A stretch of 64,000 nt of DNA from Sipunculus nudus (lineage: Eukaryota > Annelida > Sipuncula > Golfingiida > Sipunculidae): NCBI GenBank assembly GCA_026874595.1, contig CM049309.1, positions 16,880,576 through 16,944,575 of the forward strand, given 5' to 3'. The stretch's first letter is position 1; each line of letters begins with the position of its first letter. Shown piece by piece: positions 1 through 64,000 of this stretch. The position numbers were made by a program, and so were the translations under genes. Under the pieces are notes generated by a model, which had not been told where the DNA came from, made no database searches, and saw only the letters and a list, made by a program, of their open reading frames with translations.

Positions 1-3000
1 TCGACCGCTACACCAGATAAAAACAGATCAGTCGGGCAGACAAATACAATATTTCTTTTATTATCGCCCTTTACTTCAGCAAGAAAATCTTTAAGAACGA
101 AAGATGTCAGATTCAAGGATTAGCTATATAAATAAAACTCTGAACAAGCTTTCCAACAATCTCACTCTTTATTTCTATGGTAAGATTTCTTTAGACAAAT
201 CCTAATTATGAAAAGTTTGTTAATTTGGTAAAGTACATATGATGGGTAAAATATGGTTAAATAATGGGTAAAGCTATAAAATTCATTAAATGTAATTTAT
301 CGCGTGATTTAGAAATAAGTGTCATGATAATTGAATGGGAAGGCTCAGGTAACTAAGTAATTTTTAAGTGGCCTGTGTTTTATTTTCATCTTCAGCACTA
401 CTGGTGTTGTCACATAGTCTGTGTATTGGTGTTTTTAGTTGTTCTTCCGTGTGAATATTTGGGAATGGCATAATCTTTTAATGTGAAGGAAAACCCGTGG
501 GAAAAATTCCACAATGCAATTTTAAGTTTGGGACTGCGTCTGCACAGATTCACACAGCTGACGTTTCCTACCTATATACGCTCCCTCAACACCAACAACA
601 CACACACCCATCTCATGACACATTTCTAAATGTGATAGGATTAAAATTTTGACAATAACTTGTGTTTTGGACCAGCAAAGACTATAACCGCGTTACCCTA
701 TGGGAACATTCACGAAGCAACAGTAGAAAATCAATATTTTCTTATTAATCATGTTCTCACGTGATTTCTGAAAAAGCTGCCCGATTAATGAAAGGTGAAC
801 AATAACAAACGGGTGCTCATATTTTGTATGGTGACGAATTTGGACTGGCATACGATAAGAGATCGTTAAACAAGAGGAGAGTTTTAATTTTCACTCATTA
901 ATAACCTTACAGAATGCTACGCCGAGGGGGGGGGGGGGGGGGGGGTTATCAGCGTAATTGATGGATTTGGAATTGCCGTTAAATGTACAAATAAAATAAG
1001 CATCAACGAGTTTAAAAATGTAGCCTGTTTTGAAACATTTGGAACGATAAATAAAATGCTAAACAAAAATTGAAAGAATCTCAGGGTCAGTAAGGAGGAA
1101 ATGATTATTAGCTCAAATAAAAAAACCAACAATAAAGTGACATTAAAGCTAACATTAGAGCCAGCTCTGATGCATGAAACAAAACCACCTAAACTTGACC
1201 TAAGAGAGGATTGAAACGTTATGACATGGACCCGTTTATGGACATCTTGCCGGAGAAGACCAAAACCAGATGGGTGGAAAGAAAACTCATTGCTAACCTG
1301 AACATTGGGAAACGATGCACACAAATCAAGCGGCTATTCCATTCAACGACTAGCTGATACATATAGAACCAATCCAGCATTGTTTTCCCAATGTTATGTC
1401 ACAGTACATGGCCGTGCCGAGGACATCACCGGATATTCATTTATTAAGCAGGCCGGACCAAAATCGTCCCGGACGCAAGGCAGGTCGGCCGGCTTCAATG
1501 AGCAAGGCTTACAGTTAATTATTCATCCAGCCCACTGTACTGAGAAACACATTAGGCAGTATTGATTGTTCGCTGGCAGTACCCGCGTGGGCAAGGCTGG
1601 TCGGACCTATATGATGGTGTATTCAGCAGTATATGTTTGAAGGGAAAACAAGCTGGCATCAGTGTCTATGAGTAGGTCGCCATGAAAACCAAGGCAATCG
1701 GAATTCGGCAAGGCAGTAAGGCGCACTACCGGAGCACCTGAAATTAAGGTAAGACTGATATTGTCTTCGTCAAAATAGACGTCCACCATGTTGCTCGGCG
1801 TTTGGGATTTCTACAAGTGCCATCTACCTACTGTTGTTGGCGAGCCATGTTAGTGCATGCGGTGACTGGCTATCCCCGCAGTGCTGCGGCACGTTACATG
1901 AAGATGACGCAAGCCCTGTCCTTCTCTAGAGAGCAGGACATACAAAGTAGACAACATTCCATTTGGGTCTCATTTGTCCAGTTTTAAGATGAGAAGCCCC
2001 GTGGCTGCATTCTCCATACTACATCGGCGTCCATCGGGACAGACCAGATTCTCTGATTGTTTATAACTCGAGTGCCATGCCAAGCATAGCAATATATTAT
2101 TCGCCGATATTCCATCCATCTATATTGTCGATTAGAGCTCCCTAGTTTAACTCCAGCCTTTGTTGTTCCTGTCGTCTGCTTCAATCTGGTTTTCATGGCC
2201 GTCTCTGTATGTGACGTCAGGTGCCATCTTGACCTGGCTGCTGGCGGAGGTATGCATAAATGTACGCCTTTGATCTTGGAATCGAAAACTAAACACAAAC
2301 ACACATATTCATTTCTGTCAGATTTAATATTTAATTTTGACTCTGTGAGTATGCATGCAAGAGCTTTAATTACTAATCAGACTTCTACAGAAACCACACT
2401 GCATTCAGAAATCTTCAAAGACTTCTATAATTAAGGCCTACAAAGAACCTATTTTCTGTAATTTTTCGTACTCGAAACAAAACAATCACCTGAATCCCGT
2501 TTACGTGCACTGGATTGTTACTGCCCAGATACAACGTACAATTGGGTGTTTATATTCAGCCATGCTATATAATCTCGCCTTCATATAATGGTGCCCATTC
2601 AACCACCTTTTGAAAAAAATGATTTCTTTCTTCCTCTGTGTATATATATATTAATGTTTTAAGGGTAAATCTGAATATGAAAAGTTCTTATAACGACTAC
2701 GTGAAGGATGTATGGACTTGTATATCAACAATGTGTTTGTAAACACAGCTTTGTTGACAAACGGGAAAACAAGTAACCAAAGGTGGTAGATTGCATGTAT
2801 GCGTTGGTAGAAAGGTAACATGTTGCAAAACGCTATTTGTAAAGCTCTGGCTTATCTAACTTGCGCCAGATGTCCTTGTTGATTTTTTTTAATAATTTTG
2901 GCGGGCCCCCACATATTACAAACACGTTGATATAAACAATACAGACAGCCTGTGTGCGGTGATATCCACGTTTTCCGGCCTATTTTTATTAAAGCTCCAA

Positions 3001-3620
3001 GGGATTACCATTAGTTGGGATTTATACATTCCAAGTGGTTAGACGTGTTATGGATACTGTAACGCTTCAGTATGGAAGTAAACATGGTTTATATGCATCA
3101 GAAATAAATAAAAGGGGACTATTCTGTTAGCTGACATTTATTAAATGAAAACAATCACTTTGAACCTTTAATAAACATAACGCAGGAACGTTGGTCTCAC
3201 AGAGCGCAGGCTGTTGGTTTTTTTCCACGTATTTATAACATATGCGGAAAACGCCAAATTAATCCAAACAATAAAACAAGGACATCTGGCGGCTGTTCAG
3301 ACGAACCTAAGTTCTGCAAATGGCAATCTATTAGCTTCAGCACATTTGCAACCAAACAGCTCAAGTTCAAGTTCTTTTTTGTTTGTCCACATTGGCGCAT
3401 GTGCAATGTTTTCGGGGAGCCTATAGATGAACAAGGTCATCCATCCGTCACAAAGGCATTATATGAACCTTTCTTAACTGGAATCAACTACAATTCATTA
3501 ATATGTATAAATAATATACCGGAAATCACATAAAATCAACATATAATGCAAGTGAATAGCCTGTTTAAAATTCACAATCATAGTGATAACATGAATAATA
3601 GCTTAAACGCCAAATGTACG
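1..3620. other. Non-coding AT-rich stretch, no recognised gene
   Basis: I see no convincing gene here. It contains a 20-nt poly-G run at 926-945. A relatively GC-rich block at about 1290-2310 has short open frames on both strands (for example 1305-1565 on +, 1607-1789 on -). None has a recognisable domain or splice-flanked structure. The block could be a decayed element or an unrecognised exon. One perfect CRE palindrome (TGACGTCA) lies at 2212-2219. Confidence 0.4.
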
Positions 3621-3627
3621 CCTGTAA

Positions 3628-3655
3628 GGCCAAAAAATTTAAAGGTATGGTTCTC
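3628..3655. repeat. Solitary terminal-inverted-repeat fragment of the GGCC MITE family
   Basis: The stretch begins GGCCAAAAAATTTAAAGG and runs into GTATGGTTCTCA. It matches the terminus of the inverted-repeat elements at 4944-5228 and 60414-60750, apart from a small insertion. No partner terminus is obvious nearby, so this is probably a decayed or solo end. The preceding TAA fits the 3-bp TWA target seen at the 60 kb copy. Confidence 0.45.
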
Positions 3656-4059
3656 AAATTAAGATTGGTAACATATTTTTACATATAATCACTAATAAAT
3701 GTAAATATACTAAACCATACATGTGCCCCAACATCACAACTCGACAAAACAAAATATTAAAGGGGCAACGATATACAAAATATCAATAATAGGACATTAT
3801 GAGACGTCGCTGTAGACTTCTAACACCGTAACCCTTCTGGTATCCTTGATTCTTTGATGGACTTGGATTAACTCCTTCTTAAAATTCCTTTATCAAAAAT
3901 AAAAGCCAAAATAGAGGGATATGTACTTTTTATATATTCATAAAGCATTTTGATATACTGGCTTCCGTGGTCTAGGTGTATAGAGTAGCGCCATATCGGC
4001 CCTGTGACATAACGACCAGATTCCTGGTTGTCAAGTAGGCTTACCAGCCCAATTATCAT

Positions 4060-4340
4060 TGCCTACTGAGTCGGGTTGTCAGTGTAGGGGCACAGGGCTC
4101 AAAGACGGGAGATCGTGGGTTCGATCTCGGTCAAGAAGGTGAGATTTTTCACGGTCGGACCCCACCCATGGTGGGTGCACTCCAGGCTTAGTGGGGAGAC
4201 TTTGCTTAAAAATCGTATTTCAATTAAAAAAACGAGTGCATCTTTCGGGGGTACCTTGGTGTTATGACCCAGCAATGGGATACACACATTTGGGACTCGA
4301 AGAAGTGGTACACCCGAGCCCAGTTGACACCTTGCAGGAT
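4060..4340 (+). repeat. tRNA-like SINE remnant
   Basis: GTGGGTTCGATCTCGGTC at about 4114-4131 closely resembles the tRNA T-arm / Pol III B box. It sits in an unusually GC-rich block within AT-rich DNA. No cloverleaf with paired acceptor ends is seen, so a functional tRNA gene is unlikely. The downstream body (~4140-4340) is probably the tRNA-unrelated part. The boundaries are estimates. Confidence 0.45.
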
Positions 4341-4943
4341 TATCGCGTGTAATCCCCTGTCACTTGGTCAGAAACCGGAATGGAATTCTGCAGATGTACA
4401 TGGTATACAAGTACTTAGTTGAGCAAGCTTAAAACATGGAGGCGGTTACCTCCACCAACATAGCATTTTAATATTTGTTTTCATTCGAAATGAGTCGCCT
4501 TGTCTTATTTGGATTAGAATCGAACGTGGGGATTCAATCAGCGTGGGAACAGTCATATATAGTCCATCTGGCCTTAACAGCAAGTGATATTAAACATTCC
4601 TTCTAAGTCGTATTAGTAGGTGATCAGTAAATAGAATAGCGGGGACGATTAATCAGTTGTTAAGTGACGTGGACAGCCACGTTGACCATCATTAGTCGCA
4701 TGACTACATTATAGGCTGTATTGGCACATTGCCAATAATTAAGTTCAGGTAGACTGGACTCTATTCCCGGCCCTTCGATCCGGCGCTTAAATATGGCTGA
4801 CAAGAAGAAATCAATAAATGAAAATCTATTGCCAATCAAGGATTCAAATATGTATCTCCCCAAGACCTATATAAAGTTAAGAAGACCTCTTACCTGCAGT
4901 TTTAGTTTTCCATTTGTTTCATGAAGCTGACAGACACTCAAAA

Positions 4944-5228
4944 GGCAAAAAAGGTATGGTTCCCAGGCACCGCCCGCGTCAATTCTAACCCCCGCATCAA
5001 AAATTTTTATTTTATTTTTCAATTGATAAAATAATACAATCTTGATAAGATTTCTTTTGTTATATAGTGCTTTTTACCTGTTTAGCTATAAAATTCTGTT
5101 AATTTACTGCTTTTCCCTGATCATATGACATTTTTATCGAAACATACAAAAAAAGGTCAAAAATAAAATATCGCCCGTTCGCACTGATTCCTGAAAAAAA
5201 GTGCCTGAGAACCAAACCTTTTCTGGCC
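4944..5228. mobile_element. MITE-like inverted-repeat element, copy 1 (~285 bp)
   Basis: The left end reads GGCAAAAAAGGTATGGTTCC and the right end is a near-perfect inverted copy ending in GGCC at 5228. The internal sequence matches the reverse complement of the 60414-60750 element, for example around the TATATAGTGC segment. There is no coding capacity. Non-autonomous DNA transposons have this structure. The flanks at this copy show no clear target-site duplication, suggesting age. Confidence 0.7.
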
Positions 5229-6029
5229 TATCTGAAATCTCATTTCAATGATGAATCTATAACAGCATCACTTGTGTCTAATGGTCACTCGGCAACATTA
5301 TAATGTCCTGCATGAAATCTATGAAAAGCCTAAACATTGGACCTCTTAACCACAGCTTCTATTTATCCCTTAATATTATTATAATCTATTCCCCTCGAGA
5401 CTTGCTATTTTCAAGGTTACAAAAACATGTGCTAAAGTAGAGACAGGGCAAAATCTGGGCCCCTCGAGGGTTTTAGTGTGTAACTGGCATTCCATCACAC
5501 GGTATATATTTCTAACAATACACAAAACAAAGTAGGAGCACTTTTCGTTCCCGGTTACAGTACAATGGTTATACAGAATATCATGTGATAAATTAATTTT
5601 AGTCTGTTGCTACAACTCGGCATTCTAAGGAATGAATGCCTCACCCATTTAGGGGTCTCTATTGTGATATGCTCCAAAAACCGTATTTGCATTCACTTAT
5701 TCGCGCCCGATTCCCACACCAAGTCTAAACGTTCTTCACTGGCGCTTTTCCGAATTGCCCTAGAATTTCCGTTAGTGATAGCGTGAGTTATGTTGTGAAC
5801 AAATACACACACACAAATACAACACATACACACGAACGGGGATGGACGAATAAAGCTATTTCATTATACATTATTCTTGAAACATGAAGGTAACAGTGTT
5901 TAATGGTTACCTTTAAAACAATGACGTAGAATTTCAACTCTAATACTACTAGCATGTATCACCCTGCATATCGTATCAAAAGTGAAGTAGCGTAATGCGT
6001 CCTGTTTGGTGAGATAATGTACCGTTACA

Positions 6030-6345
6030 GCTAGCCATAACCTCTCGGAGACAACCTACTCGAAGCCTTAACCACTAGGCTACAGCCTATCTTAAGTCTT
6101 AACCACTAGGCCACATCCTACCCAAAACCTTAACCACTAGGCCACATCCTACCCAAACCCTTAACCACTAGGCTATATCCTACCGAAAGCCTTAACCATT
6201 AGGCCACATCCTACCCAAAGCCTGAACCACTAGGCTACATCATACACAATGCCTTAACCAATAAGCCATGTCTGATCCAAAGCCTTAACCACTAGGCTAC
6301 ATCTTACACAAAGCCTTCACCAGTATGCTATATCCAAAACCACTG
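6030..6345 (-). repeat. 31-bp tandem array with tRNA A-box-like units
   Basis: About ten units recur at an exact 31-bp step. The AACCACTAGG-type core begins at or near 6039, 6070, 6101, 6132, 6163, 6194, 6225, 6256, 6287 and 6318; the two edge units are degenerate. Read on the - strand, each core is close to TGGCCTAGTGGTTAAGGC. That fits the Pol III A-box consensus and the D-arm region of many tRNAs. No paired B box is seen in each unit, so this is an amplified half-promoter, not tRNA genes. Confidence 0.8.
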
Positions 6346-6839
6346 ATCTACTTTCAACCCAATTATGTCGAAAAATATGTTGATTGGGCAACCATGGTTT
6401 GATCCATACCCACAATTAAAGGAAATGCCACGCATTTTCCTGAGTTGAGCTGATCAAAGCAAACACACGGATATGATTTGGCAAGGCCGTATAGATAATG
6501 TGTCTGAGTAGGGAATATCGACAGCTTAATCGACCAAGGTCAATGTCAGGGAATACCTTCAGGGTTTAGTTTTCCAAAATCCAGTTTTGTAATCTGTCAG
6601 CCAATTTAATGGTCACATACCTCAGGGCGACATCTTTCTAATACGCTGGTTTATGGTTTCGCTTTTATCTTTATTGTTTATCGATTAAAGATGAAGTAAT
6701 ATTATGATTTCAGAAATCGAAATAATTCAGAGTTATCACGTACTGTTAAGACATCAGAACGACTCACTGAGACTCAAGTTCTTAACCATCGCTCGGTTCC
6801 TTAAATATACCGACGTTAGTATTTCATTGTAAAAGTCAG

Positions 6840-6925
6840 GGCGCTGGACTTGTGACCATAAGGGTTGGGGAACACTGCGCAGAATCGGACTCACAAGAGC
6901 ACGACTCTGCTGGTTAGGGTTTAAG
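6840..6925 (-). repeat. Dispersed tRNA-like repeat, copy 1
   Basis: The reverse complement closely matches 53656-53729, including CTTGTGAGTCCGATTCTGCG. That segment is loosely B-box-like. Two copies in opposite orientation, 47 kb apart, indicate a dispersed short element, probably a SINE fragment. Ends are not defined. Confidence 0.55.
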
Positions 6926-7487
6926 GGCAATGAAATTCAAACTCTACAGTGCTTCTATATTTACAAGCAGCGAAGGTATAAATCTAGTAAAGAGGGCAAT
7001 GTATTCCGTTGAAATACGTTTGATTATAATTGTTTTAGGGCAAATTACATAAACATGGGTGTTTAAGAGGTAAGGATTTCATGGAATAAATAATATTTTG
7101 TAAGCATGCGCATCAAAAAAGTAAACATAAGGTGTTTCCTTTATTTGTAACAAATTTTTATTTTAAAGTTTAACAGCTGAGACAATTAAGTAGTCCCGGC
7201 CGTTCCACAGTGCCTAACTGGAAGAGGTTCGTTTTAAGTATAAACGACTTCTGGCGGAAGGGTGAAGGTTGGGTTGCGTTCCTGTTTCGGCGCTGAGACC
7301 CCTAGTCAAAATCTTAACCACAAGGGTGCTCTCCCCTCCCAGGAGTGAATGAATACTGTCATGCATGGGCTTCAAACGAATGTTGAACGAACAACATTCT
7401 TGTGCATATCATGTTAAAGCTCAGTTGGGTTGTATATATAGGGGCTGAGAAAAGCTGCAAGAACGAAAAGGCTCGACAGAGCAGATA

Positions 7488-7615
7488 GGTCTGTCTATTT
7501 AGACCGCCTTTTAGTGAAACGAAAACATCCACACTGGTTAAAGCTGACCTGTCCTATATAAGATTACCTGTGAATTAAGACCACTTTAGGCCAGTCAAAC
7601 AGGTGTCTTATTATA
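7488..7615 (+). repeat. Dispersed inverted repeat, copy 1
   Basis: The stretch around GTGAAACGAAAACATCCACA and the following GACCTGTCCTATATAAG segment match the reverse complement of 54895-55075. Both copies contain TTAGACC-type and ACCTGT-rich motifs. There is no coding potential. A DNA-transposon relic is the likeliest explanation. Confidence 0.55.
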
Positions 7616-7717
7616 CAGGTTTCGTTTTACTTCCCTAACCGTATTTCGGGGCGCTTAACAAACCCTGATCTCGATAAAATTTCGTAACAACTTATCTAGG
7701 GTCGCGTATGGGGGTGT

Positions 7718-7732
7718 GGGGGGGGGGGGGGG
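7718..7732. repeat. Poly-G run
   Basis: A homopolymeric G tract of about 15 nt, one of more than ten such G or C runs in the window. It can form a G-quadruplex and is a likely assembly or sequencing trouble spot. Confidence 0.9.
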
Positions 7733-7859
7733 CTTCCATTTAGCGTACGTGTTAACAAGCAGATGTCGCATGTATAGCATGCCGGAATAAAAAAGGTATA
7801 CATGTAATTCGCTAGTTAATGAGACATGATTTATCAGCCAAGGTTCATAATCATGCACG

Positions 7860-9360
7860 CGGTAAACTCTCTCTCTCTCTCCTCTGCTTGAATTACTGTA
7901 ACCATGACAATCAGGGGTTTCGCCAGAAAGGGGACACTCCTTTTTGACCGTCTGTTTATTTTAAGCTCCCCTGTGAGCTCCAGATGTAGGTCGCGATCGG
8001 GTGGTCCGTCCATCTGTCGTCAGTCAACAGCTTTCCAAACAATAACTATGCGGTTTCTCACAAAATTTTGTACACAGGCAAAAAGTGCCTAAAATAGCAA
8101 AAAAAAAAAAAATTGTGGCACCACCTACATTTTTGTGATTTTAAAATGTGCATCATCCTCATACATGTTTAAATTTTTTTTCCAGAGCCGTAAAACCGGT
8201 TTGCCTAAAGTATATGGTTTATAGTGTATTAAAAGTAAGCATATTCAACATACTCAAATATTCTTCCAAAAAGTCATAAAGATATCAGCAATCATTACTT
8301 CAGTGTCATTATCCGTACATAATATTCATGTTACTGTTATTCTGTTTCTTCTTATATAAAGACTAATTATAATGCTAATTATTGATGTCTCTTGAATAAA
8401 ATTTAAGAGTCTATATATATAAAATTAAGCTTTAATGTATAAGCCTATAGAGTTAACAGCACATGCACTGAAAACCCTGAGAAAGCATGAATAACATTTG
8501 ATTCAAATGTCACTTGATGAATAGCATGCCTGTTTGATGATTCCATTACAGAGCTCTGCGTGGTGAAATTATTAGTCCAGCATAAACATAGAGACCCAGT
8601 GGTCAGAAGTGGGCGTGTGGATATTAATACTTGTGTACGAGTAGGCGTGTATTTACATTATAAATGGATACACCTAACATGTTCTTTTTATTACGTACAT
8701 GCAAATGTGATTTGAAACAACTGTCATTAAAGGGACATAATGAGGAGCAATATTATTCCTATTCTTTCACACTATCAGTTTGGTTTTGCATTATACAAAA
8801 GTTTCCAAGTACAACAATTCCAGCACACAGTCTCATTTCCTCGCATACGACTGTTTAATACGTTGTTATAGCCCTGCTTGTTGGCAAACACAATCTGTTT
8901 ACCATAACAAGGCCGCGTGACCGGAGGTACGATTAAGGGGCAACACGCGGTGTTTCAGCCAGCGGGAACATGTATTACATTTTTTTTAGCCAAGTCAATA
9001 AGGGCACCTCCTGATTTGCACGTGTTATGGCTCCGCGCAGCACACGGCCCAACACATTGTGTTTAAGGTTGCACACCTGCGATCGCGCCCGGTTCACTGT
9101 TTTAAACACCCGTTATCAAGAGTAAGCAAACGGTTTCAAGGCAATATTTTGGCAGGTACAGATTTTTTTAAAGGGAAGAAGGTATTTTTCGTGTTAACTC
9201 AACATGCTTTACAGATGATTGGGTCCCTTTAAGTATATGTTCTGAGCCGCCCCCGGGTGTCTAGTATCTAATTAGGGGATCACAGTGCAGAGTTAAAAGT
9301 TCAGTCTCACTAGTTAAAGCACTTATTTGAACTATAATCTTATAATTTAAAGCGTAGTAC
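7860..9360. other. Non-coding stretch with repeat-like GC block
   Basis: No gene is recognised. A GC-richer block at ~7930-8095 with GTCCGTCCATCTGTCGTC-type sequence looks like a dispersed repeat fragment. A similar phrase recurs at ~43125-43145. The rest is AT-rich with nothing supported. Confidence 0.35.
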
Positions 9361-9361
9361 A

Positions 9362-9830
9362 CAGTAAAGGAGTATACTCGAGTCCAGACACTTTTTGGGG
9401 GCTTGGACTCGAGGGTCCTGGACTCGGACGTCTACTCGGACTCGGATTTAAGGACTCGAGAAATCATGCCGTGTCCATCTCGACTCCAGTAGAAGGAAAA
9501 ACTGGGCTGTCACATACTATACAGGCATTTATATACCTATGTGAACTTCTCACAGAATATTACAAAAAAAAACTTCATATTCGACTCTTTAGCTCTGCTA
9601 AATGTGATTAAGCATTCAAGTAAAAAGCTTGTGTTAACTATCATAAAAATACTTATGATAATCTCACATTTCCATTTAATTGTTTTTATTAAGAAGATTT
9701 CACTCTCTTTCCCTCCCTCGGACTTGGACTAGGGTTGAGTGGTTGACTAGGGCTCTAAACTCCAGAACTTGAAATAGGACTCGGATGGTGTTGACTCCAC
9801 TAAGTCATTGGTAGTCTACCAGTCCTAAGT
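9362..9830. repeat. GGACTCG-arm repeat element, copy 1
   Basis: Two arms rich in GGACTCG/CGAGTCC heptamers (~9375-9480 and ~9712-9800) flank an AT-rich core containing TCAAGTAAAA. The core and flanking arrangement recur at 41085-41660. Here the arms are degenerate, without a clean tandem period. Confidence 0.6.
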
Positions 9831-10074
9831 GAACTTATTTTTATAATCATATATTTTGACATTTAATGCATTTCCGGAAAGGTAGGTGCAAAAGATACAG
9901 TTTAACCTCCGTACATTCTTCTGTGAATAGTTTTGCCGTAATACTTTCAAGTATCATAAACCTAAGACATAGCGATTTTTTACCACTATAATTGACAAAT
10001 TATATAAGCAGGTTGCACCTTTCAATAAATAAAAATTTCGCTTTCCTTAACAGATAATTTACAGTTAAAAAATT

Positions 10075-10077
<3 letters not shown>

Positions 10078-10122
<45 letters not shown>
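10078..10122. repeat. (TA)n microsatellite
   Basis: An uninterrupted TA dinucleotide tract of 45 nt. The flanks are AT-rich and no gene is nearby. Confidence 0.95.
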
Positions 10123-10123
<1 letters not shown>

Positions 10124-10987
10124 CATTTTCTTTCTTCATGTGCCTTTTACTTGCATATATCATAAATATATGATACAGTGAGTTTTGACCGCTGTAACTG
10201 ACGATGTATTTCAGCAGCATTGTACCAGGTTGAAATAATGTATACTCCGAGTGGTCTTATATGAATCTAAAACATTTTTTTTATCTAAGATATAGGGGTT
10301 ATGACAATAAGGATACCTGAACAGATAAATGCCAGTTGGCGTATATTTTAGAAAGAAGAAGAAATGATTAAAAAATATGATAATTTAAGCGCATTTCATC
10401 TTTTATAGTCCATAGTATCAAAGCTAGTATATCCGTGGGAATATAGATGGTAAACCTCCAGTTTTCATTTATTTTTTCTCCAAGAATAAAAGGACATAAT
10501 TTTTAAATATAAAACCACAAAAATAACAAAAATAACCGTTGCCTTTCCCTTTCATTTGTAGGCGTTTCCATTTTGGCCTTGAAATAGTATTGGGAAAATA
10601 AATGTCAAGCGTATGAAATGTAAAGGTTTCACCCCTAAAATAAACTACGGAATGAATATAATGCTCTCACAGATGTTAAACTTCCCACATTAGTGTCGAG
10701 GTAATTTTATGCTTGTGCACGTACGAGCTTTAGGAATGAATACAAATCGGGCGAAATACTGCGGGCAAAATTCAGTTATCACCTCTTTCGACAGGAAATT
10801 TATACGCAGAAGTAATTGATATAGTTCATTAAATTAATATTATAAATACATGATTTGAACAGTTGCATTTATAACGGCAAGAAAAAAAATATCTTTATTA
10901 CTTTATCATAGTAAAATATATATAGCTATACGTAAAGATGTCATAAGGAAGTTACTGATTATGTAACTAATATTGCTTATTTTAAAT

Positions 10988-11235
10988 TAAACAGACACTT
11001 AATTCATGGTGTGAAATATACTGATTTTAGAGAATGGCAAAAGGAACTATACTTATATAGATGATATTTGTTAAATAAATAATACGGACACTTTAATCAT
11101 TGGGTAAATATTGATTTAGAGAATAGCATAATGAACTATGCTCATATAAATGATATTTGTTACATAAATGATACGGAAACTTAATTCATTGCGTGAAATA
11201 CTGATTTTAGAGAATGGCAAAATGAACTATATGTG
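10988..11235. repeat. ~91-bp tandem repeat, about 2.6 units
   Basis: Units begin near 10991, 11084 and 11173. They share ACACTTAATTCAT, TAGAGAATGGCAAAA and GATATTTGTTA motifs, with point differences and small indels. No frame stays open through them. This is a short degenerate satellite. Confidence 0.75.
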
Positions 11236-11239
11236 GCCT

Positions 11240-14200
11240 ATTCTGTCTGTTTATCCCTCTTTGTCGGTATCATTGGCCCGCCTTTCCTAATTCAATTATC
11301 GGTTTCAAGTGTCCGCCTCTCGCTTTTTTCAATTATCGGTTAGATTTGTCTGGCTCTGTTTCGGATCCCTCTCTCTCTCTCTCTCTCTTTCTGTTATGTG
11401 TGCTTGTGTGTGTGTTTTCCTCTCTCATTTTATATGCATATTTACCGTTATTTCCATCTCAATCTCCCTCTCTTTCTCTCTCTCAATCAATCAATCAGTC
11501 AATCAAAATACAATACATGCACTGATCACCTAAAGCTTTTAATTATTATTTTATATAAACTCCAGGGATGTACATCTGCTCTACCATATCATTAGCATCC
11601 ACCCAACATTCAATAAAATTTCACCCACTTATTATTTTGTGACAAATTTTGATCATTTGCTATCTTTCAAGGGTTGGGATTAGTACCCTCAGCTTCGTAA
11701 CAAGCACTTATTTTAAATGAGCACTATTCACATGACCTCAAAGGATAGATACGAGTGTCATGGAGGACTTTCCCTATGCTATAACGAGTTTGGTGGTATT
11801 TAATTGGCAATTAACGATATTTAATTCCTTTTAACTAAAGATAATCCCTTGAACATTTCATAATAATAGGCCAGAAACCACAGCGCATAAAAAACAGTTA
11901 GTTTTGCTTTTGTCCACGTGTTCATTACGTGTGTGCGAGTGCGTGGGGGGGGGGGATATAGTAAAATTATTCAACGGTTTTGCAAAGGTTTTCAAATGGC
12001 ATAATGCATCTATGGAGCCATTCAAATAATACAAAGACATTTAAGGTTACATGTTTGTCAACATTTGGGCATGTCATGTGTTTACTAACAGTTTATAGAT
12101 AAACAAGCTAATACATATGTTACATAAGTGTATAAGAATATAAGGTACCTTTAATATGTATTCAGATTCAGCCAAAATACTTAAAAAAAACTAAACGAAT
12201 ATAGCTGACTGTAATTGTGCACATACTGTTAAACATATCGCCGCTTGGTGCCATGTATACATATGTGCGTCTCTTGCGTCTTTTAACTTCTTATTTCCGT
12301 GCATTTATTTCGTCTCTGTTGTATTCTGTCTGTCCACGCTCTTTAAGGTTCACAGTATATTTCTCTGGTTCGCTCGCACGGTATCTAATCATCTATGTTC
12401 CTCAGCCCTAACATAAACCCCTCGCGAGCCGAGCAGGACGTCACAAAGACCATACTTTATCCGTCTGGCCTCCCTGGAGTTAGAAAAGACAGTTTGGAGA
12501 CGATTGGCACATCTTAAACAACTTTCTAAGGGACTGCGTCCGGACATTTGGTCCACTTCCGGTGAAGGGTAATCAGCACACGACAGGATGCGTTAATAAG
12601 AGGGACGAAAAACAATGGAGGGTAATCCCAGACATTCATACGTAATGGTTCCATTGATTGATATTGTTAACTTAATAAATTACTTGCCAACCGACGCGGT
12701 GATCCCTGCCCCACAGACGGGATTCTACGAGGACTTGACGCAGACGATGTATTCTACTCATTAAACGGCTTAGCGCTAGTTTGGCCCAGCGTTAGGTATG
12801 TGTAAATGGTACCGTACAGTCGACAGCCTTATTACCTGTTTTTTTTCTTATCGAAGAAATAAAATGTCTACCATCGCTATTGCTGTCCCCTTTTGAATAA
12901 ACTGTTATTTTAATTTTAATTACAAAGAAAAAAATCATGGTAGAGGAATAATAAAATTAATTTAAGATATTGTAATGTATCTACATAAATGCCTATCATA
13001 ATATGGCTTGGTCTTTGTTACTTTTTCATATAACGCACGTAAAAATATTTTATAATAATATTTAAGTATAAATAAAGTGGATGTTAATTTGGTCTATACA
13101 TATACAATTAGAAAGTACTCTGTTAGAAGTTTAAAATCGTGTTAACATTTTTTATACATTCTAATATGATTTAAAAAGACAGGTTTTGGGTCTATGTTGG
13201 GTTGTATTGTCCGATATGCTATCTTAATCATACATTTGGCATGCGGTTACGAGTCCCAATAATGCATGTTAACTTTGTTTTCTTGTTTCACACCTCTTTC
13301 CATGTGTCTTTCTGACGTATTTACATAGTGTCAAGCATGACATTTGAAATATATGATTCCCTGTGCTATGATACCGCTGCACTCGCTCTTGGTTTGTCAG
13401 ACCAAGAAAAACTCGTTCTATAGATTCTTGCATCAACAATATGAAGTTATAAGTGTTTTTATAAACAAGAGAATATATTAATACATTTTCTATTATACCT
13501 GATAATACCAAGAATAATTTCATTATTATATATAAATAATACATGTAATGATTTATGTGAAGGGACTGAGACGAGCGCAGAAATTAGCAAAAAAAAAAAT
13601 ACTCAAGTACATAACAACCATTAATTGGTGCTCACTCTTCAAAAGAATGTTATTTAAAAAACAAGGGAACGATTTTGCAGTACAGTAATTTTTTGTTTGA
13701 CCGTATTATCTCTCGGTCAATCTTACCTGTTTCTCTCTCTCTCTCTCTCTCTCAGTTTCTTGTTTGGTTTGCATCTTTTCACTTGACAAACCTACAATAC
13801 TGGTCTGTCGGACAAGAACACGCAGAGGAACATAACGCTTAATGAGCATTGCTTCTTCTTATTTTATTTGGCTGATAGGGCCTATACTCTTCGGCGTGAC
13901 TGTACGTTCTAATAATAATTTTTCAACAATACCGTCCCTACATACGGATGGTATTCGTAATATTGTTCAACGTTCCGTCTGCATTTCTTTCATTAATATT
14001 TTTTAACCCTTAATATTGAACACCAAGACAAACTGCCAGTTACGCTGGCCATGAGCGTCAGCTGGCAAAATTCATCAAATATTCTGGGGATTTAAGAATT
14101 ATTGTGGAAACTGTTTGTTAATAATTGATACTGTTAGAATTAGCGTAAAATAATGGATTGGCCTGTTTCGTTATGATTAGCGTGTTACTTGTAAACGTTG

Positions 14201-15240
14201 AAAATTGCGGAAAACTTTTCATCTATTCTCCATGTTACTTTTCTCCCCCTTGGTCTTGTGTTGTCAGTTGTCTCCAGCGGGCTCAGTAAAACAAGAGACA
14301 ATTTCTATGTCAGAAGAAATTTCCTCCCTTGTATGCAGTCCAAGTAACACAACATATGTAATATGAGTAATATCTTTCCATAAATAGCCCAACAATCTAT
14401 GTTCAAATTGTTCATATTGTTTATATAATATTATTTTGAATTACTACACGTACTAGACGTACATTTTTTATAGATCTTTTCAAAAGGAATATACCTTTTT
14501 CTGAATTTCATTTTCCTTGCCTCCAATGTTTAGCATTCACTCTTTTTAAACGGTTTAACTACCCAAACCATATTAGATAATTGCTTCAGATGAAAGTCAA
14601 GTTGAAAAGAGAATTCGGTGGGCGTGTGATCGGATATAGGTTTGGCCGATTTGTGCATTGAAGTTATGCGAGTTGGCTGTGAGACGTTGTGGTATCTGGT
14701 TTGGGTATGTCGTCTACAGCGAACAGGGCAGATGTTCAGAATATCCGCTTGGATGGTAAAGATATATTGATAACCAAATGTTTCTCAAAACGCGTGGGTG
14801 TCAGTCTGACAGTCGCTGGCAGTCAAACGAAGACGTATCCCAATTAACAGGTGCAGACGGTGGTGGGATAACTCCCTTGAGGTGAAGAGTTGTTCGTTAA
14901 ACAGGTGACAGGTACAGGTTCAGCTCGTGCTGCTTTTCCCGTCTACAGACTGTTGTTCAGTCCAAACTATAAACAGATATCACTCTCTGTTCCTAACACC
15001 TACACTTAACCTTTTGGTTTTCCGCATATGGTTCCTAAACATTAGAAGGCATCAGCCTGATATTTTTTTTATGCTATGAGTATTACGTTACGGAGTTGAC
15101 TATGTGTCTGTTTATTCTATATATTGACGTTTTGAAGGGATAAAGGGCAGGTAGGGGAGGAAGTACCATTAAACACGCGATACTTTTGAAACCTTCATCG
15201 GATATTGTTTATATCTGCCACATCTGTTTTTAACTTATTA
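11240..15240. other. Non-coding stretch with simple repeats
   Basis: No gene is supported. Contents include (CT)n near 11372-11390 and 13734-13753, an (AATC)-type tract near 11483-11505, and a poly-G run near 11945-11954. There is an imperfect inverted repeat near 13928-13963 and a hairpin at 14034-14067. The 13269-13544 minus-strand frame is low-complexity and AT-driven. Confidence 0.4.
14034..14067. other. Imperfect hairpin
   Basis: TGCCAGTTACGCT pairs with AGCGTCAGCTGGCA across a GGCCATG loop, giving a ~13-bp stem with one bulge. It is GC-richer than its surroundings. It is too short for a miRNA precursor and is probably the centre of a decayed inverted-repeat element. Confidence 0.5.
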
Positions 15241-15304
15241 ACACCACAAAAATAAAATTAAGTTGTGTGTGTAGGCGGATAAGAAGAACAAAAACTGTTT
15301 CATT

Positions 15305-15680
15305 GGGTGACATATTGGAATATAAATACCTTTGGTAAAATTAAGTTTACACTTTTTTTCTTTCTGCAGGAAGAATCATTATATTTGTATCATGTGAATA
15401 TTTAAATAGTCCTGCATTTCATTTTGAAACCATAGAAACCCCGTGATACCAAGTGTACCAAACAGGTGAAAGTAAAAGCAGTGTTTCCACAAACAGAATG
15501 AATTATTAAAGAACATGCATTTTCGATATCGCACATTCGCAAACATGACGTCATTGTGCTACATTTTTAATGACTATGGATGTATTGCGATGAACTAAAA
15601 GTATATGTGTACTGAGATGTTACTGTTAAAACTTGAGTAGATGAACCAGTACACTGTTTGGTCATATGTCGGAGGAAGAA
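15305..15680 (+). repeat. ~375-bp duplicated segment, copy 1
   Basis: This is a direct duplicate of 18180-18540. Shared landmarks include GACATATTGGAATATAAAT, TTTCTTTCTGCAG, CATAGAAACCCC, ACCAAACAGGTGAAAGTAAA, TTTCCACAAACAGAA and ATCGCACATTCGCA. The copies have diverged by substitutions and indels. Both keep an acceptor-like TTTCTTTCTGCAG and a donor-like AACAG/GTGAAAG. I find no open reading frame conserved between the copies. Confidence 0.75.
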
Positions 15681-18179
15681 TGTGACCGTGTTGTAATTCC
15701 CTTTACACTCACATGGCTCTGTTATTATCAATATACCGTGATCCATGTATGCAAAAGGTGTCTTTTAACGCAATAGCGGCTATGGTTGCGTGTAAAGTTT
15801 CATTTAGGCCGTCATTTCTGAAACTATCTGGTCGAGTTAATCGTCCAAATAGACCAATTATAAGACGTGTTAATCAGGATTCCCGTACGCGAAGCCTCGA
15901 TTTGATCACGTCGTCTCATTCAAATGGCCGTCATGCACGCTACAGAGCTCTCTCGGGGCCGACTTAACTCGTAACAGGACAGCTCGTGCCATCCGTTCCA
16001 TGGTGGGGTGGAACATATGAGAGGGAGGGGGTACTAATACAGTAAAGTGGCAAAAGGTGATGAAATGGGTAGCAACTACCTTGGTTTAGACACTTTTTAA
16101 AAATTGATGCTGTAATAGTTCAATAAGGTCAGTTTCGGTGGTGTTTTCCGGTATTGATACATTTCCCAGATTATTTGGGTTTTAAAGGTAAGCCCCCCTC
16201 CCCTCATCTGCCCCCTCCTTCTCAATCCTAACCATGGTGATAAACAACATGCGTGTCAGGAATGTATATTAGAGTTTGTCTGTAGGGGGAAGGGCGGCAG
16301 TCCGTATTAAGAAAAATATAAATAATAATTATTTTCCATACAATTCGTTCTGTACCTTACTTTAATATCCCATTTACATTCCATAACACTTGACTGTAAA
16401 AGTGAAACAGTCACAAGTACTAACTTCCTTGTTTTTTCATGTGTTCCCCCTTCCTTTTGGTGTATATTATAAAATAAACTTTATTAGAATATAATCACAA
16501 TAAATTCGCCAAGACGATCTTTTTTATCAAACATGAGATTAGGAAGATTAGCATCAATATATTGATGTCCAAAATACATTTTTGTTGAATCTTATAGGTT
16601 TAATTTTGAGCCATGAGCCTTAAACCATTTCCATGTGTAACTGTTTGTTGTAACAGAGATGTAGTAAACTTCTTTTTAATTCCTTTATTTAATTCTAATA
16701 TTTTTAATAAAAAAATCTAATTCCCAATCAAAATTTTTTTTTAATGATTGTATTAATTTTACTAGCACTATTTTCGATAAAGTCATTGAAATGAGAAATG
16801 AAGTGCTTTTGTACTTCCATTTCTTCTTGAAAATAGCAATGAAATGAACACATACGTTTGATCGGTTTCATCTGCTTCTCATATCATAGCATAATTTTTG
16901 TTTTAATTTTGTATGAATACAAGCCAAGTAGAAAAAAATAAATCTGTTTGGGCTTTGTGTATAAACGAATGGTCAATAAATTGGTTCTGTTCAGATCACG
17001 ACCACAATGTAATAAGATGGAATCTGTGTGTACATCATGCATGGACACGTATTTTGGTATCCACGTAAAATAATAAAAATAACAATGAAAACACAATGAT
17101 AAAACCCCTGTTGGAATGAATTAGCTTTGCTCAGTATGTAGCCTATCGCGTAAACAGCAGTCCGTGCGGCTGACGGGAGGATCTTATCAATGCCACTAGC
17201 AGTGATTCTGTGCGTGGGTGTTTGGGCGAGTTCACTTCGGGCCTTGTGGGTTTCAGGTTTATTTTAATCAGAACTTAAATAATTGACCCAGTGGGAGTTT
17301 TGCACGGATGAAACATTCCCTCATCCCCGCGATTTAAACCAATTAATTGTATGTTTAGAGCATTATTATAGTTATCTTTTTCAGATCCATGTTTATTGTT
17401 TATATGCGGGTTGTTTACTCGGTAGTTACGTGCAAAATCAGACCAGTAATATGTCTGTAAATACTTGTAATTGTACTCATAAAACCCTACTGTTTTAGAA
17501 GTGTACTTAAAGAAGTATTTCCTACAATGCACTGGGATTTCTTAACAAACCATCGGCGAAGAAAACAAATGGAGGTAGCCAGTTAACACATTTTGTATTA
17601 GATGTTTATAGAGAAATTACAAAGTGCACGATCTTTTATTGTGATAAATATTTGATGAAACTATTACAAGTGTTCTACTTTGAAGTTTGACGGTCTGATC
17701 AAGTAGTCCAAATTTTTCGACAATCCTTTACCAGAAGTGGCTTTTTTTAATTAAAACGACCTCTGTTGGACGCTACACTCCTAAACCATATATTATATTT
17801 TCTTTTCAAGTAGCAGAGAAACCTTTGGTGGTTAAAGTATGGTTCGTGAACCGGCAGTTTACTCCTGGGAATGCATGGGGCTACCATTTTCGTTCATTCT
17901 GAAACCCAAAAAAAATGGCTTCCAAGGTAGTGCTCAGGCTTAACAATCACAATTTATCATACCTTTGGGTTACCTTCAATCCTTATGAAACAGGCAGTGC
18001 CACCAAGAGGAAATATCTTTTAAAAAAAGGAGCATATATTCTATATGGACTTTCGATCCTTTGGTGAAGGTATGAAAAGTAAAAGACAGATGCAAAAATA
18101 TATGGTTGAGTGAAAATTCCAGGTGAACCTTCTGAAGACACTTGACTTGCGAAGGTATGCGCTCAATTTTTTACATTGA

Positions 18180-18540
18180 GTGGCATATTGGAATATAAAT
18201 AACTTAAGAAAAACAGTTTACACTTAAATAGTTTTTCTTTCTGCAGAAAGAATTAGTCATAGGCAATTTATTTTGAAACTATAGAAACCCCAGATACCTA
18301 GTGTGCCAAACAGGTGAAAGTAAAAGCAAGTTTCCACAAACAGAACGAATTATTACAGAACATGGATATTTGATATCGCACATTCGCATACATGCGTCAG
18401 CCGTGAAGTGTGTACATTTTTCATGACTATTTAGGTATTGTGATGGACTAAAAATACATAAGTGTACTGAGTAGCTAATGTATAAAGTAGGAAATAACAG
18501 GGGTAGATGAATTAGTACACAGTCTGATCATATGTAGGAG
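18180..18540 (+). repeat. ~360-bp duplicated segment, copy 2
   Basis: Partner of 15305-15680, in the same orientation ~2.9 kb downstream. It is shorter through deletions, for example after the CTGCAG site. Either a segmental duplication or two insertions of one dispersed element would explain it. Confidence 0.75.
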
Positions 18541-18549
18541 GAATAAAGA

Positions 18550-21160
18550 GAGCCCTCTGTTATGAGTTCATGCGGCGGATATTCCATAGAGCCAGTGCAC
18601 CCTGACGAATGTTCTGTCTCAATACACATTATGAGAACTAGGAATGCACAGATTGCACGTCTGATTTACGTGATTATCCTTTTGGTTTATTTATGATATC
18701 CATGTTCTGCGTGTACTCTCACATGGCAAGGATTCAAAATAAAGTGACTTGTACACTTGAACAAGAATTTTGAACTGTATACCCTTCCTCACGGGGAGCC
18801 ATCGTAGTCTTTCAAGTACAGGGGTTCAATTCGCTTGAGTATAGGATATAATGCAGGACATAATCAGACTGTTTCCATGTCTGTCATAATGAGCGTAACC
18901 AGGGTTACAACTATCCCCATCGTAGTATTTAATATCTGAGGTTAATCAGTGCTTATTATGTATCTGTTCATGATGTCTCGTCTAAGCTATTAAGACAACC
19001 ATACCTTGTATGCATTGATGAGAAACAATTTATTGATTTCTTTATGTATTACAGATGCCAAGCCACTCCAAATAAACTAATCCATTTATTTTGAAGATTT
19101 TTTTACATTGAAGAAATGAGAAATACCACGGATTAGGTGTATAGGTAAAGGAACAGTTTGAAACAGGATGAAACAAATTAAAAAAATATATAATTTTCTT
19201 ATTTGCACGGTAAACCTTTTAAACAAACCTGTGATATCCCTAAAGGTCAAAATATTTAGCAATATTAATAAATAAATAAATAAATATATATATATATATA
19301 TATATAAACAATATATTTTATATTGAAAAGGTAGCATACTACTAAAACCTAATAATATGACAATTGATGGATGTACGTGTTATTGTAAACATAAAATTGA
19401 AATATATAATCTTCAATCGACACGGCTAGTAGGCCTGTGATTCAATTCGAATATTGATTATTGCCCTTGGCTTCAATTCTCGATTTTTCGGTGTTTCGTG
19501 AGGGATTAAATTTCACGATCTTACCTTTCATTTAACTCGCACAGTTTATGTTATTTTTAACATCAATAAACTTAGATGCAAACAAAATCTTAACAATTTT
19601 ACGAGAACCTAAAGAAACATCGAATTAGTGAAAAATCCTCTTCAGTTGTGCCAGATATACTCAAATATGGTACTCTTCGTAATATTAATCTTCGGTTTAC
19701 GGCTAACATAAAAATACATTAATATTAACACTGACATATACACGAGATCCCTATGAGGATATAGTATGAGTGATTGCTTACATCTGTAGACGAAACCTAA
19801 ATATTAACTAAGGTTTTATTTTCGAGATACTTTCACTTTCGCAAACATCCATGATTCGAAACCATCGCGAATAAAACGCCAACCACTATGTACTTTGTTC
19901 TGAAACGAGTTTGAAATAAGCGTAGCATATGCATAGACCAAGTAACATATGACTCTTCTCGTATAAAATGAGTATCTTTGTTTTATAACAGTGCTTACCC
20001 CATCATGTTTATTGATGATTTGCCTTAGATAAGAGCCAAGCAGAGATAATAAAGTTATGAAAATGACTGTAAATGCAATAACTGAGAATTATCGATCAAT
20101 GCACGTCCGATTAGATTGCCGATTTATAACTAGTTTCGATTCAATGTATCCATTATTCAATGCATTGTCACAGTCCTATGGATTAGTTACCGGCTGGTGA
20201 AGTTCTTAAAAGTAATCAGCTGAGATAACAGTGAGATGAAGGGCAACATTAGAGCCATCAGATATTAAGGAAGAATCGTGAAGTATCAATTTTAAAATTT
20301 TATAATCAGGTCTTAAAGCCATATTATGTTTTCAGTCATGTATGTAGCTGACTTTAAAATCCTTTAAAATAGGCTTTTTTTAAGATAGGTTTCGCTAAAT
20401 AAAGCGGGAATATAGAACGGGAAAGCTCAAAACATGTGTTATTACAAGACATACATACCAGCAACCGGTTAGTGTAGAGTAATAAAGCATATTACATTTG
20501 GTATTTATAAGTGCTGCGTCAGCACAAAACCCGTCTGATCATTAGGAGTATTTCCCATGAAACCTGCCGAGGCTGGCAGTTTTTATTCCTCCCTGACGTC
20601 AAATCTCTGCTTGACAGGCGCTGTCCTGGCAGCAGCAGTGACGCACGCATTGTAATCGACGGGGAAAAAGGGCTGCTTTCGTGCCACCTTTTGAATATGG
20701 CAAGGTCAGGAGAAGTGTTATGGGTACGTTTTGACTTTTTTCAGCCGATGACGAGTTCTGATGAATACGTACACACGTGGATCAAGGCCGAGTGCTGTAT
20801 AAAATAGATCACCACGACATTACGGCTCAATTTATTCTTGTCTTAACGGAAGCTGCACAAGCCGTCGTGGTCCTTTTAAAAACTTTGTTTATACTGAACT
20901 ATATCATTGACATTTTCAAACAAGAACAGGTTTTTAAACTGGAGTAATCAATTAATGAATATGCAGGAAAAGGAAATTTTACCCTTGTGTAGAAATAAAA
21001 TGAACTTGGAATTTTGTCAGTCAAGACTGTGAGTTGGATCAAAGATTTCAGGGTTTAGTCATTATTGTTATTAGAGTATAATTAAAAAAAGGATAAAGAT
21101 CGTTACCATTCTGAAAACAAAATATAGAAAATATTAGGTACTTATTATTGATCTTAATAT
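18550..21160. other. Non-coding stretch
   Basis: No gene is supported. It holds an (AATA)n/(TA)n tract at ~19268-19306 and a GC-richer block at 20510-20810. A 98-codon frame in that block shows no recognisable domain or splice context. The block carries a perfect CRE palindrome at 20594-20601, so it could be an unrecognised regulatory or 5' exon region. Confidence 0.35.
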
Positions 21161-21164
21161 GTCT

Positions 21165-21165
<1 letters not shown>

Positions 21166-21227
<62 letters not shown>

Positions 21228-21245
21228 ATGTGTGTGTGTGTGTGT
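21166..21245. repeat. Compound (TA)n-(TG)n microsatellite
   Basis: A long TA tract passes directly into TG repeats, forming a compound dinucleotide microsatellite of about 80 nt. Confidence 0.95.
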
Positions 21246-22024
21246 TTATAATGTATTTCTGCAAAAAAGTTTTAGCGGCAAAATTTCATTTTAAGTAAAC
21301 TAAATAAATAAACAAAAGAAAAATGTTAAAAAATATACATTTATAGATATCAAGCACAAGGCTACAGACAAAGGTATTTACCTGAAAAATATTTTAAACG
21401 GGTTGCCTTTTCTTTTTTTAATATCTTTAACTAGACTTGTAGGTCATTAAATAGGGATTATAATGCCGACAGATGCAATGCATTTATACCACGATATCCT
21501 AAAGCCGGCGCTGTGTTCTGGCTCAGTATGACGATACACTTTAATTAAGGAATACATGTGACTTATTTATTTATATTCAGGCATTATATGCACATCTGTG
21601 GTTTTTACATATATAAACAAAGTATTTAATTATAGGGAATGACCGAGTTACAGCTTAAATGATAGATGTCTGCAGGGACCTTCCGCATCGGGGGATTAAC
21701 CATTATTGCATAAGACCATGAATAAGTATCAAGAGTAACATGTTTTTCACATTTACTGGCCATGCAAGTGGGCCAGTGACTAGGTCAAATGCCATGTCAA
21801 ACGTGTTTAATTCCGTCACTGAGCAAGGGTTTATCATATATAATATATGCACAATAGACCTTTACCCTGCGATGGAGGTAGTTCTGGCAAATCAGCCGTA
21901 TCGGTATTCTAGACTTAGAAACTTTAAAGGAAAAAAATGTGACCAATCAGCAAGCTCTGAGGGTTTCTCCATACGTCCTTCAGGTCGGTTTCCAACAGGT
22001 AGAAATAAATACTCATTTAAATTC

Positions 22025-22226
22025 ATTAAACCACCCCCCCCCCCCCTCCCACACACACACCCTCCCTTAATGCAGTCCAGGGGTCTTTTCATAAGAAATT
22101 CAAACCAGTTTTGCGGCCTAACCCCAACCCCCTGTTCCGGACATTTTAAAACAGAGTTTCTCATAAATCTTCATGAGTTGTACCTCTCCTTTTTCCAAAT
22201 CCCTGGTTCCGCCCCAGTCTATCTGT
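22025..22226 (-). repeat. Poly-C/CACA tract and hAT-like terminus fragment
   Basis: A C-rich run followed by CA repeats (22029-22060) precedes a stretch ending CCAAATCCCTGGTTCCGCCC at ~22196-22215. On the - strand this resembles CAGGGGCGGATCCAG, the sequence beginning the element at 55353. A CAG-initiated terminus fits hAT-type DNA transposons. The open frames across this block come from the repeat. Confidence 0.45.
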
Positions 22227-23015
22227 CTTGAAGTCGTCATTTAATTAGACAGAAGCCCTTTTAAAACAGTTTGACCTATATAAGCTGTATGGTAACTGGG
22301 GCATTCAAACAATACCATGAAAGGTTAAAGGCAACGTGTAACGTTAAATACACCTACGCTGTTTCTTACTCACGCACGGCATTTAATCCGATGTCAGTGG
22401 GGGCCGTCCGGAGACATTTAAGTCTTGAAATACGGAATACAGTTCTTGACGTAAAGCAATCAGCTAACATCTGGACAGTGACATAGTCTTTGTAACGAAA
22501 GCTAAATACCCCTAAAAGATGTTCTCAGTTTCTGGGAATAAAAATATCATTTTATGTCTGCTTATTAATCAGATTTTCCGACCTCATTTCAAAACTTTTA
22601 AATGTCACGGTGATTTTAGAGATGCAAATTTGTAACAATATTTTCACAAGAATGTTTCTTTTGATGAATGGATATATAGACAGTGTTGACATTTAAAGTC
22701 AAATGGATTAGTTTTTTAGTCATTGTTTTATAGGTACTATTTGAACAACACCTAATTAATTTGCAGTCAGAGAGCGCAGACCCCGGCCAAGGCACCTCAT
22801 CACCCTCATATGGCTTTGTCCGAAATACAACATTTTTCCCTAAAAAACTCCTGGATCCAGAAGGTGATTCGGGTCATCCCAAAATTGTTATTGTAGGTTC
22901 CTTTCATGAATGCCGAGTTTTTTTTGAAAATTTCATCAAAATCCGTTGGTAAAATATTTAGTAATGTCGTTATCAGGCAAACGGAAAACCAACAAACAAA
23001 GCAACACCAATTATT

Positions 23016-23083
<68 letters not shown>
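23016..23083. repeat. (TA)n microsatellite
   Basis: A TA tract of about 68 nt interrupted once by a TG. It creates spurious Ile-Tyr frames on both strands. Confidence 0.95.
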
Positions 23084-23084
<1 letters not shown>

Positions 23085-24392
23085 GATGAAGATAGATGAG
23101 GAAACTACATCCTTATTATGAAATACTAAAATTAGCTTATGTTTCGTTTTCCAAATATGTTGGCAACGGTTTTATTAATGAGTGAGTGGGCTTATGGGAA
23201 TCCTGTGACGTACGTGCCGCCTCTTCAGGAGCCTCTTTATGGTTAAAATCTATAATAAAGTAGCTAAATAGATTCCTTCAATGGTTATTAATAACCTAAA
23301 ATGTCTGTAAAGCTTACGCTAATTACTTTTGTAAGGTGAAAATGAAAAGAGACAATAGCAAATACAGGTTAGGTTATTATAAATTACACAAGAATATGTT
23401 AGAAGAGGTGAAGTGCAAGTAGAGGGAATGGATGATTTTTGCTTGTTCTTTCCAGAACGAATGCATGAAAGCCTTCATGGGCGAGGTCTTATTTGTAATA
23501 AATCGAAGCACAGATGCATGCAACTCCTCCGGGGGCCAACATCACTTTTATATTCAAATAATCAATATATCACAAAAACCGGCAGAGGCGAAGCGACTTT
23601 TCTTCGGATGAACGGAAAGAAGAGCACTGCTGTTCTAGCGCTGGGCTAATGGCGAATCACCACTTGGCCTTTCAGCTAAATGCCATTGTACTCCCACGCA
23701 TTGGCTCAGCTGGGCTGCGAGAGAAAGTGTGGCTTCCCTGCTCAACCACTCTCTTTGTATCTTATTGTTTTCTGTGAATTCCTTTTCTTTTCCTAGGCTG
23801 CCTTGCTTTTTAACGACAGAAGTATTTTAAATCTCGTTCTGATCAAACGAGAGCCCTTCAACCTTTAGTAATAATATCATTTCTTTGGTAAGACAAATGC
23901 ATTCTTTCGGAACAGAACCATTTAAGCGCGTAGGCGAAACCACGAAATGACATAGGTTAATGCCATCATTGCGGCCCTGAATTACGCTGTTACGATAGGG
24001 CATCCTAGTTTCATCCTTTCAAGACGAAATTAATTGGATGAATTAGACCTACGTTCTGCATATTTAATTAACGATCACCGGGGGTCTTGCTACAAAGGTC
24101 ACATTTGAAGAAAACAAATTTAAAAGCAGCATGAAGGGAACTTTTGGATTGTGTATGTTTTCTGTATGGTGCTCGTCCTTAGTGGTATTTATAAGTATTC
24201 CTTTTGACTAACTCCATTAACATAATTAAAATTTCAAAGCGTGATAGCTCTGCATTTATTTATTTTTTACTTATTTTCAAAATAAAATACTAGTATAAAA
24301 CATAATCTTCTCATTTCATGATATTTGCATTAAACATGAATGAATTGACAAATGTAGTATAAATATACGTTTATACACACACGCCTACACAC

Positions 24393-24396
<4 letters not shown>

Positions 24397-24433
<37 letters not shown>
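24397..24433. repeat. (TA)n microsatellite
   Basis: A TA tract of about 37 nt, preceded by a short ACACAC-rich stretch. Confidence 0.95.
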
Positions 24434-24436
<3 letters not shown>

Positions 24437-25169
24437 GAATAGCAAAATGAAATTTCTTTACAGTATGTAACATAGGGCAACTTTTGTTCTACTCAAGGAA
24501 ACAAAGGTGTGAAATCAAACATTTGAAGTTATGAACATGAACACTTAAACGAAAGACCGATTTCTTAATACAGTGGTACCCCTCCTCCCTATTATATAGT
24601 CAGACTTCCATAAAGTGGCCACCTCAATAAAGTGGGCAGTTTGTACTAGTACCAAAGTGCCCATATTATAGAGGCTTCACTGTAGAAATACAGATAATGT
24701 TGTCAATTTTATTTCATTACATAATACTCTATACATCACGAAACCTCTTTTGCTGGTATAGATCAAGTTTTATTCATATAAACTGACAGAATCAATAAGG
24801 ACTGGTACAATAAGACTGATACAACGCGTCATTTAAACCTTCAGGGGGGTCACATGACACTTACTGAGAGTCTATATGGATAAATACGCATTATGAAGGA
24901 ACACAAATATTGTAAAAAGGATAAGCCATTCTTTCATCGATGGTCAGAGCATACCTTTGCCACTACATACGCCAACGAAATTGAAAGGAGGTTAAATTTT
25001 CACCAAGGTTTGTCTGCTCTTTTGTCTCCCCAATAGTTCTCTCAATGAATAATCACGGAGAGTGGGTCGTAAATGAAGGGCTACACAAATTTAGAGACCT
25101 GTCTGAGCAATACTGTACTGTTCTGATCAATTGTCAAACCAGACACACAAACACACAAAAAGGAATGTT

Positions 25170-25702
<533 letters not shown>

Positions 25703-25954
25703 TGTAATGTTCTGATCAATGTTTTAATCATGCATGTCAATATGTTGTGTCGAGTATTCAAAGATTTTTTTTTATAAATTTGCAAGGAGACCTTGATGGA
25801 CTATCCGGTGTTGGTGAAAGTGTGCGTTCTCTGAGTGCTCTCTAGTTTATCAATTAAAAAAATGGTAGTTATTAAGGTGAAGGTAAGCTCAAGGGAACTA
25901 GTGTAGTCAAGAAAACTTAGATGTGTGTATCTTATCTATTTATATATTTTTCAG

Positions 25955-26066
25955 GTCTTTTGGACCACGTGACCACAGACAGAGGATGAAGGCTGTGACG
26001 TGGAGCAGCGTTCGTCTCATATCTGTTGCAGATAGTGAACGCTGCCTGAACCAGATTATGGCCAGT
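25955..26066 (+). other. Candidate non-coding (5' UTR) exon
   Basis: A 112-nt, GC-richer stretch preceded by a polypyrimidine acceptor (TATATATTTTTCAG) and followed by a strong donor (GTGAGT). If spliced to 39949, the frame leading into the ATG at 39971 meets an upstream in-frame TGA at 26047-26049. The exon would then be untranslated with respect to that start. It also carries an ATG at 25986 opening a 27-codon frame. That frame would end at a TGA formed by the first three bases of the next exon, a potential upstream ORF. It could instead belong to another transcript or be a chance splice pair. Confidence 0.38.
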
Positions 26067-26739
26067 GTGAGTATTGTACAAACATAACCACGCTATATAA
26101 AGCCGTTCTATTCTTTAAAGAAGATAAATCTAGTTGGGTAATATTACTAACATGCGATGCTGTCACGAAACGCTTGAGATCTACGAAATTATTCATTCAC
26201 CAAACCTCTTGGGGCCCCAGGTGCTCAACTAGCCAACTGATGCACGGGTGTAGTATATCTGTGCGTAGGACGCAAGCAATCTGTTGTTTACACAAACACA
26301 ACCAGCAGCACCTCCCGATCACCTACGTCGATACAATTTAATACAATTTATTGGCTCTTGACAATAAAAGCTTGCATGGTTCATACAAACGCACTTTAAA
26401 ACGACGAAATAGCCGTCGAAAATGACGAAGTATAATACCAAAGCTATATATCCTGTTGCCACGCAAGATTATGAATATAGCGTTCAGGGTGAAATTTCTT
26501 GACTAATATTTCAGATACAAGGTTCACTAGAGCATATGAACTAAATAAGATGAAAAAACACGCACGTGACCGATACAGCAGATTTTATTGAAACTAGAGA
26601 AAGCTTCTTTAATTAATCAATAGATGGTTAATAGGAGATGGTGGGTTTTTTTTTTTATCTTTATCTTGATTAGGATTACAATTTTTTGAGGTTAGACTTC
26701 CTTTGTTCCTATTGTACAAAACCATAGATTACAATTTGG

Positions 26740-27130
26740 TTTTCTGTCTCCTTCCTTTTGTGCTAGATCTCCAAAACGTTTTTAAAAAACAAACCTTTGG
26801 GAACGGTATAAATCATAAGTGACTGATTTGCATTTGATATTTATTTTGACCTTGACCTCACTTCCAAGGTCGTACTCTCCGTAGCCGATCCCTCAGGATC
26901 GTTTGGTTCTGTCCCCGGGTGGCTCCAGTTTCCAGTACCGCTGGATTTCAAAAACCGACCTTTTTGTACAATATTAATCATAAAGGAGATTGTACCTGAT
27001 ATTTATTTTTTACCGTGACCATGATTTAAGGGCAGTACACTCTACTTGCCAGGCTCGGTTCTGTCTCGGTTTTCGCTAGCTCTCCACAACAGTCACAGGT
27101 AATTCATTTTAACCTGATGTTTATTTTCAG
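26740..27130 (+). repeat. ~170-bp degenerate tandem repeat of a dispersed family
   Basis: Two full units and a partial third share TGATATTTATTTTGACC-like and CGGTTCTGTCYCGGKT-like phrases, at about 26790-26925, 26940-27085 and 27105-27135. The same family occurs singly at 33845-33930 and, inverted, at 35985-36110. No coding frame is conserved. Confidence 0.65.
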
Positions 27131-27473
27131 AACCCCTATTAATGCTCACTTACCGGAAACGCGAACACACGGGACACGTTAACTTCGTGGTGCGGGGTGT
27201 TCAAACGAGACCTGAACCGGTGGTTGGTCTACAATGTGCGCCGCATGAAGCAAGACCTTCTATGCACTAACTTATTTTTGGTCCCTAATTCGCGGTTCAT
27301 TCGTGAATAGGTGCCCGTACATTTGTGAATATTCCATAATGACGCTGGATCAACACCAAATCAAATCGATTCTTCTTTTGCCCATTCCCGAAATGTCCAG
27401 AAAATTACACGAGATCCCGTTTATGATTTCGTGAGTTCTATTGTGAACAAATACACACAATAAAGGGAATGAT

Positions 27474-27932
27474 CGCATTCCCTCATGACGGAGGCAATGA
27501 AAACTAACACTATATAGATAATTTGGATATAAATTCTATCTATAAACCACAGCCGAATACCGTTCATCTAAGAGATGACAATTGCCTACAAGACCATCCA
27601 AAGACTAAAATTTATACTCCACCCCACTCACCGGCAATTTATAAAATAAAGAGAGGCAGTTGGCCTTTCCGGTATCACCAAGACAACACGCCTAACTGGC
27701 AAGGAATCCAAAATTGTAGGAGGATACCCCCCCCCCCCACACACACACACACCAAGATATTCCTTCAGAGAACATTAATTAAGGGAGCGGGCCGCTGGCT
27801 CCTGGCAAGTTAGTTGCCCTATGGGCAGTTGTCATGTAATCAATACTCTAATAACATCTATACCTAGGACATACTTCATATCACTTCTAATATGCCGACA
27901 CAAATGATGAAATGTTGTCGAACTTGGTTATG
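27474..27932 (+). repeat. TA-tailed dispersed element, copy 2
   Basis: Counterpart of 25170-25597 in the same orientation. It contains an extra poly-C/CACA insertion at ~27728-27752. It ends in the TA tract at 27933-27982, the same arrangement as copy 1. The CATAA/GTGAACAAATACACAC phrase just upstream (~27437) also occurs at ~5797, so the element may extend further 5'. Confidence 0.8.

Positions 27933-27982
<50 letters not shown>
27933..27982. repeat. (TA)n tail of TA-tailed element, copy 2
   Basis: About 50 nt of pure TA following the second copy of the element. Confidence 0.95.
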
Positions 27983-27985
<3 letters not shown>

Positions 27986-27999
27986 GCTGGTGAGCGCCT

Positions 28000-30900
28000 T
28001 AATTGAGTGGTATTGTATTTTGAACTAGATATGTAGTCAAAGACTTATTGTCAGAACAAACGCGGGCCCTATACCATTGAGTTTCCCAGTATCACAACCG
28101 TATGTAATCCCCTGAATTAAAATTTATTATGACCCATTTATTTTGATTCTTTTATATTTTCTTACAAAAAAAAAACCTATTGAATCAAAATCTCTTTATA
28201 CCTCTTTTTTGCGTAAAATTGCTAACAGACAGTCTACATAGTAATAAAAACATAATGGATCTTCGCCATCAGGCAAAGTTAAAATTAATATATACTGTAT
28301 TTGGAACTAATATATGTTTTCTTAACGTAGTGTGGGAATGCTCAAACCCATGCATAGTTTTCTCATTTCGTAATGTTAACGCTATACTTTAGGTGAATTG
28401 TACCGATGAATTATGGTAAATGTGCATACAGAAGTAAGTGTTTTAAAATCTGTGATCTGATAATTATACCAGTTAACCATGGGTCGTTTCAAAAGACGAT
28501 CAAATACGAACGGCAGATCAGCACTTGATGTACCATCTGCTAGCACTCGTGCGTCCGTGATTACCAGTGATAGCTCGGCTGAAAGATCAAAGAATATTTA
28601 TATGCCACTTGAATATTGATTTCTGCGAGAAAGTTTTCAATGTTCATCCAGAGTGGGCGCACCACTCATATACATCGTGTCATATACATTTAAGGAAGAC
28701 CAGTAATATATATACGAAACTGAAATACCATCTTGAACGTCAGTTAGTCAGACGAACGCTGCTATTCTCCAGGCATGCCACCCTACACACCTGTCCCTCA
28801 CTCAGAAGGTTTGTGTTTTTGCAAAGAAATCAATAATGTATATGCGCGGAGGTTGAACCAGGCAGTGTTGTTTGGCGGCTCTTTCTCTGTCGAGGCTTTG
28901 TTCGGCCCCCTTTCAAACTTCTCTCAGTCATATGCTTACGTCTCTTAATCAAATATTAAAGGCTCAACACCAACATATTTCCCGAAAAAAATTTACCAGA
29001 GTAGATTATCATATCATTTATATCATAAAGACTTGTACAATAATGTTTCTTTTTTTTTTTTTTTTTTGCTTTCTGGTATCGGTTATTTAACATTTAGAAG
29101 GTAAAAATAAATTATATTCATAATTAATATATCGTTTGATTAATTAATTTGGGTGGAATATGAACGGAACGTTTGTCCTCTGGAGCTATTGTTTGGCCAA
29201 ATTTAATCAAATAATCGTGGAGGAAATCTTGGTTCCTTCCTGCTATTAAAACGTTCATAGATTGAGACAAGTACAGGAATTTATTTTCAACTGTATACAA
29301 TTTTGGAATATGGAAAACTGTTACGTTCAATATGAATTGAAAAAAAAATTGCTTTCCTCGATATGACAACTTTAAAACATATTGAATAAATATTATTTTA
29401 ACTGTAAATATTTTAAATATAAATATTTCAAAATAAATAGTCTTCATAGTTACAATTTATATTCGAAAAGCCCGCTGACCCAATGGTCCCGGCAAAGACA
29501 TGATGGAAACTTTATTCTGTAACTAATTACCGTAGTGTAACGCGTGGCAGTTGTCCGACTCGTGGGTATCAGATAGACTAAGAGTAACATCTCGGTAAGT
29601 TATGTTGTGGGTTCTAGGAATATCTCTATATCGAATTCCTCAGGACAGATCACTCCCCCTTTCCACCATTTCCAAAGTAGGTTAAATCCCAAGGGCTGTA
29701 AGGCCCCAAGCACTCACCTGATCTGCCGCCCTTATTTTGAACTCGCATGGTTTTATATTTAATGTGTACGCTGTGTTTCGCTAACAGTAAACACAATATT
29801 AACCATGAGCTTATGCATTATTAACACATATATGCTTTTGCATTCGTGCAGCTTATTATAATGGGATGCGGGTGATATGTTTCATGACCGAGTTCACATT
29901 TATTACAGTTCCATTAAGTTTCAATTTTTTTTGTCAGGGGCCGGGGGGGGGGGGGGGGCAGGCCCCGTCTTTTTCGACAAAAAGATCTGGGAAAAAAGAT
30001 ATTAGATGAATACCACTAAAAAGCGCTTGATTTTGCGTCTTCCGTCTGCCATCTTTTCCTTCACTATAATTTTTCATACGAGAGTTATGCCATTGTGTAA
30101 AGTCTATACAGGCACCTCGGCACACTTATTTAGATGTGCCAGTTTGCTGAAACCCCCTCCACCCATACCCAATTTTTTTAATCCTGTACCCGCCCCTGGT
30201 TGTTCCTGTGGATGCTCGGATTGTTGGTTGTTTGGTTAGTTTATAGGGCGATTTGTTGGTTTTATAGATGGTTTGTCTGTTAGCAACTTTACTTAAAATT
30301 CATGAACTCGTTGAGATATGTATCTGTAGGTGGTTTAGGGAAACAACAAGAAATATTCTGTTAAATCTTCGAGGTAATGTGGACCACTGTGTGTTTTTAA
30401 GGATGCCTTTACCTTCGCAGCTTATGTGTTCACTAATAGTAGTGACCGTAATGGCGAGTAGAACTAACCTGTGATCCAACCAAGGACTCGGTGAACAATG
30501 TCACACATTTTCTATGTAGGATACATCATGTGTTTATATGTATATGTGGTCTCATACGACTTGTTTTGAAAAATTTACACGACGTTTTGCTCCAGCTAGC
30601 AAGGGAATAAACGTTCTGAGGTGGAATGACCTTTAAATAATTTTACATGATAGATATAGGAATGATTATCGTAATCTATAGCGTTCATTTTGATGAAGAT
30701 CAGTTTACTGAGTGCTGAGTTGCTCTGTTTAGTGGATTGGACATAGACATCTGAAGTGTAAACAAAGAATAAATGAGTAGTTTTTTTTTTTTTCAAATAC
30801 AGAATATTTGCCCAGCCTATTAGTAACCTGTTTTAAACTCTTTTTATCTACATCATTAGTATGTAAGCAGGGTAAGCCAGAACTTACATACGTTCTTCAA

Positions 30901-32560
30901 ATAAGGCAGGTAAATAGCTGATTTGAATGTTTACCACTCGTTGTATTGTTACAACACAAATCCTGCAATCAATCAGGTAATCTCGTTTACTCTGTCACTC
31001 ATGAATGAACTTGGTCACTTGGGCATCCGTCACTCGTTTCAGTTGATAAACCCATGCAACACTGTTTAAAATATAGTTCGTCTCATTCATGGCTGTTGCA
31101 CGGTGTATATTGGACAAACTGGTTAGATGGAAATTGACAAGCAATACAGCAATAGAACAAGACTGAAAATGTTCCATTTTTAAACAGTTGCATTCTGTTG
31201 TCAAATTTCAATCGGGCATTTGCATTTTTTGTTACGGTTTACTGCAATCTGGGAGTAGCTTTACAAACTGAACAAATTCAGATATTCATACGCGTGGGTA
31301 AAGCCGTTTAAGCTGGTTCAGTTGGAGTTGATACTGTTCGAATAAAAAAAATCTCAGTCGTTCCGAGCAGTGTTGATTCAACATGAGTTTGTCCATGTTT
31401 TTGTTGGAACGTCAAGTAGCTCTGATTACAGCGTAGTGCTCTGTATTTATGAATATTTAACGCATTATATGGACACGTTTTTACATTAATGTCTATGCTG
31501 TCTTGTGTCCCATCGCCCGAGGTACCACGACATGTTGCCTAGCAACGATGACGCTTATCTTAATTTTGAAGTAGCTCAATCGAAAAGGGCCCCTTTGGCT
31601 TGCCTTTGTGTAGGAAATGGTGGTTGGCTTCCCCATTTTCTCACCACGTGTTACTAAGCTAATACTGCTCTACAAGGTTGGCAGTCGGAAGAAAGCTTTC
31701 CCTGGGAAAGTGAGAAGGGCAACAGTTTAGTTTAATAATGGATGACTCATGTATGCACGCCAAGTGCTACAATTGCTAACGTTTGTTCTGTGCCGTTTCC
31801 AAGTCACATGCCGCCCTGACGAGATCAAATATGGTTCACGTTTTAGTGAAACGAATAGTCTTAAATGTGTGTTTAACAGTTCTTCTATATAAAGCCTAGA
31901 GCATGCACCAGGGCTGGATCCACCAGTTGTGAAAATAGGGGAGGGTGTGTAGGGGCTTGTTAATTAATGTACTTCATTTGGTTTGCAAGCATTAGTGTCA
32001 CTTTTATGTCCTTCAGTATAAGATGTGAAAGGGCTCAAGGCGTTATGAATAGATAGGATCATATAGGAGAGGTGGCATATGATGCCCATAAAAGGAATAC
32101 GATCTGTTTTTGACTTGTCTAACAAGGTTTATGAATGACATCATTAATTATTCACACTAAAAAGCCCGAACCATTTAGGGAGTGTAAGTTGGCATATGAC
32201 GACCAGGATTATTTACAAATTGCCGAGTCAGATTAAAGACATTGCACTTCGCATGAGTAGGCTCAACTAGGATTAATGACTCTGGTAAGTTAATATGTCT
32301 AAATTATACACAATAAAATTAAGGTACAACTTTTTTCTGACTGTAAAATGTCTCTCAATGAAATAAAAAAAAAATCCTCACTTTATATTCCAATATGGCC
32401 ACCAGATGGCGCTAATTCAGAGCAAATGTATAAACCATGGATGATAGAAAGCTTAAGAATAGTTTTTAATTTAATTCATTTTCAGCTGCAGTTTCAGTTA
32501 TAATTATATGTTATATTCTTGTCGTTAAATCTGTGTAAGTATGATAAGAGTAGAAGTTTC
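28000..32560. other. Non-coding stretch, no recognised gene
   Basis: The open frames here are short and AT-driven. At 28479-28620 an ATG opens a 46-codon frame rich in Ser/Arg. A different frame then stays open to 28836 with a Cys/His-rich start. This may be a frameshifted protein relic, but no family is recognised. A poly-T run lies at ~29049-29068 and a poly-G run at 29943-29958. Confidence 0.35.
29943..29958. repeat. Poly-G run
   Basis: Sixteen consecutive G residues flanked by CAGGGGCC and CAGGCCCC, so the run sits between short inverted GGGGCC/GGCCCC-type arms. Confidence 0.9.
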
Positions 32561-32564
32561 AAAT

Positions 32565-32950
32565 AACGAAATTTTCCAGATAGTCAGACCTATGATGGGT
32601 AGAAAACGTTTTCAAATGACGAACATTCCTCCAAATAGCATGTTCTATGATCTGTAGTTCCTTTTTCAATGACTAACATTTCTCACAATAGTCAGCCCAA
32701 TGATCTGTATTTACTTTTCAGATGACGAGCAATTCTCACAACAGTCAGCCCAATCATCCTTAGTTACTTTCTCGCATGACGAACATATCTCCTTATAGTC
32801 AGCCTTTTGAAACGTAGTTACTTTTTCAAATGACGAACATGTTCCACAGTATCAGCCTAGTGATCTATGGTTACTTTTCAAATGATGAACATTTCTCACA
32901 GTAGTCAGCCCAATTATCTATATATACGTTCCCAATGACGAACAAATCAT
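32565..32950 (+). repeat. ~54-bp minisatellite, about seven units
   Basis: TAGTCAGCCCAATGATC-type phrases recur at ~32581, 32635, 32689, 32742, 32796, 32848 and 32902. Each is followed by TACTTTTTCAAATGACGAAC-like sequence. The step is 52-54 bp with divergence between units. No frame is conserved. Confidence 0.8.
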
Positions 32951-33844
32951 GTCAAACACGGTATTAACTTTTCTCCTTTCAGATTCTAATATTGAAAATT
33001 CCTAATTATAACACAGGACGTAGTATAATGGAATGAAGTTTTTTTGTGGATTTCAGCTGGTTTGTACACATAGGGCTCGATATTACTGTAGAAAGCAAAG
33101 GGAATGCATTATTTCTATGTGGTATTTTAACTATCCATGCCCTTAAAAAAATGTTCGTAACTGCTCGTTTTGAGTACAGACTAAAACGTGGATGCCGCAA
33201 GGCGTATGTCGAAATTAATAGGTCACCACACTTATCCCCAGATTATAACATCATAGTTGGATTACCGTGTAAGGAGAATGATGCAGAAAGCATTTATGCT
33301 CAAACACGGAAAGAAAAATATTCGTCATGCAGAATGTGGCGAACATTTAAAAAAAATAGAATATGTCTGACATTTTAATAATTTTTATTCCAGGCAAATT
33401 TGTAACATATGAAATTTGAATTTTCCCATAAACGGGTACAAGTATTCAAAATTTTACACAGGTAATAAGAATTTGCTACTCAGATATGAAACTTTGACCG
33501 TACATTCAATAACATTTGGTCTTTGCTTTCGCGCAGATTACAGTTTCGACATAGATGGTGACTTCAAGGTGTAAATAATTCCATGTTTGACTTTACTTTA
33601 AAGTAAATCAGGGTCTGTTAAATAGATATGTATGATAACCCCCCCCCCCCCTACCTGTAATGGGAAGTTTACTATGGTTGATGATTTTATTTCTATATCC
33701 ATATTTAGGTATATTTTATAATGGGCTAGCCTTTTTAGGTCCTCCCGAAGGCAAATCTTGATTTTGTCTTTTATTTAATCTTTCCTCTTCCATGCATTTT
33801 CTATTTGCGCTACATCTCCAATTTTACTTATTTACAAGAGCTGA

Positions 33845-33975
33845 ATATCGGGCGCAATATTGATAATAGGACACAAATTCCCAACTGATATTTAAGTTTG
33901 ACCTTCAAGATCCCATTATCGCTCAGTTGCGGGCGTGTGTTTTTGTGTGTGTGTGTTGGGGGGGGGGGGGGAGCG
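33845..33975 (+). repeat. Dispersed repeat of the 26.7 kb family, with poly-G tail
   Basis: Contains CTGATATTTAAGTTTGACC and then TTATCGCTCAGTTGCGGGC. The latter is shared, inverted, with 35985-36005. A GT-rich stretch and a poly-G run (~33958-33971) follow. This is a truncated copy. Confidence 0.55.
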
Positions 33976-35365
33976 GTCGGAAATCTATAGTTAACATATA
34001 AGCGGCAGAACTGTGATGGCCGGCAGGTGTACACTGTGGCATTTGTCCATGTAGCAGATCAGACCGAATTCTAGATCAGACAGGCCGTCTTTTGGCAAAT
34101 TAATGGTGTGACCTTTAAATCTCACGTTACTGAACGGAAATGAAGTCAACTATTTCTGTGCATCCGTTTAATTCTGTTTCAACATCAGCTTGGTAAAACA
34201 ATGCAGTTTATACAATGTTAAATCGTGTAAAATACATTGAAAAATGACAAGATAATAAAAGTGGCTTACAACAAAATGATACAGCAAGATGTAATATTAA
34301 ACATTTAAATATGTAAACATGATATACAATGTAATTTTTGGTGCACCTACAGGAAGGGAAGATCAAGGAAAAACAGCAGAATACAGAATTAAATGTAAAA
34401 TACGACATATAAAGTAGCATTAAGACACAAAGGCTTTTAAACCTATCAGGTGTTATTTTTTTAAACCTTTAAGAAGTACTCCATGAGAGTCATTTAATGT
34501 GTTCCACAATTTTGTGATCACAAAATATATTGGAAATCCGGATCATTTCCAAATGCCAATGGGTTGTTCCTTGGGTGTTATTTTTACCGAAACCCACTTT
34601 TAGAAAATACGTACAAAACGTGTTAATTAAAGTGACTTACATGCAAAACAGCCAAATTACAAACAACCAAAGTAAGAAAATGACGCTCAAACCACGATAC
34701 CTCGCCGCTGGTGCATGGAGCTAAAAAAAAATAATATTTACTAAGTATAGGTGTTATCTCTGATTTAAATTTAGCAAAGAATTAAGTACCTTGAAGGATC
34801 AACACTTTTTTAAAGTAGAAAGCAGTAACAGGGTAAAAAGTTTCAAACTAGGTTTTATCTGAAAATTTAATTATACGTCTTAACCAGGTATATCGACATT
34901 TTCTTAGGTTATCTCTAAGTCACCTCGATGTTTATTTATTTACTTGACTTACTTTATTTATTCGACTACGCTTCTTTTCTCAGCATTGATACAGATGATA
35001 ACTAAGCGATAACTAAAACATAAATTCTGATTTAGAGAAATCTTAAGATGCAATTTTTTACAAAACCAAATATAACAGGAACTAATTTCTACAAAATCTA
35101 CGTTTTATTATATCAAATGTTGAACCACATTCTATAACAAAGTTATCCTATGAAATCTATATCCGAAAATCAGACTGAAACATTAATTTGGTTCCTATCG
35201 TTTATCCAGGGGTTTGGTCATAAAGTTGCTTCCTATCTAGTAATAATTTCCTTTCTTTGTGTAAAGGATTCAGTCTGCTTTAATTTCCGGCCTGAACTAA
35301 AGGGTTTATCGGCTCTTGTGTTTAAGGTACCATCGTGTTAAACTTAGGGTGAAATATACAAATCC

Positions 35366-35404
35366 AACCTAACCTAGCCTAACCTAGCCTAACCTAACCT
35401 AACC
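35366..35404. repeat. (CCTAA)n pentamer tract
   Basis: Seven to eight consecutive CCTAA/CCTAG units. The other strand reads TTAGG/CTAGG. TTAGG is the arthropod-type telomeric unit, while most other animals use TTAGGG. At this size an interstitial microsatellite is likelier than a telomere relic. Confidence 0.85.
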
Positions 35405-35738
35405 GAAAATAATTAAATATGATTTATAATAATGGTTTTTCCTCTACCTAATAACACACAATTTTTCAGCTTTCCATATTTATTTGTTTATTGGCCTCCT
35501 TGATTTTTATGTTGTACACAGCCGATGCTTTTGTATCTGCCTTTAGAAATCATGTCGTATGAAACTAAAATTGATTAAGCTTTGTGTTATTTATGTGTGC
35601 CATTTTTTATTCATTATTTTTCTATTTTTCTTGTTTCGTTTTTCGTTTTATCCTTTATTTTGTCTTTTTTTTGTACATATAAAATGAAAAAAGAGAACCC
35701 TCGCTCAATATTTTAGCCCAAGAGTCAGTAAAACATTT

Positions 35739-35780
35739 TTTTTGTGTGGCCTTACTAGTTTTTGTGTGGCCTTACTAGTG
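35739..35780 (+). repeat. 20-bp tandem duplication
   Basis: GTGTGGCCTTACTAG occurs at 35744 and again at 35764, each preceded by a T run. This is a perfect local duplication, suggesting a recent event or a collapsed or duplicated read artefact. Confidence 0.85.
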
Positions 35781-35965
35781 GACACTGTATACATGTAATA
35801 CATGTTGGAACATGACGGATAATCACGTGGGAGGATAAGATAATTAATGATTGACCAAGTATACATCTTGGATAGAAATTGAAAAAATATCATTATTGAA
35901 TCATTTTGTTTTCAGTTATATGTTCGTATTTAGATGTATACCATGGCGAAGCGATCACCGGAAGT

Positions 35966-36110
35966 CCCCCCCCCCCCCCCGGAGGCCCGCAACTGAGCGA
36001 TAATCGGTGATCGGCTATGGAGTGTACCTTGGAAATAAGTTAAAAAATAAATATCCTATGATTTAGGAATATTATTGTGTCCAAATCTCTGCTTTGAAAA
36101 TCAGCATTAT
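35966..36110 (-). repeat. Dispersed repeat of the 26.7 kb family, inverted, with poly-C
   Basis: On the - strand it reads GATATTTATTTTTTAAC and continues through CCAAGGTACACTCCATAGCC, matching ~26839-26890. It then continues into ATTATCGCTCAGTTGCGGGC as at 33.9 kb. It ends at a C15 run (35966-35980), which is poly-G in element orientation. Two of the three copies therefore share a G-run terminus. Confidence 0.65.
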
Positions 36111-36141
36111 GAAAAATTTAGCGGAACCATGGCTAATGGCA

Positions 36142-36142
36142 G

Positions 36143-36174
<32 letters not shown>

Positions 36175-36185
36175 GTGTGTGTTAA
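36142..36185. repeat. (GA)n-(GT)n microsatellite
   Basis: About 28 nt of GA repeats followed by a short GT run. Confidence 0.9.
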
Positions 36186-37721
36186 AAAAGTTAAATCGAT
36201 GGTTTTGCTCAATGGGGGACCTTAGTAGGTTCACCCAGAAAATAATATACCAAATAGGAATATAAAAATAAAATGATCAACCTCTATTAGCCTTCAAGGT
36301 GGAGGGGGAGGGGGCTTAACAGTCAATTAATCTTTCATACGATTCTGCATACATTTAACGAATTTGTAGTGTCTCCATTCACGAACTGGAAAAAGAGACT
36401 CGGGCTAAAAGGCACGATCTGGACAAGAACCTATAAAAGCAAATACCACCACTTAAGGGGGGGGGTGCTTTACCAATTTTTCAGGACCTTTCTTATGATA
36501 ACAGCCGGCAAAGCCTGAATCTCTGGCACTATTTCGGAGGGATCCGTCCAGAAATTTTTGAACATCTAGATTAAATGTTTAAAAAGAAGTTGTAAATGAA
36601 ATCTTCAAAATGCCGAGAATCTTAATCTCCCCTCAGATATGTAAGTTGAGACAGCCCATGCATGGACATACACGTAGAACTAATGAGAAGTGTTCATAAA
36701 TTCAGAGGAATGCAGTATTGTTTCCTTATTGGTCATATTTATACTGTAAGATAGTTTTCATATTCAGGCATTAAGTGTTGGACCACCGACTGATCTGGTG
36801 GCTTCATTAATTCCTGCTCAGACAGCTGAAGCCGTGACTTACATCAAACATTAAGGCAGCTCGGATGGCTATATTACCATGAGTTAATGGATTTTCTGGC
36901 CGGGTCTTACGTTCCTGGCAAGCATCACCTGAACAAGCCCCAATATGTTTCCTGCCAAACTTTTACATATCTTCCATATCCAGGCAGTATGGGGCGTTAT
37001 AACGTCTGTTATTCGTTTGGTCGTGAGTCAGCAGATATTGACTAAAACGCGGAAGGAAGCGGATCTGGAATAGACTTGTATTCTGCTCTTCATGAATGGG
37101 AATTTTCAACAGGCTTGGTATATGATTAGTGTATCCCTGTGTCCTCCGGGTTCAGCTTGTTATCTCCGCCCTGACCAAGGTCTGAAGTTGTTTTAGGGAG
37201 TCCACGCAGTGCAGTAGCTAAGGGCAAAAGCCCCTTGCTTGTTAAGATACGCCATTCGTACATACAACAGACGTTTCTATCGAAAACCATCAGTAGTACG
37301 GCTGCGGTGTAGTAGATTCGTTGTCTTGTCTAATCGATAGCCACATGAAGGGCGCGCTCAAGTCGCGGCTACCCCATTCACTTTCCACCTATACTGATGT
37401 ATGATAGCACCCAAAGGAGTTCGTGGATACCATCCTTTGCTTTGACTGACAGAAAGGTAAACAGGAAGTTCTCACAGCAGCGTACTTTCCTGTGCTGCAA
37501 CATACGGCAATCTGTTCCTTGTAAGGTCCAGCAACAATCAACATTTAACCTCAAACACCAATCGGTTTCTTGGATTATTAGGTTTATTTCGAAATACAGT
37601 AACCGGGCTGCCTTAAATTAAGGATTGTATTATATAGTTGGAGTACAGCTAATGCCGACCTTGTGTGGGATAAAACATTATGAGCAAGGTAGGCCATGCA
37701 GAGTTGTCCAGTTATATATTA

Positions 37722-38428
37722 TGTTACAGGTGCTCTTTTTATTATGGGACACGGGTGTAACTCCTGTTGTGGCACTTGTGTCTGGCCGAGAATTACATTC
37801 TATGTTTAATCCGTACTGGTTGAACTCTTGTTGTCGTGCTGGCTTGGGGCGAGATCACGTGTACACCATGGTGTGTAGAGGCACGGCGATGTTTTCTAGA
37901 GAATTCCTGAAACGCGTGTTTACTGTTGAGTAAGTCCTTATAGACTGTTCGAGAAGTGGAAAATTCTCGGCTTGGGGTGTGAAGGTATATAAAGGGACTT
38001 TGTTTTAGAACGGAAGAGCAGAGAGAGGAGAGCAGCAGAGCAGATTCCAGCGGACGCAGAAGCGAGTGTCAGGACCTTATCCGACAAATGCGGCAATTAC
38101 AGATTTTCAAAGACTTTCTCCTGGATTTTATGCGTTTAGACATCAGTTTACTATCTGGGTTGTTGCAAGAACTTTCCACTGGACTGTCATTCTCCGAGAG
38201 TTTACATTTAAAGGACTTATCGTTGTGATGGTGTTGGTATCCAGGCACTGTGCACATTATATTTCTATGTGATTGTATTGACTTGTTGCTATACCGCTGT
38301 TTTTCTGTATAATTGTATTGATTTAGTGTATTGTATTGTTTTAGGAATAATTTATGGTTATTTGTTAACAAAAAAACACTGACTTTTTTATTCATTCCCC
38401 TAGACATTTCACGCTGCCTAGTGTTACA
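37722..38428 (+). mobile_element. Candidate solo LTR or LTR-like block
   Basis: The block could run from TGTTACAGG (37722), or from TGTAACTCC (37756), to the terminal GTTACA at 38423-38428. The TGTAAC/GTTACA pair forms matching inverted ends. Inside are a TATA box (TATATAAA, 37986-37993) and a downstream purine-rich leader at ~38010-38070. No 5-bp target duplication is found at either boundary choice, and no internal retroelement coding lies next to it. It could instead be a cellular promoter, about 2 kb upstream of the start-codon exon. Confidence 0.38.
37986..37993 (+). promoter_or_regulatory. TATA box candidate
   Basis: TATATAAA followed by AGGGAC, in a GC-richer setting. The expected transcription start is ~25-30 nt downstream. 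It belongs either to the LTR-like block or to an unrecognised host promoter. The sequence alone does not decide. Confidence 0.4.
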
Positions 38429-38429
38429 A

Positions 38430-39948
38430 ATTCTGATTTTTCTCCATTACCAAATTTGTATTCATCACGCATACGTGATCTGTTTATATTAGGTTCCGTA
38501 ACAATTCAAGAACATTTAAAGATTAAGACAAATTAATCATTGAAATCGGTAGTCATGAATAGAAAGATGAAGGATGTAATTTTTATATGCTCTCTGAATT
38601 AAGGTTTCTTTATTCATCCATTAGAAAAAAACTAAAATTCAGAGAATTCAGAATGCATAATGTAGATATAAGCGCGAACCTATGCAGTTCAGTTGGAAAT
38701 TCTTTCAATGAGCGGCACTTTTCATCATTCGCTGCCCGGATAGGGTGCAAACCAGGTACCTAATGTTCATTACTTTAGCCGCTGTGACGATCTAATTTAC
38801 ATACTCTCTGACACATGAGTTTAGATACGGAGTTTCTCTTACTTCTATTCTCATGGCTACATTACTATTGGCAGGGCTCCAAGTATTTAATGAAACAAAA
38901 GTTCTCTGAAATTTCCCTGATGAAAATTCCATGATTATGATTTCGCCAATCACACCCTAGCTGATTCGTTTGGACATAGAAATAAAATATAGCGATCTGA
39001 CAACTTTCTCTTAGTGGCCAATTATATTACAAGTTTCCGATCTGAAGCATTTTTTTGCATGATTTCCAGGACGGCATGGAACCCTTTGTTAGAAACGTAT
39101 CATGCGTGCAGTTAGTATGTTCCAGAAAATGCGGCGTCAGCCCGTAGCGGATAAGATATTGGTGGGTGGGTCCCGGAAGTACTGGTCCCTGTACTTTCCA
39201 GGGCAGAACCTTTTTTGTAAGGGTCTCAAACCTATTTTTTTCGGACCTGAGGACTTTTTTAAAGGGACTCTCATCATACCTCCTGGCTTAGACCACTCTT
39301 TTTCCAACTTCCTGGATCTTCCCCTGCTCTATCTAGTTTTGGTTCAAATATAAGACGGCACAGGTTGTCTTGTTGAATCTAAAAATCACCAATCCCTGAT
39401 AATTACATGGCATGAGTATAAATGTATCATCGACTGAATTTGCCATGTAATGAATCTGTGGTTTGTGAACGAGTATCATACTCTCGAGCAAACTTTGGAC
39501 AAATACGCCCTGCCTGTTCATACGACTGTGCGTTTATTAAAATATCATATTCATCTTAAAGTGTTTGAAAAAAAATATTATTATTTGCTTACATTCAAAC
39601 CATTATTATATAAAACAATATATAAGTAACATAAGTATAACGGTCATTTCACCCGAATTCAAATCATGTTAAATTTGACGGGTTAATATTTCTTTAGAAG
39701 AATTCAAGTAACTTGTTCTTATGGGTTGTTTCAATGGATAATTCCACAAAAATGCATGCACTGAATGAACGCATCTCCTTGTCCATTTGGTATTAAAGGG
39801 AACGAGTTATTTCTAAGGATGGCCGTGAATGGCGTTATAATTCATAAATAAATCAATATTTTCAACCAGTTTTGAGATTGTATTTTATTTGTACGATATT
39901 TACCGTTTCGTTACATGACTATGTTAACCCTTTACTTTCTTCTTTCAG
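38430..39948. other. Non-coding stretch before the start-codon exon
   Basis: No exon is recognised. The 39102-39353 plus frame looks repeat-derived. Its end (TTTTTCCAACTTCCTGGATC, ~39299) resembles the inverted hAT-like terminus at 22.2 and 55.35 kb. Confidence 0.35.
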
Positions 39949-39991
39949 TGAGCCAGAAGAGGAGAACGATATGGGAGACGTAGCGGGGACA
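39949..39991 (+). CDS. Start-codon exon of a single-pass membrane protein (exon 2 of the model)
   Basis: This 43-nt exon lies between a strong acceptor (TACTTTCTTCTTTCAG) and a consensus donor (GTAAGT). It contributes the proposed start ATG at 39971. G at -3 and G at +4 make a favourable initiation context. The coding part gives seven residues, M-G-D-V-A-G-T, and ends in phase 0. This fits the phase-0 start of the transmembrane exon at 49386. The same frame upstream (GAG CCA GAA GAG GAG AAC GAT) stays open to the acceptor. If the candidate exon at 25955-26066 precedes it, an in-frame TGA lies just beyond, supporting ATG 39971 as the first codon. Otherwise the protein may extend further 5'. 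The exon is short, so its support comes mostly from splice signals and phase fit. Confidence 0.6.
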
Positions 39992-40316
39992 GTAAGTCAT
40001 TTTATTACACTTTTACAACAAATGATTTTAACACTAGATAGGTTGTCTGAGCCTACACGTCTACCTCCGCTAGAGTCCTGTTCAAACTGTAATGGGTTCT
40101 ACACCTGATAGGCCTGTGTGTATCACTGATCACTAATATTTGTTAGATTGCAGCTGTAGGTCAGTTCCAAAGCAAAGATGGACTTTGAAAGAAATTAAAA
40201 TAAATTAAAAACATATTATGGTGATCCATAAAAAGGTCCAAAATTTAGGTGTTTTCTGACAAACCAGACTGTCAGCTTACCAACCAAGGTAAAAAAAAAC
40301 CTCTAAACCTTGAGTG

Positions 40317-40318
<2 letters not shown>

Positions 40319-40394
<76 letters not shown>
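40319..40394. repeat. (TA)n microsatellite
   Basis: Seventy-six nt of uninterrupted TA immediately before a SINE-like body. It gives long Ile-Tyr frames on both strands that should not be annotated as genes. Confidence 0.95.
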
Positions 40395-40395
<1 letters not shown>

Positions 40396-40850
40396 GTGCT
40401 GAACTATGGATAGCAAGGATGTGGGTTCGAATCACGTTCAGACCGCCTTCCTCGCTAAGACTCATGGCCAAATGCTTTACCACAAGGATGAGCTCTCTCC
40501 ACCAAGGAGTGGTATTGGTTATGCACTGGCGCAGGCAAAATGTAGAATGGATAAACAATATGGCGTCTCTGAAGGTGTATGCTGGGGTGTATACTCCCAA
40601 GGGCACCGAGGTATAAACAAGAATAAACAAGTGGCGCCGGAAATCGAGGAAGGGATAAGTAGAAAGTCTTATTGGACTGCTACTATAAGGTTTGATTTAT
40701 TTATGGATGTCTAGACAGATGTCAAAGTCATACCACTTTAAGTGTCTTTGACATGTAAAAGTGGGATGAGATTTCACGGAAATTTCCATTTGGGACTCGA
40801 ACTCCGACCGTCCAATCACGTTACAGCTATTGACCGTGACATTCTGCTTA
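40395..40850 (+). repeat. SINE-like block with two tRNA T-arm-like motifs
   Basis: GTGGGTTCGAATCACGTTC at ~40421-40439 closely matches a Pol III B box on the + strand. On the - strand, GGAGTTCGAGTCCC at ~40795-40808 is a second one. The block between is GC-richer and carries frames of up to 102 codons without known motifs. It may be two SINE relics facing each other, the first with a TA tract at its 5' side. Confidence 0.45.
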
Positions 40851-41084
40851 GGTTAAAAACATAAACGTTTACGTTCAGCACAAAGTTTTTGCCCTTGACG
40901 GCGGTTGAACAGAAATGTTTCTTGGAAAACTCCGTTATGATGTGACATCAGCTCCCGAAGGAAAATACCAAGCCCTTCAACGCCCATCACCACTTGATGA
41001 GCACATGACAAGAAATTCGTAGCTGCTTCAGAAACTTGCATAATTCCTGGAATGTTTGAAGTTCAAATATTTTAGACCTTCAGA

Positions 41085-41660
41085 CCGTTATTTTTTTGGA
41101 CTCGAGATCGGACTCGAGCTCTATTTTTTAAGTATTCGGACTAAAGAGTCCTAGGGCTTGTACCCTAAGTCTAACTGGGGGGGGGGGGTAAGGACTCCGG
41201 TAATCTTGAATGAAGAAGAAAAACACTGTATTAATGTAAAAGCATATTAATGCCTTTACGTTAAAGAGACTAATAGGCCTACAAAAAAAAACTGTTATTA
41301 CCAAGCTGTACTTTGACATCAGGAGCTAAATTCTGTGAAACACTCAAGTAAAATATTCAGTTTGCCTGAATATATAAAAATATACATAGCAATCTCAAAT
41401 TTTCATTAAAATTTCTTTTAAAAAGGAGATTTGTATTGGGCTCGGACTCGGGTTTCAAGTGGCTCGGACTCGGGTTTCAAGTGGCTCGGACTCGGGTTTC
41501 AAGTGGCTCGGACTCGGGTTTCAAGTGGCTCGGACTCGGGTTTCACGTGGCTCGGACTCAAAGAAGGTCGAATAGGACTCGGACCTCAAGAACTCGATCG
41601 GACCTGGACTCGGACGCGAATGGCTTGGACTCCGAGTTGCGCTCAAACTCGATACTTAGG
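41085..41660. repeat. GGACTCG-arm repeat element, copy 2, with a clean 22-bp array
   Basis: The left arm (~41098-41160) contains GGACTCGAG-type motifs and a poly-G run (~41177-41187). An AT-rich core with CACTCAAGTAAAA follows (~41320-41430). The right arm has six CTCGGACTCGGGTTTCAAGTGG units at an exact 22-bp step (starts 41441, 41463, 41485, 41507, 41529, 41551), then degenerate GGACTCGGAC sequence to ~41640. The arm-core-arm layout matches 9362-9830. Confidence 0.75.
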
Positions 41661-42747
41661 ATTCGAATACAACAGAGGGTATAACCAGGACGGTTATCTT
41701 AATTCCGTTGTTCGGCGCATTAAACATTTCGCATCGCCTGAACAGGATGATCTTATGATATGTGATAATTAATTCAGTATCTGTCATACAAAATTTCTTC
41801 TTGGAACCTCACTAAGGTCCAAGGATGAAGCGGTTATGTCAGTAGCACTCTAATATTTATCATTTGATCTTTTAACATATTTACTTCACCTGAAGATTAG
41901 GCAACCTACAGTGCATTTACATAATTGTCTGAATGTCAGTGGTGAATTACATTTGGTATATATATAATATATAACTTGTGGTCGACATGACTTCCCTGAT
42001 GAGGAATATTAAACCAAGCTATTCAGTTACAAAACTTAGGATGAATTTTAGAGAAATATTGTGTTAGCATGATTGAAATATAGATAAAAGGGTCCACGGA
42101 TGTACTAGAAATAATTAATACAAACACTAGGCAAAATCCGTTTTAATGAATAACGTACTCTAAAATGAGTAAAATTTTCAATTTGCGTCTTTTTTAATCA
42201 AAATCGAGCCTATGGTAATTGTATACATTTATCTATCATTAAAACAATAAGCTTACAGTAAACACAAGCCTTGAGGACATCATGATTTACAAAAGCGTGA
42301 GCACATTGAAAAGCGGGAATAAAATGTTGTAGTTTGTATAATGAAGTTAGTTGCGATATGCGTGGGAAGGCCTTTTTTCCAATAATCTAATTTGTTTAAA
42401 ACATATCGCCCACGACTATTTGGTTGGTGTTGAACACGAGATCACTTCTATTCCCTGTGACAATGCGAAGGCGGTTACACGCAGCTCACTGATTCATTTA
42501 ATCATATGTATATTATTTTTCCACTTCTCATTTATTTGTTTCTATTTAGAATTTCAATGTCAGAGCTGGTCAGTTGGAAGTAAAACCGTGTATTTCCGTG
42601 TATAGCTTGAATATTTGTACCCCGTATACCCACACCTGATCATCCCTGCTTCGTATATTTGTTCTTCATTCGTTCGTGTCTTCTATATCTGTAACTTATT
42701 TCATTCATCCTTAACAATTATATAATCTCGGATATTTTTTCCTCGAT

Positions 42748-42749
<2 letters not shown>

Positions 42750-42816
<67 letters not shown>

Positions 42817-42821
42817 TATAT
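42750..42821. repeat. (TA)n microsatellite
   Basis: About 72 nt of TA with one CA interruption near the 3' end. Confidence 0.95.
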
Positions 42822-43775
42822 GTTTAATCGTTACTCGTCGATTTTTCATCGATCCTTATCCGATCATCCGTTCCTCATATATCCGCATTTTACATATCCA
42901 TAACTCGTGTGCCTGTATCTCCTATATTCATACCTAATCATCGATTGCCTCAAATAGCCGTATCATGGGTTTACGTTTCTCGCATGTCCTTTACTCAAAT
43001 ATCCTTGACTCGTATATCCCTTAACTACTACATACATAACTCATACATGAGAACATCCATAAATCGAAGGAAAGAAAGTTAATTATTAGGGATCCACCCA
43101 GGCGGATACCCTATATAGTAATCCCGTTTCTGTCCGTCTGTCCGGCCGACCCACTCTTTCGCGCGCATTAATTTAAAAACATTTAACAAGGATTTTCACC
43201 CTTGAGGGAATGGGCCTATAGAAATTCAGATAAGTAAGAAATACAATTTGGTCTCAAAATTGTAAAAATGTTACCTAAAAAATATTCGATTAATTCAGTT
43301 AGTGTCAGCGAACGACACCGCCCCTATCTTTTTTGTTCTGGCTACAACTACGTTATATTTCGAATGGTATTGCAAAATTGCATTGTACCAAAAATATTGT
43401 TTATAGCAGAATCCACAGTCTCTTTGCTATACATGGACGTAAGATTTTACAAATTTTTTTTCGTAAATGAGTCGGCATTCTCATTTATTTTGTTATAAAA
43501 CATTTCCTTCCCTTTATCTTGACGATTTTGTTTTAAATATATGAAATTACATAAAATACATGAACGTATTGGTACATATTGTCTGTACATGTATTTACAC
43601 ATTTATTTTGATATGTACCACCATCAAACAGACAGATATGTATAGAATCAAAACAAAGAGAAATACGGAAAATAAAAAAAGAGAGATAGATCAGTGGCCT
43701 ATCCAGGATTTGAAAATAGAGGGGGCGCAGCCCTAAAAGTCGGGAAAGGGGGCTGTTCTGCGTCTTTTAGACATG

Positions 43776-43778
<3 letters not shown>

Positions 43779-43824
<46 letters not shown>
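43779..43824. repeat. (TA)n microsatellite
   Basis: About 46 nt of TA, directly downstream of a GGGGGCGCAGCCC-type block that resembles the hAT-like dispersed sequences. Confidence 0.95.
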
Positions 43825-43825
<1 letters not shown>

Positions 43826-45263
43826 CTCTGAAGAAAAACAACACTGTTAATTCACAACAGTCTGTTTCACGGGGTGCGACCCGATCATCAGGTGAATGTG
43901 GTTAGAATGAAGCTAACGGCGTGGTTTGAAAAGCCGAGACTTTACGAGATTACGAGATTATGCTTTGTGCGGTTCGGGGCGGGGGGGGGGGGGGGCATGT
44001 GAAAGACTGACACTGATCCTATTTTCCTCGGGTGCACAATAGGATTGGTCGGAGTACACGTGCGATACTGGAACATAACAGGGCAGGGCAAAGAGGTTAT
44101 TTATTGTTGTAAATTATATATATAATACAAAGATATATATATAATATATGTATTAATATTTTTTTTGATTATATTGATATTCCACAAAGTCCTATCAGTA
44201 GGAAGCTAGCATATTTAAATTTGTTTGAAAACACTGCGTGGCTGTTAATGGTCTCGTACTAAACATATCAAATATTGTTAGTTCGTGCATAATTATTATG
44301 ATTATTATATGTAATTTTGTAAAGTATCTAATTCAAGTTGTTTATTATGTTAAACGTGGAATCCTCATATATATATATATATATATTGCATTATTTGAAC
44401 AACGAGAAATACATGCATCAATAAGTTAAGTGTTGTAACTTAATTGTAACTTTTAAGTAGAAGATGGTCAGCACACATGTAAAAGAACTGAAATGGACTA
44501 ACTATTATATGTCACTGAATCTGTCAAAGGATACTACATCTATTTTTCATGTAGAGCTTCTGATAATGAATTCCATAATATAGGTTTTCGTAGATAAATT
44601 ATTTTTTCAGAAATTAGGTTCGAACTATAGCCAGTTGGAGTTTAAGAGAAATAAAGATAGTCTGACCTGAGGTAATTAAAGTACATAAACACAAGAAATA
44701 TTAGAAGTGAAAAATACTCATTGACTGTTATTTGCATAGCATTTTCAGGTTTATATTATTATTGAAAATGCAGCTTTCTGACATAAAGCCTGGCCATATA
44801 GCTCCAGTGACGGTAGCTGAGTATTTAGTGGTGATTTTAACTAACCCAGAATCAAGAAATAGGAAGCTTTCATATAGTCTCTTGGTGTATTCCAGGGTTA
44901 ATTTTAAAAACGAGGCATAGCAAGCGTTTTGTGAAAGTTCAAATAGCTTGCATGGATTGTTTAACAGTTTTTGGCCATCCACCATCATGTTACAGAACAA
45001 TCACATGGTTTGGAGACTTCACTTCTGCGCACAAAATAGAAAAGAGAAATAGTAAAAAACATGAGAGAAATGTGTAAGTATATAATCTGTTTAGATTAAT
45101 TGTAGAAATTTTCAGTGTCCGACATTCTTTGATTTACATTACGAACACTATCTTGCTAAGCTTTTGTTCTTTCTTCACAAAATTTCAACAACTACAACAA
45201 AACTAGTTTCTCTTTAGGTCAATAGGAACCTTTAGAACTGATAATAAATATACATTATTATAT

Positions 45264-45308
<45 letters not shown>

Positions 45309-46511
45309 TTACATTACAGACAAGATCTTTCTTGTTTTTCTTCTTTCTTTTCCATATGGGAATAACATTACCATAACCGCGCATAGAGAAACATGAAAAT
45401 ATTTTTTTTACTTAAAACGCCATAGTTCATATCTGTGTGTGTGCGTACTCAATTAAAATAAAATTTGAGTTAACTAACATAACACTTGCCAGTAGATGAC
45501 TGGTATAAGTGTTAGCAGAATTTTAGGGGGGCGCGCGCCCCTTTGCGCCCCCCCCCCCCTATGAATACGCCCCTGCAGTTATACGCATCTCAAGCGGACT
45601 AATTCCGTTTGCTGAAGGCGTTGGAACAAAATCCCGTGTAAAGGTACAAATATAATATTTTGCATGAAGAATTATGAATCAGCAGGTAATGTTGACTAAA
45701 AATAAATACCTTTTAAGACGTTTATATGAAGATCAATGGACCACAAGCGACCCACTGTGAGTAAACCCGTGTGATATTTACTTGGAGACGGCATAACATT
45801 TACACCAATTTACATCATTGATCATAACTAAAATAACTTTGCTCATTCATTATTCCTGACTTCGGAAACTGTCAAATCAATGTATTCACTTTTGTCAGGG
45901 TTGTTATATCTAAATACCTTCCCCAGGCGTGCAGGTTTGTACGGCCCACGCGGCTTCGTGTTTACATTCCCCATGGCTTTATGTTTGCCCTGATGAAATT
46001 GCCTTCCGCCCACTACTGGACATACTCTCTTTACAAAACCGAACTCCCCACTGGGTCACTGAGACCACCAATGTTAAAAGATTAACTCCATGATTAATGA
46101 TAACAATAATCCTCTTTCTATGTTCTCTTTTTTCCCCCTCTTTCTTTTTGTTTGTCTTTCCTGTCTTTGTTTTCTGTAGGTAATAACTATAATCCTTCTT
46201 TTCTTTTTGTTCTTTTTCTCAGATATTTTCTTTTCTCTTTATTTTTGTCTATCCGGTTTTTCCTGTCTTTGCTGTCTGTCTGTCTGTCTCTCTCTCTCTT
46301 GCTCTCTCCACAAGTGTATTCCTTTATATCTTTTTTTTCTTTATGTATCAAGATTTTTCTCATTCTGTCTGTCGGCTGAAATATGTCTTTCTTTTAGTCT
46401 CTCTCCGTCTGCTGTTTAACGGATAATCCTCAATTAAGTGTCCGAGTGATCGTTTGTCTACCAGTGTGTATACATGTAAAAACAAGCCTTATGTAAATTT
46501 CTTTCCATCGT

Positions 46512-46512
<1 letters not shown>

Positions 46513-46553
<41 letters not shown>
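46513..46553. repeat. (CT)n microsatellite
   Basis: About 40 nt of uninterrupted CT. Confidence 0.95.
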
Positions 46554-46557
<4 letters not shown>

Positions 46558-46795
46558 CATATATATAGGTAATACATAATTGATTAATAACAGTCAAAAT
46601 ATTTCGGTCCGTTATTCAAAATTGGAAATAAAATGTATTCCAACAAATCAAGGAAAACAATATTTTTATTAAAAGGTAAACATAATAATGATATTACCCA
46701 AGGTATTGCCTTGGTGCAAGGATGAGAAATATACACCGGGGAACCCGGACTCCATACTCCGCCTTGAATATGGTCCTATGATTTTGTGAAGCGGT

Positions 46796-46815
46796 CCTTC
46801 TGGTATACCAGAAGG
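46796..46815. other. Perfect 20-bp palindrome
   Basis: CCTTCTGGTATACCAGAAGG equals its own reverse complement with no spacer. About 110 bp upstream, CCAAGG-TATTG-CCTTGG makes another short hairpin. They may belong to one decayed inverted-repeat element, or the palindrome could be a dimeric protein-binding site. Confidence 0.8.
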
Positions 46816-46819
46816 TACA

Positions 46820-49003
46820 TATAAAAGAGTCATTCAGGATAAGATGCAAATTAAACCATGTTCACTCTACCTATCTATCCCTTATTTCTCGGTTGCCATA
46901 CATGTGGAGTGTCCTGGTTATGTAATATATGTTACAAAAGCGTGTTATCATGAAGAGAAGAGCAGAAGACCATCACTGCCACAGCCACATTGACAATTAA
47001 GGCATGAACTCTAGTCACCAGTGATCTGACGTGTGACCTGACCCTTTTGGTGTATCAGAGTATTTCATTAATTTTTGTTGTAAATAAATCTATTCCAAAA
47101 CATTTTAATTCATGAAAAATATTTAAGAGCTGATGAAAATATGTGGCTAAAATGTCTTTTTAAAGTTTATGGCTATTTTTTAAGTGTTAAATAAATTTGC
47201 CTATGGAACTAATATTAACTATAATTCATTTGGAACGTTACACATGTGACAAATAATAAACATAAAACATGGCAGGCCACATGAAATCAACAGGAGTAGA
47301 TATTTTAGCATTATTTCTAGATAAAAGTACTCCTATAACATTTATTATTGCTTCAGAACAGTTCAGTAGCTATTATTGGTAAGAAACTTGCTTAACTGCC
47401 TCCGTTTTCTCCCTTTTTTGCAAATATCCAAACGTACCCTTGGTACGCTTTTCAATAAGAGGATACCCATAATTAAAATCTTATTTCAATTAAGATGCCA
47501 TATCAACCCAAAATGTAAAAGTACAAAATAAGATTACAAAAACAAATCGATTATCGCTTTAACGCTAAATAAAATCAGTGTAAGTATCAAGGTCTAGGGA
47601 AAAATACGTCATTCCGCTGGACAATACATAGAGTAGCTTCTGACGAACGCACTTCAGTCCTTTCTGTCGTTAATAGTAGTACTGTATGGGGCTCCAAGAA
47701 TACGGTTTTATCATGACCGCCCACCAGCCACCCTCTTTTGTCTCCGTGGGAAGTTTTCAATGCAAATGTGGGACCAGCGAGAAAAACCGGTAGAACACCA
47801 CAGATTAACATAACTGCACGAAGTTGTGCGAGGGGACTGACGTGGCTGCTTTGTTGACGTGCGATAACAGCGTCACCCTGTATTGAATTAGTACGGGTTG
47901 ACTGTATGTCTGCAGTTCTGTTGAGTGTTGAGCAGCATTACTAGAGGTGTTTGAGAACATGGGACTATTGCGCACAAGGATGGACATGGATACAGTCGTA
48001 AATGTTTGTTTGGCTCATTTAACTTCGTCTTTTTATATCGTCCTTGTCGTGTCTGCTGTACTCTCTTGTTGTTTTGTCTGTGGATATCTGTATCTGTGTC
48101 GTACCTATGATTTTTTAACTATTAGTAATAGATCTTTTGATCAATAACGCAGTAATGACGTGTAGCAAAAATATCCGCCGCAAATATCAAAGGTTATGTT
48201 TATATAGGATGGAACTTGAAAAGCATGTGTGTTCAATAGAGTGTCAATCAGTTAACCACGCATCACTCATTCAATATATCCGTTCTCTTGCTCTCACTTT
48301 CTTTTCATATATGTTTGCTTGTTTTTTTTCCCTTAAAATTTCTTTTATCAATATTTGATATGATAGTGTATAATGATAACAGTGACGTTGTTAAAACATG
48401 GGGAAACTGATTTTGAAAGATATTATTGTGCATTTAGTGACACTTGATTTCAGAAGACTAAGGCATTTAGAGAAAATTAGAAGATCCGTGTGACGTATAC
48501 GTGTATAGATTAAGGGAGACTTAGGACACTAGAAAATAAGTTAGATAAATGGATATCGGTCAACAATAGTGTCTAGAATAGTTTAGCAATAGTTTTAAGG
48601 TTTAGCGCTACTATGTATGATGTAGGATATCCTTTTGGATTGAGATATTTGAGAAAGCAAAGTGGCTTATTCAAGTGAGACAAAAACAGACATGGAAAAA
48701 CAACATATAGGTATTTTGAATTGCGAAGGACTTTAGACAGCGTTATCATTTGAACGCTCTGGGATTTCAGACGACACAGTAAGGAATAAAACTTTTTAGA
48801 CCAGTTTTGTTTCTCCTTTTGGTATTATTGAATTTCATTGAATCTGGCAGCAGAAACCACAATCTTATGAGGTGTAAATGTTGTTGATATCACCGATAAG
48901 AATACCTTTGTTAATAAGATAACCTTTGTTGAAGGGTCTTAGATCTTGAAAAAAGTACTGGAACACGGACACCATTAAATCTGATATTGTATTTCTATTA
49001 TCG
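46820..49003. other. Non-coding intronic stretch
   Basis: No exon is supported. A minus-strand frame at 47587-47811 starts with a hydrophobic, signal-peptide-like stretch. It lacks splice context or a recognisable domain, so I leave it uncalled. The rest is AT-rich. Confidence 0.4.
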
Positions 49004-49385
49004 AGTCCCTCCTTGAAAGAACTGTGACGCGGACACCGTTCATCACTATAATGGTACTCGTGGCGACATCGTTATAACATTTATAACATCCTTTTTACAG
49101 AGTCCCTCCGTGGAAAGAAATGTGATGCGGACACCTTTCATCACTATAGTGGTACTCGTGACGACATCGTTATAACATTTATAACATCCTTGACACGGAA
49201 ATGTGACACGGACACCGTTCATCACTATAGCGGTACTCGTGACGTCACAATTATAACATTAATAGCATACGTTTCACATTCTAGTAGTCCCTCTATGGAA
49301 AGTAATGGGACGCGGACATCGTCAATCACTTTAGTGGTACTCGTGGCATCACACAATTATAACATTTATAACATTCGTTTTACAG
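49004..49385 (+). repeat. Tandem truncated copies of the transmembrane exon (pseudo-exons)
   Basis: Four copies of the exon's first ~62 nt stand directly upstream of the real exon: ~49004, ~49101, ~49191 (5'-truncated) and ~49286. Each is followed by a spacer like ATTATAACATTTATAACATC, and two spacers end in TTTTACAG. The unit is intron 3' end plus exon 5' half, about 97 bp. Each copy lacks the membrane-spanning half and the donor. The 49101 copy keeps a near-intact acceptor and open frame, but would hit TAA after ~24 codons. The 49004 copy is frameshifted. They arose by local tandem duplication and could act as decoy acceptors. Confidence 0.85.
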
Positions 49386-49531
49386 AGTCCCTCCGTGGAA
49401 AGAAATGTGACGCGGACACCGTTCATCACTATAGTGGTACTCGTGGCGGGGGTGGCTGGAGGCCTCATCTTCGTTATCTCTGTCATCTTGTTCTGTAAAT
49501 ATTGCATGAAACGAAAGAAGGTCCTTAAAAG
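49386..49531 (+). CDS. Transmembrane exon of a single-pass membrane protein (exon 3 of the model)
   Basis: This 146-nt exon runs from TTTTACAG to GTGAGT. It encodes residues 8-55 of the model plus two bases of codon 56. The residues before the membrane carry an N-glycosylation sequon (N14-V15-T16). Residues ~20-43 are a continuous hydrophobic helix with a small-residue GVAGG stretch (G29 and G33 spaced as in GxxxG). A C-K-Y-C-M-K-R-K-K-V-L-K segment follows, with two candidate palmitoylation cysteines and strong positive charge. By the positive-inside rule this predicts the N-terminus outside or luminal and the C-terminus cytosolic. The layout resembles synaptotagmin N-termini, but many single-pass proteins share it. 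The exon ends in phase 2, matching the exon at 61059. Its first half is copied in the tandem array immediately upstream. Confidence 0.8.
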
Positions 49532-51392
49532 GTGAGTGCAAAATAAATATGATATATTTATGAACAAATGATTATAACATATGAAAATTCATTTTATTCA
49601 CATTTAAAAGAAATTCTGCATGGTGTTGTCTATGTTTGTTTATAATACACAAAAGGCGGTAATTAAAGCACAGAAAGGTACAACACCCCGTTTTTATGTC
49701 AAAATCGTTTTTCTTCATCTTTTGGGAAATCAGTTCATAATTGATTTTTTAATCCGTGTAGAATATTTCAAAAGAAGAATTGAAGCGTAATTTAAAAAGA
49801 AAAAAACCCATTCGAACAGGTCACGATTGCCTGAGGTCAATGACTGTTCGCATGTTTGACCAAGGACCTTTCAGGAAATGATTGTTGGTTTACTCGTCTT
49901 GTGAAAATCAAGTGAATACTTCGATCACATATATACAAAAGTGAAACTGGAGTTTGTTAATTAGGTGACGGTTTACTCTTAGTTTATGATTATATTCCCA
50001 AATTTCGGACGTTATAAATAACAGTGGTTTCGAATTTGATTAAAACATTATTAACAAGAAAATAGGGCAATATAAACATCCTATGGTCATTGAAATGATA
50101 CACATATCAACGTGTTTTGTAACCATTTTTTTCGGCCGAAAGCAGGGGGTAAATTTATGCATATTGTGATCGGTATGTCTTATTTAAGGCAGAGGTTTAC
50201 CCGTTAATTGAAACATGTTTCAGAAATCTCTAAATGGGAAATGATTACGATGGCAATAGTTACATGGATTCGCTGTTTGTTGGATTTTAATGCGGATCCA
50301 TGGATCGGATTTAGCGAACGAAAACCTTAAAGTGTCCGCAATGACCTACAGAGTACCAGTTGGCGGATATATCAGAAATTCATGGAGGCAACTCAGGATA
50401 AAATATGGGAAATTGCAACACAAGCGGCGGAGAAATCAGGGTACCAAGATCAATCTAATATTGAATTATTCAAACTGGGGCAGCCCTTGATGCCAGGCGG
50501 TTTGTTTTTGGAGCTATTAACTGAGTAAGCCGTTGTAAGTTTAGACACTGGATGCGCAGTCAAAGCACGTGCCGGGATACAGAACTGGGGCACACTTGTG
50601 TCCTGCAACACAAACAAGCATCCTCATGCAGTTAAATCAAGGGCTGATATTTGAACGCACTTCCTGTTTGCCTTCAATATTCTCCGCTTTCAGGCACGAT
50701 TCTTGTTTTCCGTCGCATTGTTTCGGACAGGCAGAATCTACAGCCCGGAGGCCAACCTTTCTGGCTCAATGGATGTTCATCAGTTTTGAATATCAGGGAG
50801 TCTTTAGAAAAAATATGAATGTAAAAGTATCATTTTATTGAATAGCAGAAACACGTCTAGCAACACGCAGTTTTTTACACGGGATACATTTGCATCCTTA
50901 TGGTATTTGTATTTTGTTGGCAATCTTTTTTGTCTTTCATTGAACTTACGGTCGTTCATGTGTTAGGAACCACTGGGGACCTGGTAATTTTATATTTTGG
51001 TCATATTGACCTCATACGCATCAAGGGTGCATGTGAAATTCCATATGCTAAAAGTTACCCTTGAAAAGGTACTGACTATAGTACACTTAATCCAATTTAT
51101 TGAGGCATACTAGAAATATGGGTGGAAAATTCAGCGCAACGCCAATTCACTACGCTTCGCGGAAACTTCAATTCCTTTGAAAAGTACAAGGCATTTGAGG
51201 GATCAGAACAGCTCGAAATGGAAATATGGAAACCACTTTGTCATTGGCTTAGCGCACAAGAGAAAAAGATCGCTGGTTATCACAGTTACAATTATCATTA
51301 TTCATTAGGCAGATAATTTGCAAATGAACCACAAACATAAAGAAACTTGTCTCAGGTAAATGTAATGGCGAAAGGGAGCACCATGCTTTTTT

Positions 51393-51578
51393 GGGGGGGG
51401 GGGGGGGGGGAGAGAGAGACGGGCGGGCAGATTTTTACGGAACAGGTAAAGCGTTGTGGAAAGGAAACACAATTCGGTAATAAAGTATAGATTTGCGGAA
51501 CTTGTGAGATGTTCCTTCCAGGCGGACTGAGGTTTTCGCAAGTACCACTGATACCCATGGACCCCCCCCCCCCCCCCC
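51393..51578. repeat. Paired G18 and C17 runs
   Basis: G18 at 51393-51410 and C17 at 51562-51578, about 150 nt apart, could pair as a long GC stem or form G-quadruplexes on both strands. The overlapping proline/glycine-rich frames are artefacts of these runs. Confidence 0.85.
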
Positions 51579-51729
51579 GTCTTAATGACAGAAAACCCAC
51601 GTTGTCCGAAATGTAGAGAAGTCTATTAAAAATTTGAAAATACGTAAGCCTACATGATGTGAGGAGAGAAATGTTATATGTTAAAATAATATCAGGGCAT
51701 AAGATGATCGATACATTATACATACTTTA

Positions 51730-53650
51730 ATGACATATGAGAGTCTGCAGTATGTGTTTTTTAATAATTACACTAGACAAAAAGTGTGAAAAAAGGAGAT
51801 AGAACATTGCTTTGAATACCCGAAGAAAAAAATCATTTTTTGTTACTACACTTTATTTCTTTGAAATATCATAAAAGATTCTCGAAATTCAAATTAAAAA
51901 CACAAACTATAAATGTATTTGGTTTGTTGTTTGCGGTTTAAAACATTGTTATAACTCATGAAAAATATTTTATATTATCCTTATTTCAGAAATTGATACT
52001 ATAAAAAATATCAGATCTTATATATTATTTGCAAAACATGAACAGTAATTTTTACCGTGGTCCATTGGTTCTTCGTAAAGAAATTGTTCGCGTATTAATT
52101 TATTTATATGCCAATGGGTTTAGATTTTGTAAGTTACTGTAAGCCTACAAAAATTAGAGAACGCCGATATAAAGCTAAGCTCAGTATACATTTAAAGTGA
52201 AAAGAAACATTATAGCCGCCAACTAAAAACCACCATATCACGATCTCGTGATGCAGACAATAAGTAATGATGCCTATTCCCGCAAAGCGAGGATATTCCA
52301 TTGAAATACAGTTGTTCACGACACAAAGACGTGCTTCCGATGACGTTGTTTAAATATAACAGGCTAGTTAAGTCAAAGGGCCGGTGGGAGGTGCTATTTT
52401 GTTTATATAAATTTCTTATCCCTGATTTTCAATCAGTCGACTTTGATTTCGTGATTAATGTGTTTCCTTACGGGAACTTGTGGTCGGTATGACGCATAAA
52501 CCACAGTGGTGACGTTAATTAAACGCGTGACGTCTGCGGCTTATTTGCATCTCCCTCGACGACCTACTTTTGGTTTTTATTTCAAAGGAAACTTTAATAT
52601 TGTTAACTGATTAAGAAATTTACACTTGGGAACGGCAACCTGTCTGATATGAAAGATGTGGGACATCATAAAATTGTTTCTTGACTATCCTTAATAGTGG
52701 TCTGATAGGTATGTCAACGCATGCGCATATTCAACCGTCGTTTAGTTGATGGTGTTTAATTTATTGTTTACAAGAGAGCATAAAAAGCAGTATTTAAAAC
52801 GTATTTGGTTTAGAATATGACCAAAGGCTTAAGTAGTATTTCTCAAGTCAACATGTCATGAAATAGACCGTTTTCAGATGATTTCATTTGATTCATGGGG
52901 AATGAGTTTTCTATTTTTATAAAATTGGTACAGTCACTAGATTTTCAATGTCTTTTTTTTACTTTTCACTGTGAAATATGCTGTGACAATATAAAAATAT
53001 CAGTTACTGTGAAAAAGTGCTCACGTCCAAAGCCGGCGGGGAGGGGGTTTTGGACTTGCAATCCTAACAGATGTTATCCTTGACGAATTGTTTATTTTTC
53101 AACAGATTTTCTCTGATTTCTGGCTATTATTTCTGATTTCTGATCCGAGGTTTCTCCGTTCTTCGATCCCCTTAATGACAGCAAGAAACTTAGCAAACAA
53201 GTCCTCGTTTTAAAAGAAAGGCGGAAAATAAGTTGTAGTTTTGTTGCGGTTTTTACTGTTATGCTCCGTTCTATGGCGGGCCATGCATCGCCTCGTCCAA
53301 GTCTTCAACCCAAACCACTAGCATTGCACCGTTCCGCCAGATTTAGTTTCTACTCAAAGCGAACGTCTTCCGGTTAGGCACTATGGGACAAAAATGTCAA
53401 ACTTTAAAATAAAAAAAAATTGTTACAAGTCAAGGAACCACCTTCTGTTTACATTGCACGTGCGTATGCTTACAAAATATTACTTATTCCATAAGTCCTT
53501 TACACAAAAACACCCGTGTTAATGTAATATAACTTCAAACAGTTCTTATCCAACATTAGACGAACTACATTACCCTCTTCACCACATTTAAACCTATGCC
53601 TCTGGTGTATTTAGAAGCCCCGGTGCATTGTGGGTCGCAGAGTTTGAAGC
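51730..53650. other. Non-coding intronic stretch
   Basis: AT-rich intron sequence with no recognised exon or repeat. The frames at 52134-52319, 52301-52492 and 52895-53083 have no motif or splice support. Confidence 0.4.
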
Positions 53651-53655
53651 CCACA

Positions 53656-53729
53656 ATCCCTAACCAGCAGATCGAGTCCTAATCTTGTGAGTCCGATTCT
53701 GCGCAGCGTGCTTGCACTGCCCCACCCCA
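53656..53729 (+). repeat. Dispersed tRNA-like repeat, copy 2
   Basis: Shares CCCTAACCAGCAGA and CTTGTGAGTCCGATTCTGCG with the reverse complement of 6840-6925. It also carries a CCCCACCCC-type 3' segment. Confidence 0.55.
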
Positions 53730-54894
53730 TCAACAAAACATGTTGTATGGTTTTGACATCTGGATGCACATGTTATGGCTTGTATACAGGTCTATGTTAG
53801 TGTGCCAGGAGTGTTTACCTCCCAGCATGTCTATTTGGGTTCTGACTTGGCTCACTGTAGAAGTATCTCTGCCAAACACCTCGCTGTGACGTCAGAGCTT
53901 TTTCGCATTCAATATTGCTCGGCCAATTTCACTGACCGATGATCATGCAAGTCGTGACCGATATTTGTACTTGTGTCTGTTCCATATGCAATGTTATCAT
54001 TTAATACAATTTAATCAACAATACAGGACATGTTGTTGTCCTGTTTATGCAGTCCAAGGTAACGTTGGGTTTGTTCATAACTTTGTGTAAGGCTCAATTG
54101 TGACGTATATAGTATTAGTTTGTTGTGTGCGCGATATAATTGTGTTCAAGATATAATTCTTTTACAAGATACTGCATAAAATCATGCAGACCTTGATGTT
54201 CGTTTGTAGTTCATTATATCACTGTAAGATACAGCTGTTTATTTGTGTAAGTGAAGGTCGGCATTTGTTGGTATAGATCCTAAGTAAACTTACAGGTATG
54301 AGGATAGTGCCGTAAGGTTTGGATGACCGAAATGAAATTCACAAAAGATCAGTAATACTGTTTTACGATCATGATTACAAATGCCCTACATCAATTGAAT
54401 GAGTAATGATCTCCTGATCGCCTGATGTATATAACATGAAAAAAGACGCGGAGTGGGAACTCTGTGTGCAGGTGTGGTTATAATATTCCGTGTATACACC
54501 AGGCATGATACAAGCTTATATTACACCGTTTTCCGCCTACTTGAGATGCGCAAAACACCTGCTTTCGAGAGAAGCATGAGGGCGATATGTCTCACCTAGA
54601 AAGTACCAGGTAAGACTGATCCAGGGTTGTAAACATATATCTAATAATCGATAAATTGAATCGAAGGCAATCATTAATCAATTATCGAATCGGAAATGCA
54701 ATGATCAATTTATTTCAGGTATTACATTTGCAGTCATGTTCCGACATTAAATTCTGTAGCTCCCACTTAAGTACAAATAAACGATATATGTACGGTATAG
54801 TATGTAGTATGCCTTAACTGTTAATTAACAAAGAATATCAACCCTCATCCCTCACTTGATGTTACAAAGTAAGGTAAGAATACTGTGAAACTTC

Positions 54895-55075
54895 TGTATT
54901 TAGACCACCCGTGGAACTAGCCCACAGTGGTCATAATACGCAGGTCGTCTTATAAGACAGGTCAGTTATTACCAATGTGGATGCTTTCGTTTCACCCAAT
55001 TTTGGTAATGGATTTAGATAAACAGGTGCATGTCTTATTAGTAAGGTGGTCTTTCAGACAGGTTTGCGCTGTATT
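54895..55075 (-). repeat. Dispersed inverted repeat, copy 2
   Basis: Read on the - strand it matches 7488-7615, including GTGAAACGAAAGCATCCACA and CTGACCTGTCTTATAAGACG. Its ends carry related GACCACC and CCTGTCTTATAAG motifs, suggesting terminal inverted repeats of an old DNA element. Confidence 0.55.
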
Positions 55076-55352
55076 TAAATATCACTTGATGATATGAGAT
55101 CAGCTTTTATATATGTTCCACCAAAGTAGTTCGAATTCCTATTTGTGGTTGTGTTTTTATCGAGAAATAGACGAAACTGCACTATTTCTGAGTATAAAGT
55201 AGTGCCTTACGTAGGGAGATATCATGTTTCACTCAAGAGGCGTAATATGCACGGTTTCTTCCCATTTCCCTCTGAAATAGGGATTCGAACGACTGTGGTT
55301 CCACAAAAAAATAACAATATACGACTCCATGACTGATATCACACTAGAACAA

Positions 55353-55945
55353 ACAGGGGCGGATCCAGATATTTGGAAAAGGGTAAAGAAAAATTTGGTA
55401 ATGCAGCCAAAATGGTCCATTTTTTTTTTGGATTTTAAAAACAATTTATATTGTTTGATAACTGACCTGCTGCACCTACCTGCATATAAGGATCGAGTTT
55501 ATCAATTGCATACTATTTGCATACTTATACGCTGACGGGCAGGGGCGGAAACATGATCTTATAAAACAGGGGGGGGGGGGGGGTTGGTCACAAAAGCGTA
55601 TCCGGCCTGGTCCCCCCCCCCCCCCCACCCATCCCCCGTTCTAGACCTGGGGACCTTTATTTTAATTTTCGAGTCCTCCTGGGTTATTGGATCCTTCTTT
55701 CCCTAATTCCTGTATCCAACCCTGGCTCAGCACCCAGCACAGCTAAACAGTGTTCCGGGACCGCTTTAGTAGACTTTATACATAAAGCTCGCGTGCAGAA
55801 GTATAAAGAAGTAAACAGTGCACAACGCAAATCAGGTGCTGCATTTAGGTATATTGAGCGTACATTATCCTGTTTCTAAGGTTTTATTTAGGTCGAAAAA
55901 TTGGGGCGCGCCCCCTGCAGCCCTGTCTAAATCCGCCCTGATGGA
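55353..55945. mobile_element. hAT-like terminal sequences, possibly a degraded element
   Basis: The left end begins CAGGGGCGGATCCAG at 55353, and an inverted counterpart ATCCGCCCTG lies at ~55931-55940. A second CAGGGGCGGA occurs at ~55541, so two elements may be nested. CAG-initiated termini fit hAT transposons. The interior holds a G15 run (55569-55583) and a C15 run (55612-55626), with no transposase. No clear 8-bp target duplication is seen. Confidence 0.45.
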
Positions 55946-56028
55946 TGATTGAAATAATGCATGGTAGCACTCCCTGCTCTGCTGGGAAACACCGCAAAGA
56001 CGGAGGCCTCCTTTAGATTGTTATACGC

Positions 56029-56033
56029 ATCAC

Positions 56034-56062
<29 letters not shown>
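56029..56062. repeat. Poly-A run
   Basis: About 29 consecutive A residues, possibly the tail of a retroposed element. No clear body was recognised next to it. Confidence 0.85.
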
Positions 56063-56065
<3 letters not shown>

Positions 56066-56367
56066 TTATTAACCGGTCGAGACAAATACCTAGAATTCTT
56101 CCAGGACGGAGGTGAATAGTGCACACGAAGCCGAAAAGTTTAATTATCATTATATGACATCTTTTGGAATGGAATTTTTCATTGTATATACACATAATAG
56201 CACTTAGATAGAGTTCTAGCTAGTAACAATAACACCTGTTCATTGCCCATAGCATAAACCAGCCTCTGTCTTTGCATGCTACAAAATATGTATTACAACA
56301 ATACATATTCTATAAATCCGTGCTAAATATATACACGAGTGAAGTTCATTATTTCGTTATAACAAGA

Positions 56368-56528
56368 TGACGTCAGAGCCTCCGCATCGTTTATGTCTTC
56401 ACCTGCCTCGGCCGTGAATACGTCATTGTTTTGTATCGATCGATTATCACCAGTCCTTGCGTGCATCTAAACGTCATCAGTTCGGAAACAGGCCTACGTC
56501 ACACCATTACTGAAGTCTACTGACGTCA
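56368..56528. promoter_or_regulatory. Cluster of CRE/ATF-type sites
   Basis: Within 161 bp there are two perfect TGACGTCA palindromes (56368-56375, 56521-56528) and three near-CREs with a CGTCA core: TACGTCAT (56419), AACGTCAT (56470) and TACGTCAC (56495). The block is GC-richer than the surrounding intron and is followed by TTACCATTTGGTAA, itself palindromic. CREB/ATF bZIP factors bind such sites. An intronic enhancer or alternative promoter of the membrane-protein gene is plausible but inferred. Confidence 0.55.
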
Positions 56529-56639
56529 CTTCCGCTCCCCTTACCATTTGGTAACCTCCGCTTTCTCCCATTCAATAACAGGTCCTCGAAGCACTTACTA
56601 TCAAGTGTTCTATTTTTAATTTAGAGGAAAGAAACATTT

Positions 56640-58200
56640 GCCATGGTCCTTAATCGATAAAGCTAAAACAGCTGTAAAACTTAAAGAGTTGTATATGCCA
56701 AAGTATCATAGGGTGTCTTTTTGGAGACAGCCAGGAATCCGCGGGGTAGTTTCAAAATCATTGTATATACTGGTCATTCTGCCATCGACCAAAATTTAGC
56801 TGATCAAAAGTATGCATATAGGGTGTTTCCTTGAACAACTAATGTTTTCCTAAAAAGCCCACGTGATTGAATTTGTGGATTATAAATATCAATATAGCTT
56901 TTCGCTGGTAATCTTGGCCACAGCATCAGGGGGTTTCAGTTTATTTCCTTTCTTGCAAGGAAAACGTTCTATAAAATTAAAATATGGAATATGGAGTTGT
57001 GCAAAATTATAAATATATGATCAATAATAAAATGAGAAAATACAGGTCAATATTCACCAACATAATAAGAACTATTCTTAACAGAAATTAAATAGAGTTT
57101 ATATAAATGAATAAAGAAAACATGGAAAAGGTAAATGAATAGCTGTTTTAATCGTTAATTAGCTGGCCAAAGGTAACATGAACAGAAAATGTATATAACT
57201 AAATATGTTGTAGTATGAGCCTGCATAGACACCTCCGCCAGGATTTCTAGTCCATCTCTCTTGTGTTCTTCAACACAGTGTCATGATTGACCACCACGGG
57301 GTTCACAAGTAAACTGTACAAATAAGGCGGCTCCTAGTTCCAAAGACTGCCTCTGGCTCCCGCTGGGACAATAAAGACGCCCCAGGTCAGAATGTACTTA
57401 ATATAAGAGTTAAGTTGCAATAACCTTCGCCTTGGAAAGGAAGTATAACATTGTTGATAGGAAATTGCCAGCAGGCAGACCCTAAAATTTTAGCCCCAAA
57501 CTAATAGATATTTTAACATTGGTTTATTCGTTACATTCACGATCATTTTCTACCTGTTCACTCTTTTCTGCTTGAAGAGCTCAATGATGGGTCTTTAATA
57601 TAATGAAAAGTGGCTGAACTATTTTAATATAAATAGTTAATATAACAACACACCTGTAACAGGTGAACATTTTGTTGCATACGTCATGAAATGAAAAACA
57701 TTCCTATAGATAATTTGTGAATTATTTTTAATTTGTGAATTAAGTTCATTGTTTGTCATACGTTATATTAATATAATGAAACTGTGTTTGTTGATGCTCT
57801 GGGAACCGAAGTTCTTGTCTGACCCTAATAAGAGTTTAAGATGTCTGACTTAAAGAGTTTAAGAAAATGTAAAGATGTAAAGAAAACAAAAATGTAAACA
57901 TATACAGATATTTTCTATGGCTTTGATTCAGGTAACAAACTGCTTTCTGCTTTCTTGGTACACAATCGTATTTGTCGACAGAGGGCGCTGCGTTAACCAC
58001 TCCGAAAAATAATTTTAAATGTATCTGGATTTATGGAGAAATATGGAAAAATTGCCCCCTTAGGACACATTTTAGCATCCTTCTTGACAGTTCAAGAACT
58101 AAAGCGTGTTTATCTGAGACGTACATTGCACCAGAGGAGTAACGTGACTAATGTACAGTGTAACCACCAATATAGATGCGAGCTGTAACTTAAATAAAGA
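56640..58200. other. Non-coding intronic stretch
   Basis: AT-rich intron sequence with no recognised exon, repeat family or RNA gene. Confidence 0.4.
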
Positions 58201-58439
58201 AATATGATAAAACGACTGAGTAAAAATTGAGTTGAAGAGAACGGTAAGAAAGACGGAGCTCATCGTCGCGTGCACAGATAGATCACTTGGAGAAGATAAG
58301 TCAAGTGGAAAACGACGAAGCAGCTAAAGGACGTTGGCCTACTGACTTCCGGCACCTTTACACGAGAGGCTAGACTTCACCATTGATCCACGCTGAGTTT
58401 CGAAACATACAAACAAAAAGTGTGATTGAATTCCGTTGG

Positions 58440-58844
58440 CTACCAGCCAAACACCGTGTGGCTTTTACCATTGGGGTATTTGGTTTGAATTGTGGGTTGG
58501 TGTTGACGCCAGAGTTCGATCAAACTCGCAGTGTCGGGTAGCGCCATCATATACTTGATGCTTCTGCGAGTCAGCCAGCCAAGGTCAGGCAGACCGGCAG
58601 CAATGGCAGGATCGTTATCGATGCACTGAGTGACCCGAGGATGATGTAACCGAGGCTTTTGTTGAAATAAGAGTCCAAGACTCTCCAATGTTCCGGGTGC
58701 TCTTGTGTGGTGTTTGATTTTGTGATTTAAAACATAAGAGCCAGCTCGCGGCTGGATTTTCAGCGCGTCACGTGGCTGTTCTTCTGAAATCCTCAAAAGC
58801 GCTAAAAAACGTAGAAACTTGTTACAGAACCCGGAAGTTCCCAT
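58440..58844 (-). other. Unrecognised 134-codon open frame, possibly an element relic
   Basis: This is the longest non-repetitive open frame after removing simple-repeat artefacts. Its composition is fairly protein-like: mixed residues, low Ile/Tyr bias, and a C-terminal stretch around LPDTASLIELWRQHQP. I recognise no domain. There is no obvious splice context on the - strand, and it lies inside the large + strand intron. It could be a decayed transposon protein, an intronic gene fragment or chance. Confidence 0.25.
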
Positions 58845-60218
58845 TGACGTTCCTCTAATTCATTTTCTTCAGGAGGTCGCATATTTTCAGAATTTCTCCT
58901 TTACTTATGTCGGTATCCATGGAAACAATGCATCTAAAGGAGTATTATCAAACCGGAGTTTCGTCACCCGGTTTAATGTGTTATCGATTCATGAAAGCGA
59001 ATTTTATGGTCCAAAAGTCAGGACAAATATAGAGGTCAGGGATTCATTTAAATCCTTGATCAGTCTCCATGATTTCAGGGTTTCTTGCATTAAATATTAA
59101 CTTCAGAGTCACCGCTTCAAAGGCGTCTGCAATGGTGTAGCTGATTAAAGATCTATAAGGATTCATAAAATAAACTCATCAGAATTCAAATCAGAACTTA
59201 AATACCCTAGTCATGTAAATGTAGTATTAACATTCGCCGAGACGTGATATTTAAGGAAACAATGTTAGCTGCAAGGGCACTTTCAAGTAAATTTTCCTGA
59301 GACTCGTTCTTTTCAACCTATGCCTTTATTCAAGTTTTATAAGAAACATAGTGTTTCTTGTGTGTTCGGCAATATATGTCTGTTGTTTTGTTGTTTTTCA
59401 TGTGTTTATGCTTGTTTGCCTGTGTACAAAATCGGGTCCGTGGGACAGAAGTCCCTCGAAACCCCTCGATTGTAAATTAATGAAACTTATTTTGATTATA
59501 ATATGATATTTTAAAAAAATGGATATTTTATTTTTTTTTTAAATGATACACGATTTTAAGCAACCATTAATAGTAAACCACTATTTATTGGGCTAATACC
59601 GAATTGCATGACAATATCTAAACATCTATTTTTCTCTTTGTTCCTTTCTAACTTAAATTTGAATTTTTAAATTTTGATTAAATATAAAACATAAAAGAAA
59701 CAGTGGCATCATACAAAGAAAACACATACTAGTATACTAAACATGTATTGAGAGAGTCCCACGTTGTTGTATTGAGTGCTATACAATACACTGGTTTACA
59801 CGTGCACAGTCAGTAGAAAATCATCTGACGGGCTGCAGTCATGGCTTAATGTTACTTTCACATGCAACGGGCAGGAGATGAGGTCCCTCGTTTGTTACCG
59901 CGAGTTATCGTGAGAACTGGCCGCGTCCTATTTTTATTACCCATTTTGCATTTTACAGAATCCATCAGGTGTTAGACGATCCAGATTAGGACACCCCGAA
60001 CATAAAATACTACATAGTACATGCATCAAACCTAGAAAAAAATATGCAAGATTTCAATGGTTTAGCGTACGTCCTTTACATGCTTATATTGTGATATATA
60101 AAGTATATATAAAGTATCGTGTATCGCTGTGATGCCTCATCACGCGCTCTTCCCTCAAAGTTAAAATTTAAATTTTTTTGTTTTTACATGTAAACTCCTC
60201 ATTCACCCTAACAATACC

Positions 60219-60219
60219 G

Positions 60220-60262
<43 letters not shown>

Positions 60263-60270
60263 GGAGGGAG
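60219..60270. repeat. Compound (TA)n-(GA)n microsatellite
   Basis: TA repeats pass directly into GA repeats and a GGGAGGGAG end. Confidence 0.95.
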
Positions 60271-60413
60271 AATAAATGTTACAATGAATCGGTGAATTGA
60301 GTTGGGCAAAACGGGAAAATTTCATAATAATTGGACATTCACGTTAAATTTTCATTCCAATATTTTTTTTATATTAGCATTGCAGCTAAAATATTTTATA
60401 ATACATGCATTTA

Positions 60414-60750
60414 GGCCAAAATAAAAAAGGTATGGTTCTCAGGCACAAGTTTTTCAGAAATTAGTGCGGGCGGGTGGCTTTTTTATTTTTAATTTTGGTA
60501 TGTTTCGATTAAATATGCCAAAGATAAGGGAAAAGCATGATAATAACAGATTTATTATGCTAAACAAGTAAAAGCACTATATAACAAAGGAAATGTATGA
60601 TTCGATCTTCGCATAAGAAATGTCCGAGCGGCTGCAGCTCAACATTGTTAAGTTTCTATTGAAAATCAAAATAAAAATCTTTGATGCGATGGTTTAAAGT
60701 TGATGCGGGCGGTGCCTGAGAACCATTCCTTTTATTATTTTTTTTTGGCC
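60414..60750. mobile_element. MITE-like inverted-repeat element, copy 2 (337 bp)
   Basis: The ends are GGCCAAAATAAAAAAGGTAT and its inverted counterpart finishing in GGCC at 60750. The inner TIR part GTATGGTTCTCAGGCAC pairs with GTGCCTGAGAACCATTCC. The 3-bp direct repeat TTA flanks both sides (60411-60413, 60751-60753). A TWA target and G-rich ends are typical of PIF/Harbinger-type elements. It lies ~300 bp upstream of the linker exon, in the opposite orientation to copy 1. Confidence 0.8.
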
Positions 60751-61058
60751 TTACGTATAACATTTTACATATTTGATGTTCAAGGTGACTGTAATGAAAA
60801 TGTCAAAGCAATTAGAAAAATGACTTTTGTCATTTCAATATGATGTATTCGGTGTTTAAAACAGAATAACTTCAGCGCCCAGTATAAGAAAACATGGGCC
60901 ACATACGCACACATGTGGCACATACTAAGAAGCCAGGCGGCGTTAGTGTATCTATTGATTCTAGCCTAACTAAAGAACAGAGGTCAGTGTAATAGATTTT
61001 GGTTAAAAACCCACGTACCACTGACGCCACGCTGACGTCTTTCTTTTCTTATATCCAG

Positions 61059-61244
61059 ACAACAAGCGGTTTTCCAGAGAGACAGTCCAGGGCGAGGCCG
61101 GCGGCAGGGAAGAAAATATGAAAGTTTAGACTCCGTGTTGTGTGTAGAGGCGGGAGGTAGCCCACAGCCAGAGCCCCCAGTAAAAACACCTCGCCCACCA
61201 TCCAGAACACCTACCCGCTCCAGTCGAGGTTCTTTATCCAAAAG
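61059..61244 (+). CDS. Basic, proline-rich linker exon of the membrane protein (exon 4 of the model)
   Basis: This 186-nt exon lies between a strong acceptor (TTCTTTTCTTATATCCAG) and a donor (AAAAG/GTAGGA). It is markedly GC-rich against its AT-rich flanks. It starts in phase 2 (one base completes an Arg codon begun at 49530-49531) and ends in phase 2. It is therefore symmetric and could be skipped without shifting the frame. It encodes about 61 full residues: an Arg/Gly-rich part (S-P-G-R-G-R-R-Q-G-R), then K-Y-E-S-L-D-S-V, then a Pro/Ser/Thr/Arg-rich part ending S-S-R-G-S-L-S-K. R-x-x-S-type phosphorylation motifs and low complexity point to a disordered cytosolic linker. No catalytic or folded domain is visible. 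The opposite strand also has an 85-codon frame, a shadow of this exon. Confidence 0.75.
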
Positions 61245-62129
61245 GTAGGAATAACGTCACTAGACAGGTCCACACAATCTATCAGGATCTGAAGAAAGAG
61301 TTCAAATTAACCACAGTGCGTGCCGATTATTTTACTAATTATCATTTATAGGTGTGGTACGATAAAATGTGTCTGTAAATGCACGTGAAAGAACAAGATT
61401 GTTCACCGGAAAATACAATCACGTGACTGCAAGAACATTTTTTATATAACATATAATGCCTGACCTTTTGGGCCCTATTTTTTATAGCTTGGTAAGTACA
61501 TTTTAATATGAAACGGTCTAAAATGTGAGTTTCTCATATGCACAAGCTAGCAAGGGCAAGGAGTTTTAGTAACAGAGCCCGATCAAATATATATTTAATA
61601 CGTATTATGCATAATAAGAGTTCCTTTTGAATATATTAATAGCAAATGCATGAGACTTTGCTAATTTAACAGCAGTTTAAGATGATTATTTCGAATTTCA
61701 AATGTTCAAATTCAATATCGGTATATCTTCATTTGGTATACTTCCCTTTAAAAAAATCGTATAATTTCTTAATCCGTTGTAGCCCACTTCACTGTATACA
61801 TGTGTTTATGTGTGTGTGCGTCTGTATATGTCCCTTAGATTTACCAATTATTAGTAAAAATTATAAGTACTCATTAATATGATATAGAATACATTAACGG
61901 AAAATTGTGGGAAAGTCCTTTCCAGGAACACTACAACTGTTTACACAACAGCTGCTACAACGTAATTGTAGATTTAAAACATAGTAGTAATAAAGTGATA
62001 GTTGTATGAATAATTATGATATAAGAAGTAGATGTTGTTTACATTATTGTTTAATAAAGAAGTATACAATTAAAGCTATAATTCGTGTTAAAATATCTGT
62101 TAATGTCAATTGATTTTGACTTTCTGCAG
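61245..62129 (+). other. Intron 4 (phase 2)
   Basis: 885 nt from GTAGGA to TTTCTGCAG, AT-rich, with no other feature recognised. It is much shorter than the other introns. Confidence 0.7.
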
Positions 62130-62203
62130 GTCTGAAAATGATGATGATGAGAGTAACATTGACCTAGTCGTAGCCCGTTACAAAGAGAGCTTAAAAATAC
62201 GTG
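62130..62203 (+). CDS. Acidic/juxta-domain exon of the membrane protein (exon 5 of the model, gene continues)
   Basis: This 74-nt exon is bounded by TGACTTTCTGCAG and the consensus donor GTAAGT. Its first base completes an Arg codon with the two bases carried from 61244. The next 24 codons give S-E-N-D-D-D-E-S-N-I-D, a strongly acidic stretch, then L-V-V-A-R-Y-K-E-S-L-K-I-R. One base remains (phase 1). The acidic patch after a basic/proline-rich linker resembles synaptotagmin linkers. The R-Y-K-x-S-L core is faintly like a segment near the vertebrate Syt7 membrane region, from memory and not tested. Downstream exons, where C2 or other domains would appear, lie beyond the window. Confidence 0.75.
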
Positions 62204-64000
62204 GTAAGTGACAATACATATCAATACCAGGTGCCCGGACTTGGGCACACTTGTTTCATTCCCTTTGAAATGCAGAAATAATGTAAGAAACTTCAAAGTG
62301 AACGTTCATCTGCATAATATAGTCATTAATTTTTATACATCCTGCAATATATTAGTGGCAATACATACCACACCCAGTTCCCGGATGTGGATAGACTTGT
62401 TTCAGTCTTTTATTATAAAAAATACATGACATAATCATTAATCTGTATAAATAATGAATTATATTAGTGGCAATGCTTACTCCACCCAATATACCGGATG
62501 TGTAGACTTGTTTCTCCTATTATCAAGAAAAAGCTGAATGGACGGATGAAATTTTATAGTAAACGTCCCCTTACATAATTTAATCATTAGTGCTATGAAT
62601 AATGAACTACAGGCAAGTATGCATAATTTTTTAAATGGTGGTGGCTTAGTGGCTAATTAAATCATTGTACTTTGGAGATAAGATCTCTTATTCCTTTCCC
62701 GTCATTGCCTAGATGAAACAAAATGATTAAATCGGAGAAGAACCTCACAGATTAGGTCTAATGGTTCAACTTCATTTCTGGCATTCGAAATTTTCATGTC
62801 ATCAGCTTCCTCAAAATCAAAATGCTCAATAATGTTACATCAAACTGACCATATGGATTCATCCATGCACCATCATTTAGTATATAGACAGTACCGTCGA
62901 TAGGCCAAGGGGCAATTTCCATAAAATGAATCCATCATTTAAAGATAATTTGAGAGCGTTACACACAGTGTTCATGCTATTCTACATTTGGCCTAAATAA
63001 TTTCCATTTTAAACAGCCAAGTTATACATCAAATATGAAAATGTTACAACAATTAATTTAAGCGTATTTTTGTTTCTGATTGAGTAATTTATTTTAGTTC
63101 GGCATTCAGCCTGCAATTGCGGTATTTTTAGTCTTTTGAAATATATGTTCGCTCTTTACACAGCGCTTTACCTATAGGCGTACTACCTATATCGTAAGCG
63201 CTGATTGTTTTGATCTCGTATCCTGAATCGCTACACCAGAGGGGAGCACTGTATTTTGGTCCAATCAGATTAGACCCTGTGCTGAAAGACAAAACGGTTT
63301 ACCAGCCAAGCGAGGAATACACGGAGTCAATGTTGTTCATTTCATTTTGAGTGATAGCTTATCACCCCGGCAACCGTTTGAACAGGCCACAGACTGAGAG
63401 AGAATGGCCCCACACGTGATTTTCACAGGTCCATGTGTACATAGGACGCTAGGCCGGTGAGCTTTAATTCAAACGAAATGAAACAACATAGGTTCCGTGC
63501 ACACCTCGCTGGCTGGTTTCTGTTTTGCTGGCAAACGGATACGGTAACATAGTCGTTATGTCATAATCGAATCGGGCGATGATGCGAGAACATAGTTGGA
63601 GCAAATAAATTCGATTAGATCTTACTAAGAGTAACCACTTGAGTGCACTTGATGCGCAGCTATGGACGGAGCCATGATGCCTGTCGAGTGTTTTTTTTTA
63701 ACTGGCTTGTGGTTGGCTGCCAGACTACGACCCACCACCTAGTGTCTAAATGTGTCATAAACGGTCAAACCAGGCAGCGGGAAAATCAGTAGCTTCTTTA
63801 GAAGCGCAAGATTTCCGCTGCCTCGGGAGCGTAAAATATGGGCTGCACCGTTCTTTAAAAAAATTAAGAACTCCTTTACGATAAATATCTATTGCGTCTA
63901 TATATACCCTATAGCTACGACCTGTTTTTGATCTAAAGTATAACGTCCAATGACTTCTTTTACTATATCAGTTCATTTATTTTAATTATGCCACTATGAT
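62204..64000 (+). other. Start of the next intron; no further exon found
   Basis: No acceptor followed by an open phase-1 exon was convincing. The last ~800 nt are somewhat GC-richer. TTTTCACAG at ~63422-63430 is followed 28-32 nt later by GTGAGC, which could be a micro-exon but is too weak to call. Confidence 0.45.

Follow-up and report, generated by a model that had tools for sequence, protein, structure and literature searches.

Boundary-Spanning Tandem Repeats in Known Systems

Tandem copies of intron-exon boundaries have been described in amphioxus under the name "mirages" (PMC3087553, PMC3902484), and arrays of this kind are described mainly in lancelets; a literature search for molluscan cases found none. 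The boundary copies of amphioxus mirages lie directly beside the real boundary, and splice signals are kept in many, not all, of them (PMC3087553, PMC3902484). At the Adh3 and globin mirages regular splicing was reported to be undisturbed and the copy number to be variable, and it was proposed that mirages can seed new introns (PMC3087553). The amphioxus PGBD5 gene carries 60- and 108-bp repeats over its splice sites (PMC3902484), and the PGBD5 and troponin C arrays have been likened to mirages (PMC3087553, PMC3902484).

The locus described here lies in a stretch of 64,000 nucleotides, referred to below as the window. By its structural features the array found there can be considered a further case of mirages. 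Its repeat unit straddles an intron-exon boundary, as it is composed of exon nucleotides and a spacer resembling an intron end, and the array adjoins the authentic boundary of a predicted exon, the 5' part of which forms the last unit. Some splice signals are also kept, in that one decoy acceptor is intact among the four copies. Its unit is similar in size to those of the amphioxus arrays (150-160 bp in BflGb6, 157 bp in BflGb9, 10-72 bp in Adh3, besides the two PGBD5 repeats), although its units are more diverged than those of BflGb6, which are 81-100% identical (PMC3087553, PMC3902484). Unlike the amphioxus arrays, it retains a single intact decoy acceptor, and its boundary stands beside a membrane span.

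Two other systems are comparable in part. A potato RdRp gene gained an intron by a tandem duplication across an intron-exon boundary; as in the present array, the 3' end of the intron and the 5' part of the exon were duplicated, with the branch site, pyrimidine tract and AG copied, but in potato the exon supplied a donor, so that a new intron arose, which was seen in RNA-seq (PMC4974935). No new intron is expected in the present array, because none of its copies has a usable donor. Human genes of segmental duplications likewise contain minisatellites at exon-intron boundaries that are able to alter splicing; these differ in that their units average about 30 bp and in that they lie in recent paralogues (PMC2812944).

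Structure of the Array

The array consists of five units in register, four partial copies (U1, from 49003 or 49004, to U4) and the true exon, U5 (Table 1). TRF reports it in three rows with scores of 327, 234, and 322; the last value was reached by none of 50 dinucleotide-shuffled windows, in which the maximum at a period of at least 20 was 80. Each copy comprises exon nucleotides 1 to 62-63 and, after them, a spacer some 35-41 nt long. The preliminary description had recognized four partial copies of the exon's beginning, and alignment confirms their similarity as well as the length of three of them, U3 being shorter, at 47 nt. The exon parts match U5, in a fixed register, at 59 of 62 positions plus a 1-nt gap (U1), 60/63 (U2), 44/47 (U3), and 54/63 (U4). 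The step, taken earlier as a uniform one of about 97 bp, is really one of 98 bp modified by indels: the repeat finder gives common-core spacings of 98, 81, 104, and 100 bp. The exon has a GC content of 48% and copies U1 and U2 have 49-52%, against 23 and 26% in the two spacers measured. The spacers contain a pyrimidine tract and, where they are intact, CAG.

Table 1. Coordinates of the array, of the predicted exons and of the stretch resembling the spacer (window positions unless stated otherwise).
Feature	Position	Strand	Characteristics
U1, first partial copy	49003-49065	+	62 nt and a 1-nt gap; weak acceptor context CGAG
Spacer 2	49066-49100	+	A+T-rich (26% GC); pyrimidine tract; CAG acceptor
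U2, second partial copy	49101-49163	+	intact decoy acceptor (first exon base 49101)
Spacer 3	49164-49197	+	AG missing, together with the 16 exon nt that follow
U3, third partial copy	49198-49244	+	lacks acceptor and first 16 nt
Spacer 4	49245-49285	+	insertion; weak AGs (first exon base 49285 or 49288)
U4, fourth partial copy	49286-49348	+	most diverged copy
Spacer 5	49349-49385	+	intron end before the true exon; acceptor score 2.3
U5, true exon	49386-49531	+	146 nt; begins in phase 0 and leaves two extra bases at the end
Stretch of the downstream intron resembling the spacer	49571-49596	+	lead on the origin of the spacer
Predicted second exon	61059-61244	+	phase-compatible with 49531; splice-site scan
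Predicted third exon	62130-62203	+	phase-compatible; splice-site scan
Predicted fourth exon	L002:465-666 (window-equivalent 64389-64590)		outside the window; weak sites (acceptor 1.0, donor 1.7)
Predicted last exon	L002:1819-3883 (window-equivalent 65743-67807)		outside the window; 687 whole codons before the stop

A profile built from the five units detected no further significant copy within the window. A degenerate sixth copy considered at 48952-48977 was rejected, as 19 of 313 other 200-nt blocks score equally high. As had been proposed earlier, neither a donor nor the second half of the membrane span is present in any of the four copies; the best GT within 49003-49385 scores only -0.6. 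Since no GT inside them is plausible as a donor, the copies cannot act as cassette exons, nor do they possess the acceptor and donor of their own, with an open frame keeping phase, that would mark a cluster of mutually exclusive exons. The donor in the duplicated exon part on which an intron gain depends is missing as well.

The True Exon and the Predicted Gene

Exon 49386-49531 is the sole stretch of the window, in six frames, that qualifies, under the criteria used, as a membrane span with basic residues following it. The span lies within FITIVVLVAGVAGGLIFVISVILF and is followed by CKYCMKRKK. The donor of the exon, AAG/GTGAGT, has the top score among the 3,718 GTs of the plus strand. With the four downstream exons predicted (Table 1), of which the third and fourth of the chain were chosen partly for keeping phase, it forms a continuous in-phase frame of 890 codons whose only stop is at the end. 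The transmembrane exon was absent from a first exon scan with stricter cut-offs, owing to its middling acceptor. The exon nevertheless looks real, a prediction that draws on its donor, its membrane span, and the in-phase chain. The chain ends in ...STDV, which resembles a PDZ-binding end.

The five-exon chain matches no Pfam family at its cut-off, and no match with E up to 0.1 was obtained for the three plus-strand frames of about 4003-64000 (with X at stops) or for L002; on the minus strand the Pfam search covered a few open frames. Weak matches over the membrane span and the adjoining residues are Syndecan-like (E 0.026), CD4-like (E 0.19), and sodium-channel-beta-2-like (E 0.27). A protein search of the genome revealed no paralogue of the gene, the best match beyond its own exons and copy U2 having E = 3.07. 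Rfam at gathering scores and ARAGORN returned nothing, and of 81 stretches of viral contigs that fit a pattern, none is a relative.

Two scans of window-equivalent -14000 to 49000 yielded no initial exon that is hydrophobic at its start and ends in phase 0. The half of the exon that the copies retain had been called luminal in the preliminary description; this orientation is unproven, with no upstream exon found in these scans and the predicted protein below every Pfam cut-off. Further predicted exons were recognized by eye in the neighbourhood, WD40-like ones upstream (window-equivalent -24122 to -16554) and C-type-lectin-like ones downstream (window-equivalent 108376-110289).

Decoy Acceptors and Reading Frames

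Splice sites were scored with approximate matrices, and small differences between scores are therefore not decisive. On this scale the decoy acceptor of U2 at 49101 reaches 3.3, against 2.3 for the true acceptor at 49386; the latter value lies near the 95th percentile among 3,326 AGs. The near-identical decoy stands 285 nt upstream of the true site. The other copies have fared worse. U1 reads CGAG where U5 reads CAGAG, and its site at 49006 scores -2.4; the acceptor of U3 is gone through a 17-nt deletion; that of U4 was altered by an insertion, leaving AGs that score -0.4 (49285) and 0.2 (49288). The preliminary view that the copies keep their acceptors thus holds for U2, but not for U3, where the acceptor is deleted, nor for U4 and U1, where it is altered and weak or simply weak. 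The suggestion that decoys could compete with the true site stands for 49101 at least, as far as approximate scores can tell.

Because the frame requires it, the upstream exon was taken as ending in phase 0. Given such an exon, stops follow 16 of the 17 AGs examined in 48901-49335, the exception being the AG at 49335, which scores -1.7 and adds 17 codons. Splicing at 49101 would give a 431-nt exon in which 24 codons are followed by a stop at 49173-49175.

This arrangement raises the question of a functional splice switch, in which 49101 would be used on purpose to produce an unproductive or soluble form (SPSVERNVMRTPFITIVVLVTTSL-stop) and the array would tune the amount of the membrane protein. 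The higher score of 49101 points in this direction, as does the fact that U2 is the copy to have kept acceptor, preceding spacer, and frame undamaged; the weak acceptor of U1 (49006) likewise keeps the frame and leads to nearly the same tail. These features of 49101 and U2, read from sequence, likewise count against a passive array. On the other side, an exon of 431 nt flanked by long introns should be poorly recognized, the other copies are broken, and U2 departs from the exon at 3 of 63 positions, 2 of which change an amino acid, about what is expected without constraint. The related amphioxus arrays, moreover, are reported not to disturb splicing (PMC3087553, PMC3902484). Deliberate use of 49101 is judged improbable. 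Slightly less probable still is that 49101 constitutes a working switch exchanging the anchor for a stop, through which the copy number could vary the balance between membrane-bound and unproductive or soluble protein from one individual to another.

Divergence and Age of the Copies

Whole units, each taken as the preceding spacer plus the exon part, are 70-92% identical, the low end including the unlike flank before U1; without U1 the range is 74-92%. The 18 differences in the exon parts are spread over the three codon positions as 6, 5, and 7 in the fixed register, and 5 of them are synonymous, changes common to several copies being counted more than once. As 28% synonymous changes are expected at random, no constraint is seen on the copies.

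The array looks like an old and decaying one, because its units are 70-92% identical, carry unit-specific indels, and have damaged or weak decoy acceptors in three of the four copies. The same features leave the ongoing expansion envisaged in the preliminary description unsupported.

Genomic Surroundings

A DNA search in which very common words were skipped located the array at one locus only in the 1.43-Gb, 153-contig assembly; the 203-nt flank before it likewise has a single match in the genome. With no copies elsewhere in that search, the array does not behave as a dispersed transposable element. Tandem repeats are prone to assembly errors, an aberrantly assembled version of a comparable amphioxus array is reported in PMC3087553, and differing copy numbers between two assemblies at such arrays are reported in PMC3902484. 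It is nevertheless very unlikely that the present array arose from misassembly or joined alleles, because its copies differ from one another by substitutions and unit-specific indels and because the search gives a single locus.

The 262,100 bases around the window contain 60 TRF rows with a period of at least 20, overlapping rows included. One of these rows overlaps any of 21 hand-listed predicted exons, namely the mirage-like array itself. As these surroundings are rich in tandem repeats, an array across an exon boundary needs no special cause.

Other minisatellites of the window occupy 6033-6322, 10983-11231, 32609-32921, and 41439-41559 (periods 31, 89, 53, and 22), and none of them overlaps a listed predicted exon. 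Arrays with periods near 166 and 337-340 occur around the window, e.g., at window-equivalent 82728-84364, 134713-137073, and 139290-142998, as if they belonged to one dispersed satellite family with a monomer of about 168 bp. Dispersed repeats that are 71-78% alike are also present in the window: 25145-25652 and 27447-27982, 15298-15680 and 18171-18546, and 6872-7264 and 53709-53327.

Origin of the Spacer

According to the preliminary description each copy is accompanied by an intron-end spacer. A spacer indeed follows all four copies and precedes U2 to U5, but none precedes U1. The flank before U1 is not spacer-like, since 29% of 3,000 random 35-mers score equally well, and a spacer at this place was rejected. 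The left edge of the array can therefore be placed approximately at the exon start. A plain duplication of an intron end together with an exon start predicts a spacer before U1, contrary to the flank that is seen.

The second half of the exon was tried as the source of the spacer and rejected, as 946 of 1,573 blocks score as well under strict settings and 1,465 under lax ones. The downstream intron provides a better lead: none of 967 window blocks scores as high against the spacer as 49571-49596, and 5 of 1,000 shuffles do. This likeness and the bare flank of U1 count against a plain duplication and suggest another history. The segment duplicated first may have been the exon together with the start of the downstream intron, because U1 has no spacer, the array begins at about the exon start, and the spacer resembles 49571-49596 and not the second half of the exon. 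Later loss of that second half, of the donor, and of some of the intron would have left the exon start and the spacer, which were then amplified. Such a course, under which the array would still be of the same kind, requires an extra deletion, and the match on which it draws is short, A+T-rich, found in one of three places tried (upstream, downstream, and the exon remainder), and owes most of its signal to one of the four spacers; we regard this history as possible but tentative.

Interpretation and Significance

The array, the exon prediction, the frames, the splice-site scores, and the single genomic locus are established. They are probably best explained by a mirage-type minisatellite that was duplicated and then decayed, and the copies of which are spliced out within the intron. 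A boundary segment, comprising exon nucleotides 1 to 62-63 and a spacer resembling an intron end, would have been tandemly duplicated several times; the copies would then have decayed, and the four truncated ones would now be intronic. The spliceosome would most likely choose 49386 through exon definition, because only this site opens a short exon (146 nt) with a very strong donor at its end, amid long introns. Occasional use of 49101 would give the 431-nt exon with its stop after 24 codons, and the product could be expected to be a degraded mRNA or a shortened protein whose membrane anchor is incomplete. The array is probably neutral and of little effect, its copies leaving with the intron. 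This passive reading is supported by the stops that follow 16 of the 17 upstream AGs, by the lack of a usable donor, by the unconstrained changes, and by the reported harmlessness of the amphioxus arrays to splicing.

The array offers a natural test of how the spliceosome chooses a true site beside a near-identical upstream decoy. At 1.43 Gb, the genome that carries it exceeds those of lancelets in size. Finding such an array in a genome that is larger, and probably not a lancelet's, would point to boundary-spanning minisatellites as a general by-product of tandem-repeat-rich genomes.
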